This document shows positions 1-64,000 of a stretch of DNA of 64,000 nt, one piece after another (the first letter of the stretch is position 1; the number at the start of each line of letters is the position of its first letter). The notes beneath the pieces were generated by a model. The model did no database searches. It was given only the letters and a program-made list of their open reading frames with translations, and was not told the DNA's origin. Made by a program: the position numbers and the translations under genes. Origin of the DNA: Dryococelus australis (Eukaryota; Arthropoda; Insecta; Phasmatodea; Phasmatidae); the NCBI GenBank assembly GCA_029891345.1, contig CM057009.1, positions 294,873,966-294,937,965 on the forward strand. Direction: 5' to 3'.

Positions 1-606
1 ATGTGTTTTCTCCGAATCCTCGCATTTTATTTCTTTCGTTCTCACATTCGTTCGACACCACCACCAACTTGTTCCTTCATAGCCTGCTAGAGTACATGAA
101 CTGCAAGTGTGCATATTTATTTATGAATTTAAAAAAAGAATTTTACATACACGGGAAGGCAAAAAAAAAAAAATTCTAAAGTACATTCCAAGCAGGACTT
201 TGGAAAAAATATTTGAATTTCAATACTTTATTATTTTTTAAAATCAATATTATCTAACATTTTACTTTATTCAATTTGATTTTTACTTCCGTACGAAAAA
301 GAAGAATTTTTATTTAAAATTAAGTCGCATAGCATTTTAAACACGCACGCACACGCCGACAGGCCTGCAAGGCACACGCACCTGCTGTCACAGGCCAAGA
401 GTGCAATGGCATCGGTAGGCACCAGGCAGGGAAAAGGGGTCAAGGGGTGACGACATCCAAGCCAAGTGTGCCCGAACTTAAGAGATTGCTCGCAGTGCTA
501 TGCAGCCTTGTCAAAAAACGATTATACATATAGGAATCGATGCATTTTTAAGTTGGATTATTCTATTTAAATTAATTTTATTTATCATTGACTACAGGAG
601 AAATCT

Positions 607-684
<78 letters not shown>
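607..684. repeat. (TA)n microsatellite
   Basis: An almost pure TA dinucleotide run of about 75 bases. It lies inside the left TIR and has no counterpart of this length in the right TIR, so it expanded after the arms formed. Confidence 0.95.
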
Positions 685-687
<3 letters not shown>

Positions 688-794
688 AATATAGTAAAAT
701 GTATCTAAAACATATTTTTTTAAATTCGAAATCAGTTTAAACAATTTAAATTATGTAAATGTCACACTTTGCCATGGCAGCCGATACCATTTAA

Positions 795-870
795 AAAAAG
801 AAAAATCTCCCATAGTTGCAGAACTCGAACCCAATACCTCTAAGACAACAGTCAGCTGCTTTAACCTCTA
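795..870 (-). other. tRNA-like sequence in left TIR
   Basis: Read on the minus strand this stretch has a box A-like GATTTAGAGGTTAAAGC and a box B-like GGGTTCGAGTTC at tRNA spacing. Its partner is the plus-strand copy at 26557-26632 in the right TIR. It is probably a pseudogene or SINE head and not a functional tRNA. Confidence 0.55.
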
Positions 871-1705
871 AATCACAGAACTCATTCTAAATCAGTGCTT
901 AAAATTTGTATGTATGCATTCAAAAAAAGAAACTGCATTCCCCTGGTAAAATTTCATTAATGTATTAAACATTTTGTTGTACTATTTTTCAATCATTGTA
1001 AATATGGCGTATGAATGCTAATATTTTGAAGATGTATTTGTTTAATTTTTTAAACCCAAGTGATGTACTGTATTAAAACATATCATTTTTTTCATTCTGG
1101 GTTCGAATATTAAATTATATTATGTGCATATAACCACATTGACTATTTTTAAATATTATTTTTTAAAAAATTAATCAACATGTCGGGGTGTAAGGAAACA
1201 AATTTATATAGTAACATGTGAATATAATTTGCGAACTCTTAGGAGGCATGCAGTCTCATGAAATTCACCCTGCAGATATAATTTATATGTCCAAGATTGT
1301 ATCTCTGTTTCTGGTTACCATATAACTTTTCATAGCCATATGGGTGTGTCAATTAAAATCTCTATTTATTATTCGATTTTTAAATTTATTTAATTAAATT
1401 TTTTGAAGTTGTACTTTAAATGTAAGTACAGTACAGCAGAATTACGACAAATTTGTCTCAACTTCATTTAAGTTATCCTATATTTAAGATTAAATACTAC
1501 ATGATATCGGTATCTGTTAATTATTCACTACCTTGAATGTTTTGTAGGCATAACTATCCTATTCGGATTGAATTAAATTTATGTATATGTGAATAAACCA
1601 ATCCCGTGATATTCTCTATATCAGGGGAATTAGGCAGGATATAACACTAGTAAGAAATTAAACACTTTATATATATATATACATATACACACACTTCAGA
1701 CTATA

Positions 1706-2118
1706 GGCTGTTCATTATAAAATTAGCACTTTAGAAAGCCCTACTCAAGATCTACATGTATGCACGTTGTGTGTTCTTCTGTCTTACGTAAAGTTTTCAA
1801 TACCATGGGCATCGTCATTTTATTCATGCGTCGGTCAAGTAAAAGTGTAAATTTATTAGAAAATAAATATTTTACAAATCTGCATATTTTTCAACTCGAT
1901 ACATTATAAAACAGGTAGCTAAATATATAGTTTAAGTTATCACAAATTATTACCTTACATTTTATATTTGACGTTGAGATATGGAACTACTTTCCGTTCA
2001 TCGTTACCAACTTTAGTGGGCGCGTGCCACTCAGCGCAACCGTTAAAATATATGCAGGCAGAGGCAGTGATTTTTTCTAAGATTTAATTCAAACGGGCAC
2101 ACTTTATCGTGAACAGCC
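1706..2118 (+). mobile_element. MITE, GGCTGTTCA family, copy A
   Basis: The ends are inverted: GGCTGTTCATTAT at the left and TCGTGAACAGCC at the right. The inside shares a block (TTTATTCATGCGTCGGTCAAG) with the copy at 27938-28358. The flanks are TATA-like. It has no coding capacity. It lies exactly at the break in the left Polinton TIR, next to the Rep element. Confidence 0.8.
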
Positions 2119-2199
2119 TTTACAAACATAAACCCAGAATACTTCAATTTTCCCCACAATTCAAAAACTCGTATTTACAGCAGCATGCTCACTTTTCAT

Positions 2200-3650
2200 G
2201 GCGTGAATATAATCTGCTTATACACAGCTCAAGGCAGTCTATGCTAGCAAGTGCACATCCAGAACACTTAGTCATATATTCTTTTTTATCCGCGATAAAG
2301 TTTAACCACTGCAACTTTCAAACTAAGCTTCCTTACTGGAACCAGGCTGCATGTATATTCGCAAGCAAGCACCATACCACCCACAGTAACTCATCCCTGC
2401 CATCTGCTCTACCAACCAACACCAGGCGAAATATACTCATCGTTCATACCTATTAATATAAATCGAGCATACCTCAACAAAGTCCACACTAACCATACAA
2501 AAATATGCTTACTGCTAATATTTTTTTCTGCTCTACTGGTCCACACAAACCAATTATATACTAGTCACTATACCAATAACCATCCATTATAAGAATCCAT
2601 TATAATTATACCAGACCATCCAACAGCCCCATCTCCTACAACAAAATAAAAATTTAATTCAAACACACTACCCAATACACCAAGCAGAAAATCCATCATA
2701 GCTCGAGCAACTATACAGTTGAGGCAATCCCATAACCTAACGCCCATTATACTTGTTCTACCGACCAACGCCACTTATACCTACCAACCTTACAACCCAC
2801 TATAACTCTAGCATACTCCAGTCATACGTCCACACAGACCATACAAAGCAAACATACAGCCTCATACCAGTGACACAATCAACTTCTTCTCATACCATCC
2901 ACCATGCCAACTGGCACCTGGCAAAATACACTGACCACCCAAACCTCTTACTATAACTCAACCAAACCATAGCATTACAGGACTCGCCGACACATTCATA
3001 CTGTCCACACTGTTCGACATAAACCAACAATCGCAAGACAGATATAATGGAAAAATATGTAGCCCAACATACCATCCATGTTAACCCAAGTGTACCAAGC
3101 ATATTGTATAGTACAGACCAACCCTGCAACACAAACATTCTTACCATTTGTCAAACTAACATAACTTAAACTACTGAAGCCCAAAAAACCTAACGTACCT
3201 TAACCTACCAAAGGCCAAAACAAAAATCACAAATAACATCCCATAATCTAGATAAAAATTATACTTATTAAAAGCACAATTATGTCCTACATGTCTAGCA
3301 TTATTTCAGCCACTTAAGAAAACTAACATGTCCAAACATCAGAAATGCTTTTCAAACAGACTTCCGCCAACCAGCACTTCGAGTAACATTCGCTTTATCC
3401 TTACAAATGAAGAGTCGGATCAAGCAGAATCATATATAGTTACAATCCAATATAACCAAATAGAAATTCAGACACCAACACATCTACCTAAGCAACCATA
3501 CATTCAAGAACAGCACATAGGACAATATCCCTTATCATCTGTCAACATAACATAATCAACTGATACCTACCACCATATTATGACATCACCCAACAGCCAC
3601 ATTGGACCCTTAACGACCCATAAATGACCTGCATTGACACTGGTAACCTT
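2200..3650 (+). repeat. Left inverted arm of Rep element
   Basis: Its reverse complement aligns with 5105-6535 over the full length. Clear anchors are TGCTCTACCAACCAACACC at 2406-2424, pairing with the text near 6325-6340, the segment 2980-3150, pairing with 5600-5790, and CTGGTAACCTTTGA at 3640, pairing with TCAAAGGTAACCAG at 5110. The arm is rich in C and A on this strand. Reading frames on both strands are open for 60-115 codons but mirror the other arm and have no family match, so I do not call them genes. Confidence 0.85.
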
Positions 3651-3701
3651 TGATCTTGAAATCTATTTTATTTACAAAATAAAAATATACATAACACATA
3701 A

Positions 3702-4520
3702 TCATGGATTGAAAAACAATTCCACATGACCAAGAATATGTATGTCACCAGTAATACCAACTAATTTCCGATACAATGAAATCTGATCACCAAGTTCCTT
3801 CTTCATCTTCTCACATGAATACATAGACACATTACCAAAAACACTAATTACAGCAGTATTGTCTGCTTTACCCTCATAAATTGGAAAAGTCTTCCAACAG
3901 ATTATCCAGTTTGGATCAATATCATGTATCTCCTTTGGTGTAGGCTCCTCGATATAAGACCTTATGAAGAAAATCCTCATTGATCCAAGAATTATACCAA
4001 ATAGCGCACTTCTCATACCAACCCTTATACTCACCTACCATTAGCAACATGGACCCTTGTTTCTTACTGGCTTGAAACTCATTGAAACAACACTCCACAT
4101 ACTTATAATACTGAGGATGCTGTCTTACAAATGGGGATCATTGTAACTAATGCATTGAGTGCGCTTTAACCACTGATGACACTGAACATTAAAATGCAAA
4201 GTACCACTACTTACATTATACAAAGGCTCGACATCCTCCTTGATAATTTACTTCAAGACCTGATGACGATTTCTAGATGTCTGCACGTTAGGCATCCAAC
4301 CCATATGTGATGTCAAGATGTTGCCAACATACATCAACTCAAACTTCTCCAAACCTATAAACGCATGAATATGTAAGTCACCCGCACTATGCTTTTCTAA
4401 AGCAACGCGATATGAATTCACGGGAACAAACTTTGCAATAGAGTTAATACCTCACCTTTACTCAAAATGTAATTTCGAAAAGTCAAAAACAAATTGCTCA
4501 AATCGCGCTGCGATGTGGAC
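3702..4520 (-). pseudogene. rep: Geminivirus/CRESS-type Rep (rolling-circle replication initiator), broken
   Basis: On the minus strand the codons at 4353-4379 read DLHIHAFIG, a HUH metal-binding motif. In the same frame 126 bases downstream lies the motif-3 region with NVQTSRNRHQVLK, then a TAA at 4248-4250 exactly where the catalytic tyrosine is expected, then IIKED. Downstream, about 3970-4070 resembles the Walker A region but lacks an intact P-loop and is in another frame. At 3885-3929 (frame of the HUH motif) IHDIDPNWIICWKTF matches the Walker B/motif C region of Rep helicases. At least two frameshifts and three stops are present; the N-terminal motif 1 region near 4450-4490 is also out of frame. 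Such proteins nick and join DNA at an origin and unwind it. This copy cannot work. The match to geminivirus-like Rep is by motif order and spacing. Confidence 0.72.
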
Positions 4521-4817
4521 TTCTCGCCTTTACCGACAGTCGTAACTACATGCCTACCGCCACTATGGGAAACACAGCAGCAGCGAACTGTATCTTTAAT
4601 GTTACCGCTCCGCCCAGCACCCCTATCACCAGATGCACATCCGCCAATATCAGCAGTACCATCCCATTGCGCACGATCTATCGTCGAGCCAACATCTGCA
4701 CTACTACTTTATAAAATCCCCCCCAAAAAATGTAAAAATTTATTTAAAGACTTTTTCCATCAATTTTTCACAAAGATTGAAATATTGTTAATTATTGGTG
4801 TAAAAATTGTGAAATAA

Positions 4818-5005
4818 AAATTGAGTGATGTATCCACAGAGCGATGGATCGATGGAGTGATGTATCCACAGAGCGATGGATCGATGGAGCGATGGATTAA
4901 TTAATCGATGGATTGATGGGTCCATGGATTGATGGATCGATTGATCGATGGATCCATGGGTTGATGGATCGATGGACCGATGTATCAATGTGTCGATGGG
5001 TAATT
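4818..5005. repeat. Minisatellite of GATGGATC-type units
   Basis: Interwoven 4-, 8- and 12-base repeats of GATGGATCGATGGAGC and variants, with a 32-base higher-order duplication at the start (TGATGTATCCACAGAGCGATGG twice). It lies between the Rep core and the right arm. A 66-codon minus-strand frame across it is only the repeat. Confidence 0.85.
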
Positions 5006-5104
5006 TATGGGTGGTGGTGGTGCTGATTGTGGAAGATTAATGTAAAACAAGTCTTTAAATAATTAAAAAAAAAAATTTGGAATGTTATAAAAGTTTTTGG
5101 ATTT

Positions 5105-6535
5105 TCAGTGTCAAAGGTAACCAGATTCAATACGGGTCATTTATGGGTCATTATGGGTGCAGCATGACAGTTGGGTTACGCCATATTATGGTGGTTGGTA
5201 TCAGTCGATTATGTTATATTGACAGATGGTAAGGATTATTGTGCTATGGGCTGTTCTTGAATGTATGGTTGCTTGTGTAAATGTGATGGTGTCTGATTTT
5301 GTATTGGGCTATATTGTATTTTAACTAACTTATCTATAATTCTGCTTGATCCGACTGTTTATTTGTAAAAGTAAGGAGAAAGTTACTCGAAGTGCTGGTT
5401 GGCCACAGTCTGTTCCTAATGTTTGGATGAGTCAAATTTTCTTAAGTGGCAGAAATAATGCTAGACATTTAGGAAATAAGAGTGCTTAGGATAAGTATAA
5501 TTCTTATGTGTACTATTGTAGGTTATTCCTGATTTTTTCTTGCCTTTGGTATGTTAATGTAGGTTAGGTTTTTTGGCCTTTAGTAGGTTAAGACTTGTTA
5601 GTTTGACAAATGGTAAGAATGTTTTGTTGCTGGGTTCATCTGGACTATAAAATTTTCTTGGTACATTTGGATTTAATATGGATTGTTTGTTGGGTGTTTT
5701 TTTTTTTCAATATATATATCTTGCAATTGTTGGTGTATGTTGAATTGCGTGGACAGTATGTGTGTGTTGGAGAGTCCTGTAATGCTAAGGTATGACTGAG
5801 TTATATTAATAGGTTTTGGTGGTCAGTGTAATTTGACTGGTGTCAGTCGGCATGGTGGATGGTATAATAAGAAGTTAATTGTGCCACTGGTATGGGGCTG
5901 TATGTTTGTTTTGTTTGGTATGTGTGGACGAATGGCTGAGGTATGTTAGAGTTATAGTAGGTGGTATGGTTGGTAGGTATAAGCAGTGTTGGTTGGCAGA
6001 ACTAGTATAATGGTTGTTAGGTTATGGTCTTACCTGAGGTTTATAGTTGCTCGAGTTATGCTGGATAATGTGCTTGGTGTATTGGGTGGTGTGGTTGAAT
6101 TGAATTTTTCTTTTGTTATAGGTGATGGGGGGGGGGGGGGGGATTGGTGGTCTGGTATGACTTGGGTTATAATGTATAGTTGATTCTTATTGAGACTAGA
6201 ATATATCTCACTGGTGTCGACCAGTAGAGCATAAAGTATGAGCACTAAGTAAATTTTTTGTACGTTCGGTGTGCTCGAGTTATATTAAGAGATATTAACG
6301 ATTAGTAAATTTCGTCTGCTGTTGGTTAATAGAGCAGAATTCAGGGATGAGTTACAGTGAGTGGTATGGTGCCTGCTTGGAAGTATGTAAGCAGCAGGGT
6401 TCTAGAGAGGAAGCTTAGTTTGAAAGTGGCAGTCGTGAAACTTTGTTGTGTAGAAGAAGAATATATGGCTAAGGGTTCTGGTTGGACGCATGAAGGCGTA
6501 GACTATCTTGAGCTGCATATAGGAAGACTATATCA
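5105..6535 (-). repeat. Right inverted arm of Rep element
   Basis: This is the mirror of 2200-3650 and is rich in G and T on the plus strand. It contains a run of about 18 G at 6126-6143. Internal motifs such as TGGTGTTGGTT and GTAGAGCAGA occur in both arms. The outer end near 6535 abuts resumed Polinton TIR sequence. Confidence 0.85.
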
Positions 6536-6607
6536 GAAGACTAGTAATAAGGTATGGTGTTTCCGAAGGAATCACCATTTTCGGCCGAGGCGCGAGGCAC
6601 CAAGGTC

Positions 6608-6985
6608 ACATGAACGCCATTTTGGATTCCGCGCTTCCAGCTCTATCATTCTGGTTATGTGTACGCCATCTTGGATTCCTCCATGTTGTTAGCCAGAACA
6701 CCGACATCTTTGTAGCCAGTATGCCACCATTTCAGACCAGCATATTGTAGCTAGTGCGGCACAATCTTGGACCACCATCTTGGTACCCAGTATGTTATTT
6801 TTTCATGCTCTTGCATTCGGAGGGTTTTCTTCGAGTGTTCCCAATTTTTCTATTTTGTATTATTTCTCTCTTTATTTCTTTCTCTTTCTTCCTTTCCTCT
6901 CTATCTAATTCTCTCTTCTATGTTGCTAGAGACCGTCATCTTTTTTACTCTTTCATTACATTTTCATTAAGGCCACCATCTTGGT
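6608..6985 (-). promoter_or_regulatory. Cluster of CCAAGATGGCG (YY1/Pho-like) motifs, left TIR
   Basis: The plus strand shows CGCCATTTTGG, CGCCATCTTGG, CCACCATTTC, CACCATCTTGG twice and GCCACCATCTTGG, all in the same direction. The reverse complement AAGATGGCGG is the core of the vertebrate YY1 consensus; the insect homologue Pho recognises a GCCAT core. Whether anything binds here is inference. A matching cluster is in the right TIR. Confidence 0.4.
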
Positions 6986-7194
6986 TTTTCATTTATAATT
7001 TGTTTCCTCCTTAAGTTCTGGTTTTGGCCACTAGGGGCACCACTATATTCGTTCTTGCATTGGCCGCTAGGAGCGCTGGCGTTGCTCTCGTTCGATTGGT
7101 CGATCTCGCATCTGTCGCATGCGCTCCACTGCCATATTGGTTCTGGAATTGGGTGCTAGGGGCACTGTTTTTTTAGAACTCGAGATACCACCTG

Positions 7195-7266
7195 GAATTG
7201 TGCGAGATCGAACTACCTGACCTTGGGTCACCAGATTTACGCCTTAGACCTCTCGGCTATCGCGAC
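7195..7266 (-). other. tRNA-Leu/Ser-like sequence in left TIR
   Basis: On the minus strand the sequence starts GTCGCGATAGCCGAGAGG, continues with a box A-like TAGCCGAGAGGTCTAAGGCG and ends with GTAGTTCGATCTCGC, a box B-like T arm. This is the layout of a leucine or serine tRNA with a variable arm. The right-TIR copy at 24948 keeps the 5' half only. No intron or clean acceptor stem could be confirmed, so I treat it as a tRNA-derived pseudogene. Confidence 0.55.
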
Positions 7267-8156
7267 ATGTTTCTGGCACAAGAGTTTATAAATAGTATAT
7301 AGCTTCTAGTCGAATAAATAATACCTTGCCTCTCATTTAAGACATTACTTTTTTTTATTACATAATTTTTAAGTATTGCATTTACATATCAATAATTTTA
7401 ATTATATAATCTTTATTATATAATTTGCATTTCTTCTATGTTTATTTTAATATCTAAAATTTATTATAAGTATTTTTAATCAATAATTTTGTTTTTCATA
7501 TTTTTAATTTTATTTCCTATTATTTTGGTTTAACTTACATATATTGTTTTGATTTTACTTATATAACTTTATTTTTAAGTATTTTTTAACTATTATTTTA
7601 TTAAACTCTAAAGTGTATCGAGGGAGGAGTCTACGGATTCGTATTTTTCAGGGAGATAAGAATATGTCATCAGAATATATGATTACGTGACTATGACAAG
7701 CGCCATATTAGATTTTTTAAAAGCATATATAGAAAACGGTTTTAGTAAATATATGCCAAGTGTTTTATATTATGAACATTGATTATTCAGACATTTCGAT
7801 TTTTATTTACATACATAATAATAGTTTTTAATATACCAGACTTAAGTATGGAGGGACTTCTATGCTGAACTAAGAAAAACCTATATTTCCTACTCTTGTG
7901 TAATGTAATGCTTGTAATTTTTTTTACAACACACTATCCCATAAACTGTTCAGTATCCACTTCGCTTAACCTAAGTTAACCTTACCTTACTTAACATAAC
8001 CCAATCATCTTATAAGAAATCTGAATATATATTTTTTATTTCTCGACTTTTAACCATCACACTTTAGTCATCGCTGGACACCTCTTCACCTCCCCTCCTT
8101 CTAGTCCAGATACTGGACATTGTGAAAAAATAGCTGCCTGGGGTGTTTCCAACGTA

Positions 8157-8470
8157 ATGAAATCCAAGGTGAAGATGGGCATGGGAGTGAAGAAATCAAG
8201 ACGAAGTTACAAAAGGGAGAGGGAATAAAAAGAAGGGAGGTTCGTTCCTGCTTTGATACCTGCAATCAGAGCCCTGGGTGGTATAGTCGGGGCCGTAACG
8301 AATATCGTAAGTGCAGTGAAACGAGCCTCAGACGAATGTAAGCAATTGGAGGAAAACTGTTGCAACAACCGTAAACGGAAAAGGAGTTTACACCCGACGG
8401 CCCTACCGAGGAGGAGGTGCGATAAAGGAAACGGGTCGTATCTGGAGAGGGCGCTAATGAAATCTCTACC
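8157..8470 (+). pseudogene. pX-like core/minor capsid protein of Polinton 1
   Basis: From the ATG at 8157 the frame has a basic N-terminus, one in-frame TAA near 8226, then PALIPAIRALGGIVGAVTNI, a hydrophobic Gly/Ala-rich segment, followed by KRASDECKQLEEN and a basic NRKRKR stretch. This order (hydrophobic Gly/Ala helix, charged coil, basic tail) is typical of the small adenovirus pX/pVI-like proteins that lie just before the protease in Polintons. The tail runs directly into the protease N-terminus in the same open frame (8253-8570). The role is inferred as a DNA-condensing or membrane-active virion component. One stop makes it a pseudogene. Confidence 0.55.
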
Positions 8471-8814
8471 GAAACGGCCGCTCACGAACATGTATTTAGA
8501 ACTTTTTGAACGAAAATTTAATATAGCTAATTTTAGAGGAGTTTTTCATGCGAGATGCTTTGCCTGCTAAACCAACATGTAATGCTTGTGCCATAATTAA
8601 TTCGGACACAGCAGCCGGGCCTATCACGCACTGGCTAGCGTATGCAAAAAAGCGTAAACATGCGCACTATTTTTACAGTTTTTGGAATTTACTTCCTCCA
8701 CCCGAACTGCGACGGTACATGAAAATTTGGAAACTAACTTACAATCACGAAACGGAGCAGCTGCCTAACACATGGAACTGTGTACATTTGTGTCTTTGCT
8801 TTTTAGTGCATTGA
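8471..8814 (+). pseudogene. Adenain-like cysteine protease (C48-type) of Polinton 1
   Basis: The N-terminal part reads in one frame to about 8545 and continues in another from 8548 to the TGA at 8814, so there is one frameshift. Diagnostic pieces are ITHWLAYAKK (catalytic His), HYFYSFWNLLPPPEL (the acidic-residue region; the usual FDSFG is altered) and NTWNCVHLCLCFL (catalytic Cys region with the usual CG changed to CV). The family matures capsid proteins in adenoviruses and Polintons. It sits between the pX-like and penton-like genes as expected. The frameshift and changes near the active site argue that it is inactive. Confidence 0.8.
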
Positions 8815-8894
8815 AATAAACATAAATTGTAGGCGAATAATTATTCGTTAATCATTTACATAAAATGTGTTTGAACCTCTATTCTCCAGTCAGT

Positions 8895-9585
8895 ATGTCG
8901 GTGTCCATCATTCTAAGTTGTAAGACATCCGAGCTGAGGGCAATGTTTTAACCGCCGTAGGAGATGGAACGCGAGTGGGTTGTCGGACTTACGAATTTTC
9001 AGCCTTACAACTCCATATCCAAAATAGGATAAAATGTGTATTCTGCATTCTGGTACGAAGCGATAGGTGTTGTGAATTAATTACGCATTCCCACTGGTGC
9101 ATACGAACTGAAAGACATCGCTAATTCCATCAAGAAATCCATGCCATTAGATGTGACTTTCCAACTACGCGGTAACTCAAACAAACTGCAGGGAGAAATA
9201 TTTTGCCGTGCAGATATCGACTTTAAGATACCGGATACCATCGGACCAATGATGGTGTTTGAGATGCGAAACTACAGAGCTGATAAGATGCACGAATCGT
9301 CGCACAGCTGGTAAACATATTTCCAATGAACGTGATACGCATAAAATGTAATTTGGCGAGCGGCTGCTACATCAATCGTAAAACCAGCAATCACTGCTTG
9401 AGTAAGCCCCGACAACCCCGCAAGGTTATAAACTGGTCGAATTTCCAAAAAGCATCATTTGTGTTCCTGTGATCGCGAAGAGCGCACATGAAGTAGTCGT
9501 ATCAATCGTCGATCAGAAAGATAAACACACAGACTTCAGAAACGAAGAAATCGCTTTGTGCTTGCACTTGAAACAATGGGATTGA
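8895..9585 (+). pseudogene. Penton-like minor capsid protein of Polinton 1
   Basis: The ATG at 8895 opens MSVSIILSCKTSEL, and conserved pieces follow in changing frames: IPTGAYELKDIANSIKKSM near 9080-9140, IDFKIPDTIGPMMVFEMRN near 9210-9270, NVIRIKCNLASGCYIN near 9330-9380 and VVVSIVDQKDKHTDFRNEEI near 9500-9555, ending at the TGA 9583-9585. The same motifs occur in the element-2 gene at 56730-57286. Proteins of this family are thought to be the single-jelly-roll vertex protein of Polinton virions. At least three frameshifts and several stops break it. Confidence 0.65.
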
Positions 9586-9716
9586 GTTTTACTAGGTATA
9601 CCATGCATGAAATTGAGCGCAGCACCAAACCAGAGACCAGTAGAGCTCGAGATACCGACTTGTTAACATGTGCAATGAACAGTTTCGACGTAGCCTAGGG
9701 TTGAAAGTGAACAGAC

Positions 9717-10939
9717 ATGGAAGACGACAATGTACTGAACATGACCCAGCGGGCAGAATTCGACAACAGCATCGACAAGTTTGAGCTGCATTGCTACCAG
9801 CTATATCTGACTTGCCCCTATGCCTCGGGCATGAGGTTCGAATCCTGATAAAGCGTCAATATATCTACACTCTGTCTTCAAAATCATTCTTATGCATCCG
9901 AGGTACGCTCATGAAAGAGTACGTGACCCACCCACCACAACAGTGTTCGTTCGCAATGGTATACTTCACCTCATAGAGCGAGTAATGTATGAAATGAACG
10001 GTGTTACTATTAACGAAACACGGGATGTGGGCATAACCACCACCATAAAAAACTACCTCTCGCTAACGCCTAACAATCTAGACATGATAAAAATGGCAGG
10101 CTGGGGAATGGAAGATGGCTACAAAGTTCCCATATACGCAGAAAGCAAGTTCGAGGTGAGTGTGCCACTGTCGATGCTACTTGGTTTCGCTCAGGTTTAT
10201 AGGAATATAGCAATAGTAGCCAAGCAAGAACTGGTGATAATGCTACCCATCTCACATCTCGATGCAGTTTTGGGAGCTGGAGAAAATTTACAGCTCATCG
10301 CTGTAACCCTGATCAACATGGACTGGTTCATTCCCATGTAACTCCGAGCACCCGCGAATGCATGAAGCTATTGAACTACGTCAAGAAAGAAAAAATCATC
10401 GACATGACCTTCAGGAGTTGGCGTTTGGTTACGTGTACGATCCTGTCATCTGCCACGAGGAACCACTGTGTTGTGAAGACTTCTTCAAGCATGGCAAACC
10501 ACGTTATGTGGTACTGGCATTTAAAAAAAAGAAGCAACAGAACATCTCGGCAGACAAATCGACCTTCAACCGCTGCAAAGTCCAGAACGTAAAGATATTT
10601 TTGAATAGTGAAAGCTATCCGTACATAGATTTGAACACCTCCTTCGATCAAGAAGGATTTATGTTGGCATATTATTTGTTTACACAGTTTCAAACCTCCT
10701 ACTACAGATGCGAGTCCTGCCCTGTCCTAAGCCCAGAAAAATTCAGTAGAATGGCGCAATTGCTGGTCTTCGACACGTCCAAACAAAACAAGAGAGTTCA
10801 AAATGGTGTGGTGGATTGTCGGATAGAAATTATTTTCATGGAAAATGTGCCTGCGAACACTGCTACCGGCTGTTTGATTTTGCATGACAGAGTAGTGAGC
10901 TACGACTGCTTTTTGGGACTGGTGAACATGGTGAGCTAA
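9717..10939 (+). pseudogene. Major capsid protein (double jelly roll, hexon-like) of Polinton 1
   Basis: The likely start is ATG 9717 (MEDDNVLNMTQRAEFDNSID). The gene then passes through at least four frames: stops near 9847, an ORF from 9892 to 10341 with YEMNGVTINETRDVGIT and IKNYLSL, a short stretch at 10342-10480, and the C-terminal half from about 10490 to the TAA at 10939 with KPRYVVLAF, DLNTSFDQEGFMLAYYLF and VVDCRIEI. These are hallmark segments of adintovirus/Polinton capsids, normally 400-450 residues; the span here allows about 405. GC content is higher than in the flanks, which fits an acquired gene set. The virion role is family knowledge; this copy is dead. Confidence 0.85.
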
Positions 10940-10988
10940 GCATATATAAATAGGATGATCACTACCTCTCATTTCAGTTTGTATTAGG

Positions 10989-11560
10989 ATGTACTGTAAT
11001 CTACACGCCTTCCAGAGCCACAGCGGCTACATCCTCAAGGAGATTGCAGTTACCTACGACGACGGCAAAAAGCGCACATGCTCCTTCCGCCCACCTTATT
11101 CGTGGAAACTCTTGGACGAGAAAAGCAAGAAGACGAACAACTAACTTACCAAGTACCACCATGGACTGGAGTAGAACGAAGGCAAGATTCCGTACCATCA
11201 GGTGGGAAACATGCTGCGCGACTTGCTGATGCAGTATCCATAAGGACTGGATTATGTGGCAGGGTCAGCACAGAATAAATGGCTGAGCGACTTGTGCAAA
11301 AACGAAGTTGAAATCGTCGATGTGCAGTGCGAGTATGGCTGTACTTCCTGCGCAAGCTGGCAAAACTTTACGCCGATCAGCACCGACACGTCTGTGACAG
11401 GTCAGAACCTTTCTGGACACGCACGTGGAAAAATTCACAGCTGCTGCACAAATTGCATGCTTTGTCCATGAACCCCGAATCAACAAGTTACGACTAGACA
11501 CGAAGTCACCGAAATGTACTAGAATTTAAGTTTCTGTGTGGTGGCACACCTGTTCGTCGT
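10989..11560 (+). pseudogene. Polinton-associated conserved protein, broken
   Basis: The ATG at 10989 opens 51 codons (FQSHSGYILKEIAVTYDD, CSFRPPYSWKLL) to TAA 11142. The same frame continues past two further stops with KYHHGLE, KIPYHQVGNMLRDLLMQYP and NKWLSDLCKNEVEIVDV to about 11350. A second frame then carries LRKLAKLYADQHRHVCDRSE and a basic-aromatic tail to a TAG near 11498. I recognise this as a small protein that recurs beside Polinton and related capsid genes in invertebrate genomes; its function is unknown to me. Three stops and one frameshift are visible. Confidence 0.5.
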
Positions 11561-11807
11561 CCGTATTATATATAACTGGGAACAATCGGTGCGTTCATTT
11601 AGTCGTCGCCTAGAGGTCTGAACGTCACAATGACTCCATTCTGTCCTACGAACAGTTATACCAATGCCAAGCCTGACTACAGCAATTAATACAATTTCAT
11701 CACAGAAGATGATTATATGCACACCTACACCGAGACCTGTGATGGTAGCAGTAGCAGAATTGGCATTTCGCGCATTATCCAGTTTTCTACTAACTAACAC
11801 AGTTTAA

Positions 11808-12354
11808 ATTGGATTGTCCAGGACGATCGGCCTATGTAGTGTTCCACATGACGCCCCATATGCAGCTGCCCTGCACCAACGAGCAAAGCATCGTCTCGCC
11901 CCAGCTGCCTGCTACCATCCACGCACCAAATTGTACAGTGGTACTGTCCCAGGTGGGGCACGAATTTTCCCAACTTCCTGGACCCAAGAAGAATAATACT
12001 GTCAGTCAGAAGACCAGACGTCGCCGAGTACAGCGACGATGCCACCCACTCGTGACGGTACCTGCCACGAATATCTCTGCCTCCATCTCGGGAAACGAAC
12101 CTGCACCTACCTGTCGGTGCCGCCCAGCAGCGCGTATTCTTAGAGCTGTGGATGCCGGACCTGCTGTTGGTGGTGGTCCTACCATTGCCGAGATATATGT
12201 CGTGGAACAAAATATTATGGAGGAGCAAGATCTGCTGTACTGCTATGATGAGGTGGTTGGTCAATTGGAAACCGATGGACATCATCATGATCCAGAGACT
12301 GGTGCTGCCTTTCGCAAGAAGCCAATGCTTACAATCATACAAAAACCTGTTTAG
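11808..12354 (+). CDS. Unknown 181-codon ORF at end of Polinton 1 cassette
   Basis: The frame is open from ATG 11809 to a TAG at 12352-12354. It is Pro-, His- and Cys-containing, with a basic KTRRRRVQRR stretch near residue 70 and an acidic C-terminal third. The opposite strand is also open for 182 codons over the same span, so openness alone proves little. No domain was recognised. An AATAAA lies just downstream at about 12441. It could be a lineage-specific virion gene or a chance frame in GC-rich DNA. Confidence 0.3.
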
Positions 12355-12379
12355 CCTTGTATATGACAGTATTCTAAAG

Positions 12380-12750
12380 TAGAGAACTGCAAGAACTAAT
12401 TTTTTTCAACTACAAATGTGTTTTGTATTGGCTGTATACTAAATAAAAAGTGTATGAAAATGTATTTGAATGTTTTATGTATTTCCTTATTGTATCATTT
12501 CTTTACAATATCATTAATTTTATTTTCTTGTAAATTATTTCTTTATAGTAAAAATAATTCAAGTTTTATAATTTTTTTTTTAAATTACTTATAATATTTT
12601 TTATCTAAGTGAATAAACCATCTTTGTTCTGGGGTCGTTTCCCCGGATTTCCGGGCAGGACGAAGTAGCAGGTTTTTTTGGTGATGCCCTAGCATGTAAA
12701 ATGTATTTTGCAATTAATTACTGATGTTATGAGAATTACTACTATAGATG
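12380..12750. other. AT-rich spacer, no gene seen
   Basis: AT-rich sequence after the Polinton cassette with an AATAAA near 12441 and a short GC patch (CCCCGGATTTCCGGG) at 12641-12655, which can fold as a small hairpin. No coding signal. Confidence 0.5.
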
Positions 12751-12754
12751 CATT

Positions 12755-13065
12755 GCCCTATCAAGGTATAGTCTCACACACGTAAAAATAATTATTCACT
12801 TACCAACTATGAACACAGAGAGCAAAATTTATTCACTTATAAGGTGAACTGTAGGGAGAATACACACTTGCGGTGTGTTGTCATTATATTTTAATAATTT
12901 GTTTTCAGAAAAAAAAAAGACAAACCAAGGTATAGTGACACACATTCACACAGTGATAACTGACAGCAAAATTTATTCACCTATAAGGTGAATCGTAGGG
13001 ACATTACACCCTTGTGGTGTGTTGTAATTTAATTATGTTTTCAGAAAGAAAAAAAAGGAAGAGCA
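12755..13065 (+). repeat. Diverged tandem duplication with hairpin motifs
   Basis: Two units, about 12762-12920 and 12926-13062, share CAAGGTATAGT at the start, GCAAAATTTATTCAC in the middle and TTTTCAGAAA at the end. Each contains the palindrome-like TTCACYTATAAGGTGAA and a second dyad around CACTTGCGGTGTG or CACCCTTGTGGTGTG. Unit length is about 160 bases. The function is unknown. Confidence 0.7.
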
Positions 13066-13069
13066 AAGA

Positions 13070-14770
13070 GGTGTTTGTTACGCAATGACTCAAAGAGAAC
13101 TTGTAAACTAACTCCTCAACCACCATTTGCAAAGTACTGTGTCGAGGCAAGTGGTTTCTGGTGTAGAAGAAAAAGTAGTACTCATTTTCGTATAATTATA
13201 TCTGTATTTTTTAAGAATTTTTGCCCAAAATACAGGCTTTTTGCCCGCATTATGGCTCTTATATCAACTGTTCAATTACACGTGCATGTCACCATGAGGG
13301 TGATATGCCCCTAGTGAGTTCCCTGTGGGAACTTGTATCACTTTCGATTATCACAGGGGTGTGGGTTAATCAGTATGTATATCTGTGGAAATGCCTATGT
13401 TAAAAAATATATTATAATAACAATTATAATTTTTAAATATAAATATTTTAGATATTACGACCAATATAGATGTGTGTATTACTTATGAATTAAAATAAAA
13501 TTTCCATATGTACCAATACATGCATATATTTTCTAGTATTACCCACCATCTTATGATATAACCATGTTTAAACCCCATTCTTCCTAGACAACAGCACTGG
13601 AATAGAGTACTTACTAATTATACGAAGGGCATCCCCCCACTTAGCTGTTGAGAATACTGAAGAGATGCACGCATCCGTCCATATATGGGATTTTCCACCA
13701 CCATGTACATGAATTTTATTCCAGAATGTGGTAAATTTACCTTACCTGTAAGGAAAACTATGTATCTACCCCACAAGTTTGCGAATATTCGCTTACACTT
13801 GTCCAGTGTTTTTCCATTATTTTTGACACTGTGTTATTCGAAATGAGACGGATTTATAAAGTGCTCACTTTACCATGAATAGGCTATAGTTGTGTGCTCA
13901 GTACGGCTGTATATATATCAGCCGCTGCATTTACTCGTGCAGTAAGATCTTCCTCAGATATTACTGGAGTCCCGCACACCATTTTTTTTCTAGCACCACA
14001 AACAAAATAGATGAGGAGCATAAGATCTGGTGAGGGTGGCAGCTACGGAACCGGCTCACATCTGCCAGTCCATGGATGTGGACGTGTGACATCCAGGTGT
14101 CCCACACATTGAAGTTAAGCATGATGTCCGGAGACTTTCTTAGACAGTTAACATAATCAGCTTTGAATTTTACACAAGATATGAGGACGACTACGAACCA
14201 ATATTTTTCTTACACTTCCACTTTCCCCTTACAGTTATCTTCCATTACTACTCCGAGAATAATTACTTCACCGAATATCTAACAATAAAAGGTGTTAGTT
14301 ATTCTTTGTTTCTTTTGCAAAAAAACTAGCTAGGTCTCTGTCCTTTCGATGCCAATTCACATGACGTAATTCCACGTCTGCATGCTCAACAGTTTTGTGC
14401 TCGAACCAGGCTAACATGAACAATTATTTTTCTTGAAATAAAGACACGTCAATTTTGCTAGTATTATCCCGATATTACTAGGATACTTATAACAACATTG
14501 ATTTCTACAATACAAATACCATTGTAAAATTAATTAAGCGAACACCACTGCATACCGTATATCATGCTTTGCGTAAAAGGATACTTAATATTTGATTCGT
14601 TATTCGGCTAACTTATATCCAACTAATAACGGATGTCTCATAGAACAGTTTATGTAATGTTTGGTGTGGACCAACAGCATTGGCAGTTCCATAGTGATTG
14701 TTTGTAAATATACACATATCATCTTACCGATGCGTGCCGTAATGGTACCTCGATCAGCCTCAGTGCATAA
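13070..14770. other. No gene recognised
   Basis: Frames of 60-80 codons at 13075-13403 lack any family signature. The rest is AT-rich and unremarkable. If it belongs to the Polinton interior, the original genes are no longer visible. Confidence 0.5.
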
Positions 14771-14775
14771 AATTG

Positions 14776-15015
14776 GGCCGAGGTTGTGAAGTGGTTAGAC
14801 TGCTCACCTTCCATTTATGCGAACCAGGTTAGATTCCCGACGCTGTCGCTCCTCTGATTTTCGCATGAGGTAATCGTGCCTGACGATGCCACTGGTCGGC
14901 GAGTTTTCTCATTTCCTTCTCCCTTTCATTCCGGCGGTGCTCCATTCTCACGTCACTTCACCCTCATCGGCTGTCAAGACCTTGTTGTTGAGAGCTGCAC
15001 AACTTCTTCATTCAT
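14776..15015 (+). mobile_element. tRNA-derived SINE, copy 1
   Basis: The tRNA-like head has a box A-like GTGAAGTGGTTAGACTGC and a box B-like AGGTTAGATTCC. The body holds the family signature GACGATGCCACTGGTCGGCG, then CTTCACCCTCATCGG and TTGAGAGCTGCACAAC. Three more copies in this window share this order. The copia element at 15022 sits directly after its tail. An 88-codon frame starting at 14876 is only SINE plus LTR. Confidence 0.8.
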
Positions 15016-15021
15016 ATTTTC

Positions 15022-15322
15022 TATTAGAGTATTCACAGGAAAACAAATAACTACCACTGGATCAGTAATTAAGTATGTTTTATATTATGCACTACTAAGA
15101 GGCTACATCGCAAATCGTGCTTGCTTACAAACTGATCCCTAAAAAGAGTGCGCAACTTGTGTAGTCAAATAATAAAAGAATTACTTTGCATAACAGTGTA
15201 GCCAACACAACTCAATTTACACAACATGAATGATCATATTACTGAATATTAAATACAGTGGATATAGATAAAACGAACAGTAGTTTTTCAATAAATGAGA
15301 TATATTGGAATTGTCACCAATA
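15022..15322 (-). repeat. copia 3' LTR
   Basis: Plus-strand text runs from TATTAGAGTATTCACAGG to GGAATTGTCACCAATA. It pairs with 19361-20109 apart from the insertion there. Read on the element strand it starts TATTGGTGAC. The usual TG/CA ends appear degraded. Confidence 0.85.
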
Positions 15323-15345
15323 CTCCCTCCGAATTCCACATCACA
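15323..15345 (-). other. copia polypurine tract
   Basis: On the element strand GGAATTCGGAGGGAG lies immediately before the 3' LTR, the position and composition of the plus-strand primer. Confidence 0.5.
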
Positions 15346-15559
15346 TTCTCGCCAGGTTTAACTTCTAAAAAAAAATTAAAATTTACATGCAGGCAATCCC
15401 TTAGGCATAATATCTGCATTAATATTCAGCAGTCTCTACATAATTTAATTTCACCTTACCTTTCCCTACTAAATCTTTAGCAAAGTGATATAGTATATCA
15501 AAGTGCTTAGACCGTTTGGTCTCTAATGACTTAGCTATTTTATAGTTGACTGGTTATCC

Positions 15560-17167
15560 TCATAGAGGTTAATGACATTAGCAACTTTAAATGTTTCTTT
15601 CAGCAAATCGTACAAAAATGTTTTCTGATATACATCTACCTATAGCATAATATTCAGATTCACTGTTACTCAGTGCTCCTACACTTTGTTTTTTTGAACT
15701 CCAACATATAACATTTTGATTAAGATTTCTCATAAAGCCTGAATTGCTTTTTCTGTCATTTGTGTCTGAAGCATAATCAGCATCAAAATATGAGAATATA
15801 GTTAATGTGTCACAATCAGACTTTACAAATTTAAATCCTACATTAACTACGTATTTCACGTATATAACAATATTTTTCAAATGCTTCAAATTATTAGATG
15901 AGTAAAAATTTTGGAATCTACCAAAGTATGATACACTGTATCAAAAGTCAGCCCTTCTGTAAACTGTAAAATACATTAGGCTGCCTACCAACTACACTCT
16001 TTTTGATCATTTAACAAGTTAAGTTTGGGTTGGATTGGGATTTTTCTGGGCTTGCATTCTGTCATTTAAAATTTTTAACAATTTTCCGAATTAAATCACC
16101 TTGGCTGATAACAAAATTTTCAGCCCTGCACTTGAAAATATCCATGCCCAAAAAGTGCAACTTTTTATTTGAGCTCAAGTCTTTCATGTCCATTTTGGAT
16201 TTAAGAGCAGATTTAGTGACTGTAAGATCTGCAACAGAATCGGATAACAACAGGAAATAATCTACCCATACTAAAATATAGAAAAAAAAAAACTTTATGA
16301 TATAAACAAGGACCAATTTATGATCTTACAAAACCCAGGTTAATCAATTCGGTAATAAAATAGTCATTCAAAGCTTCAGGACTCAGCCTCAGCCTATGCA
16401 GTGCTTTGGTCAACTTCAACACTTTATTTCCACTGTGCTGTAAGCCATCAGGTGGTTTCATATACACAGGCACTGGTTACTTGCTCTTCAAAAATGCTCA
16501 CCGTACATCGAGTTGTAGCTGCAGACAACTTTCCACAGAAACTGAAAGCAGGACTCGTAACGTCGTCATGCAATATATCTTCATTTTCCAGTGTAGGCTG
16601 TTGATGATCGCGAGTAACAAGTCTGGCTTTCTTCTTAGAGGTTCCCTCAATGGATTCAGTAGAAAAGTACCATCTACTGTCAACGACAGGGACATCAGGG
16701 GGAATTTCAACCACTTCCCAAAATCTATTACTCTCTAGAGATGTCAGTTCTTCATTAATGGCTTGTCTCCAACCAACATCTTTGAATGCATCTTCATAAC
16801 AGTCAGGAGCATCAGTAGATACTGACAAGGCCAAAATATCCACAGCAAAGTTGAGCTCGAAATCTGCCAAGTACTTTGGTTGCAGTTTCGCCCTATAAGG
16901 TCGGGTGATAGTGGGTTCATTCCTCACTTCTTCAGGAGGAAAACCAATGAAGTCGCCTTCATTGTCAAACTGACTGTGGTGATCCACATGGGTGTCTTCT
17001 CCCGCAGAATTATGACATACATCTCGGTTTTCAGCTGTACTTTCTGGACTGACACCTTCAGGTGTTGCAGTATGTCGAACGCTATCTGGTGGAGAGATTG
17101 CAGTATAATTGGACTCATAAAAATCACATTTCTTGCAAATTAAAATTTCTTCTTTTTGGGGTTCCAC
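15560..17167 (-). pseudogene. copia reverse transcriptase and RNase H
   Basis: The ORF 16448-17167 carries the linker and the start of the RT domain (WRQAINEELTSLESNRFWEV, then KKARLVTRD). The catalytic box region near 16240-16270 reads ILVWVDYFLLLSD, where the usual YVDD has become WVDY. LGMDI follows at about 16130. The RNase H piece at 15587-15889 shows FDADYASDTNDRKSNSGF and WSSKKQSVGALSNSESEYYA, including the D, E and D-type positions expected of copia RNase H. The central RT is missing or scrambled between 16316 and 16448. It is non-functional. Confidence 0.85.
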
Positions 17168-17241
17168 AGGCTATACCCATTATCACAATAACCTAAAAGA
17201 AACCATCTTTTCGATCAGTCACAGAGCTTCCCATTCCTCTC

Positions 17242-18063
17242 CTATTTATAATTGAATGAATACGAAGGGCATCCAAAGACTTTTATTTTAGCTAGATTAT
17301 GCTTATGGTTGAGACACTTTTCAGCTGGAGTAACTCCTTTTGGAAGAGCAGATGTAGTCAGTCTATTACTGAGATAGGTTGCTGTCATAATGGCCTCTCC
17401 CCACATCTCCTTGGCAAAGTTACTATCTAGCAAGAGGCACCTGGTTTTCTCCAAAAGAGTTCTGTTCATTCTCTCCACTACACAATTTTGAGATGGATTT
17501 TTGGCCATAGAATATCTTACATGACTTCCTTTCACATCACAAAATCTCTTAAAATATGACGATACGTACTCACCTCCTCTGTCACACCTCAGATTTTCGA
17601 TGTGGCCATTAAACTTAGCCTCAACCATTGCTGTATACATTTTGAATTTTTCAAATACTTCTGATTTATTTATTAACAAATACGTGACACAAAAATGGCT
17701 ACAATGGTCAATAAATGTCACAGAAATAGTTACACCCACCATGCATTGGTGGGTTATCTTTCCACACACATCAGTAGATACATATTGGAGTACTCTCTTT
17801 TCTTTCCACCCCCCTGGTATAGTCTTAAGATATGGTAGCTTAGTCTGCTTACCTTTCAAACATACATCACATAATTCAATGGGATACATAGAAGAATGCC
17901 CCATTCTCCTGTGCATTAGTTTACTTGACACATCCTTTATTATAGCAGCATTCATATGCTCTGAAAGGAGATGCAGCTTTACTACATATAACCTTCCAAA
18001 AACTTGTTCCAACAGAATTATGCTACCATACGTAATTTTAACACCAGAGTTTTCAAAGATCAC
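17242..18063 (-). CDS. copia integrase (open frame of a dead polyprotein)
   Basis: There are 273 open codons. The N-terminal GAG-pre-integrase zinc site is HRRMGH...CDVCLKGKQTKLPY (H-H-C-C). The rve core has the first Asp in STDVCGK, the second in LRCDRGGEYVSSYF and the Glu in CVVERMNRTLLEKTRCLL, giving a complete DDE triad. The tail reaches the start of the RT linker. The frame is closed from the protease by a stop, so it would not be made from a normal polyprotein. It is the best-preserved part of the element. Confidence 0.88.
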   Translation of the reverse strand: MIFENSGVKITYGSIILLEQVFGRLYVVKLHLLSEHMNAAIIKDVSSKLMHRRMGHSSMYPIELCDVCLKGKQTKLPYLKTIPGGWKEKRVLQYVSTDVCGKITHQCMVGVTISVTFIDHCSHFCVTYLLINKSEVFEKFKMYTAMVEAKFNGHIENLRCDRGGEYVSSYFKRFCDVKGSHVRYSMAKNPSQNCVVERMNRTLLEKTRCLLLDSNFAKEMWGEAIMTATYLSNRLTTSALPKGVTPAEKCLNHKHNLAKIKVFGCPSYSFNYK

Positions 18064-18314
18064 TTTACATCCTTTCTCTTCTTATGGACAGAGAGTAAAT
18101 TGAATGACAAGTTGTCACAAACTAAATCATCATTTATTTTAATGTGATCTTCATCAGAAAAACAAGTAATATTGCCTTTACTCACCGCTTTCAGTAACTC
18201 CCCAGCCTTAGCCACACTGATATCAAAATTCACATCACTGCCTTCACTTAGATATTTCTTATAGGAGCTTTTAATGATATGGCAACTCGCACCACCATCA
18301 ATAACAAAAAGCAC
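18060..18314 (-). pseudogene. copia aspartic protease
   Basis: The frame opens MLFVIDGGASCHI, the active-site region of retropepsins, in which the normal D-S-G is D-G-G. The C-terminal LSFNLLSVHK is the conserved end of copia proteases that leads to the GAG-pre-integrase part. About 85 codons remain. Confidence 0.8.
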
Positions 18315-18399
18315 TTATGTTGACAGACCACTAATCATTGCACACTGTTCATTGTCCACATGGCTACATGTTGAACTCTCACTGTCAAATTATGTCAAA

Positions 18400-19208
18400 A
18401 AGGAAAATTCCACCTTTTCATCTGTAGTTGCAGTTGTTTTCTTATACTTCAGTTTTGGACAGTTAATTTTCATGTGTCCTTGAGCTTTGCAATAATATCA
18501 CTTTCCATTCAAATTTCTACCTGGAACATTACTGCCTTTAGTATGCCTGGGCTGTGAGTACTGGCCAGATTCTCCTTTTGGGCTTCTGTACGATGCAAAA
18601 ACATCATGTGGATCAACATCTTTCTTTAGAAGTCTCTTTCTTCTGCCAACAGAGTATTCTTAACATACTCCAGACTAACTGCTTATTTATCTTTGTTATA
18701 CAAAATCTCCATAGCAGAAACAACACTATCAAAATCAGATAGCATCGCTACCAGCAATTGATTAATCATTTCATCTTCATTAAGCTTCCTACCAGCCACC
18801 TTGACTTCTGAAGCCATTGATTCGAATTGCTGCAAACATTCTTATAGAGGTTTTACCTTCTTGTACTCCAGTTTTCACCAAGCTTTCTTTGCTGTCACCA
18901 TGAATTTCATTCCCTGTTTTTTCATATGTAGTTGGCTAGGGTGTCCACAATACCTTTTGCAGTATTTTTACCCAATATCATTGGCAACATGTTGTCCGCC
19001 AGTCCTTGAACGAGAATATTTCTTGCTTTGACGTCTTCTTGCTTAAACTTTTTAAGATCAGCTTCTGTAGTCGGAGGCTCAGTTGACAAAACATGTAACA
19101 CTCCATTATGCTCAAGCAATAACTTCATCCGGTAGCACCAGTTTCTGAAGTTCACGCCATCAAAGGTTTAATTCCAAATGGTACGTTTATGTTTGCCGCA
19201 TTTGCCAT
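18400..19208 (-). pseudogene. copia gag with zinc knuckle
   Basis: The likely start is the ATG at 19206-19208. A frameshift follows and 18922-19155 then reads NFRNWCYRMKLLLEHNGV, the standard copia gag opening. The CCHC knuckle near 18440-18500 reads YYCKAQGHMKINCPKLK, and the codon where the first knuckle cysteine is expected is TGA. It would package RNA if intact. Confidence 0.75.
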
Positions 19209-19345
19209 ACTTTTAAACTATATGGTAAAACAGAAACTGTACACTGAAAACGATCATACACACATGTTACTTGTTGCCCCTAACCTAAAACTGCATATTT
19301 CCAATAAAACCAACGTTTCCACTTGACCAGTAGTTTTCCACTGAC

Positions 19346-19360
19346 TCTGGGGCCATAACC
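19346..19360 (-). other. copia primer-binding site (internal initiator tRNA-Met type)
   Basis: On the element strand GGTTATGGCCCCAGAGT directly follows the 5' LTR. It differs by few bases from the complement of the initiator tRNA anticodon stem-loop (GGTTATGGGCCCAG), the half-tRNA priming known for Drosophila copia. Confidence 0.75.
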
Positions 19361-20109
19361 TATTAGAGTATTCACAGGGAAACAAATAATTACCACTGGT
19401 TCAGTAATTAAGTATGGTTTATATTATGCACTACTAAGAGGCTACATCACAAATTGTGCTTGCTTACAAACTGATTGCTAAAAGTCTGCACAACTTGTGT
19501 AGTCAAATAATAAAAGAATAACTATGCATAACATTTGTTGCTACATTCAATTTTCATTATATGTAAGTTATTATTACAGATATGTTTATTTATTTTTATG
19601 AGCTAAGATTCAATGTGTTGTTTCCTTCTCAGGTAATTATAGGTTATGCACTTTTATATTTATGATTGGTTATATGGATTATGAATCTAATTTTGTGAAA
19701 TTATAGATCAGTATTATTGTGCTATTTTAATTTTAGTTTTCTTAAACATTGTCTTGTCTCTATTCTTGTTCAATATATGTACATAATATGAAACCACTGA
19801 TCTTTTTCACATTTACTACTTTTTGAGCTATCATATTTATGTTTCGCCTCTTGTTAATGTAAATATTTTTTTCTTTTTCTTTGCGTTTACGTATGTGTAC
19901 ACTGAGTTATATCTGGTTAAGTGTAAGAGAATGTATTGAAGCCTAAACTTTGCCAGTATAAATAAAGTCGAAATAAATAACAGTGTAGCCAACACAACTC
20001 AATTTACACAACAGGAAAGACAATATTACTGTATATTAAACACAGTCGATATAGATAAAAAGAGCAGTAGTTTTACATTAAACAAGCTATATTGGAATTG
20101 TCACCAATA
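19361..20109 (-). repeat. copia 5' LTR, split by an insertion
   Basis: 19361-19532 and 19977-20109 together match the 301-base LTR at 15022-15322. The break is at a 5-base ATAAC duplication. Confidence 0.85.
19533..19976. mobile_element. 444-base insertion in the copia LTR, 5-base duplication
   Basis: It is bounded by ATAAC at 19528-19532 and 19977-19981. It ends in GTATAAATAAAGTCGAAATA, with TATA- and AATAAA-like motifs, so it may be a solo LTR of another retrotransposon, although TG/CA ends are not present. Confidence 0.6.
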
Positions 20110-20298
20110 TTTTAAATTATTAATAATGAATTCCAAATGGAACTGAAAGACTCGGGAAAAGTGGGTTTTAGTGATGCGGGGGATTTTTCAGGCAGAATTT
20201 TATGATTTGAGAGTGTAAAGCACATACTTTTTTTTATTATTTAGCACATAAATCTTACCTGCCAGCGAATATTATGTGCACATTCATTGTTATTTCAG

Positions 20299-20440
20299 AC
20301 TTTTTCTGAAGCCCTGTTAAAGTTCTACTTCCACAATATTCCTCCACCTAGTGCAAACAAAAGCTTAGAATATTACATGAAGTTTTATTTCATGCTAGCT
20401 CAGAGCAGCATCTGGTTCTGTCATGACTTATTTTCTGTGT
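20299..20440 (+). other. Possible coding exon fragment
   Basis: TTGTTATTTCAG at 20287-20298 looks like a 3' splice site. The frame that follows (TFSEALLKFYFHNIPPPSAN, then KSLEYYMKFYFMLAQS) has a protein-like composition unlike its AT-rich surroundings. No clear donor follows. I do not recognise the domain. It may be a captured host exon or chance. Confidence 0.25.
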
Positions 20441-20696
20441 ATAGAAATGATGTCACCTCCCTGCTGTCACACTTGCATTGTATCAGTGCGATAGTATGTC
20501 GCCTTCACGACGCTAAAGCACATATGCTTCACATCGTGCACTGATAGCTTGATACTATCTCACCTTCGCTATGTTGCAGCATGAGACCCTAGCTGATGTA
20601 ACTGTGGAAGCATGCCTGGGTTCTCACATCGATGCTAAGGACTGTTTATAGAAATTAAGGCTTGATGATGGCCGACATGGAATTTTCAATCCATCA

Positions 20697-20930
20697 TGCC
20701 TGTAACCGAGTGAGGTGGCTTAGTGGTAACTCACTCGACTCGCATTCGGGAGGATCCGATTTCGGTATTCCATGGTTTCCTGAACTCACTCCAGATGAAT
20801 GCTGGGATGCATAATTACTACATACCATGGGCCGATTCCTTCCATGTTCCTGATCCCTGTGCAACTTGTACTATCTCTAATGTCCTTGCTGTCGACGGGA
20901 CCTACCGACCAACCAACCCACATAGGCACC
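20697..20930 (+). mobile_element. tRNA-derived SINE, second family
   Basis: The head GAGTGAGGTGGCTTAGTGGT resembles box A, followed by TCGCATTCGGGAGGATCCGA. The body has CCGATTCCTTCCATGTTCC and TTGCTGTCGACGGGACCTA, and the tail is CCAACCAACCCACATA. This layout matches a widespread insect SINE class. The box B is degraded. Confidence 0.7.
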
Positions 20931-20952
20931 TGTCTAAGTGATATTTAATATA

Positions 20953-21190
20953 GGCTGTTCACAGTTAATTGAGAACTTTCGAACTCATACTTTGAAAAAT
21001 ATCACTGCCCCTAGCTACATGTAATTTAAAGGCCACTCTGCCTGCCCTGTGCCCAGTAAAGTTGAAAATGGCACAGGGAAAGCAGTTCCTTGATTTAACG
21101 TCGAATTAAAAGCATTAGGTAAACATTCGCGAGTACTGAAATTGTAAAATATGTTAACTTTCTTTCAAACTTAGAAATATGCGACAATTT
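20953..21190 (-). mobile_element. MITE, GGCTGTTCA family, truncated copy
   Basis: It starts GGCTGTTCACAGTTAATTGA and continues with GCCCAGTAAAGTTG and ACGTCGAATTAAAAGC, matching the inner part of the copies at 36504 and 45040. The far end is missing. Confidence 0.65.
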
Positions 21191-21615
21191 TTCCCATTAT
21201 TCGGTGAATATTATAGGAATTTATATTAAAGGCGAAACAGAAGTTTTAGGCATTGGATATGGGAATCACGGTAATAAAGTGGTTCGCTATTCGATTAATG
21301 ACATGCTTTTTTGAAGCTTATTAGCGAGGTTCGTGTGCGAACTTCTGGCTGATTGCGTACACTCGTTATAAATGCCTAAGCAATATCTACCATCTAGGCA
21401 TGGCATAGGGATCTGTGTTCGAGACAATGAAACTATAAACAAATTATTTTTTCTCTGTTGGACTTAAAATTTCACAATTTTTCTTCAGTGTTTCGGAGAC
21501 CACTTTAGGAATGTATAATAAATGGGGAATATAAGTTTTAGGTATCGGATATAGGATTCAGAGTAAGATAAGAGGTTCGCAATTCGTTTAAAGACCCGAG
21601 TTTTTGAAAACATTA
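21180..21615 (+). repeat. Diverged direct repeat, about 290-base spacing
   Basis: ATTATAGGAATTTATATTAAA...AGTTTTAGGCATTGGATATGG near 21210-21260 recurs as AGGAATGTATAATAAATG...AGTTTTAGGTATCGGATATAG near 21500-21550, each followed by GGTTCGC and TTTTTGAA. No coding. Confidence 0.6.
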
Positions 21616-21619
21616 GTAT

Positions 21620-23160
21620 TGGAAGATGGGTAGGTAAGGGCAGAGGTTGATGTTTAGGGCGCTGGGATGAGGGTGAGGTTAATAAGATGTGGTCTTAGAT
21701 TTTTGTGATATATTTTGTAATTTAGGAAATTTTTTGGATTTTTATATCTATAAATATATAATTACATCATTACGTCATTACTCGTCATCAATCGAGCTGT
21801 AGCGAGTGTATCGCGTTAGCTGGGCGAGGGACGTTGACGAAGTCACATCTACAGAACAGCTCTCAGAAGTGTAATGCATCAGAAGTGTATGTGTTAAAAT
21901 AAAATAGAAATTACCAAGATTGGCATTCTCTAGGACTCGAACCACATAGATGAAATCGAACCTCCATATGGGATATGTAGTGCACTAGAAGTGTATTTGT
22001 AAATTTGAAAAAATTGAAGCAATTTACAGAGGCATGTCGGAGGGACCTGAGTTCGAAGCCCGAAAATATAAAACATTTATTAATTCACTTTTGGACTTAG
22101 AAAATATCGGAAAGTTTTTTTCCGAGCTATGGGAGAGTTGAAAATAGAGCATCCTAATGCCATAGTATCAGGGGAAGCTAACATAGATTTGAAAACATTA
22201 TCTCTGGCTATACAAACAAGTTGAGTTGCGAATATGACGGGCTGCCTTTGACCTTAACGACCATGGAGCCACGACCCGCATTATCGCTAACTGGTTGTCT
22301 CCAGTGCTGATTCTGCTATCGGATTATCGCTTATGTTCCAAATGCCTGTCAGCTTTAGAGAACACCCTGTACGAAGAGTCCTTTTATTAAAACCATGTAA
22401 TATTTTTATTTTTTTAACCAGCAAACCAAAGTTTATTTTTATTTTTGTTATTCTATAGCATACTGCTATGAATTCTGAGATAAGAGGCTATGATATAAAT
22501 ATGTCAGTTTCAACTTATTTTTGTTTATTTATATGATTCTATAATTATTATCGTTTACTTTAAACATAATTTTTTTTTATTTGTTATTTCGAAAGAGAAT
22601 TCTGTTTTAATTTTATTTCCGTTTCGTTTTACTGGAAGTAGTTTCTCTCCAATAAGATCAGGGAGGTCCTTTGAAGGGTCCAAACTTGGTTAAGGTTATT
22701 TATTAGACAGGAAAACGTTACTGGAAAACTTTACCGTGCAGGTACAGACTTTCTCTTGACATTTACAAGGTCAACTGGTCCTCGCATAAAATGAAGTGGC
22801 GTGATGAGTTAAAATCTAGCAATGGTTTGTTCAAAATGTCTGAACTGTGGGCCGAGGTCTACTAGTTTGACGTATAAGTTAATTGAGTCTAGTGTTGGTT
22901 AGTAGAGCAGATATTCTGCAAAAGAACGCGGTGATCTATCTATTGAATATAAGTTAATACAATTTTTATATAAATTCATAGTAATGTGTGTATCTGCTTC
23001 TCTGAAACACTTATTAATTCAGTTTAAATCAAATGTTATGTGAGTGCATGTTGTAGGAAGGCTATAGTATTCGTTCTATAAAATCCAACGATAGCTGCTA
23101 ACTAATAATTGGCAAGTTATTTTTAATCTGCAAATATATTTCGTCCTAGTGTTATCTTCG
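21620..23160. other. No gene recognised
   Basis: AT-rich DNA in the inner Polinton interval. Near 22890 the words AGTGTTGGTTAGTAGAGCAG resemble a motif of the Rep-element arms (near 6325), so a decayed relative may be present. Confidence 0.4.
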
Positions 23161-23164
23161 CTCA

Positions 23165-23315
23165 GATTGAGCTCATGGTCACACCCATAGCTCCACACCT
23201 CCATAACTGCTCAATAGCTACATAATCGCTCCATAGCTCCATAATCAATCCATAGCTCCATAATCGCTCCATAGCTTCATAGCTCCATATTTCCATAGGT
23301 TCACATTTCCATAAT
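23165..23315. repeat. Minisatellite of CCATAGCTCCATAATCGCT units
   Basis: Tandem variants of CCATAGCTCCATAA/TCGCT. The CCAT-plus-4 pattern is similar in style to the reverse complement of the GATGGATC array at 4818-5005. Confidence 0.75.
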
Positions 23316-24080
23316 ATTTAAAGAAAATATACTTAAAAATTATTCCAAGTTCAAACATATATGACTAGAGTGTTGTGGTTAGGTTAGCTTGACATGTCTT
23401 TCAAAGTCCTGACATGGGGTAGAACGGGTATGACTAAGTAAAACATATTCCGTGTCATACACAATATGGAAATACTTTGTAAGTTCTTCGTACATGATTA
23501 AATTGACTGGTAGTTAGATTAAGTGGATGTTGAATTAAATAAAGTCTATTCAGAGTACTGACATGTGGTGTAACGCATACAAGTATGACTTGGTTGTACA
23601 GTTAGTTTCTTGTATGGCTGATTGGTATGACTTGATCACAGGTTTGGTTATTTTGGAAGTATGAAAAAAGTGTAGCTTAGATGGAGTGAGGAGAATGGTT
23701 TAACTGTGAGATTCTTTTTTTTTTTAGCTAGTTAAAAGGGAGGGGAAGAATACTTAGATGGTACGGTCGGTTAGAAAGATCGGGATGGTTTGATGGGAAT
23801 TAAGACATTACTGGTGTCGTAGATCGTTAAATTAATAATATTGATATTATGATAGCATGGTTGGAATATTTGATTGGTTCGACGGGTGGTATGGCTTGTT
23901 TATATGTGTAACTGGCAAAGTTAGATGGCTCTGGAATGTATTAAATATAGTTGACTTTTATTATGGATCAGTAAGTCTGAGGTACGGTGGTAGATATGGA
24001 ACTGTATTGTCAATAGCATGAATGAGGCAAGCTAATGTCATGGTGAAAGGTACTATTACTGTTTTGGTATTCTGTACTAT
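23316..24080. other. GT-rich spacer up to right TIR, no gene
   Basis: G/T-rich plus strand with repeated GTATGACTTG/GGTATGGCTTG words. The composition resembles the right arm of the Rep element, but I could not align it convincingly. Confidence 0.35.
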
Positions 24081-24947
24081 TCGAGATGTGTGTTAAGTAA
24101 GACTAGAAGAAGGGGAAGTGAAGAGGGGTCTGGCGATGACTAGAGTGTGTTGGTTAAATATCGAGAAAAATAAAAATTTATCATCTTCAGAGTTCTTACA
24201 AGATGATTGGGTTAGGTGAAGTAAGGTAAGGTTATATTAGGTAAAGCGAAGTGGATACTGAACAGTTTATGGTATTGTGAGTTGGAAAAAAAATTACAAG
24301 CGTTACATTACATAGCAGAAGGAAATATAGGTTTTTCTAAGTTCAACATAGAAGTCCATACATACTTAATAAGTCTGGGATAGTAAAAACATTTATTATA
24401 TATATAAATAAAAATCTAAAAAGTGTGATTAATCAATGTTCATAAAATAATACATGGCATATACTTACTAAAACAGTTTTTACATATGCTTTAAAAGAAT
24501 TAATATGGCGCTTGTCATAGTCACATAATAATAAATTCTGATGACATATTCTTATAAGAATGAAAAATACGAATCCGTAGACTCGTCACACGATACCCTT
24601 TAAAGTTTGATAAGAAATACTTAACAAATACTTAAAAATAAAATTATATCAGTTAACTGTAAAAATACATATGTAAGTTAAACCAAAATAATAAACAATT
24701 AAATAAAAAATAATATAATACAAAATTATTGAATGAAAATACTTAAGATAAATTTAAGATACTTGAAAAAGTTATATAAGAAATAAAAATCATATAATAA
24801 AAATATATTAAAAATTATTGATATATGATTGAAATACTTAAAAATGATATAGCAAAAAATAAAAATGTAATGTCTTAAATGAGAAGCAAGATATTATTTA
24901 TTCGGCTACAAGCTATATACTACTTATAAATTCTTGTCCCAGCTCAT

Positions 24948-25010
24948 GTCGTGATAGCCGAGAGGTCTAAGGCGTTAAGTCTGGAGACCTTAGCATCAAT
25001 TTTCAGAACC
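24948..25010 (+). other. tRNA-Leu/Ser-like 5' half in right TIR
   Basis: GTCGTGATAGCCGAGAGG and GTCTAAGGCGTTAAGTCTGG match the left-TIR copy at 7195-7266. The T-arm half is missing or diverged. Confidence 0.5.
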
Positions 25011-25199
25011 AATATGGCTGTGGAGCACATGCGACATATGCGATACGACTAATCTAACGAGAGCGACACCAGCGCTCCTAGTGGCCAATGCAAGAACCAT
25101 AATGGTTGAGCCCCTAGTTGCCAAAACCAGAACTAATGGGAGGAAACAAATGACAAACGAAAAACCATTATGGTGGCCTCCATGTAAATGTAAACAAAT

Positions 25200-25562
25200 A
25201 TAGCGGCCTCCAGTTACAAAGATGGCGGCATCCAGCAACAAAAATGGTGGCCTCCAGTAACAGCCGATGTAAACAAATGAACGAATGTGAAAGAATGAGG
25301 GAGAAAGGACAAGAAGATATACTGAGATAGAAAGGAAAGAAGAAGGGAGAAGGATAGGATAAAAGAGAAAGAAAGAATGTAAAAGATAAAAAGTGGGAGC
25401 ACTCGAGATAACCCTAGGAATGTGAGGGCATGAAAAAATGACTTTTTGGTTACCAAGATAGCGGTCTAAGATGGCGGCATAGTGGCTACAAAGATGGCGG
25501 TCCAAGATGGCAGTGTACTGGCACAAAGTTGAATGCATACTGGCTAACAACATGGCGGAATA
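25200..25562 (+). promoter_or_regulatory. Cluster of AAGATGGCGG (YY1/Pho-like) motifs, right TIR
   Basis: AAAGATGGCGGC at 25218, TAAGATGGCGGC at 25467, AAGATGGCGG at 25491, CAAGATGG at 25503 and ACATGGCGGAA at 25550, with weaker forms at 25239 and 25455. All point the same way. The set mirrors the left-TIR cluster. Binding is not shown. Confidence 0.4.
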
Positions 25563-26556
25563 CAATCTGGCGTACCTGTGGCCGGAATGATAGATCATCA
25601 TGTCTGGAATCCGAGATGACTTTGGCACCTCGCGCCTCACACTGCAGCTTGATGTCTTCGAACATACCACTTCTGACACTAGATGATGGGTATGAAAAAA
25701 TTTAATGATTCTGTTTTTATTTTTCTAGTCAGATGTATGTATTTATAAGATATAAATGAGAAGAAGTGTTAAATTTCTCGCTGGTGTTGTATCCGACCTA
25801 ATTCCCCTTACATATTGAATATGGAGGGATTGGTTTATTCACATATACACATATTTAATTCAATCCGAGTAGGATTGTTAGGGCTTCTAAACCTTCGAGA
25901 CAATGAATAATTAACCGATTCCGATATCATGGAGTATTTAGTCTTGAAGTAAGGAGACCTGAAATGAAGTTGAGAGAACTTTGTCATAGTTCCGCTGTAC
26001 TTTACATACAATTAAATAACAACTTTAAAAAATTACATAAAATAAATTTTAAAATCGAATAATAAAAAGCTATTTTTTTACTTGATGTTATACCCCTATG
26101 TCTATGAAAAGTAATATGGTAATCAGAAACATACATACATTCCTAGACCTACAAATTATATTTGCAGATGAGTTTCACGAGACTGCATGCCTACTAAGAG
26201 TTCGCAAATTATATTCACCTGTTACTATAAATGTTTGTTTGCTTACACCCCGACTTTCTGCATAATTATTTTTAAAATCAAATATAAAAACAATTAATGC
26301 GTGTATATGCATGTAATGTAATTTAATTTTCAGACCCTGAATGAAAAGAATAACGAGATGTTATAATACAGTAGATTGCTTGCCTTTAAATAAATTAAAC
26401 AAAAACAACTTCAAAATATTAGTATACATAAGCCATATACACACCGATTGAAAAGAATTATAACAAAAATTTTAATACATTAATGAAATTTTATCAGAGG
26501 AATGCAGCTTCATCGTTTGTATACTTATACACAAATTTCAATCACTCAGGTTGAAA

Positions 26557-26632
26557 TGAGTTCGGTGGTCCAGTGGTCAAATCATCTAACATTGGTTCAC
26601 AAGGTCTCGTGTTCGAATCCTGCCTTTCTGAG
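26557..26632 (+). other. tRNA-like sequence in right TIR
   Basis: GTTCGGTGGTCCAGTGGTCA (box A-like) and GTGTTCGAATCC (box B) sit about 40 bases apart, followed by a short T-rich tract. It is the partner of 795-870 and better preserved in box B. Confidence 0.6.
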
Positions 26633-27714
26633 ATAACATTTCCTTTATCAAATGCTATCGGCTGTTATGGCAAAGTGTAAAATTTGCATTATTTAAACTT
26701 TTTAAACTGATTTTGCATTAAAAATACAGATATACATTTTACTGTATTATTTTTTTAAAAGATTTTGGCAGTATTCGATGATAAATAAAATAATTTAAAA
26801 TTAAATAATTCTTCTTACATATAAATGCATTGATTCTTATATGTATGATCGTTTTTGACAAGGCTCAATAGCAGTGTGAGCAATCACTTAAGTTGGCACG
26901 CACTTGGCTCGGAGGTCGTTAACACTCGACCCCTTTCCCCCGCGCTGTGCCTACAGACATCACTGCACTCTTGGCCAGTCACGGAATGTGCGTCTGCCTC
27001 GCAGGCCTGTTGGCACATGCGTGCGTGATTACAAGGCTAGGAAAAATTAATTTTAAATTAGATTTTTTTTTCGTACAAAATTTAAAAAAAAAACTGATTG
27101 AATGAAGTAAAATATTTTTAAAAAAATTGAATTTTTTAAAAATGAAATATTTAAATTCAAATTTTTTCCAAAGTCCTGCCTTGAATGTCCTTTACAAAAT
27201 AATTATATGCCTTCACGTGTATGGAAAATTACATATTTAAAATCGTAAATGAATATACACTGGCGATTTGCGCACTCTAGCAGGTGATAAAGGAACTACA
27301 TAGATGGTGGTGTCGAACGAATATGGGGGACAAGAAAGAAGATATATAGAAGAAAGGCAATATAGAATAAAAGAGAGGACTAAATAATAATGGGAGACTC
27401 GGAGAAACGTATGGAATGATAGAGAGACAAATGACCAACGAAAAAACGAAAATGGTGGTCGAACGAAAGTCAGATTGGCCAGCCAATCAGAGCGCGAGGC
27501 GCTCCGCTACTCTGTAAAACGGACGGCGCGGCCAAAAATCCGGTAAGAAGCCAGAGAGAAGATAGCAGCTGCAGGGCGCATCTACAGGAAACGCCCCGCC
27601 GCCAAACCAATGATTTGGATATGAGTCGGGGTGCATTTGTCTTGCAAACACCCTGTGAGTTATGGGAATCCAAGCTCTCGGTCTCACGACGCCACGGCGT
27701 GTTTGTACGCATCT

Positions 27715-27937
27715 TGTGTACTCTTCAGCCACATGTAAAATTAACATAGCCATGAGCCTGATCGCTAATTTATTCATGCGTCAGTCACGTGAAACTGTGA
27801 CACTATTATAAAAGTAAATATTTACAGATTTCCTAGTTCTCCCTCCTACAAGCACCAAAAACAGAAAGTAAAAGAAATAATCTAAATATTTACAATTATT
27901 TAGGTAAGATTCTCAATTCGACGTCAAGTTATGTATA
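27715..27937 (+). mobile_element. MITE, GGCTGTTCA family, truncated copy
   Basis: It aligns with the inner part of the adjacent copy (TTTATTCATGCGTCAGTCACG, then ACAATTATTTAGGTAAGAT). The next copy begins directly at its end, so one member probably inserted into another. Confidence 0.65.
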
Positions 27938-28358
27938 GGCTATTCACGGTAAAATGAACGCACTTGAAAGCCCAGTTTAAGATCTACATGTATGCACGTT
28001 GTGTATTCTTCCGCCTTATGTAAAATTAACATTCCAGTGGGCCTCGTCACTTTATTCATGCGTCGGTCAAGTGAAACTGTGAAATTATAAGTAAAGTAAA
28101 TATTGTACAAATCTGCTCATTTTATACTTCGATGCATTAGAAAAAAAAGCAAAAAAGCTAAAGAAATAATTTACGTTATCACAAATGGTTACCTAACCCT
28201 TTTTATTGGACGTTTGGATATGGATTTACTTTTCCTGCATCATTACTGACTTTACTGGGCGCATGCCTGCCCGGGTACCGGCTAAAATATTCGCAGGTAA
28301 GGGTAGCGACATTTTCCAAAGGTTCATCTCAAAAGTGCTCACTTGATAGTAAACAGCC
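27938..28358 (+). mobile_element. MITE, GGCTGTTCA family, copy B
   Basis: The left end is GGCTATTCACGGTAAAATGA and the right end is TCACTTGATAGTAAACAGCC. It has the same orientation and inner blocks as copy A at 1706-2118. Confidence 0.8.
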
Positions 28359-28359
28359 T

Positions 28360-28848
28360 TCATATTTCAGTGTGGACAGCGGGAAGTTTTTGTGACGTTT
28401 GCCTTAGCCAGTGAGGAATCAGATCCCTCCAGTCTGTGATTCGCAGCCAGGCGCTGTGGTGTTTGCTGAGGTGTTGGCTCGACGCAGAGTGCTAACGTGG
28501 TATGTGGCGAGAGCACTAATGGCAGTAGGATATAAACAAAAGTGTTTTAAATACATCTAGATGAGAAACTTTTTCGCCCTATTATGGCTTTTCTTAAAAG
28601 TTAAAACTTAAAAACGGGCGGAACGCAAAACAAATTTACAAGAAATATTCTACCTAACGTTGTATTAACACCAGTTAATTTGATCTCAAGCATAACGTAT
28701 TTTGTCCAATTTTGAGATTTACATAAATAAATATATAAATTAAAAATCCCTATTGACGTTTTATTTGTTTATGAAACGTAAATTTCCTCCATTGTCAACT
28801 TTTTCAGGCTTTTATTTAATCTAACAACAGGAAAAGGTCTTAATATCC
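28360..28848. other. No gene recognised
   Basis: Mixed sequence with a moderately GC-rich stretch at 28380-28510. No frame or motif stands out. Confidence 0.4.
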
Positions 28849-28850
28849 TT

Positions 28851-29080
28851 GAGGCCTTGGTGGTGTAGTCGCCAGAGTACTTGCCTCCCACCAAGATGAA
28901 CCGGGTTCGAATCCGTGGGACTAGTGCTGGACGATGCCGCTGGTCGGCGAGTTTTCTCGGGGATATCCCGTTTCCCCGCCCTTGCATTCCACCGCTGCTA
29001 TATTCTCATCACACTTCACCCTCATCAGCTCTCAAGGCCTCGATGTTAAGAGCTGCCCAAATATCTCCTATCTCCACGTA
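28851..29080 (+). mobile_element. tRNA-derived SINE, copy 2
   Basis: The head TTGGTGGTGTAGTCGCCAGA and the box B GGGTTCGAATCC are well kept. The body has GACGATGCCGCTGGTCGGCG, CTTCACCCTCATCAGC and TTAAGAGCTGCCCAAA. It is the best-preserved promoter of the family in this window. Confidence 0.85.
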
Positions 29081-29089
29081 ATATGCAAC

Positions 29090-30560
29090 AAATCTAGGAC
29101 GACATTTTAGCCCGTTCAACGCACTTAACACACTGAGGTATATGTTCCAGTTAATTCCGGGCTGTGCTACTTCACTAATTCGAGTTTGGCTGACGTTATA
29201 TCCACAGCAACGTAGTATTAATTTAGTGTTAATTACTCTATTAAATACAACGGATTGCTTATTATGTTATGAGGGAAAAATTATTATTTTTTAAGTGTGG
29301 CGAGGTGAGAGAGATAGGGATTCAGACTGGCATCCGAGTTGAAGAAACAAAAAACTACACTTTGAAACGACGGGAAAGTTAGCGGCGACAAGTAAAGAGT
29401 TCGGGGAGGAGTCCCTTCTGCAAAAGTTATCATTTCTAGTAATCTGAAATGTTCACTTTTTAGTTATTTATTCTTCATCCATATGTTAACTGTTAACATT
29501 CTGACCTTGCTGCGTCCTAAACCAAGGGCGTGGCAAGGCAGGTTTGGCATAAACCCTAGTAAAAATCAATCAGAACACTAAGAATGGCGAAAGCCATTCA
29601 AAAAACCATTTTTCTGTACAGTGTAAGGGTAATTAAATGTTAGCAACGATCTGTAATACAAACAAAGAAGCGTGGTCATGTTTATTTTTATTTTAAATAT
29701 TTCTTTCAATATTTTTCTTTCATTTACATTTCTTGCACAAAATGTTACACTTAATAAACTACTTTGGTTAGAATCCTTACATTTCATATTAACTGGGAAC
29801 ATTCTTTTCCTTTCCCATATACGACAATTTTATATTTAAGAACATTTACATAAAACCCCGGTTGCCACAATATAGAATAAAATGCAACCAAATTCAGACG
29901 CCAATACTTTCGCTGGTATTCAACTAATACTCCTTACTGGCCATATTAAAAGGTAAATACAAACAGCCATAGGCCATCACAAAAATATATTGAGCAGGTG
30001 ACCTCCATTAACCATAATTACAAATGATTGCTATATTTCTGTCGCACCCGCATTTGCCATTTAAATGATTACATCATGCACTACAGTTTAAATTTCCCCT
30101 TTTGGGTAACACATTACTGGTCATCAAACAATATTTAAGTTTTAATTTACTCGCAACCCAAGTGGATGGGAGCAACTGCTAAGCAACGCCAGCCTTAATT
30201 CCACGAGCAAATTGGATTTTTGAATAAGCCCTAAACTTCGCAAAGTTTCTTCTTAAAAGTCACAAAAACAAGGAGTTTCGCATAGCCCCTGTTCAATACC
30301 AGAGGCGGAGACCATAATCAACGATAATTGACAAGTGTTTACAAAGATTACAACTGTTTCCCAAGGTTTGAAATAGTTTACAAATGTTTTAAAAATGTTT
30401 ACAAGTGGTTTCTAGTGGTTACCACCACGTTACGTATTGGTGACGACATAGCCACTAAAACTTGGTTACAAAAAGTAACAGTATGGGATTTTTTGTTAAA
30501 AGGCCAACATTTCGCAAATTTTTAAAACTTTAAATTATTTTACGGCCATCATGACCCCTG
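29090..30560. other. No gene recognised; GTTTACAA-rich patch
   Basis: AT-rich intergenic DNA. At 30325-30425 the word GTTTACAA/TGTTT recurs five or more times. No frame with family resemblance. Confidence 0.4.
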
Positions 30561-30899
30561 CCTAACGTCCAAGTGACGTAAGTGACCTGTTTGCTTTAGG
30601 AGCCTACATTGGTGATTCCAAATAAAGTACTACTTATCTCATGGTAGAAGCTTGCCCCCTCGAGGTCGCTGAACTCACCCAGATGGCAGCGCGAGCTGGC
30701 ATTAAATACAACGCACCACCCTCTTTACGCTACCAATCAATTTAATTTTTCCCTCAAAAGCCGCCTCCTAGGGGGGTACAAGAAATTCGCAGCCAATAGC
30801 AGAAAATATTACAATTTATGGCGACCGACACAATGGACACCAATTTCCCTTAGGGGTTATAATAACACAATGAAATTAAAAACATCCAATCAGGTTACA

Positions 30900-31320
30900 A
30901 TTATACCCTCAACTTCCGTCCTCTTGACCAAGATGCCGGAAGTAACGTAACGAAACTTCACGTTTTTGTCGACGCATGCATCGTCCAAAGCTGTTTACCA
31001 CGGTGGTCGCCGACTGTCCTGCGCTCCCACGACGAATCACTGAAACATTTGTCGGGCGCACACTCCTTTGCCAGTCCTCGATGTTGCTGCACGTGAAAAT
31101 TAGGCGCGGACATATTTAGTTATTTTCCGGTACTTAGATATTTTTAAACTGTTTGGTAGTGACGTGAAGCTGGCAAGAATATCACAGTTCTATTTTATTA
31201 GAGTTTTAATCTACGTCGAAAAGTTTTAAACCTCAAAACAACGTGTGTGAGAGTTCGTGCGTACCGGGTCGTAAGCTGCACAATTCAACAGGTTACGAGG
31301 CAGACACAGTAAGTACTTTT
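30900..31320 (+). promoter_or_regulatory. Possible CpG-rich promoter and first noncoding exon
   Basis: This block is richer in G, C and CpG than its surroundings and ends in AGGCAGACACA followed by GTAAGTAC at 31309, a good splice-donor match. No open frame or TATA box supports it. It could equally be part of an unrecognised repeat. Confidence 0.25.
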
Positions 31321-31329
31321 TCCGTGGGA

Positions 31330-32380
31330 AATGGCGACGTGGTCCGACTCACTAATTAATTTTAAGTGTGTTTTTTCTTACTGGCAAGGTATAAATTATC
31401 CACAGACGTGCAGTGACGGGATTTCCATCACAAGATGATAAAAAAATTGTGCTGCAGCACCTCGTGAAATTGTTCTGCTGTCAACACTGATGCAGATGCA
31501 CTGTTTATTAAGTAACTAAAAATACTTGAAATTTTTGTGGGTGAGTGGGTCGGGAGTTGGAAAGGAGGAAATTTGACCGTTGTGCCCCGCCCAAAATATT
31601 TGGAGACGTTTAGTGAACCACTGTACTCACCCTCTCATTCCTATGTCTCTCGATATGGCCACATTAAAGACCGCACTGCACCGTCTGAAATCCAGGCCTG
31701 TAATGAACGTTATACAGTATTTATGTCCGATTGCTAAAGCGTCCCCCGATTTTCACGAAAAGAGTTCCTGTGTGGTTGAATTTCAAAACACTTTAGCTTA
31801 GATCCAATACAATGATTGGATTGTCTAAACTGCTATGATTTTTAGTAGCCTGCCCACCATTAGTGTACGCAGACAAATTATTGACGAGGTCAATAGACAG
31901 TGATGATATATATATTTTTTTGGTTTCTTTGGGAGGGGTTTGATCTCAAAACTAGAGACTTTCTAATGATCACATATAAATTGGGGTCCCGAAGGCTTCT
32001 TCCCCGCGAAATTGTTTACTTTCAGGGTTAGTATTTTGAAGGTCTTGCTTAGCTTTTCTTAAATTTATACATAAGTGATGAATTTGTAAATGATTGCTTA
32101 AAGTTTCTCAGTAATTCGCATAAAGGCTAAGTAATGTTTAGCTTTGAGCTAGTATTCCCCGTTATTATTAATTTATCACGAGTCTACAAATTTTACATAA
32201 TCTTAAGACACTTCAGAGGCGCTAAGTGAAAATGTGACATATATATATATATATAATTACAAAACTACGTCGTATTAATGTTCATTATTGGATCGAAAGT
32301 TCCCACCTTTCACTTTGTCGAGGGATGACTATCTAGGTTCTAGGCGGACTACGGCGGCTGGTACGTTAGTAAGTGAAGAC
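31330..32380. other. No gene recognised
   Basis: Short overlapping frames near 31540-31800 lack any family signature. A short TA run is at 32240-32256. Confidence 0.4.
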
Positions 32381-32384
32381 AATT

Positions 32385-32625
32385 GGGCGGCTCTTAACAG
32401 CGAGATCTTGAGAGCCAATGAGGCTGATTAAGATGAGTGTAGAGCAGCGCCGGAAATCAAGGGCGGGGGAAACGGGAGATCTGCGAGTAAACCCGCCGAT
32501 CAATGGCATCGTCCGGCGTGATTCCTACATGCGAAATTCCAGGATTGACCCGACCGGGGGTTGAACGCGGTTCACCTTGTTGGGAGGAGAGCAGGCTAAC
32601 CGCTCAGCCAATGCCTTTCAGCCTT
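32385..32625 (-). mobile_element. tRNA-derived SINE, copy 3 (minus strand)
   Basis: Read on the minus strand it shows the tRNA-like head (GCTGAGCGGTTAGCCTGCTC), the box B GGTTCAACCCC, the central GACGATGCCATTGATCGGCG and the tail GTTAAGAGCCGCCC. It overlaps two frames of 60-90 codons that are therefore not genes. Confidence 0.8.
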
Positions 32626-32629
32626 CCTC

Positions 32630-34330
32630 CGGAAAATATTCGCTCGTCGGCATCGAGGCGAGTACAGACGTCCTGCGAATTTTGTTTTTCTGGCGAGCCC
32701 CCAAATCCCGCTACGCCAGCGCGATCACCTTCACAATTCTGTGTGCCCCCCGGCATGCATGTTAGTAGCTAAGTCGGTTGGAGAATGGGATGCGTCTCAG
32801 GGCAAGCCCTGCACGCCTTAGGTAGAGTTTAATTATTATAACGGACACATCTATCGAGGCTAAGCAGGGTTATAGAGTGGCATGGCTGCAATTGTAGCCA
32901 TGTGCACACCCCGAAAGAAGAAGGGTCTAGATGGAAGATGGAAGAGCATAGCAAACAAGGCAAAGCGGAGAGGGCCGTGGAAAATCTTTGCAACAGTCGC
33001 AGAGGATAAAATAATTCCATTTAACTGATTAGGACTTGATAAAGTAGGGTATTTGTTAGTTCGGGAAGAAATACTCTGTTGGTTTTGATGCGGGGTGAAA
33101 TGAAATGAGAGCGCACCAGTCATGTGTTATGCGGGGGACAGAACAGCCTCCGCGCTGATTCCAGTCATCGTGTGGGCGCAGGCGCCCTTGAAGTTGAGCT
33201 ACTGTAAATACTGCGATGCAAGTGAACCAACACTGTAGCATTGAGAGCAACTAAGGATGCAGGGTGCCCCTGCTTCTCCTTGAGTGCGTCGGAAAACCGG
33301 ACAGCTCAGCCATGACACCGTCACCATCTTCGCCCTTCCGCGACGATGCCATATCTCCAATTCATGGGTGAAGGTGGGGAGAATTCTTTCGGGGAGCCAT
33401 CCCCCCCCCCCCTTCCAAGGATATAGCCCGTCGGTCTGGGCGAGACTTCTGGGGCCTACCAGTGGTGGTGGCGAACCCGCTGGCCTATGAGTGAAGGCTG
33501 ACATCGCGGTGCTTCCAAGGTCCGATGCATTTCAGTCCCTTCATCACACATCCGCAGTCGGCAGCCCGCAGAATCCAGCAGTGAGGATCGCTACACTTCG
33601 CATTTTTCAGCACCTCGAGATCCTGCTCGCATTCTTGATCGTTGGGCCATCTCCAGCAGATGCGCTTCGTTATTGTCGTACTGAGCTGCCCAGGTTCCCG
33701 ACGCCCACGACGACGGCGCGCTCGTACCGGCCAGTTGGTTCCCGGGCTGGTATTTGAATATTTCCAGCCACCCCAGAGCCTGGAGATCCCCTATACACCA
33801 CCTGGGGACATAACGAGTTGCGGAATGGTCGCCGCACACAAGCTGCCATGGTCCCATCGCAATCGCAGATGCACCTCGCCTTCGCTGTTCCTCAAGTTAT
33901 GGGCAGATCCCGGAGAGAGCCTCCACGAGCACGACGTTCATCCCACGACAGCTCGGCTCGTACGTCCTGCGAGCTGTCGCGCTAGGGATATGGTTCGGGG
34001 ACTCCCCAGGATGTGGTTCCCTGTGGGGGAAGGTATCATGGGACTTGAAGTGGTGGGGCAGTACCATGCTGTAGGCTCGGTAACCCGCGCACGACCCTGG
34101 AGAGGGTATATGAAGCGTCTCTCGTAGCCATCTCCAGCCGTGGCGACCAACACTCCAAGCGCCACCCAAGGGTTTAAGCAGATTGGTCTCCATCACCCGT
34201 TTCCTTATGGGATGCCGGTTTGTTCGTGACTGGACACGGGTATCTGCCACGATAGCTTGGACCGATAGATAGTACCTAGGCCCTACCACTTGGCGTAGCG
34301 TTGAACTACTTGACACTCAGGCTGTTTGGT
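32630..34330. other. GC-rich block of unknown nature
   Basis: This stretch is clearly richer in G and C than the rest of the window and is open for 90-160 codons in several overlapping frames on both strands (for example 33642-34127 plus and 33897-34316 minus). Simultaneous openness on both strands is what stop-poor GC-rich DNA gives by chance. A run of 12 C lies at 33393-33404. It may be the body of a larger repeat or a fragment of an unrecognised retroelement. Confidence 0.35.
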
Positions 34331-34713
34331 GTCCAATATAAGTAATTTAATAATTACCATGTATGGTAATGGCGATAGCTGATGACGTTTTGGCCATCTA
34401 GCTGTCTGTGTGCTGTCCTGGAGGATGTGAGGTGTAACGCTAATCGCGGGGTGGCGAGGCGATCACTGGCATGTGCGGGGGCCTGTCCTAAAATGTTGTA
34501 AGACCGTGATGAAATATTGGAATAAACATACACATGACTGATGTCGGGAAAGAAATAAGTGACTTCATTCGACCCCTTTTTCTAGGCTGTGTGGTATAAG
34601 CCTGAATATGATATGGGGCTCTCTCTCTCCGGACATGCTGGAATTCGTTGTAACGTGGCGTATTCACATTTGCATCAAGAACTAGGAATTTGACTGTGTT
34701 GGAGCATTAGTGA

Positions 34714-34985
34714 AGAGGCCACGGTGTCTGAGCGGTTAGCCTGCTCGCCTCCCTCCAAGGTGAACTGGGTTCAATCCCCGACCGGGTCATTCCCGGATTT
34801 TAGCATGTGGGAATCGTGGCGGACGATGCCGCTGGTCGGCAGGTTTTGTCGGGGATTTCCCGTTTCCTTCACCCTTCCATTCTGCCTCTGCTCCATACTC
34901 ACCTCACTCACCCTCATCGGCTCCCAAGACCTCGCTGTTAAGAGCCGCCCAAATCTCTTCACTCGCGTAATTGAACTCTTTAGTG
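34714..34985 (+). mobile_element. tRNA-derived SINE, copy 4
   Basis: Head CACGGTGTCTGAGCGGTTAG, box B GGGTTCAATCCC, central GACGATGCCGCTGGTCGGCA, then TCACCCTCATCGGCTCCC and TTAAGAGCCGCCCAAA. The tRNA part resembles a leucine or serine isoacceptor. Confidence 0.85.
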
Positions 34986-35134
34986 GAACACCCGGTGCTA
35001 CGCGGGTGGCGATGGAAGACTGAGCAGTAAAATGTGGATTTTCCACCGAGTATGTGAGCCCCTACTAGCTATTCCCGTCACTTTCTGTCTCTCTTCCTTC
35101 TACTACGTTCTCCGAAGTGCTGCTGTGTGCTATA

Positions 35135-35360
35135 GGCCGTTCACGGTGAAGTGAGCACTTTTTATGCCCTAGTTACTTTTTTCGTACAGCGAATTTGTAT
35201 CTTTCCACCACTTGTTAATGTAAACGCTGCCATGTGAGTAATAAATAAAGTGTCTACATTCACCATACCCAAAACCAAAAATCCGAGGCTACAATGAAAT
35301 GTATTTATTTGTTATAATGTCTGATGAAACACCTTCAGTTCTCACTTTACCGTGAACGGC
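35135..35360. mobile_element. MITE, GGCTGTTCA family, short copy C
   Basis: 226 bases between GGCCGTTCACGGTGAAGTGA and TCACTTTACCGTGAACGGC, flanked by TATA on the left and GTATA on the right. The terminal repeat is nearly perfect, so it is one of the youngest copies. Its right end is the seed of the tandem array that follows. Confidence 0.85.
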
Positions 35361-36430
35361 GTATAGCAGAGCGGTTGCGGTGTATATACACTGTACTGGC
35401 GCGCGGTCTCTTGAGGTGAACTTCTCCGCGGTGTCGTCAACATTTTACACCTCCACTCGATTGTTGTTTGTTATTATGTCTGATGAAACATCTTCAGTTC
35501 TCACTTTACCGTGAACGGCGTATAGCAAGGCAGTTGCGGTGTATATACACTGGATTGGCGCGCGGTCTCTTGAGGTGAACTTCTCCGCTGTGTCGTCAAC
35601 ATTTTACACCTCCACTCGATTGTTGTTTGTTATTATGTCTGATGAAACATCTTCAGTTCTCACTTTACCGTGAACGGCGTATAGCAGGGCAGTTGCGGTG
35701 TATATACACTGGATTGGCGCGCGGTCTCTTGAGGTGAACTTCTCCGCTGTGTCGTCAACATTTTACACTTCCACTTGATAGTTGTTTGTTATTATGTCTG
35801 ATGAAACATCTTCAGTTCTCACTTTACCGTGAACGGCGTATAGCAGGGCAGTTGCGGTGTATATACACTGGATTGGCGCGCGGTCTCTTGAGGTGAACTT
35901 CTCCGCTGTGTCGTCAACATTTTACACCTCCACTCGATTGTTGTTTGTTATTATGTCTGATGAAACATCTTCAGTTCTCACTTTACCGTGAACGGCGTAT
36001 AGCAGGGCAGTTGCGGTGTATATACACTGGATTGGCGCGCGGTCTCTTGAGGTGCACTTCTCCGCGGTGTCGTCAACATGTTACACCTCCACTCGATTGT
36101 TGTTTGTTATTATGTCTGATGAAACATCTTCAGTTCTCACTTTACCGTGAACGGCGTATAGCAAGGCAGTTGCGGTGTATATACACTGGATTGGCGCGCG
36201 GTCTCTTGAGGTGAACTTCTCCGCTGTGTCGTCAACATTTTACACCTCCACTCGATTGTTGTTTGTTATTATGTCTGATGAAACATCTTCAGTTCTCACT
36301 TTACCGTGAACGGCGTATAGCAGGGCAGTTGCGGTGTATATACACTGGATTGGCGCGCGGTCTCTTGAGGTGAACTTCTCCGCGGTGTCGTCAACATTTT
36401 ACACCTCCACTCGATTGTTGTTTGTTATTT
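35300..36430 (+). repeat. 159-bp tandem array, about 7 units
   Basis: CGTGAACGGC recurs at 35351, 35510, 35669, 35828, 35987, 36146 and 36305, an exact 159-base period. Units are nearly identical, with occasional changes (CAGAG/CAAGG/CAGGG after TATAG; CGCGG/CGCTG). Each unit contains the right end of the MITE at 35135 plus about 110 bases of flank (GGTGTATATACACTGGATTG, GCGCGGTCTCTTGAGGTG). The array starts in the MITE and ends near TTGTTATTT at 36430. An 89-codon frame in it is only the repeat. Confidence 0.95.
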
Positions 36431-36503
36431 GTCACGCTGCGCTGCACGAGTCAAGGTATGCAGTGTCTTTGTGATGATTTTATGAGCGTTTAAGATTGAT
36501 AAA

Positions 36504-36919
36504 GGCTGTTCACAATAAAGTGACCACTTTTCAAATCAACCTTAGGAAAATGTCACTGCTCCTACATGCATATATTTAACGGGCGCACTGAGTGCCATGC
36601 GCCCAGTAAAGTTGGTAACGATGGATGGAATGTAGTTCCATTCCAAAACGTCGAATAAAAAGTGTTAGGTAACCATTAGTGTTCGCTTAAATTATTTCCT
36701 TCCATTTATGTTTATTTTAATGTATCGAAATGTAAAAATTAGCAGATTTGTAAATAATTTACTTTTCTAATAATTTCATAGTTTTAATTGACCAACGCAT
36801 GAATAAAGTGGCGAGGCTCATGGCACTGTTGATTTTCCATAAGGTGGAAGAATACACAACGTGCATACAAGTAGATCTTAAGCAGTCCTTTCAAAAGTGC
36901 TCACTTTACTGTGAACAGC
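36504..36919 (-). mobile_element. MITE, GGCTGTTCA family, copy D
   Basis: Ends GGCTGTTCACAATAAAGTGA and TCACTTTACTGTGAACAGC. The inner blocks are in the reverse order of copies A and B. Confidence 0.8.
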
Positions 36920-36924
36920 ATTTA

Positions 36925-37430
36925 CTCAGTAATTGACCCGCGTGCTCTTTGGTCAGTTGAGCTGGTATTGCTGTAATTTAGTATGATTAGATTTCAGCCA
37001 ATCTTAGTCAAATTGTTGTACGGTGCTTGGCATCCCGGTGGCACGTCCTTGTATTTTTTTACTTTTTGGAGTTTTGGTTTTTCAATTTTCCTGTTTGGTT
37101 TTCCTGGTTTTGTAATACCTCGCAACCGCTTACCTACTCTACGGCAATGCCTAGTGATAAACAGTTCTCATGCAAATTATTATTAATCTGAGTATGCACG
37201 AATGAGGTCCATTGTCCCTTTCGTGTTACTTTCTAGGCTCGATTAAGCTTTGTTTGCATGAAGTGGGGGAATAGCCTTAAAGTAGAACATAGACTGTGTC
37301 GTTCGGACGTTACATGTTAACGAGTCACGCTTGCATTTTGGTCAACTGTACTATAAATCAGTTTACATACGACCCGGTACGTGAGTGTAGTGTGCCCGAT
37401 CACTACCAGTGGGAAAAAAACACTTTTATA
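36925..37430. other. No gene recognised
   Basis: Intergenic sequence between two MITEs. A 67-codon frame at 36983 has no family signature. Confidence 0.4.
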
Positions 37431-38425
37431 GGCTGTACACGGTGTATTGAGCACATTTGACAGCCCTGCTTAAGGACTACTTGAATGCACACTCCGTATT
37501 ATTCCACCATATGATCATTTAATTTTGACGTGGGCCTGGTCACTTTATTGATGCGTCGCTCAAGTGAAACTTTTAAATTATTATAAAAGTAACTATTTTA
37601 ACAATTTCTTTATTTTTACTCTTGCGTTCATTTAAAATACAGAAACCAAAAGAAATAATTTAAACATTCACAAATATTTACCTAACATTTTCAATTCTAC
37701 GCTGAGGCATGGAACCTCTTTCTCTCCTTCGTTACTAAGGCAGTGTCCGAATTCAGGTATATACCGGCGTACCCTGGGCACCAAACTTGAGGAATTCGGG
37801 CAGGCAGTCTCGTTTACTTCGTTAACATTTTTTAGCCAGCTAACTACTTTTAATGTAAGTGTATTCCGACTAAGAAAATTATAATTGCCAAAAGTTTCAT
37901 GGGTTAAGTCAAGTATTAAATAATTTTCCAATTGGATTTTCATATTTTATGTGAGTGCAATTTTGATTACTTCTTTTATCTTGGCTGCTTTAGGTTAGGA
38001 ACATAGGCCTAATACGAATTTATGGTTTAGACCTTTTTTTAAGTGAGTCTTGCGATAATTATTAACTCGATTTAAAATTCTATGCCTACGAAGTAGTAAT
38101 GTTGCCCTACTAAAAATTAAATAAAATAATTATGTCGGAAATGAATAGCAACTTACAGATTGCTTCTCAAAAAGGCGGCACGTATTCCGCAAGTATGCGA
38201 AAAGTAAACATCTTCGTTTACTTGTATACTTGCATTACGGACAGCACTTACGACGTCACTTCTAGGGACAGGTACGCACAAATATGTACTTCAGGCTAAT
38301 TCGGACACACCCTAACTCTACTAGCCGCATGCTAGTCAGCGTGCCTTTGAAACAAAATACGCAGGCAGGAATAGTGACATTTCTTCAAGATAGAGTCCAA
38401 AAGTGCTTAATCAACAGTGAATAGC
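37431..38425 (+). mobile_element. MITE, GGCTGTTCA family, copy E, with nested element
   Basis: It starts GGCTGTACACGGTGTATTGA and ends AATCAACAGTGAATAGC. The inner blocks match copies A and B up to 37735 and resume after 38312. The excess length is a second MITE inside. Confidence 0.75.
37741..38312. mobile_element. Nested MITE with CAGTGTCCGAATT ends
   Basis: CAGTGTCCGAATTCAGG at the left and the reverse complement of GGTGTGTCCGAATTAGCC at the right. An imperfect hairpin (GCAAGTATGCGAAAAGTAAA against its partner) lies at 38190-38240. Confidence 0.7.
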
Positions 38426-38429
38426 ATAT

Positions 38430-40128
38430 AAGACGCAATGTGTGCGTGTGCCACGCTCAACTGCTTTCAGGATGAAACCTGAGACACACGTCCCTTTACC
38501 TCCTACACTGGCGAAACTTGCACCTGACGCCACCCGAGTATCACGCTGTTCCAATTACTTATATGTGAAGGGGTTGTAGCTGTTCCGTGGCGATAACATC
38601 CCCCCCCCCTCCCTGGCTTTTCCTTCATCGGTATGAAATCTTTGCGTATTCACTGCTTGGGGTTCTAGGTTCCGCGGCCGCTGCCCGGTAGCTCGGAGAG
38701 TATTTAAGAATAGGATGGACCTGCGCGATTTTTGTGAGGTTGTTGTTTGCGCGAATACGCGTATCTCGGTAAATAAATACCCCGCAAATACTACTATTTT
38801 TGTCATAAAATATTTTCAAAAAATTATGTATGCCCCCTTTTTTTTACTTTTGTCATATCAAGTGTATTCTTGGAGAAATAAATTGATGAAAATGGTCAAA
38901 TATCGCATTTTTAAAGCTTACCTATGCAGTTTCCTTAAGCAGCAAGAGAAAAGTACAGGATACGGGCGTAGTTTATAATGTGGAATTTCATCGCGTGTAA
39001 TAAAACCCCACAGGTACAGATCTAGCTTACACGGTACACGACGGAAAACACTGCACGCCTTGCGCGTAGGAGCGGCGAGGCGCTAGAAGTGCGTGTTAGT
39101 GTCGGCCGTATCGCTCCCTCGCTTCTTGACAACGGACGCACGGGTCCATCCCACTCTCTAAGGCGTATTTCTGGCGATTTATTGCCGAGAGCTGCCTCTT
39201 TTTACTTTAGGCAATCGTAGCTCAGCGACGCATTTATGCCACGCACCTTGGCCATGAGGACGAGCGGTATGTTGGGCACTTTACAATTTCTTTCCTGCGA
39301 ACGAGTTAACAGTTGAGATTTGCAAATACTTAATAATTTTTAATAGCTGTGGTTTTTCTCTATTGTTCAAGTAAATTGAAGGGCCTGGTGCAAGTCGTGC
39401 CTATCCCACAAATCCATCAAAACGAATAAAAATTACAACAAAATACGATAGCTTACACAGTCTGGTGTGCACACTTCTAAGTTACTGTGGGTTGACCTTG
39501 GGAACAAGAGAAGAATGCAGTGCCCCCCTTTCTTGGTGGAAGAAGGGCCTTTACTACAGTAGTAGTATGTATTGTTACAGAAGTGCGATATCCTACCAAG
39601 TCCTTCAATTGTTTGCCGTAATTTTGAGAGTAGTCCTACGGCATTAATGGCAGTATTGTTAGATATCCTTTCTTAGTAATGCCGTTAATGCGTAAAGCTC
39701 GCTAAAGTTAATTCCTGTTTGTAGTATCGCTTTGACTTGGTGCAGAATTACGCTCTGGTCTCTCCTGGCCCCATCCACAAGATCGTAATGAATTTCGTTA
39801 GAATACTTTTATTACAATAATTTTTTATGTATATGCACAATTTTCTAATTTTGAATGATTCCACGCCGTCTGATTACTTTTAAGTCGCAATACTGCGACT
39901 TTTTACACTTGCCACTTTTTCCACATCTTATTTTAAAATTGGTTTTTATGTTATTCCATATATATGATTTATAAAAAAATTTCCCCCCATCCATTTATGA
40001 ATATGATTTTCATAGTCGTCATAATGGGAACTTTTTAATTCTCCGAAGTTAGTGTGTTTTTGTGAATCTATATGTATCTCAAACTATTTTCATAGTTATA
40101 TTTTGTGTACGATGTTTTACAAATGTGT

Positions 40129-40189
<61 letters not shown>

Positions 40190-41580
40190 CGCAGTTTATA
40201 CCAAGTCGTATCCTCTGTATCTTTTCCGCCTGTGCTACAAACTGTAACTGGGCTTCGGAAAATTTGGTAGTAAACGTGCACAGACTATATAGATAAAAAA
40301 TTTAAAAAAAATGGGAAATTTCCATTACTAACTTGTCAAAAATGTAATGTCTCTCCATAATAGCGTATTTTTAGGACAAGTCCGGTAGTCTCCGTTTGAA
40401 AAGTAAACAAATTATTTCTTAAACTCGCTGTAAATAATTTCATGCGTCAGGTAGAGCGATACCGTATACACGCCCAATACAGAGTACGTGTTTCCCCCAG
40501 GGGCGAAGACAGGGTAGGGGGGAGGTTTCATCCTCCCAGCAATATGGGCACATTAAAAAAAAGGTGTAAATATAGATAGTCGTCAGAAAAATTAAAAATT
40601 AGGAAAATAAGATAGTGTAATAAAACAGTAAAAGTAAGTGCAATTTTGATAGGCGCTGTTGTATCAATAAAGGACACCGCCCAACCCCCTTCCCAAACAA
40701 ACAAAAAAACCTAATTTATGTTTACGTGACTGAAGTTAATTGGTGATTTGGCCTCTACTCAACATGAGCCAACGTATGAAGAACTAAATCCTTAACATAT
40801 GAAAACAACATTGGTATTTGGAATCGTTACTTCGGTTCGTAAACTGCTAGTGCCATAATATCAGTCAAGGAAAGTTTTCCATTGATAATGAGGTGCTGGT
40901 GGTTATTGTGTGTACATATATAAGTACATTTACAGACGTTAAATTAGTTCCTTGGAATACCTTGAAAAATATATTAATATGTGTAACAAAATGTTAAGTG
41001 TAACTTTGTTAGCCAAAATTTTAAATTTTGTTTTATATCTTGCTGGTAATAAAACAAAAGTACCCACTGCAAATTTCACATGGTAGAGGAAATATTTTCT
41101 ACCAGCTACTTCAAACCTATACATCATGTTTACACTTTCAGTCACGCTATCCAATATAGACAGTAGGTAGCACAGAAAGCGTATTAAGGGTTGGAATTGT
41201 TGTAAAATGACTGCAGCTTCGAAGAAAATAACGTTATTCATTAGTTACAAAACTTAAGCGGACTTATACCCATACACATACAGTTACAAACACAACTTTG
41301 TAACAACTGAAGTGCTAAATTTCCTTGTAAGTGTAAGGGTCAATGAATAAAATTTGTAAATAGCAGTTACAAAATAGTCACCTACAAAATAGACCTTAGC
41401 CGAAAACTTGTACACGACTAATGGCCTAAATGTGTTCCCTAAGGGAATAACAGATATTTCAAAGTTGATCTGGACCACTGATGTATTGAAAATATTGCAG
41501 AAATATTAAATGCGAAACAATGGAATATGTCAAATATTTGCAATCTCTACAGAAACCGGTCGCTGCTGTCGTTTCATAAA
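38430..41580. other. No gene recognised
   Basis: Mostly AT-rich. A C run is at 38601-38608, and a CpG-richer patch at 39010-39260 could be regulatory or repeat-derived. No frame with family resemblance on either strand. Confidence 0.4.
40132..40188. repeat. (TA)n microsatellite
   Basis: A pure TA run of about 57 bases. Confidence 0.95.
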
Positions 41581-41589
41581 GACTATTTG

Positions 41590-43330
41590 GATTGCAACCA
41601 TTATTTTGCATCAAATTTTGTGGTTCAGAAAAACGACGTGATTTCAATCGTAAATTAATGATCAGCATTAAGAAAACTTTTCCTTGTGTTGTTTTTATTA
41701 TTCGGGTATTGGTTTGTTTAAATTTGGCGAGTATCACGGCGATCTCCGCGAGATTTGGACGTTTTATTTTGGTCACCACTTCGCTCGAGTCTTGGTTTCG
41801 GTTCCGCAGCCTCTTCTGCTTCTCCGCTTGCTCTTTGGCGCTCCCCGCCCTCCCTTATCACCACACTTCCCCCTCAAACATCGCGTGACAGTGTCGCCCC
41901 TAGATACCGTGTTGCTGTTTTCTGTCGCTTCTTTGCCTCTGGTGTGACCAGTCTGTTCCGTTGTGGTAGTAGTGGCCAAGGCCTTTTAGGGAATGGCAGC
42001 AGCTGGCTCGTGGTTTGATCAAATACACTAGAAACCAACACCGGGCGTCTTGGAGATTTCGGCGAGAAAATTCGGCAATGTTGTCACCTCTAGCCAGCGG
42101 ACAGCAGCTCCTGTGTTTAATACCATATTCTTTTTGTATTAATAATTCATACCAACATGGCGGATATGAAGACAAAACTTTCATTTCTCTATGGAAAGTT
42201 TATTTAACAATGTCTACAACATAAAAGACGAAAACTAATTCCCAACATTTCACATGTTTCAGAAGTGGAAAATATTTACTGAGAAATGATAATAGTAAAT
42301 TACTTATAAAATATTACCTGAAATATAATAATAGTAACACTTCTGGCCACTAGGTTATTTTCTCGCACACATGCCTATGCTGTTTGTATAGAGCTGTGCG
42401 GTATTTGTCTCTAGTGTATTGAGTTTTACCATTCCCGTTTTAGCTGTTTGCGTGTACTTCCAACGTCACGTGATGGGCTAATTAATGTGTGTAACAGGGC
42501 AGCAACTGCGTGTCCGTAGCCTTCTAAATTCCTTTTTAGCCGCCATGTCTAAATAACGTTTGGTTTGACTTGCTGTCGAGCTAAGGTTATAGTTCCCTGA
42601 GAATATTCCTTATTTTATATTGTAATTTGTTTGAATATATTTATTCGTTCACCGTGGTTGGCCCCGAGGCTGGAGTTGGTTTGTGTCTGCGCGACGGTTG
42701 AGAGCGACCGCACTCGCTTTCGCGTATGACGGATTGTTTATTCAAGCTGGCGATGACCCGCCTGCTCTTATTTTAATCTACTTGCAATTGCTCACACGAT
42801 ATTTCAATAATTTATTAATTGTAATGTAATTTTAAATTGTAATGTTTGTGAAATTTGGCTGTACACAAATGGCTTTGAGTAGATTCCTTCCGAGTGCCCA
42901 CTTGTAGTATCTATGTTTTCATATATTTTAATGCGTGTTTTAATTATATATATATAATATAAAGCGGCTTTGAAAGCCGCTGTATATATATACAGCGGCT
43001 TTGAAATGTTCCCTCAGAACGACTGCTGATTCCTGATCTAATTTTTAAATTCATTTTATTGAGTTTTACTGTGAAGTTTATCATCCGGCTAGTCGAATTA
43101 AAATGACACGGTGTCCTGAAATTTTCGTAACTGTCCAAATGTGTTACTTTTTAAAAAAGCAGTTTTTATGTAAAATTTTGATAAATAAAAATGTTGAAGG
43201 TGAATTTGTCAAAAACATGTCAATAACACTTTAATGCCTGCATTTACGGTCACTTACACGGGAAAAATTATTTGCCAGAACAATTTTTTCATTCGATGCA
43301 CAATCCTTAAATACACAAATTTATAAATTA
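41590..43330. other. No gene recognised; GC-richer patches
   Basis: 41730-42110 and 42400-42760 are CpG-richer and include an ACGTCACGTG box near 42462-42471. Overlapping short frames on both strands lack family resemblance. Confidence 0.35.
42961..43005. repeat. Perfect 30-base palindrome with extra arm
   Basis: 42973-43002 is a perfect palindrome with the half AAAGCCGCTGTATAT. Upstream, AAAGCGGCTTT at 42961-42971 can pair with either half, so alternative hairpins are possible. It could extrude as a cruciform or be the centre of a foldback element. Confidence 0.8.
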
Positions 43331-43335
43331 AAATA

Positions 43336-44314
43336 TACACAGAAAAAATTATTATATTCCCGCAACAAAAAAATTTGCTATTGAGGCATTTCTTTACTAA
43401 TTTATGTTGTAGTAACATTAATAATGTGGTGACAAGTTACTTAATGTTGATCATTTACAAGATCTTGTATAACTGTAATGCAAACATACTGTTGAAGTGT
43501 TACATGAGCAGAGACTCCAAGTAATGTTGCCGCGACCAAAAGTTGTATTACGCTTAAATTATTAGGAAGAACAAAATATTTTGTGTTACTGCGACATCAA
43601 AGAAATATCCAACCAACACAACGTTACACTGACTTGGCGTTGTAAAATGGCGGATAGTAGTGAACAGCGATAACCCGAAAAAATAAAACCACTGTATTTT
43701 AATTTTAAAGCATAGTATGAGAACTAAATGTAGCTTAGACCAACTCTCAACCCTTGCAAAACAGTTTTTTGTGCTTATTGGGCAAATACTTGTATTACAT
43801 AAAGTATTTCCATTTAACGAAAGAGAACTGTAGTTTTTCGTTATGTTGTGTTCTCCAATACTTACAATACGAAACTTAGTTAAACATGTCAAGATAGCAC
43901 AGTTGGTAGGACGTCGGGTTCCCTGCAGTGGAGAAAGTTAGAATCGCCCCTTCGCACTTATATTTTTTTTTTTCCGTTGGTAATATTTATATTTGTAAAA
44001 AAAATAATAGTACTTACTTTATTTTGCACCAGAATGTTTTTAACGCAAAAAATTTACAAGAAAAATTTTAACACAATTGTTAACATCAGTTTAAACAATA
44101 TTTGTTTCGCCGCAACATAAACACCGCCTTACTGTTGCCAGTACAGTAAGGAGGTAAAGTCTTCAGAAAAGTACTTAATATTACATTAACATCAATAGCT
44201 TAACATTGTATTACATTAACAGCAATATTAGTTACTTACGGCTCACAGATAACAAAAAATTAATGTTGTAGTAACATTAATACTGTTACCACAACACTAG
44301 ATTTTTTCTGTGTA
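43336..44314. mobile_element. MITE with TACACAGAAAAAAT ends
   Basis: TACACAGAAAAAAT at 43336 and its reverse complement ending at 44314 bound 979 bases. Near both ends the block TTGTAGTAACATTAATA occurs. No coding capacity. Flanks show no clear duplication. Confidence 0.65.
43888..43965 (+). other. tRNA-like sequence inside the MITE
   Basis: GATAGCACAGTTGGTAGGAC (box A-like) and AGTTAGAATCGCC (degraded box B), followed by a T-rich tract. Probably a SINE fragment. Confidence 0.4.
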
Positions 44315-44319
44315 ACGTT

Positions 44320-45035
44320 AAAGGTTGCTCTGAGAAGAAATTCGATGTATTACGGAACACTCCGAGCAATACAAAGCCTCAAAGAGTTAATTTCTGAGAT
44401 GTTGTTCTGGCTTTCTTCGACAATTACGCAAAATGTTCCGATTTTGAATAAGTGGCAACAACCACCATGCTGCCACCCACCGTTCCTAACGGAAGTATCC
44501 ATCTTTGGCAGAAAAATTGTTTGCAGAATTGTTTGCAGCGCGGGTGTACTAGGGCCAAACACAGTTCTGCAAAACTCCTGTTTCGCCAAAGACCTACTCT
44601 GCCAAACGCGTTTCTGTGATTTGAAAACATATTTTCGACTTTTCGACGAGATGACTTTTCAGCCAAATGTTATGTCTTTCGTTCTCTTTTTTTCTTCTGA
44701 TAGTTTGTATTATTGTGCGGCGTGGATACAAAAGTCGTGTTAACTCCTGTCTCTTCCAATACTTCAACGTTCTCTATGGATTCATTCAATCCACATTAGT
44801 CTCAGCTTTAACTTACAAGTGTATTAAACGACCATTTGATACGTTCTTGTATGCTTTATTAATTGTTCTTGCCTGCAGGTAATAATTTATTTTATGTACG
44901 TTACAACTGCCAGTGGGGGAAACCATGTCACTCGTATTTAATTTGTCCCATTGTGCAAGTTATATCCGGCTTTTCTTTGAGCCTCTACTATGATCTGCAT
45001 GTGCGTTTTTGTTTCAAATCCTTGGGTTTCACAAC
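44320..45035. other. No gene recognised
   Basis: Overlapping frames of 70-130 codons on both strands (44345-44743 is the longest) show no domain. The repeated words TTTGCAGAATTGTTTGCAG near 44519 suggest decayed repeat DNA. Confidence 0.35.
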
Positions 45036-45039
45036 TAAA

Positions 45040-45633
45040 GGCTGTTTACGACAAAGTGAGCACTACTGAAATCAACCTTAGATAAATTTTACTGCTCATA
45101 CCTGCATATATTTTAACAGGCGAACTGAGTGACATGCACCCAGTCAAGTTGGTAACGATGAATTAAAAGTAGTTCCATAACTTAACATCGAATAAAAAGT
45201 GCCGCGTAACTATTTGTGAAAACTTAAATTATTCCTTTCACTTTTATTTTATTTTAATGTATCGACGTGTAAAAATGAGAAGATTTTCTAAATACAGTAA
45301 AACTCCGTTAAGACGTCTCTTAAGGGACTGAAAAAATAATGCTTGTTAAAAAGGAAATCTTTTTTTTAAGGGACGAATTTCAAATATGCAAATAGGCAAA
45401 GTGCACAATTAATCAACTATTAGACAGGAAAACTTCTTAAGTGGGAACTTCTTAACAGGGTTTCACTGACTTTACTTTTGTAATAATTTCCTATTTTCAC
45501 TTGACAGAGACATGGATAAAGTGATGAGGTCAATTGTAACGTTAATTTTACATAAGGCGGAAGAAGACAAAACATGTATACAAATAGATCTTAAGCAGGG
45601 CTTTCAAAGGTGTTCATTTTACCGTGAACAGCC
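45040..45633 (-). mobile_element. MITE, GGCTGTTCA family, copy F, with nested element
   Basis: It starts GGCTGTTTACGACAAAGTGA and ends TTCATTTTACCGTGAACAGCC. It has the same inner order as copy D and is enlarged by a 174-base element inside. Confidence 0.8.
45295..45468. mobile_element. Nested pogo/Tigger-like MITE
   Basis: CAGTAAAACTCCGTTAAGA at the left and the reverse complement of CAGTGAAACCCTGTTAAGAA at the right. CAGT-starting ends preceded by TA are typical of pogo/Tigger relatives. 174 bases, noncoding. Confidence 0.75.
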
Positions 45634-45639
45634 AATACT

Positions 45640-46115
45640 CACTTGTACTACACTATACACTGCAAAAATTAATTTCAAACAATATTAATATTTTGTGAAT
45701 CATAAGTCTAGCGTCTTCAGCAACAAACACGACCAACACGATGTTTTACATGTTTACGACATGCGTTCGTGCACGCATTAATTTATGGCAACGTTTTCAA
45801 TCACGCAAATATTTGGCATGCTCGGTACTTGCGTACAGCACTTGTCTTGTAAATAGTGCAAAACCTGCTGCGTGCATTACGATCTTAGCGTTATCAATTC
45901 ACGTCAAAGATGTATAATATGTCACAAACCAGATTAGCCGCCAGGAAGACTAGGTACTGGAGCCTAGCTGTCTACAGTGCCGGTCATAAATATCATTCAT
46001 GTGCAACGTGCCCACGATCGTGGACTTGGTGACCGAAGTTGTTATGGATTCGCTTTGGTGCTATGTTAGTTCGCTGACGTGACATGTTTTGCATACGAGG
46101 TTTCTCGTCCGAAGA
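45640..46115. other. No gene recognised
   Basis: Intergenic DNA before the LTR; nothing recognised. Confidence 0.4.
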
Positions 46116-46121
46116 ATGTAT

Positions 46122-47073
46122 TGTTACGCGCTGCAGCTGGCGCCGGGTAGGCTGTCCGGCGCTTGAGAAGAAGGGGGAGGGGAGGGGTTTTACTGTCTTG
46201 ACCCTTACCACTCACCGAAACGACACTCTCATTGCCTCACCCCCTCCCCCTAATCCTGGAAGCCCGTGAATGATGGACAGCGGTGAGACTATCTGACGTC
46301 ACAGCCCCTCCTCTCCCCTGCAGGAGATTCCGACAAAGGTAGCGACGATGCAAGAATATTCTGGTGAAACTGGCTGGCGCCACAGTCCTCCTCCTCCCCC
46401 CGCTGAATAATCCGACACCTGTAGGAGGCGTACGTATTTTCTAGAAATTAGAACAATCGGCGCAGTTCGTGAGTTACAGAAAATTCTGGGTGACGGCCTA
46501 CAACACTGTATATACTGCCGCGGTCCAGCGACCAGCAGTCTTTGGCAAAGCGATTCTAGCAGTGCGCGAGCGTAGTTATGTGCGAGACGACGACGGCGGA
46601 CGAGTGTTCTTGGTGTGAATGGACGAGAGGACGTGTAACCCGGCCAGTGAAGCCTACTGTGCTTGAGGGCGCTCGGAGGACTCTATTGGGGGCTGGTGAG
46701 ACATGAACTGAACTGAGGTAGGACTAAATTGACTTGTAATACGGATTTTATTGTAAATATTGGAACTGTCAAATATGGACGCATAATTTATCAAATAATT
46801 TAATTGATTGATACACTGTCTATTGGGAGTGAATTTTATTTATATAGCTTCATTTATTTCTTTGTGGTAATTATAAATTGTATTAATTGGAGTCATTATT
46901 TGTAAACAGTAAGTGATATCAATTTATTGTAAGATGTTGAGTTGAAAAAATTTTGTTTGTAGTTATTGTAAATTAAATTAGGAAATTATAATTAACTATT
47001 TTATTTAATTAAGAAATCCATCCCTTAACGAACTTGGTTTAGCTCACTGAATTTCGAGAGCGAAAACGTAACA
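46122..47073 (+). mobile_element. Candidate Gypsy-type solo LTR
   Basis: 952 bases from TGTTACGCGC to AAACGTAACA, that is TGTTACG/CGTAACA inverted ends with TG and CA termini, as in many Gypsy LTRs. A TATA-like TGTATATACTGCC at about 46509 lies in the GC-rich first half, and the second half is AT-rich. No matching second LTR, primer site or pol sequence is nearby, and the flanks (GTAT/GTTC) do not form a clean duplication. Confidence 0.6.
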
Positions 47074-47079
47074 GTTCAA

Positions 47080-48015
47080 TAATTTGCTGTAAACGTTTTT
47101 GGTTGATGTATTCGTTATATTTGCTACAAATTTAAAATTGCGACTCAGTGATTTCTGGAAAACCAATCGCAGTCTTAGATATATGTACTAATATTTAATT
47201 GTAGCCGTGACGTCTGAATATAATTTTAAAGGGGCAGTCAAAGGATCAGGAGCCACTTTCCTGTTGGGGCCACTATTGCCTGTTAGAACCTTTCCTTGGT
47301 CTGCTCCTTTTATCACTAATATGTGTGCGTTTATTGTCCTGCTCTCATGCCGCAGCAGTCCTGATAATTCAGGCATTGCTGCCTTTCCTATTCCTGGCTT
47401 GCAGCTTTCAGGGTCCAGGCATTCCTGTTAGGTCCTTTCCCGTTCTTTTGCTTTCCTGTTCTTTCCCCCTTGTGTCCTATTGGTTCTTTGTGGATATAGC
47501 ATTGGATTTTCTTTAAATTTTGTTAGCGTTTCATTTTACTGCCTTATGGTGCCGTTTACTTGCCTTCTGTTATTCATTCGCTTGCATGTGCCATTTTGAC
47601 GCAGTATCCCTGTCCGGGTCTACTACCCTGCCATGATTCGCTTGCATGTGCCATTTTGACGCAGTATCCCTGTCCGGGTCTACTACCCTGCCTTGATTCG
47701 CTTGTTTGTCTGGTCAATCACGGAGTGGAACCGTCCCGGTCTGGGATTTCGGATTAGAAATCTATTAATTTTTTTCCTTCCTGGTTTCAGATTAATCTAA
47801 GGCTTACGGTAGGTTACGTGAAGGTTTAAGTTCTATCCTATACAGCGTTTTGGTTAATTTCCCTATGTAGCATACTTTTATCAGGTTTTTTCATTACAGT
47901 TTTCATGTTTGCTTCTCTTCAACCATTATGTGCATAAAATTGTTTCTATCACTGGCTGGCCAATTTTTGTACAGTGTTCCTGTGTTGTGTTTATTCTCAT
48001 CCCTGTCAATAAATA
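47080..48015. other. Spacer before Polinton 2, with a 60-bp tandem duplication
   Basis: No gene recognised. 47576-47635 is repeated as 47636-47695 with one mismatch (GATTCGCTTGCATGTGCC...). The frame of 65 codons across it repeats LACAILTQYPCPGLLPC twice and is probably chance. The left end of Polinton 2 should lie here, but I found no matching inverted terminus. Confidence 0.5.
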
Positions 48016-48054
48016 TACTCTTTCAGTCAATCAATCTTAGGATCGCTATGTGTA

Positions 48055-48408
48055 CCGGAGACAATTCAACCCAAAGGAATACCTTATCTTATAAAAGTTT
48101 TAAATGCAGTTCTGTACTCATTTTGGAATTCTGAACACCATGGCAAAGGCATTATAAATTGGGCATTAAATAATTTAAATTTGCCCGAAATGCATTTGCC
48201 TGGTTATAATAATTGGGAGCCATTTACAAAATTATACGAAAGACTAGAAAGAGGAGACACAGGAATAAATAAATTTGATTATGCATGCAAATATCACGAT
48301 ACTGCTTATAGAGACCACAAAGATTTAGAATCAAGATATGAAGCTGACAGAAATTTTGCAAAAAGAAGCAAAAGAAATTATGTTAGATACAAACACACCA
48401 ATTTGTGA
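48055..48408 (+). CDS. Phospholipase A2-like protein of Polinton 2
   Basis: The frame is open from about 48055 to the TGA at 48406. The TTG at 48181 is not a necessary start because conserved-looking sequence (NSEHHGKGIINWAL) lies upstream in frame. The core has PGYNNWEPFTKLYERLERGD, then NKFDYACKYHDTAY with the catalytic His-Asp pair of PLA2, and RYEADRNFAKRSKRN. Such parvovirus-VP1-like PLA2 domains are known in adintoviruses, where they are thought to breach endosomal membranes during entry. No ATG is obvious at the 5' end. An AATAAA follows at 48473. This is one of the few unbroken frames. Confidence 0.8.
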   Translation, partial: PETIQPKGIPYLIKVLNAVLYSFWNSEHHGKGIINWALNNLNLPEMHLPGYNNWEPFTKLYERLERGDTGINKFDYACKYHDTAYRDHKDLESRYEADRNFAKRSKRNYVRYKHTNL

Positions 48409-48519
48409 AAAAAATTGCATGTGCTGCTGTTGCCTCAACTATATTTACAAAAAGAAAATAATGTTGGGAAAATAAAATGATTTATTGATTATATATATAT
48501 ATATAATTTTTTACTTATA

Positions 48520-48945
48520 AATGAATATAAAAAGCTTAACTTTCGATATACCGATTGATCAATTAAAAGATTTGGGTGTTGAAAATTTCTAACAAAAGAT
48601 CAACTAAAGAAAAAAAAATAAAAAATAAAAGAAGGCAAAAGTTTCTTATTGACTTTGGCACTTCCAATACTCTAAAAATATTAAAAGAAAAAACATGAAG
48701 TGGTACACCATGAAGAGTTTTTGCCAATTTTATTTGCAGGTTTAGGTGCTCTTGGTGCTTTAGCTGGAGGAGCTACTACAATTTATAATTCTGTCGAACA
48801 AATTAGAAAAAATAAATGAGAATAAGAAGAACAGCAGAGACAGAATTTGGCAATGGAAACTAAAACAGGAAGCAGTTTAGTAGTTGCTAAAAAAAGAGGA
48901 AGGCCAAAAAAAAAATTGAATATATACCCACTATCTAATATCTAT
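48520..48945 (+). pseudogene. pX-like core protein of Polinton 2
   Basis: An ATG at 48520 opens MNIKSLTFDIPIDQLKDLG and soon meets a stop. Further on, LPILFAGLGALGALAGGATT near 48720-48780 is the Gly/Ala hydrophobic segment, followed by IYNSVEQIRKNK and a TGA. A third frame then gives METKTGSSLVVAKKRGRPKK, a basic tail with an AT-hook-like RGRPKK. The order matches the element-1 gene at 8157. It probably binds DNA in the virion. At least two frame breaks are present. Confidence 0.6.
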
Positions 48946-48989
48946 ATTTTAAAATATGTAAAAATTTTAAATATAAAAATTTTAGAAAT

Positions 48990-49320
48990 GTTTATATGAT
49001 TGACGAATTACCAAAAAAAATGTAAAAAAATTTATGTGCTGCGATGAATAATTTTGACATTTCAACAAATCCTGGTACTCATTGGCTTTGCTATTTTAAA
49101 GAAAACAACGATGTCTACCATTTCGACTCTTTTGGAGGCAAAATTCCTAATAATTTAATTAACTATTTCAAAAACAGAAATGTTTATTACAATGACGATC
49201 GAATTCAGAATTTTTATTCCGTTATTTGTGAACATCTATGTTTAATTGTTTTACACTTTTTCTTTTCGAAAGATTTCAATTTTAATGATATAATTTCTTT
49301 GTTATTAAATGACAGATATA
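48990..49320 (+). pseudogene. Adenain-like cysteine protease of Polinton 2
   Basis: From ATG 49044 the frame reads GTHWLCYFKENNDVYHFDSF (catalytic His and acidic region), then DDRIQNFYSVICEHLCLIVL (Gln and catalytic Cys; the usual Gly after Cys is Glu). An N-terminal piece (IDELPKK) lies upstream at 48997 behind a stop. The frame runs without a stop into the fibre-like region, so the protease terminator was lost or the two are fused. Role by family: maturation protease for capsid proteins. Core residues are present but the N-terminus is broken. Confidence 0.82.
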
Positions 49321-50361
49321 TTTGGAAACCATTAATCAAATCTTTAAATAAAAATTTTGACACTAGTGCCTATGCTTTAAAATCATATGTAGATTCACAA
49401 TGCAATTCCAGTGTTTCTTCTTTACAAAGCAAACTATCCAACTGTTTTGATTGCACAAAAATCCTATGTTTCTTTTCTAGGACGTAGAATTGTTAATATA
49501 GGTGAACCAATAAATAATGAAGACGCTGTCAAAGAAAAATATTTCAAAATACATATAGCAGATTATGCATTAAAAAGGATGTCAAATCAACATATGAAAC
49601 AATTGTTTCTGATTATGCTTTAAAAGAGGATATAAATTTACAATTCAGTAACACTAATACAGATTATATAAAATGGTTAAACAACGCAAAAGAGGCATTA
49701 CAAAGGATGTAGATTCATAATATAAAACTATTGTTTCTGAATACGCTTGAAAAACTGATGTAGATTAAAAATTCAATACTAGTATTTCTGATTTCAAAGC
49801 ATATGTAGATTCTAAATACAATATCATTGTTACCGCTTTAGAAGATCAACTTAGTAAAGTTTCTGTTTACACAAAGGATTATGTTTCTATTCAAAATAGT
49901 AGAATTAATAATATAGCTGATCCTGTAGATGGAAAAGATGCTGTCAATAAAAGATATTTCGATAAATAAATAGCTAATAAATTGCAAAATTTAAACAAAT
50001 CAGTTTTGAATTACTGCGATCCACTTGTTAACACAAAAGTTGAAAAAAAAGCAAAAGAAAATTCCGATAGAGAATTAGATCTGAAATTATAAAACATATA
50101 CCAATTAGTATAAAAATGTAAGGAAGAGAAATCATGTGTCTTTTATATACATGCAAAGTGGAATAAAAATAATAATGTTTTTGTCTTGGATAATAATCTA
50201 ATTTACTTTAAATTTTTGATGGATTGCATTGTTTATAAAATAATTACTGTTAATCTAAATTTATCTAATGAAATGCTAACAGTTATTATGGGAGCTAAAT
50301 AAATAGATTCCAGCAAACCTTTTGATGTCAAAAGAGGTGACACTATTAACTTTTTTTAATA
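49320..50361 (+). pseudogene. Fibre-like protein with phage-tail-type repeats
   Basis: Across three frames the region repeats a unit: a stretch such as ALKSYVDSQCNSSVSSLQSK, then a YV or Y(A/V)SxxxxRI piece, then NIGEPINNEDAVKEKYF (49498-49548) or NIADPVDGKDAVNKRYFDK (49911-49965). The N-I-x-x-P-x-x-x-x-D-A-V-x-K-x-Y-F pattern is well known from tail fibres and collar proteins of bacteriophages. The C-terminal part (CIVYKIITVNLNLSNEMLTV, VKRGDTINFF, 50225-50361) could be a receptor-binding head. It lies between protease and integrase. At least five stops and frameshifts. A receptor-binding role is inference. Confidence 0.55.
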
Positions 50362-50399
50362 AAAAACATTAAAATATCCAATTATTTTGTTTATGGAAT

Positions 50400-51327
50400 G
50401 TTGACTAGAAGCCATAATCAATGAACTATATAAACCTGCACGAAAAAATTTTCCAAGAAGAAAGGTAATTTCATGATGGAATTGATGATTTATGGCAAAT
50501 TGATCTTGTTAAGATGGGTACCGTATATTTAAAAGGGATATCTCATATAAATAATGGTTACAAGTATATTATGACAATTATCAATGTTTTTTCGAAATAT
50601 ACATTTGCTATACCAATCAAAGAGAAAAGAGCCAAGAATGTGGCAAATGCTTTAAAATCTATATTAGTTAAAAGAAAACCACGGAATATTCAAAGTGACA
50701 ATGACTTAGAATTGCATAATAAAATATTCAAAGAACTTATGTAAAAAATATAACAACAATCACTATTCTACATTCAATGAACTAAAAGCCAGTAGTGTGG
50801 AAAGATATAATCGCACAATAAAGAACACAGTTTTGAAGAAATTTGCTTTGAATGGCAATTGCAAAAAGGTAAATATATTGGATGATTAAGTGAAAGAATA
50901 CAATAATACCAAACACAAAACCATTGGTATGAAGCCAATTGAAGTTAATAAAAAAAATGAAAAAAATTAATGACAAGATTTTGCAAATGTGATTACTAAA
51001 CCTAAATATAAACTTGGCGATATCGTCCGCGAGAGCAAAAGTAAACAAATCTTTGAAAAGGCGTACACAGCTAAAGCTAATTGGACAACAGAAATGTTTA
51101 CCATTTTCGAAGTTTTAAATTTTGATGTGCCAACATACAAACTGAACGATACCAACAGAGAAGAAATAAAAGATAGTTTTTATGAATACGAAATTATGAA
51201 AACCGACTATCCAGATGAATATTTGGTTGAAAAATTTTTAAAAACTGAAGGTAATTAAATTTATGTTAAATGGTTGGGTTTTGAAAAGTCACATATCTCT
51301 TGGATTAATAAAACAGAAGTTTTGTGA
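50400..51327 (+). pseudogene. Retroviral-type integrase with C-terminal chromodomain
   Basis: The N-terminal ARKNFPRRKVIS precedes stops at about 50474. The rve core then reads WQIDLVKMGTVYLKGI (first Asp, in two frames), NGYKYIMTIINVFSKYTFAI, NIQSDNDLE (second Asp) and, after a stop, SVERYNRTIKNTVLKKFALN (catalytic Glu). The C-terminal ORF 50989-51258 ends DEYLVEKFLKTEGN, and after a TAA IYVKWLGFEKSHISWINKTE completes a chromodomain with its aromatic residues. Polinton integrases insert the element, and chromodomains can guide choice of chromatin. About four breaks. Confidence 0.85.
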
Positions 51328-51544
51328 ATTTGAATATTTTTTCGAAGATTTTTCATTACCTCTTAAGGGTCTATTCAATAGACCCTAAAAATTTCTGTAA
51401 ATTTATATTTAAAATTAGCTATCTTCTTAATTCGATAAAGATTATTTATGTCAATAATCAATTGTTGTTGAGTATAATTATTTCCAGAAATATAAGAATA
51501 GTTGCGAAAACACTCCATGTGGTAATTTAATGTTTCTTTTATTC

Positions 51545-52217
51545 TTTGATATAAATTGATAGAATTTGGAATGTAATCAAATCTCAGTTATTCTTCGCAC
51601 TTTGGATGTCTATCTTCGGTTCTATACAATTGTTTTTGAACATGTTTTCTCTGAGTTCTAATCACATAGTAATAATTTTCACAGTCATAGTCAAATAACT
51701 TTAAAGGAACTAAAGTTGGCCTTAAATTTTCATTTTGTGTTTGTGGTATAACATGTGTGGTCATTTCTCTGATTTCCTCATTTCAGCGAATTATTCCATC
51801 TAATGTCAGGATAACTGACACTCTTAAATGTTCAATATCATCATCTTTACTTTTATTTGTATATTTTAAATGCTTTATTTGACCTTTATATAATTGCATT
51901 ATGTCTTTTTGAATCTTATATTCGCCATGTTTTCTAATTGATGGAAGAACGTCTTCAGTTACCCAATCTTGGAATTGCTCAGCTTGTTTCATATTTGATT
52001 TTAAAATTAACGAATATAATCCAGGTTCATTGATATATACTGTATGTGGCTGCATGTTTAAATGGGGGAGCGATTCGCTCCTCTCTATATCTTCATAACT
52101 TTTTCGATGTTTTTTTCTAACATGATCTCTAATTGCTTCTCTTGTATTTTTAGACTCTAATATGTCAGCCACATCTTTTCCTTTAAACCATGGATTATTA
52201 TTCTCATCAATAACCAT
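51545..52217 (-). pseudogene. BRO-N (Bro/KilA-type) DNA-binding protein
   Basis: The 144-codon ORF begins MVIDENNNPWFKGKDVADIL and has AIRDHVRKKHRKSYEDIE, then YINEPGLYSLILKSNMKQAE and FQDWVTEDVLPSIRKHGEYK, the classic BRO-N fold signatures. A TGA at 51783 separates it from a continuing frame (FDYDCENYYYVIRTQRKHVQ) that looks like its C-terminal domain. Bro proteins are found in baculoviruses, poxviruses, phages and insect Polinton-like elements and bind DNA. It is the first minus-strand gene, convergent with the integrase. Confidence 0.85.
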
Positions 52218-52329
52218 AAAAACTCATTTACCATCGTAAATAAGTTTATTATTAATTATGTCTAGAATAAACTCTATTTTTATGTGCAAAATTATGCGCA
52301 AGTGAAACTGGCGAGTTGTAATAAGTATT

Positions 52330-53100
52330 TTTACTACTATTCTTTTTTAATAAGCATTTTAAAAACTAAAGTATATAAATTTATAAATTAATACAAGTGT
52401 AACTGCGGGTTCTTTATAATTGTATATGTTTTGCTCATTATGAGTTGGGGTGCTACCATATAGTACCCCCCTGTTTATATATTTTTCTGTATTTATAAGG
52501 GACTTACGGAGTTAAATTCTATTTATGATTTCATTATAAGATTCACAATTTATACCGAACAAGGAAATGCTATTCTTGCAAACTCTAGTCAATGTCTTTG
52601 TAAATTCGTTATATTCCATGAGAGTTTCGTTGCTAAAGAATAACAGAAGCCATTTGTATATCTAAAAGCCGAGTTTTTCATATTTGGTAAATGAGTAAAT
52701 TTATCGATAATTAGACCAGTCTCTCTTATTTGGAAACGACATTCGTATCTTTCACCATACTACATCTTTACATAGAAGGTAAAAGTTTATCCCGAACATG
52801 AATTAAAAACATCATTCATTTTATATCCATCACTTAATCCAAATCCTTTAGAATTTCCGTTAATAGGATGATAGCTTGGATAATCAACCATATAAATGTC
52901 ATCATCTACAAACAGAACTAACTCGCCTGGAGACCTTTGTTATACAAAAAAATTGTTGAAATTGCTTGGTAAAAAATTGAAACAATCTGCTATCAAAAAT
53001 GGTTTATTGATTATTTAGTGATGATCCAAAATTTTGTCCTAACTTTTTTATTGTAAAAAATATTCACTTTATCATCAATAACTAATTTTTTTTACATGTA
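52330..53100 (-). other. Decayed coding remnant downstream of metalloprotease
   Basis: On the minus strand the piece ELVLFVDDDIYMVDYPSYHP, then GFGLSDGYKMNDVFNSC and YGERYECRFQIRETGLIIDK, is protein-like and interrupted by stops (52690-52950). I do not recognise the family. It may be the C-terminal part of the metalloprotease or a separate gene. The rest of the interval is noncoding. Confidence 0.4.
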
Positions 53101-53645
53101 CGCCTTAGCATTAATCAATTGGTTCATTTTCATTAAAATTATTTTGTTGAGGTGGTCCACAACAGTTTTGTATGCTCAAAATTTCGTCTGGTTGTAAATC
53201 AAACAACTCATTCTTAGGAATTGGATATATGATCGCATTTTGATCATTTGTATGTTGAAGACCTAATGCATGGCCAATTTCGTGAATCAAACAGTCAGCA
53301 AATTAACTTTATTTTCAGAAGTGTTTTTTCCATCATTATACCAATACTCCTGCCTATTGCTATGCTTTGCAAGACTATTTTGTTGATTTGGAACAAATGT
53401 GCGTGCTAGTGCACTGCTATGTTGAAATAATTTATAATGACAAAATCCATGCAATCTCTGATATTTATGTAGACCTTGTTTGTAAGAAATAAGTATATCC
53501 AGAGAATTTCTATCATAAGTAAATTTCAAATTTGTATGCTTTTGCCAAGTTGTAAAAGCCTCTTTTGCTAATTTTGTAATCGAATTATTTGAAAGTGCAA
53601 AATTCAATTTTTAAATAGTTTTATTCCTTGTTGGATGATGTATAA
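53100..53645 (-). pseudogene. Matrixin-type zinc metalloprotease of Polinton 2
   Basis: The ORF 53287-53607 has NFALSNNSITKLAKEAFTTW and KFTYDRNSLDILISYKQGLH, then ALARTFVPNQ and QEYWYNDGKN, in the order of a matrix metalloprotease catalytic domain. After a frameshift, 53252-53284 encodes HEIGHALGLQH, the full HExxHxxGxxH zinc site, followed by TNDQNAIIYP, where the Met-turn methionine is Ile. A Pro- and Cys-containing tail (LSIQNCCGPPQQN) ends at about 53110. Matrixins occur in some insect DNA viruses; in a Polinton this is unusual. It may have digested basement membrane or peritrophic matrix, which is inference. Confidence 0.85.
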
Positions 53646-53732
53646 CTAGAGAATATTTCATCCTTAACACTGCATCTTGGCTATTTGTTGAAATTAAGCA
53701 TTTATTCATCGAGTTTACCATTAGTTGTGGAA

Positions 53733-54142
53733 ATGTTATAATATTATTGAAATATTCTTAAAGAACTTTCGAACTTACATTACAAACACTCTACCACTGA
53801 GCCATGGTGGTCGAGCCAGTGGCACGGCGATAAAAATGCTGCATGTGGCAAGCTGGAAGCCTGTTATCAACAGTCTTGCAGAGTGTTCCCCGTGCGGTGG
53901 GGAGATAGTTGGAAAGCCTCTTATACAGTAACTCGCAGTGAGTTCGCAGCAGCACGAGCAGAGGTAGCAACGCAGTTGTGTGATAACGTGTGTCCTGTTG
54001 CTGCGATAGTATCTGTTGTTGCTGACAAGGACAACTGTGCAGATATGCTTTTTCCTGTAGCAGGCAGAGCTTCCTGTTTTTGGGAGTGCACAACTGTGCA
54101 GATATGCTTTTTTTCTGTCGCGATGAGAGTGTGCTGAATTTC
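53733..54142 (-). mobile_element. 410-base insertion with 10-base target duplication
   Basis: AGTTGTGGAA occurs at 53723-53732 and 54143-54152 around a GC-richer block. On the minus strand GGCTCAGTGGTAGAGTGTTT looks like a tRNA box A and AAGTTCGAAAGTTC like a box B, near the 53800 end. Inside, ACAACTGTGCAGATATGCTT occurs twice. It is probably a SINE-like retroposon. A 164-codon minus-strand frame over it is not a gene. Confidence 0.7.
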
Positions 54143-54191
54143 AGTTGTGGAAGAAGATAGAAAATTCTCATATACAATTCATAAGAGAGAG

Positions 54192-54376
54192 TTAAAATAT
54201 AAAATATTTTATTTGGTTTCGATATTTTCCACTGTCCATTTTTATACTCAAATATAATGTTAAAAGACCATAATCTTCCTTCCAACAGCTTGCACAGATC
54301 TCTTTAAATTTTTCATAAGGCATATCACCACCAACAAAATCATTATAAATATGTCTTAGGTTCGTGTCATCTTGTC
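54192..54376 (-). pseudogene. Packaging ATPase (FtsK/HerA type), C-terminal fragment
   Basis: One open stretch of 61 codons ends in TAA at 54192. It reads RQDDTNLRHIYNDFVGGDMP, then YEKFKEICASCWKEDYGLLT and a basic KYRNQIKYF tail. This is the conserved end of Polinton and adintovirus genome-packaging ATPases. The Walker motifs and the N-terminal two thirds are missing, replaced by sequence leading to the piggyBac. It has no start codon and is easy to miss. Confidence 0.7.
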
Positions 54377-54535
54377 TAAATATTCATTGAAAATTTGTGT
54401 TGTCTCTCACAAATTGCTTGGCCACCCTCGAATATGTTTGTGCCTATTAAAATACATCTGTATTCTCATGTCTCCCCCTAATAAAGTACTCCCAGATTAT
54501 ATTTTTATCAATAATATAACATCGTCAAATATTAC

Positions 54536-56731
54536 TAACCCAAGAACCCTACTCGGGGTACTGGAGTACCCCAAACAATAAATATGTTGTTGTATCTTCA
54601 AGCAACTTGGCAACACTGACTTGTCCTTCCACATACCTTTCTACCTGACCTTGAAATTGTTATTGTTAGTTGTGGACTGAGAGCTGCTCTATGCAGAGGT
54701 GTTGTAATAGAGTGTTGGGGTACACCAGCACCCCAAGGTAGTGTTAGTGAGAGTATACATATAAGAGGTGTCTGCATGTAAATAGCAATATGTTTTAGAC
54801 TTTATGAAAATATGAGTAACTAAAATACGTTTATTTTTCATAAATGTTAATTTTTTTCAGATATTTTATCCAGTTACAATTCTCTAGTAGCTGGCTACAA
54901 TTCCGCAAAATGAATACTTCAGCATCAGTAGCAACAGCACAGGCAACAACAACAGCATCCGCTAATCGTAAAAAGAAATACTTGTGGTCCCTGACTGAAA
55001 GTGAAATAATGGAACTATTGATGAAATCCGATGACTATAGTACAAGTGACATTTCTTCAGTCACTGAACCCGATTGAGAACATGAATATTGAGACCCAAA
55101 GAAATTAGTAGTGATGGAAAGTGTTTTCCGGTAAGTGGTTCTTCACCTGATGATACGTGTGTTGTGGTAAGAAATTCTTCACCTACTGGACATGACTCAA
55201 ACATTGATTCTGACGATCTTCTCGCAGTGATTGATGTGCCTGACATACTTTTTTGGAAATAATAAGTATAAATGGTGTGGTAAAAAGTCAAATAACATAA
55301 GGTTTACTGCAAGGAATAAAGTGCTTTATCTTCCTGCGAATAAAGGTGCAGCAAGAAATATTAACTGTGGAATAGAAGCATGAAATCTATTTTTTACAGA
55401 GGATATAATAACTGATATTGCAAAACACAAATGCAGAAATTGTTGTGCACCATGCGAAATATACTAGTCACCGATATCAGAACAATGGCAATGATGCTGA
55501 TGAAGATACTACTAAAGCACGAGTAAGACCATAATTTACTCATGATACAGATGTTACAAAACTAAAAGCACTTCTTGGATTATATTATCTAGCTGGTATT
55601 TTGAAAATGAATTCTGTAACTAAACGTGAACTGTTTGATAACCAAACAGGTGTGATCTATTTCCGTAGTACCATGTCACAAGCAAGATTTGAGATCTTGA
55701 CTAACAGCTTACTCTTTGATGATCGCGAAAGTAGGAGTGAATGTCGGAAGAATGATGGAATAGCTGAGATACAGTAGGTTTTCGATCATGTTGTAACAAC
55801 CAGTCAAAAGCTATATATGCCATCAGAATACTGCACAGTCGATGAGCAGTTATTTGGCTTCCATGGATGATGTATTTTCAAGATGTTCATGCCATCAAAA
55901 CATGACAAGTATGGAATTAAGATATTGATGATGTGTGATGCTAAGACATTTTATATGTTGAATTCTCAAGTTAACCCTTGCAAAGGATTCAACTCCCAGA
56001 GGAATACCTGTTTCACAGTATTATTCTACAGATATGAGTAAACCCATTCATGGCACCAACAGGAATTGCACTTTTGATAATTGGTTCACTTCCTTACCCT
56101 TAGCAAAAAAAAATGCTCTGTGAACACTCTGTGACAATGGAGGGTAGAATGAAATCAAATAAACCGAATATTCCTCCATTGCTCAAAGACATTCGTGGAC
56201 GTAAACGAAACAGTGCAATGTTTGCCTTCAGTGGCGAAGAGACTCTTATATATGTCTCCCAAAGAAGAAGAAAAAATTTGTCACAGTGTTATCTACAATG
56301 AATGACCGAAAAGATGAGGACAAAATCATCAGAATCCCAGAAATTATTGAGTTTTATAATGACACATTGTCTGCTTTGATAAATTGTGTCATACTTAGCC
56401 AGTGTAAAGGAAGACTCGTCGATGGCCCTTATGTATATTCTATGGGTTACTGAATGCTGTTGGAATCAATTGCATGGTACTTTTGGCAGGCTCTGAATCA
56501 GAGTCTAAATAATCTGTTCCTAACCGACGTACGCATCTAAAACAATTGGCTACTGATTTGATTAGGCCACATCTTGAGGCTCGAATCAAGATCCCAAGTT
56601 TGTCCCGTAATCTCCTCGCTGCTATAACTGGGATTCTAGGTATTACAGTACAGGAGACATTTCCTATCCAGAAGAACATAAATTCAGGGAGATGTGCTTT
56701 TTGTAGACAAGAATATTATAACAACTATTGA
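54536..56731 (+). mobile_element. piggyBac-like DNA transposon, truncated
   Basis: The left part has a CCC-rich end (ACCCTACTCGGGGTACTGG near 54548) and a second GGGGTACACCAGCACCCC at 54718, which may be terminal and subterminal repeats. The transposase runs to about 56731, where piggyBac sequence stops abruptly against the Polinton penton gene. No TTAA or right terminal repeat is visible at that junction, so the 3' end was deleted together with Polinton sequence. Confidence 0.75.
54910..56731 (+). pseudogene. piggyBac transposase
   Basis: The start ATG 54910 gives the Ser/Thr-rich N-terminus (MNTSASVATAQATTTASANR) and an acidic stretch to a TGA at 55075. Later frames carry LKMNSVTKRELFDNQTG, FRSTMSQARFEILTNSLLF, SEYCTVDEQLFGF (first catalytic Asp region), MPSKHDKYGIKILMMCDAKT (second), RMKSNKPNIPPLLKDI and the C-terminal QLATDLIRPHLEARIKIPSL with GRCAFCRQ of the Cys-rich tail. 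This is the DDE_Tnp_1_7 layout. Many stops and frameshifts show it is dead. Confidence 0.88.
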
Positions 56732-57286
56732 AAAATTGAGTGTTGTGTTTGATAAGAATAAAGTTATCACTATTCCTAGAGGCCAATACGATGTTGAATC
56801 TTTAAAAGAAGCTATAAATTCAATCTATCCATTTTCAAAAAAAAATATTGAATTGACAGCAGATAAAGTAAAAAACAGAATATCTATTAAATCTAGGTTT
56901 GATATTAAACTTGACGACCGACTATCTGATAATCTTGGCTTTGAGAGAAATATGACTATTTAAAAAGACAAAATTGTCGTAGGTACTAAGTTACCTAATT
57001 TTAATCCAGTTAAAACAATAAATGATCATTGTAATTGGGCATATGGAATGTTCATAAAGTATGATGAAACTAATCATTTAGAAACAGATATAATTGCTAG
57101 TTTTCCACCAAAAACTATGTTTTGCTTCAGAGATTATGTTAGTTACAAGCCTACATATCCAATTTGTTATAGAATCAATAATAATTGGGTTCATCACGTT
57201 GTTCTAGAAATTAGGGATGAAAATGTTAAACTGATTGATTTTGATGGTCCTGATATTGACATTGTTTTAAAGATTAAAGATGTTTA
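56732..57286 (+). pseudogene. Penton-like minor capsid protein of Polinton 2
   Basis: One frame with a single TAA at 56961-56963. It begins inside the gene (TIEKLSVVFDKNKVITIPRG, then QYDVESLKEAINSIYPFSKK), continues LDDRLSDNLGFERN and, after the stop, NDHCNWAYGMFIKYDETNHL and VVLEIRDENVKLIDFDGPD. The same motifs occur in the element-1 gene at 8895-9585. The N-terminus was lost when the piggyBac junction formed. The role is probably the virion vertex protein. Confidence 0.65.
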
Positions 57287-57299
57287 AAATATAATATTA

Positions 57300-60200
57300 T
57301 AAAATTATTTGATTAACAGCCTCGCGGCAGTGTATCCATAATATCGTATTTTTCATTCAAAATCATGCATTTGTCATAGTCAAAATTAAATTATTTTGCC
57401 ATAAACTTATTCACCAAATTTTTTTGTTTTCTTTTCTCTTGTAATCACATTTTTTATAATCAGATTTTTGTTAGTTTTTTTGTACTAATTCACCCATTGA
57501 TTTCATGTTTAATTGTACAGCATTTTCGTCATTTAGAGAGAATCCTTTAATTTTTGTAAATTATTTTCCAAAAAAGTTTCATAACCATAGCTTTAAGGCC
57601 CTGTACTTATCCAATGTATACCATAATAATGTTTTCCTAATTCGTCTGTCCATTCGCCAAGCATGCATCCTGTTTTAACCGTATTTATGCCATCATCAAT
57701 GTAAACGACACTGTGTGTCATAATATACTACTTTATCACCTAACTTATCTAACATTTCATATAGACGTAGTCGTGTATTTGATGTGGTAAAAGTTGTTAT
57801 AAATATATTTGTTGTTGTGCTATCTTCTACATGATTATCTTTGTATTTATAGGACACTTCAATTACTTTGTCATTTATATAAACATCATTATCTATTTCT
57901 ATTCTTGCATCTAATAACTAACAATTTGTACCAATGAGCTGGATTAGTTATATATTCCGTTCGTGTCAAATTTTGTCTTTGTCCAAATTTTCCCCAAAGT
58001 GAATTTAAACAAATTTTGGCAACAGCATGTTTCCCTGGATTTTTATCAATTTTTTTAAGGTTTAAGTTCATATTTTGTTATTTTTTTATAACACAAATAT
58101 ATTCATCTTTTGATTTGTAATCTTTTCCCTTTGGACTAGTTTCTAATTTTATTTTCATAAATGTTTGAATGTAGTCTGTAAACATTTTATTACTTTTTTG
58201 TTTGAAATGCCAAACTTCGTGAATTTTGAGTAATTTGTAACCTTTTTCAATAGATTTGTTTTGTTCTAATGTAGTCCATATTCCATCTATTGCTCTTTCT
58301 TCATCATTAGGTTTACATTCTACTTTTTTCTCTACAACACATTTTGAACATTAAGTTTCCAGGTGGCAAAACTTTACATTTGATCAATCCAAATCAATTT
58401 TAGTCGGAATTTTTAGGGTTAAATATTTTAGTAGGATGACCAACTGGGTAATATTCAAACAACATCACTGTTGGATATAAACTACATATATCTATATATC
58501 TAGATTTTTTTCCTGGAACTTTTAATTTTGAAGCATTGGTTCTACCTCCAAAAATTGCATCTCTAGGATGTAATGATTCTGCCACATTTATAGTTTTTTC
58601 TAACTTATTTTTGTAGAAAATCGATTATTTTCCATTTTCAAGCACACATTTCCCTTGCATTGTAACCATTTTGTCTTAAAATTGTCGTTCGATTGTTTGT
58701 TTTAGTAAACAAATCATCCATAATTTCATTGTTAGAATAATTTATTGTGTCTGGTGAATAACAATCAGGACAACCATGCCAAAACAGCCATGACATTGAT
58801 AAATTGTTTAAGTTTTTTCGTCATAGCCATCAACTTTTGCTCGACACATAGTAACTTCTCCGCCATTTAATTCATATCGAACATTTGGAAATGTATTCAA
58901 CAACAAAATTGATTCTTTACTAAACATTTATATTTTATCATTTTTAACTACTGCAATAGTATTATTCATAAGAAAAGTTGATATGTAAACCACCATACAA
59001 ACATCTGAGATTGTTATGTAGCAAAATGGATCTCTATTTGTTATTTCTAGAAAAGATTCTCTAAATTTAAGACAACCACGTCTTAAAATATTAACATCGG
59101 AATCACAATATTCAGCAAGTTCTTTTTTGAAATAGAAAATATAATTTTCTTTATTTTTTTCATTATGGCACTTTAAAAAGTCTTTTCGTTGTTCTTCCTT
59201 CATTGTATTGACTCCATAATATTTTGTAGCGGGTATGTTTCCTACATAATTTTGATTTTCTGGTTTATTAATAAAGTGTGAAAAACATTCTTTTCTAAGC
59301 TCTTTTAAGCCAAATGTTTTGCGGAATGTTGCAATATTTCCTTGAATAAAGTTTATACTATCAATTATTTTGATATTTAGACTCGGCATTTTAAGTTGCA
59401 TAATTTTTTAGCCTTGATATATTGTTTGGGATTTTATATTTTTTCTAACACAATATTGTGAAATAAAATATGAATCGTAGCCTTTTGAATTATTCGCAAT
59501 AAATGTATATCCATTATTTTCTTCAGATATCACCCATTTGCAAAAAATCATCATTTGTAATAAAATGTATTTTGTTTACATTAAAGTTTTGAACAGATAT
59601 AAATTTTGGTGAGTGAAAACCAGTATCTTGTGTGGCTTCATAGTCGAAAAAGTAGTATTTTACTGTTTAAGAACAATTCTTGTATTTTTTGTTGCTTTTG
59701 TCATTACAATTGCAAGTTGTTGTGCAAATACCCCCATTTTGTTGTTTCTCTTGCATATAACATTTGTGTTCATCAGTTTTCACAATTTCCAAGCAATTCC
59801 AACATTTGGTATAACCACATGCGTGTTTTTCATTTCTCTGACATATTTTGTTACAAGTTTTACACTTATAGACTGTTTACATACATCATCGCGATTATCA
59901 AAACATTCCTGTCCAAAGAAATATCTATTACATTTTTGGCAATATATTCTAACACGATCTTCACCTTCCAAAACTTTTTCGTGCTGTGTTTTTTTTAATA
60001 CATAAATTGCATATATTTTATTATTTTTCTTACACTCGTGTTGATCTTTATTATTGTATTGTTTGTCACAATTTTTACAATAATAAACACTAGCTAAAAA
60101 TGCTTTCATATTATTGATGACGACGTAGTGTCCGTCGTGTAATTACAAATAAATAGTTGTTTGTTCTTAAGTTCCAGAATGTATAATTGAATTGAAATTC

Positions 60201-60974
60201 GCAGCTGAAACAACGTTAATTTGGATATTCAGAAAATTTTCTGCATCCATAATATCTTCCAAACTGAAACCGATTTTACAACTTTTGCCCATTCTTACAC
60301 AAATTTCACGAGCCAATTCTAATTGTAATTTTTTTCCTTTTCTAATATAAATAAGCTCATTATTCGTTAGTTCTGTATCCAAACTTATGTTAGTTTCGTA
60401 TGTTAAAGCTGTAATTAAAGCTCTAGGAATACATAAATTATCATAATTGTTAATTTTATTAATACACTGTTTTGTTTTTATATCTTAAGTTAAATTTTTA
60501 AAAAATCCCTTTTGCGCCATTACCGCTGGGTACTCTGTAAACATGTATATCGAAAGTAGTTTCATTGATATCTACATTTTCATGCGATGTAATTACTCTT
60601 TCAATTTTATTATGTAAATTTTCGGCGTTTAAATTCATATTTCTTGAGACCGAAATAGTGTGGTGAAAATTCTGATTATTTGCATATATTCTTATTTTAT
60701 CACCTTGATAATAATCAGTTAATTTTCTTACTGCGTTCATTGCTGCGTGAACAGCATTTCGAGCAGCATTCATTTTTTCTATTGGAGTCCCTTCTAAATT
60801 ATTTATACGAATACCGTATTTTGTTTGCCAAATGTTGAAAGTTTCATTAAAATTACGAATTATTTCGCGAATTTCAAATGGTTTTCTTCTTTCTACGCAT
60901 TCATTAAAAAATTCTTGTTTGAAAGGAAAAATTTGACCAAAACTTTTATTTTCTTCTTTAATTGAAATGGGCAA
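57300..60974 (-). pseudogene. polB: Protein-primed family-B DNA polymerase of Polinton 2
   Basis: Order on the minus strand: N-terminal region 60498-60974 (VDINETTFDIHVYRVPSGNG); 60167-60382; a zinc-finger-like part 59780-60109 (YYCKNCDKQYNNKDQHEC, YCQKCNRYFF); exonuclease motif I FFDYEATQDTG at about 59625-59660; ORF 58928-59401 with ATFRKTFGLKEL and exo III-type YCDSDVNILRRG; polymerase motif A DICSLYPTVM in 58400-58585; motif B KICLNSLWGKFGQR in 57889-58071; motif C begins YYDT at 57714-57725 but is cut by a frameshift inside the motif; C-terminal LGEWTDELGKHYYG near 57620-57670. This enzyme replicates Polinton genomes by protein priming. About ten breaks. Confidence 0.9.
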
Positions 60975-60987
60975 ATTTTTCTTAGTG

Positions 60988-61377
60988 TTATTTCTTGATT
61001 GTACAAATATCTGATAGGAAAATGGGAATATTTATTTTAAATTTATTTATATCTTTCTTATATAATTCATTGATATTGGTATAAGAAAATGGCAAATTTG
61101 CAGTTTTTTTTCCTTGCTCATTAATAATAGCTGTAATTAAATCTGCTTTCCTTAAATTATTTATATTTGTTAAGTTAGAGCTTCTAGCATTAGTTCTTAA
61201 TTCCACAACTGTTAAATCATTTTGTTTTTCTCCTGATTTACGAATTTTTTAATTATGCTTGTAATAAGACCATCATTACATAATTTAGCTAGTTGTTTAT
61301 GTTAATTCACTAGCTATAATTCTCAACTCATTCACTCTCCTTTCGCGCTGCTCTACTGCTGAATAATTCGTAGCCAT
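60988..61377 (-). pseudogene. Small ORF upstream of polymerase B, SAP-like motif
   Basis: The ATG at 61377 opens MATNYSAVEQRERRVNELRI and stops; a further frame 60988-61206 reads TNINNLRKADLITAIINEQG, which resembles a SAP/Rho-N-like helix-extended motif, and ends TIKK. It may be the start of the polymerase gene or a separate DNA-binding protein. Broken by stops at about 61300 and 61220. Confidence 0.4.
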
Positions 61378-61544
61378 ATTTGTTTATTTTTAAGAAATAA
61401 AAATTTATAAACGTTTTAAAAATATAGAAATGAAGAAATGCAAAAAATAATGAAAATACTGAAATGATGTGCTTAAATTATTGATAGTAATTTTTAAAAA
61501 TATTTAAGATCTTCTGTGATACTATTTCTAACTACAGCATTTTA

Positions 61545-62146
61545 GTATATTATTGAATATTTGTCTTTAGTGTTGTTATTAATAAAAAATAATTTTCTAG
61601 ATTTATTCTCATTACAAACTGTGCATGTTTTTGTTGGATAACTATAATTTTGAATTTCATTAAGAATATATTTTGGTGTATTGTGCGATTTAGTTTTTTG
61701 TGCTCTTTCAGATATATAATAGAAACATTTTTTTCCACATTCATATAATATTTTCTCATTAAAACATTATTTACATTTTTTGTATGTTTGTCTATAGTCA
61801 CTTTATGAGGATAAAATGAATCGATAGGTTTTTTCTCATTACATACTCCACATGTCTTAGTTGAATAATCATGTCGAATTTCATTTGTATTGTACGATTT
61901 ACTATTTTTATGCTTTTTTAGATATAGTTTAGAAACATATTTTCTACATTCGCATGGTATGTTCTCTTTTTTTTTTAACTCATTTTGATTTTTGGCATAT
62001 ATAGCAGAACATTTTTCACAGGTGTTAATATGTTTATTTTTTGTGTGCTTATATGATGCAAAACATTCAATGTTTAATAATTCTTCGCCACATTTTTTAC
62101 ATTGCTTAGCTATGGTATTATTTTCCATTTCAAGCATAGTTGCCAT
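61545..62146 (-). pseudogene. Cys-rich zinc-ribbon repeat protein
   Basis: 198 codons starting MATMLEMENN. It carries a repeated module: CKKCGEELLNIECFASYKHT with CEKCSAIYAKN, then TCGVCNEKKPIDSFYPHKVT, and in another frame at 61560-61630 CTVCNENKSRKLFF. Between modules the segment KYVSKLYLKKHKNSKSYNTN recurs in decayed form (61690-61735). The C-x2-C, 8-10 residues, aromatic, about 10 residues, C-x2-C pattern suggests tandem zinc ribbons. The 3' third is frame-shifted. I know no named function; Polintons often carry such proteins near one end. Confidence 0.55.
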
Positions 62147-62219
62147 TTTGTTTATTAAGAGAATGAAAAAATAATTTTCTTTGATAATTTGTTTCTTTAT
62201 AAATTACACAAAACAAAAT

Positions 62220-62513
62220 ATGGAATCTCTCATGAAGAAATTGAACAAATCGTTTGAATTCACGAAACTACAAGATCTAGAAAAAATAAATGGTTTACTG
62301 CCACAGATTTTGAAATTTATGAATCCAATTTTGGTAAAAAAAATTAATTGTATTCTAGATGACAAGTTTAAAATTTAATTACCAGAGTGCTATGTGAAAA
62401 TATTAGATAAAAATTCTTTGAAACTACTAAATGAGAAGGAAGTTTTTATGTCATATAAAGGCTTAAAAGAACTGAAAAATGGGAAGTCTGTGCGTGATAC
62501 AGCGTTCTCTTGA
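62220..62513 (+). pseudogene. Small conserved-looking ORF at right end of Polinton 2
   Basis: 97 codons from ATG 62220 (MESLMKKLNKSFEFTKLQDL) to TGA 62511-62513 with a single in-frame TAA at 62376. After the stop it reads LPECYVKILDKNSLKLLNEK and VFMSYKGLKELKNGKSV. The even composition across the stop argues that it was one gene. Family not recognised. It is divergent from the Cys-rich gene, with about 75 bases between them that could hold both promoters. Confidence 0.45.
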
Positions 62514-62519
62514 AAATAT

Positions 62520-63265
62520 ATAAAACTTTCTATTCATTTGAATCTATTTAACATTTTCTTTATTTTATCTTATTTTGTTTGATCTTGGGATAAATTTGCT
62601 TGATTTAGATTGCTCGCTTGCAAAATAAGCGTTTTCTAGAAAACACTCAAATTTGCTTGAAAATCGAGAAATTTGACTTATTTTAGCTTAAATTTGCTTG
62701 ATTTTGGTTCTAAATCTTTCGTGCTCGATTCGTGCCGGATTTTTTTTGGGGGGCGGAAATTCAAACGTGAAATTCGGGGGAAAACCATGAAATTTTTAGT
62801 AAAAAACATGATATTCGGGGGGTAAAATGCATGAATTTTGGAAGGGGGGAAATTTCGAACAGTGATGAAAAAAAACCAGAAATTTGGGGGAAAAGCTTGA
62901 TGTTTGGGGTAAAAAACACTAAATTTGGGCCTAAAAATGTATTGTCCTCAATGTACCCATATACAACTGTAAACCACTGCACGAATACCAATTCCGTTCT
63001 CTTCCCATTGTCATAGTACAGAACATTTCACATTGCAGAAGTGGAACTGCCGCCTGTACCTCAAGCTACAGCCGCGCACGCCAGACAAAATTATGTCACT
63101 ATTCGGCAACATATGTCGGAACGCCATTCGCCAATCAGCGCCTGGCAACTTACTTGCCTGTCCACTACCCAGCCATTAGTAAACCTTCGGCAGCACGTAG
63201 TAGCCAATCAGGCACAGACATGTACAGCCAATCAGTGAATAGCGTATGCCTACGTTAAAGGAACC
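62520..63265. other. No gene; AAATTTGCTTGA and GGGG repeats
   Basis: 62571-62705 repeats AAATTTGCTTGA four times. 62740-62935 repeats units of the form GAAATTY-GGGGG-AAAA about eight times with G runs of 3 to 7. It may contain the eroded right end of Polinton 2. The rest is intergenic; 63040-63240 is GC-richer with CCAATCAG repeated. Confidence 0.5.
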
Positions 63266-63270
63266 GGCGA

Positions 63271-63711
63271 GTGTACAGAAGAAATGGTCGTAACAGGCGG
63301 CTCACACGAAGCAAGTTTTATTTTCCTGCTATTGATTTATTAGATAATAAATGTGCGTCTACAAGGGCGTTTGGAGTAGATGAAGCTTACACGTTATTGG
63401 ATATGAGAGTAGATTTTGGACTTGCCCAGAAAGAGACGTTGTCTGGCACAACGTTTTTCGAAGTGGCTGTTATTTTTCATTCAAATTATCTAGATTATAA
63501 TGATGCGAAAATTATGACTAATTTTGAACCTAATGATGTTCTTGCCTATAGAACCACCACTGTTGCTGTTACAGCGATTGACAGCCATCCTGTAATTCAT
63601 GTTACCCCTTGTGCAATTCTGTATACTTACCCATTCTGTGACTGGACAGCACTTTGTACTCTGCAACGTCCATTACTGGTCGGCTGTAAGCAAATTGAGT
63701 GTCCCAATTAG
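63271..63711 (+). CDS. Unrecognised 146-codon open frame
   Basis: Open from a GTG at 63271 to TAG 63709-63711 with no ATG near the start, so it may be an exon or a fragment. It reads FPAIDLLDNKCASTRAFGVD, then TLLDMRVDFGLAQKETLSGT and FFEVAVIFHSNYLDYNDAK. Composition is protein-like in an AT-rich setting. No family recognised. Confidence 0.3.
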   Translation: MYRRNGRNRRLTRSKFYFPAIDLLDNKCASTRAFGVDEAYTLLDMRVDFGLAQKETLSGTTFFEVAVIFHSNYLDYNDAKIMTNFEPNDVLAYRTTTVAVTAIDSHPVIHVTPCAILYTYPFCDWTALCTLQRPLLVGCKQIECPN

Positions 63712-63719
63712 AAAATCTT

Positions 63720-64000
63720 TTAAAGTTTAACTTGATTTAATATTCATAGTATACTTGTTACGAAGAGAAACATTTTTTGTTGAATAAAACAAAGTTGGTT
63801 TGGCGCAAACAAATTAATTAACGGTATATGGGGCAATTAAATATTCTGTGGTTTAAATCTAATTACTGTGTTGTTTTTATTTGAATGCTCCGATCTGAAA
63901 GAATTTGGTTGATGCAACTAAACCTTTGTTTTTTTTTTCTCTTTATATTACCCAGCTTTGTTTATTATAAACAGAAGAGTAAAAGCACGACCGAGTTTTG
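63720..64000. other. No gene recognised
   Basis: AT-rich end of the window with an AATAAA at 63784. Confidence 0.4.

What the first reader, a model, noticed from the sequence alone, without database searches (positions are those of the whole stretch)
2200..6535. A Rep-encoding element with 1.45-kb inverted arms in an insect-like genome
Two long inverted arms enclose a minus-strand gene with the HUH motif (DLHIHAFIG), a motif-3 region and a Walker B-like IHDIDPNWIICWKTF in geminivirus/CRESS Rep order. Known animal-genome CRESS insertions are usually bare rep fragments without such arms. The layout suggests a transposon family built on a CRESS Rep, or a captured head-to-head replication intermediate. 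It is nested in a Polinton TIR, so it moved after that Polinton integrated and is not contamination.
Basis: partly seen in the sequence, partly recalled or inferred. Interest (0 to 1): 0.88.

Follow-up and report, generated by a model that had tools for sequence, protein, structure and literature searches.

The report
Rep relic in a palindromic repeat
A broken piece of a plant-virus-like replication gene has landed inside an older, unrelated mirror-image repeat of a large insect-like genome, and it leads to a family of that gene linked to a far more numerous 1.3-kb satellite-like DNA that looks as if it once existed as circles.

Summary
The arms are real (2207-3661/5103-6533; 1157 of 1413 aligned bases identical) and a geminivirus-type Rep fragment lies between them, but they are not one element. 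In other copies the arms belong to a palindromic repeat whose outer part is this Polinton's outer TIR (14 of 18 loci); 0 of those 18 carry the Rep stretch. Rep (3975-4703, minus) came in with a 1,037-bp insert at 3667-4703 in the left arm's inner end. The supposed Walker B ORF belongs to another repeat, 'M'.

The Rep family is multicopy: 33 places, Gemini_AL1 over cut-off at 4, third-codon-position excess (0.21/0.18/0.44), so it long evolved as a working gene. M has at least 1,326 places, no clear coding constraint, a ~1,335-bp unit joined head-to-tail and inverted with scattered ends, shares a 51-94-bp block with the Rep leader (5 of 5), and lies beside 18 of 29 Rep copies (0.05-0.23 expected).

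Best reading: fossils of a Rep-encoding replicon and its satellite-like, probably circular partner. Circles were not shown directly.

The parts
43..1703 (+). outer part of the Polinton left TIR, also the outer part of the long palindromic repeat family
   Evidence: 75-78% to 25726-27325 inverted; lies next to the arm in 14 of 18 other loci; the similarity of the two sides can be followed to about 58 bp before the window
1700..2132 (+). MITE-like repeat inserted in the left TIR between outer part and arm
   Evidence: 3 further copies aligned from the window; no counterpart in the right TIR
2133..3666 (+). left arm of the palindromic repeat (first-stage 'arm' from 2207)
   Evidence: family comparisons
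3667..4703 (-). whole insert (M fragment + rep fragment) in the inner end of the left arm; no target duplication seen, a few bases of target seem missing
   Evidence: uninterrupted arm in L006 (both arms), L007 and the window's own right arm
3667..3972 (-). fragment of the high-copy ~1,335-bp unit M (about 632-939 in coordinates based on L077); contains the 3' end of an ORF without clear constraint ('IHDIDPNW...')
   Evidence: 85-91% to the other rows
3975..4703 (-). 5' part of a CRESS/geminivirus-type rep gene, broken into three frames, truncated before Walker A
4248..4451 (-). rep frame with motif II (HUH) DLHIHAFIG, ends in a stop at the place of the motif III tyrosine
4418..4708 (-). rep frame with motif I (LFLTFRNY)
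   Evidence: compare motif I in L023, L025, L028
4565..4643 (-). block in the rep leader homologous to M 1353-1432
   Evidence: 57/79 identical, score 65 against shuffle mean 21.7, sd 3.2, max 39
4704..4822 (+). inner end of the left arm, resuming after the insert
   Evidence: L006 and L007
4820..5012 (+). degenerate array of (ATGGATCG)-type repeats: loop of the palindrome
   Evidence: same type of array beside the arm in L006, L002, L013
5013..6533 (-). right arm of the palindrome, not interrupted
6642..8106 (+). inner part of the Polinton left TIR
   Evidence: 74-84% to 24101-25594 inverted
9835..10939 (+). Polinton major-capsid-like gene in two frames (9835-10341, 10313-10939)
   Evidence: PF21738 DJR-like, E 5.3e-23 and 2e-41

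Best explanation
The window shows nested insertions. Oldest: a Polinton-like element with long terminal repeats, whose left repeat contains a palindrome (arm-loop-arm) typical of a repeat family that shares the Polinton's outer terminal repeat. Later a 1,037-bp DNA piece entered the inner end of the left arm without a visible target duplication. That piece is a chimera of two components of another system, joined in the same orientation: the 5' part of a geminivirus-type Rep gene and a fragment of M. The system, as I read it: a small Rep-encoding replicon (HUH nuclease plus SF3-like helicase motifs) that copied itself by rolling-circle replication in germline cells, and a satellite-like partner M (about 1,335 bp, no clearly conserved gene) that shares a block next to the Rep start with the helper and was copied by its Rep. 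Both integrated repeatedly as linear fragments, head-to-tail multimers and inverted dimers, probably through host end-joining. Shown: the nesting, the Rep family, constraint on Rep and none clear on M, the head-to-tail and inverted joints, scattered ends, the shared block and the adjacency. Inferred: that circles existed outside the chromosome, that Rep copies M, the route of integration, and whether the helper ever had a capsid.
For: Nesting. Rep family: 33 places; Gemini_AL1 4 places over cut-off and 10 of 12 frames at E <= 0.01; by simple patterns in three frames, motif I in 10, HxH in 17, YxxK in 16, Walker A in 6 and Walker B in 5 of 29 loci. Rep evolved under constraint: mismatches per codon position 0.210/0.181/0.445 over 23 of 29 copies (6 dropped for short alignments); M's ORF 0.086/0.076/0.089 over 19 copies. 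M copy number: 660 + 666 sites for one 20-mer with <= 1 mismatch, 0 for the reversed control. Unit and ends: 9 head-to-tail crossings in 7 of 18 loci, 12 inverted joints in 8 of 18, 7 other same-strand joints, 4 of 36 outer ends within 12 bp of the joint. Close pairs (< 6 kb) of the exact 20-mer on contig 1: 5 inverted, 0 direct among 86 sites. Shared block: 5 of 5 rep copies tested score 55-67 against shuffle maxima 35-42; in L079 a second M block (M160-283, 88%) follows in the same order. Adjacency: an M stretch of 80 bp or more in 18 of 29 rep loci (1.5-kb flanks), 0.05-0.23 expected.
Against: No intact rep, no circle, no read data. No stem-loop with the CRESS nonanucleotide was found: NANTATTAC is kept in 15 of 17 M copies, but inside M's ORF-like part, in a stretch that is conserved anyway (42 of 291 nine-base windows are better conserved), and the fold of one copy (L077) shows no stem around it. 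The Rep unit's own circularity was not seen: no wrap-round at its 3' end in L079/L080. M loci were picked by similarity to the module, so their ends are a biased sample; 7 of 18 left ends fall at unit position 573-641, which random breakage does not predict; L077, the reference copy, ends exactly at both sides of the joint, as a fixed-end element would. In the 3' half of M's ORF position 2 differs less (0.084/0.063/0.090), so weak constraint there is not excluded. No relative was found in IMG/VR (Rep; M), in phages or plasmids (Rep piece only) or in the protein collection (M; Rep). The SF3 assignment rests on motifs read by eye and by pattern; the one frame scanned had no Pfam hit. The PDB profile's best match, the TYLCV Rep domain, has only E 0.26, with unrelated chains at 0.44 and 0.63.
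Confidence: 0.6

Rival explanations
1. Rep and M are a chromosomal transposon family (autonomous Rep element and non-autonomous M) that moves by a rolling-circle or circle-intermediate route, with no free virus or plasmid stage; the variable ends and inverted joints are by-products of aberrant transposition.
For: Very high, interspersed copy number of M, a partner without clear coding constraint that shares a block with the Rep element, adjacency of the two, one M copy that is exactly one unit long, and the precedent of a 42-copy geminivirus-like transposon in a truffle (PMC3198968, section 8 read).
Against: Scattered M ends in 18 loci, no target duplication seen for the window insert (not tested for M copies), no transposase domain in the frames scanned.
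Confidence: 0.25
2. Ordinary endogenous CRESS virus fragments, plus an unrelated interspersed repeat M that was spread by the chromosome; the shared block is an old capture of rep leader by M and the adjacency reflects M-rich landing sites.
For: Endogenous Rep sequences are reported from many eukaryotes (PMC3198968, abstract and passages); M's ORF shows no clear constraint.
Against: 18 of 29 adjacency against 0.05-0.23 expected, order and orientation of the two shared blocks in L079 as in M, several different M-Rep joints.
Confidence: 0.11
3. One reading: a transposon family built on a CRESS Rep with 1.45-kb terminal inverted arms, or a captured head-to-head replication intermediate.
For: Only the window's geometry.
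Against: 0 of 29 Rep loci have the arms; 0 of 18 arm loci have the Rep stretch; insertion point read through in four arms; arms lie next to Polinton outer TIR in 14 of 18 loci.
Confidence: 0.04

Closest known systems
Geminivirus-like transposon of Tuber melanosporum (Liu et al. 2011, PMC3198968, section 8 read)
   Same: A geminivirus-type rep in tens of interspersed copies in a eukaryotic genome; no obvious target duplications.
   Different: The truffle element has 37-bp terminal inverted repeats and transposase ORFs and its copies are >95% alike; here no shared ends and no transposase were found in what was sampled, rep copies are far apart (third positions 0.44 different), and a partner M without clear coding constraint is far more numerous.
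Endogenous CRESS/geminivirus Rep sequences in eukaryotes (PMC3198968, passages)
   Same: Broken rep pieces with Rep motifs inserted at unrelated places, some inside transposons.
   Different: As far as I recall usually single fragments or small groups; here a linked satellite-like unit in over a thousand places.
Multi-component CRESS replicons and alphasatellites (nanoviruses, bipartite begomoviruses: recalled; definition of alphasatellites in PMC6186406, passages)
   Same: Small circles of about 1-1.4 kb (recalled) that share a common region with a Rep-encoding component.
   Different: Known multipartite CRESS genomes are from plants (statement in PMC6186406, passages); here an insect-like germline; no capsid, no origin stem-loop and no free circle shown.
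Helitrons (recalled)
   Same: HUH nuclease, rolling-circle copying, non-autonomous partners in high copy.
   Different: The nuclease frames match Gemini_AL1 and no other Pfam family; the helicase motifs look SF3-like (by eye).
Foldback and long-TIR elements; Polintons (recalled families)
   Same: The 1.45-kb arms with an inner tandem array are a foldback-like palindrome joined to a Polinton TIR.
   Different: Arms and Rep insert are separate elements.

Membership tests
Geminivirus-type CRESS Rep | HUH nuclease domain (Gemini_AL1) | tested here: met
   Family relatives: 10 of 12 frames at E <= 0.01, best 2e-12; 4 places over cut-off in the genome, 0 of 14 controls; the window piece alone is below cut-off
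Geminivirus-type CRESS Rep | motifs I, II (HUH), III (YxxK) | tested here: met
   10, 17 and 16 of 29 loci by pattern; the window copy has I and II, a stop at III
Geminivirus-type CRESS Rep | SF3 helicase with Walker A and B | tested here: inconclusive
   motif patterns in 6 and 5 of 29 loci; no Pfam hit for the one frame scanned; missing in the window copy
CRESS DNA virus (true virus) | capsid gene | tested here: inconclusive
   M's ORF: no Pfam hit for two frames, no clear constraint; little shared sequence beyond rep and M around the rep loci
CRESS DNA replicon | origin stem-loop with nonanucleotide | tested here: inconclusive
   NANTATTAC in 15 of 17 M copies, no stem in the copy folded, not an outlier in conservation
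CRESS DNA replicon | circular unit | tested here: inconclusive
   M: head-to-tail crossings in 7 of 18 loci and scattered ends, which tandem repeats would also give; Rep unit: no wrap-round seen
Alphasatellite / multi-component CRESS system | common region shared between components | tested here: met
   51-94 bp block in 5 of 5 rep copies tested, second block in L079
Geminivirus-like TIR transposon (Tuber type) | fixed terminal inverted repeats and transposase ORFs | tested here: not met
   M ends scattered; for rep only 1.5-kb flanks were seen, with little in common beyond M; no transposase hit in the frames scanned
   0 of 29 rep loci, 0 of 18 arm loci
Polinton/Maverick (host element of the arms) | DJR major capsid and long TIR | tested here: met
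   PF21738 twice; inverted sides 43-8106/24101-27325
Polinton/Maverick (host element of the arms) | protein-primed DNA polymerase B and retroviral-type integrase | not tested
   only six pieces of the body were scanned
Helitron | Helitron-type Rep nuclease domain | tested here: not met
   only Gemini_AL1 hit among 12 nuclease frames; the Pif1-type helicase was not tested

The most novel reading that the evidence does not exclude
An animal germline carries the fossil record of a two-component rolling-circle system: a geminivirus-type Rep replicon and a gene-less circular satellite that used its Rep, invaded the chromosomes more than a thousand times as permuted and inverted fragments, and together make up a class of interspersed repeat that arises from integrating circles and not from a transposase.
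Probability: 0.42. Interest if true: 0.82.

Novelty: new variant of a known kind. Interest (0 to 1): 0.62.

Why it matters
If the satellite reading is right, a CRESS helper-satellite pair lived in an animal germline long enough for its Rep to diversify under selection and its satellite to reach repeat-family numbers. That would make testable how single-stranded DNA replicons become interspersed repeats without a transposase, and would put a satellite-type CRESS system outside plants. The correction also matters: two unrelated repeats, one inside the other, imitate a single Rep transposon.

Tried and rejected
Rejected: Rep with the 1.45-kb arms as its ends; the 'Walker B' ORF as part of Rep; retroposition of an M transcript, since no T-rich tail is seen in the 45 bases printed left of the module in 19 copies; arms as coding DNA (mismatches by position 92/86/78); subrepeats in the arms (11 of 60 Markov controls also give E < 0.01); ATAT as target duplication of the arms (seen), dropped once the family showed that the arms go on beyond 2207.

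Led nowhere: Rfam (no match), protein searches with one frame each of L058 and L052, IMG/VR scans, plasmid and phage tblastn with the HUH piece. Planned and not done because the genome search stayed busy: counting a 20-mer across the M joint.
Full report
What is in the window. Arms 2207-3661 and 5103-6533 are inverted copies (78.6% with gaps; 1157 of 1413 ungapped columns), with the same skewed composition when read inward (A 0.38, C 0.28-0.29, G 0.10, T 0.24) and no codon periodicity in their differences (92/86/78). Between them are minus-strand frames with an FLT-type motif I (4418-4708) and an HUH motif (4248-4451), a third frame (3922-4137), a fourth with IHDIDPNW... (3702-4034), and a degenerate 8-base array at 4820-5012. 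Of the four frames only the HUH piece hits Pfam (Gemini_AL1, E 0.0064, below cut-off). All lie in the left of two large inverted regions (43-8106 and 24101-27325) around a body with a double-jelly-roll capsid, i.e. a Polinton; the body also holds a retrotransposon-type integrase stretch (rve E 6.5e-06, below cut-off).

The arms are not Rep's. The genome (3.415 Gb, 646 contigs) gave 62 rows for the arm from 5103 first-look candidates, 40 of them scored, 20 given as loci. Of the 18 loci other than the window's own two, 14 go on from the arm into the sequence that forms the outer part of this Polinton's TIR (in L010 after about 0.8 kb of other DNA, in L008 at another joint), and none contains any of 3667-4703. 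L078 (L006 with more flank) reads outer-arm-loop-arm-outer with an array of the same type in the loop. Through the point where the window has 3667-4703, both arms of L006, the arm of L007 and the window's own right arm run on without interruption. So 3667-4703 is a 1,037-bp insert in the inner end of the left arm. I see no target duplication, and roughly 8-10 bases of target seem missing (by eye). The right Polinton TIR lacks arm, loop and arm (about 130 bp between 25594 and 25726); whether it lost them or the left gained them is open.

The Rep family. The HUH piece finds 33 places, the window included; 30 came as loci and 29 of these are other copies. None of the 29 has the arms in its 1.5-kb flanks. 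Gemini_AL1 is over its cut-off at 4 places, best 48.1 bits over positions 2-104 of 113, and in 0 of 14 control genomes; 10 of 12 aligned frames hit it at E <= 0.01 and nothing else. The best PDB match of the profile is the TYLCV Rep domain, at only E 0.26, with unrelated chains at 0.44 and 0.63. Simple patterns in three frames find motif I in 10, HxH in 17, YxxK in 16, Walker A in 6 and Walker B in 5 of 29 loci; L039 shows MGKST, and L039 and L052 show FYDxIxFEEFD. The window's copy is truncated at 3975, before the helicase. Across 23 of 29 copies (6 dropped for short alignments) the mismatch rate is 0.210, 0.181 and 0.445 at codon positions 1, 2 and 3 (pairs are not corrected for relatedness): the lineage that seeded these copies stayed under purifying selection for a long time. 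Outside Rep and M, the flanks of rep loci share little, so most copies look like separate insertions.

M. The other part of the insert, 3667-3972, matches a very numerous repeat: 43 rows from 40 scored of 2211 candidates, 85-91% in the rows other than the window's own; one 20-mer from next to it occurs 660 + 666 times with at most one mismatch, the reversed control 0 times. Against one observed copy (L077) other copies run from unit position 153 to 1453, then through about 34 bp (32-61 in the printed cases), and again from 153: 9 such head-to-tail crossings in 7 of 18 loci, 12 inverted joints in 8 of 18, and 7 other same-strand joints; four rep loci (L029, L033, L036, L043) cross too. Outer ends are scattered; 4 of 36 lie within 12 bp of the joint, but 7 of 18 left ends fall between 573 and 641, which I cannot explain, and L077 itself ends exactly at both sides of the joint. 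On contig 1, 5 close pairs of the exact 20-mer are all inverted, none direct (86 sites). M's ORF is open for up to 174 aa, but its codon positions differ about equally (0.086/0.076/0.089 over 19 copies; in the 3' half 0.084/0.063/0.090) and two frames have no Pfam hit: no clear sign of a maintained gene.

Link between Rep and M. M 1346-1453 is homologous to the leader of rep in 5 of 5 copies tested, the window included (51-94 aligned bases, scores 55-67; shuffle means 21.7-23.3, maxima 35-42; two other parts of M and the other strand against the window 15-20). In L079 a second M block (160-283, 88% over 124 bp) follows upstream in the order and orientation found in M across its joint, with a longer spacer. 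M stretches of 80 bp or more lie in 18 of 29 rep loci (17 with a stretch upstream of the HUH motif, 2 with one downstream; in one, L028, it is the possible common block itself), against 0.05-0.23 expected by chance. The joints between M and Rep differ from locus to locus. The window's insert is one such joint, M 632-939 next to the 5' part of Rep.

Mechanism. The simplest account is a Rep replicon and a satellite-like unit that share a region next to the Rep start and were copied by the same Rep, then integrated as permuted, tandem and inverted fragments by end-joining. That is an inference from anatomy: multimers with scattered ends and inverted joints are what rolling-circle products could leave, and a terminal-repeat transposon would not be expected to. 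It remains unshown that circles existed, that the Rep unit itself is circular (no wrap-round seen in L079/L080), where the origin lies (NANTATTAC kept in 15 of 17 M copies, but no stem in the copy folded and no more conserved than many neighbours), or that there was a capsid.

Known relatives. Liu et al. 2011 (PMC3198968; abstract, passages and section 8 read) describe endogenous geminivirus-like reps and a 42-copy geminivirus-like transposon in a truffle with 37-bp TIRs, transposase ORFs and no obvious target duplications. Rosario et al. 2018 (PMC6186406; passages) state that multipartite CRESS genomes have been seen only in plant-infecting ones and set alphasatellites apart as capsid-less CRESS replicons. 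PMC6668415 (passages) reports that helitrons do not connect to CRESS-DNA viruses in its network. My nine paper searches listed no description of such a Rep-M pair in an insect; I read listings and abstract starts for most, and the library holds only open-licence papers, so this is weak evidence of absence.

Verdict. Observation partly confirmed; interpretation right on Rep, wrong on the arms. The by-product (Rep family plus numerous M) is worth more than the original claim.

Noticed in passing
window 1700-2132, 27934-28360, 36488-36927 (-), 45036-45294 (-); L051 5865-6289: MITE-like repeat of about 430 bp with short inverted ends.
   Followed up: partly
window 43-8106 and 24101-27325; L078: The Polinton's outer TIR is shared with a numerous outer-arm-loop-arm-outer palindrome, possibly a non-autonomous Polinton derivative or a foldback that recombined with a Polinton end. 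Its outermost ends and target duplications were not reached.
   Followed up: partly
L004, L007, L009, L011, L012, L013, L014, L015, L017, L018: 10 of 18 arm copies carry roughly 0.65-0.77 kb of extra sequence near arm positions 84-95.
   Followed up: no
window 2207-3661 and 5103-6533: Strong mirrored base skew of the arms (C about 2.9 times G when read inward), unexplained.
   Followed up: no
window 35305-36558: Tandem array with a 159-bp unit; five of six further register copies are 96-97% alike, the last 65%.
   Followed up: no
window 17242-18081 (-): Retrotransposon-type integrase stretch (rve E 6.5e-06, gag_pre-integrs E 0.00089, both below cut-off) within the Polinton body; Copia-like is my recall.
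   Followed up: no
M unit positions 573-641 (L054, L057, L059, L063, L067, L070, L071): 7 of 18 M copies have their left end in this 69-bp stretch, just past the apparent ORF's 3' end.
   Followed up: partly
contig 1 of G000, exact matches in the list: The 5 close pairs (< 6 kb) of the M 20-mer on this contig are all inverted, one only 36 bp apart.
   Followed up: partly
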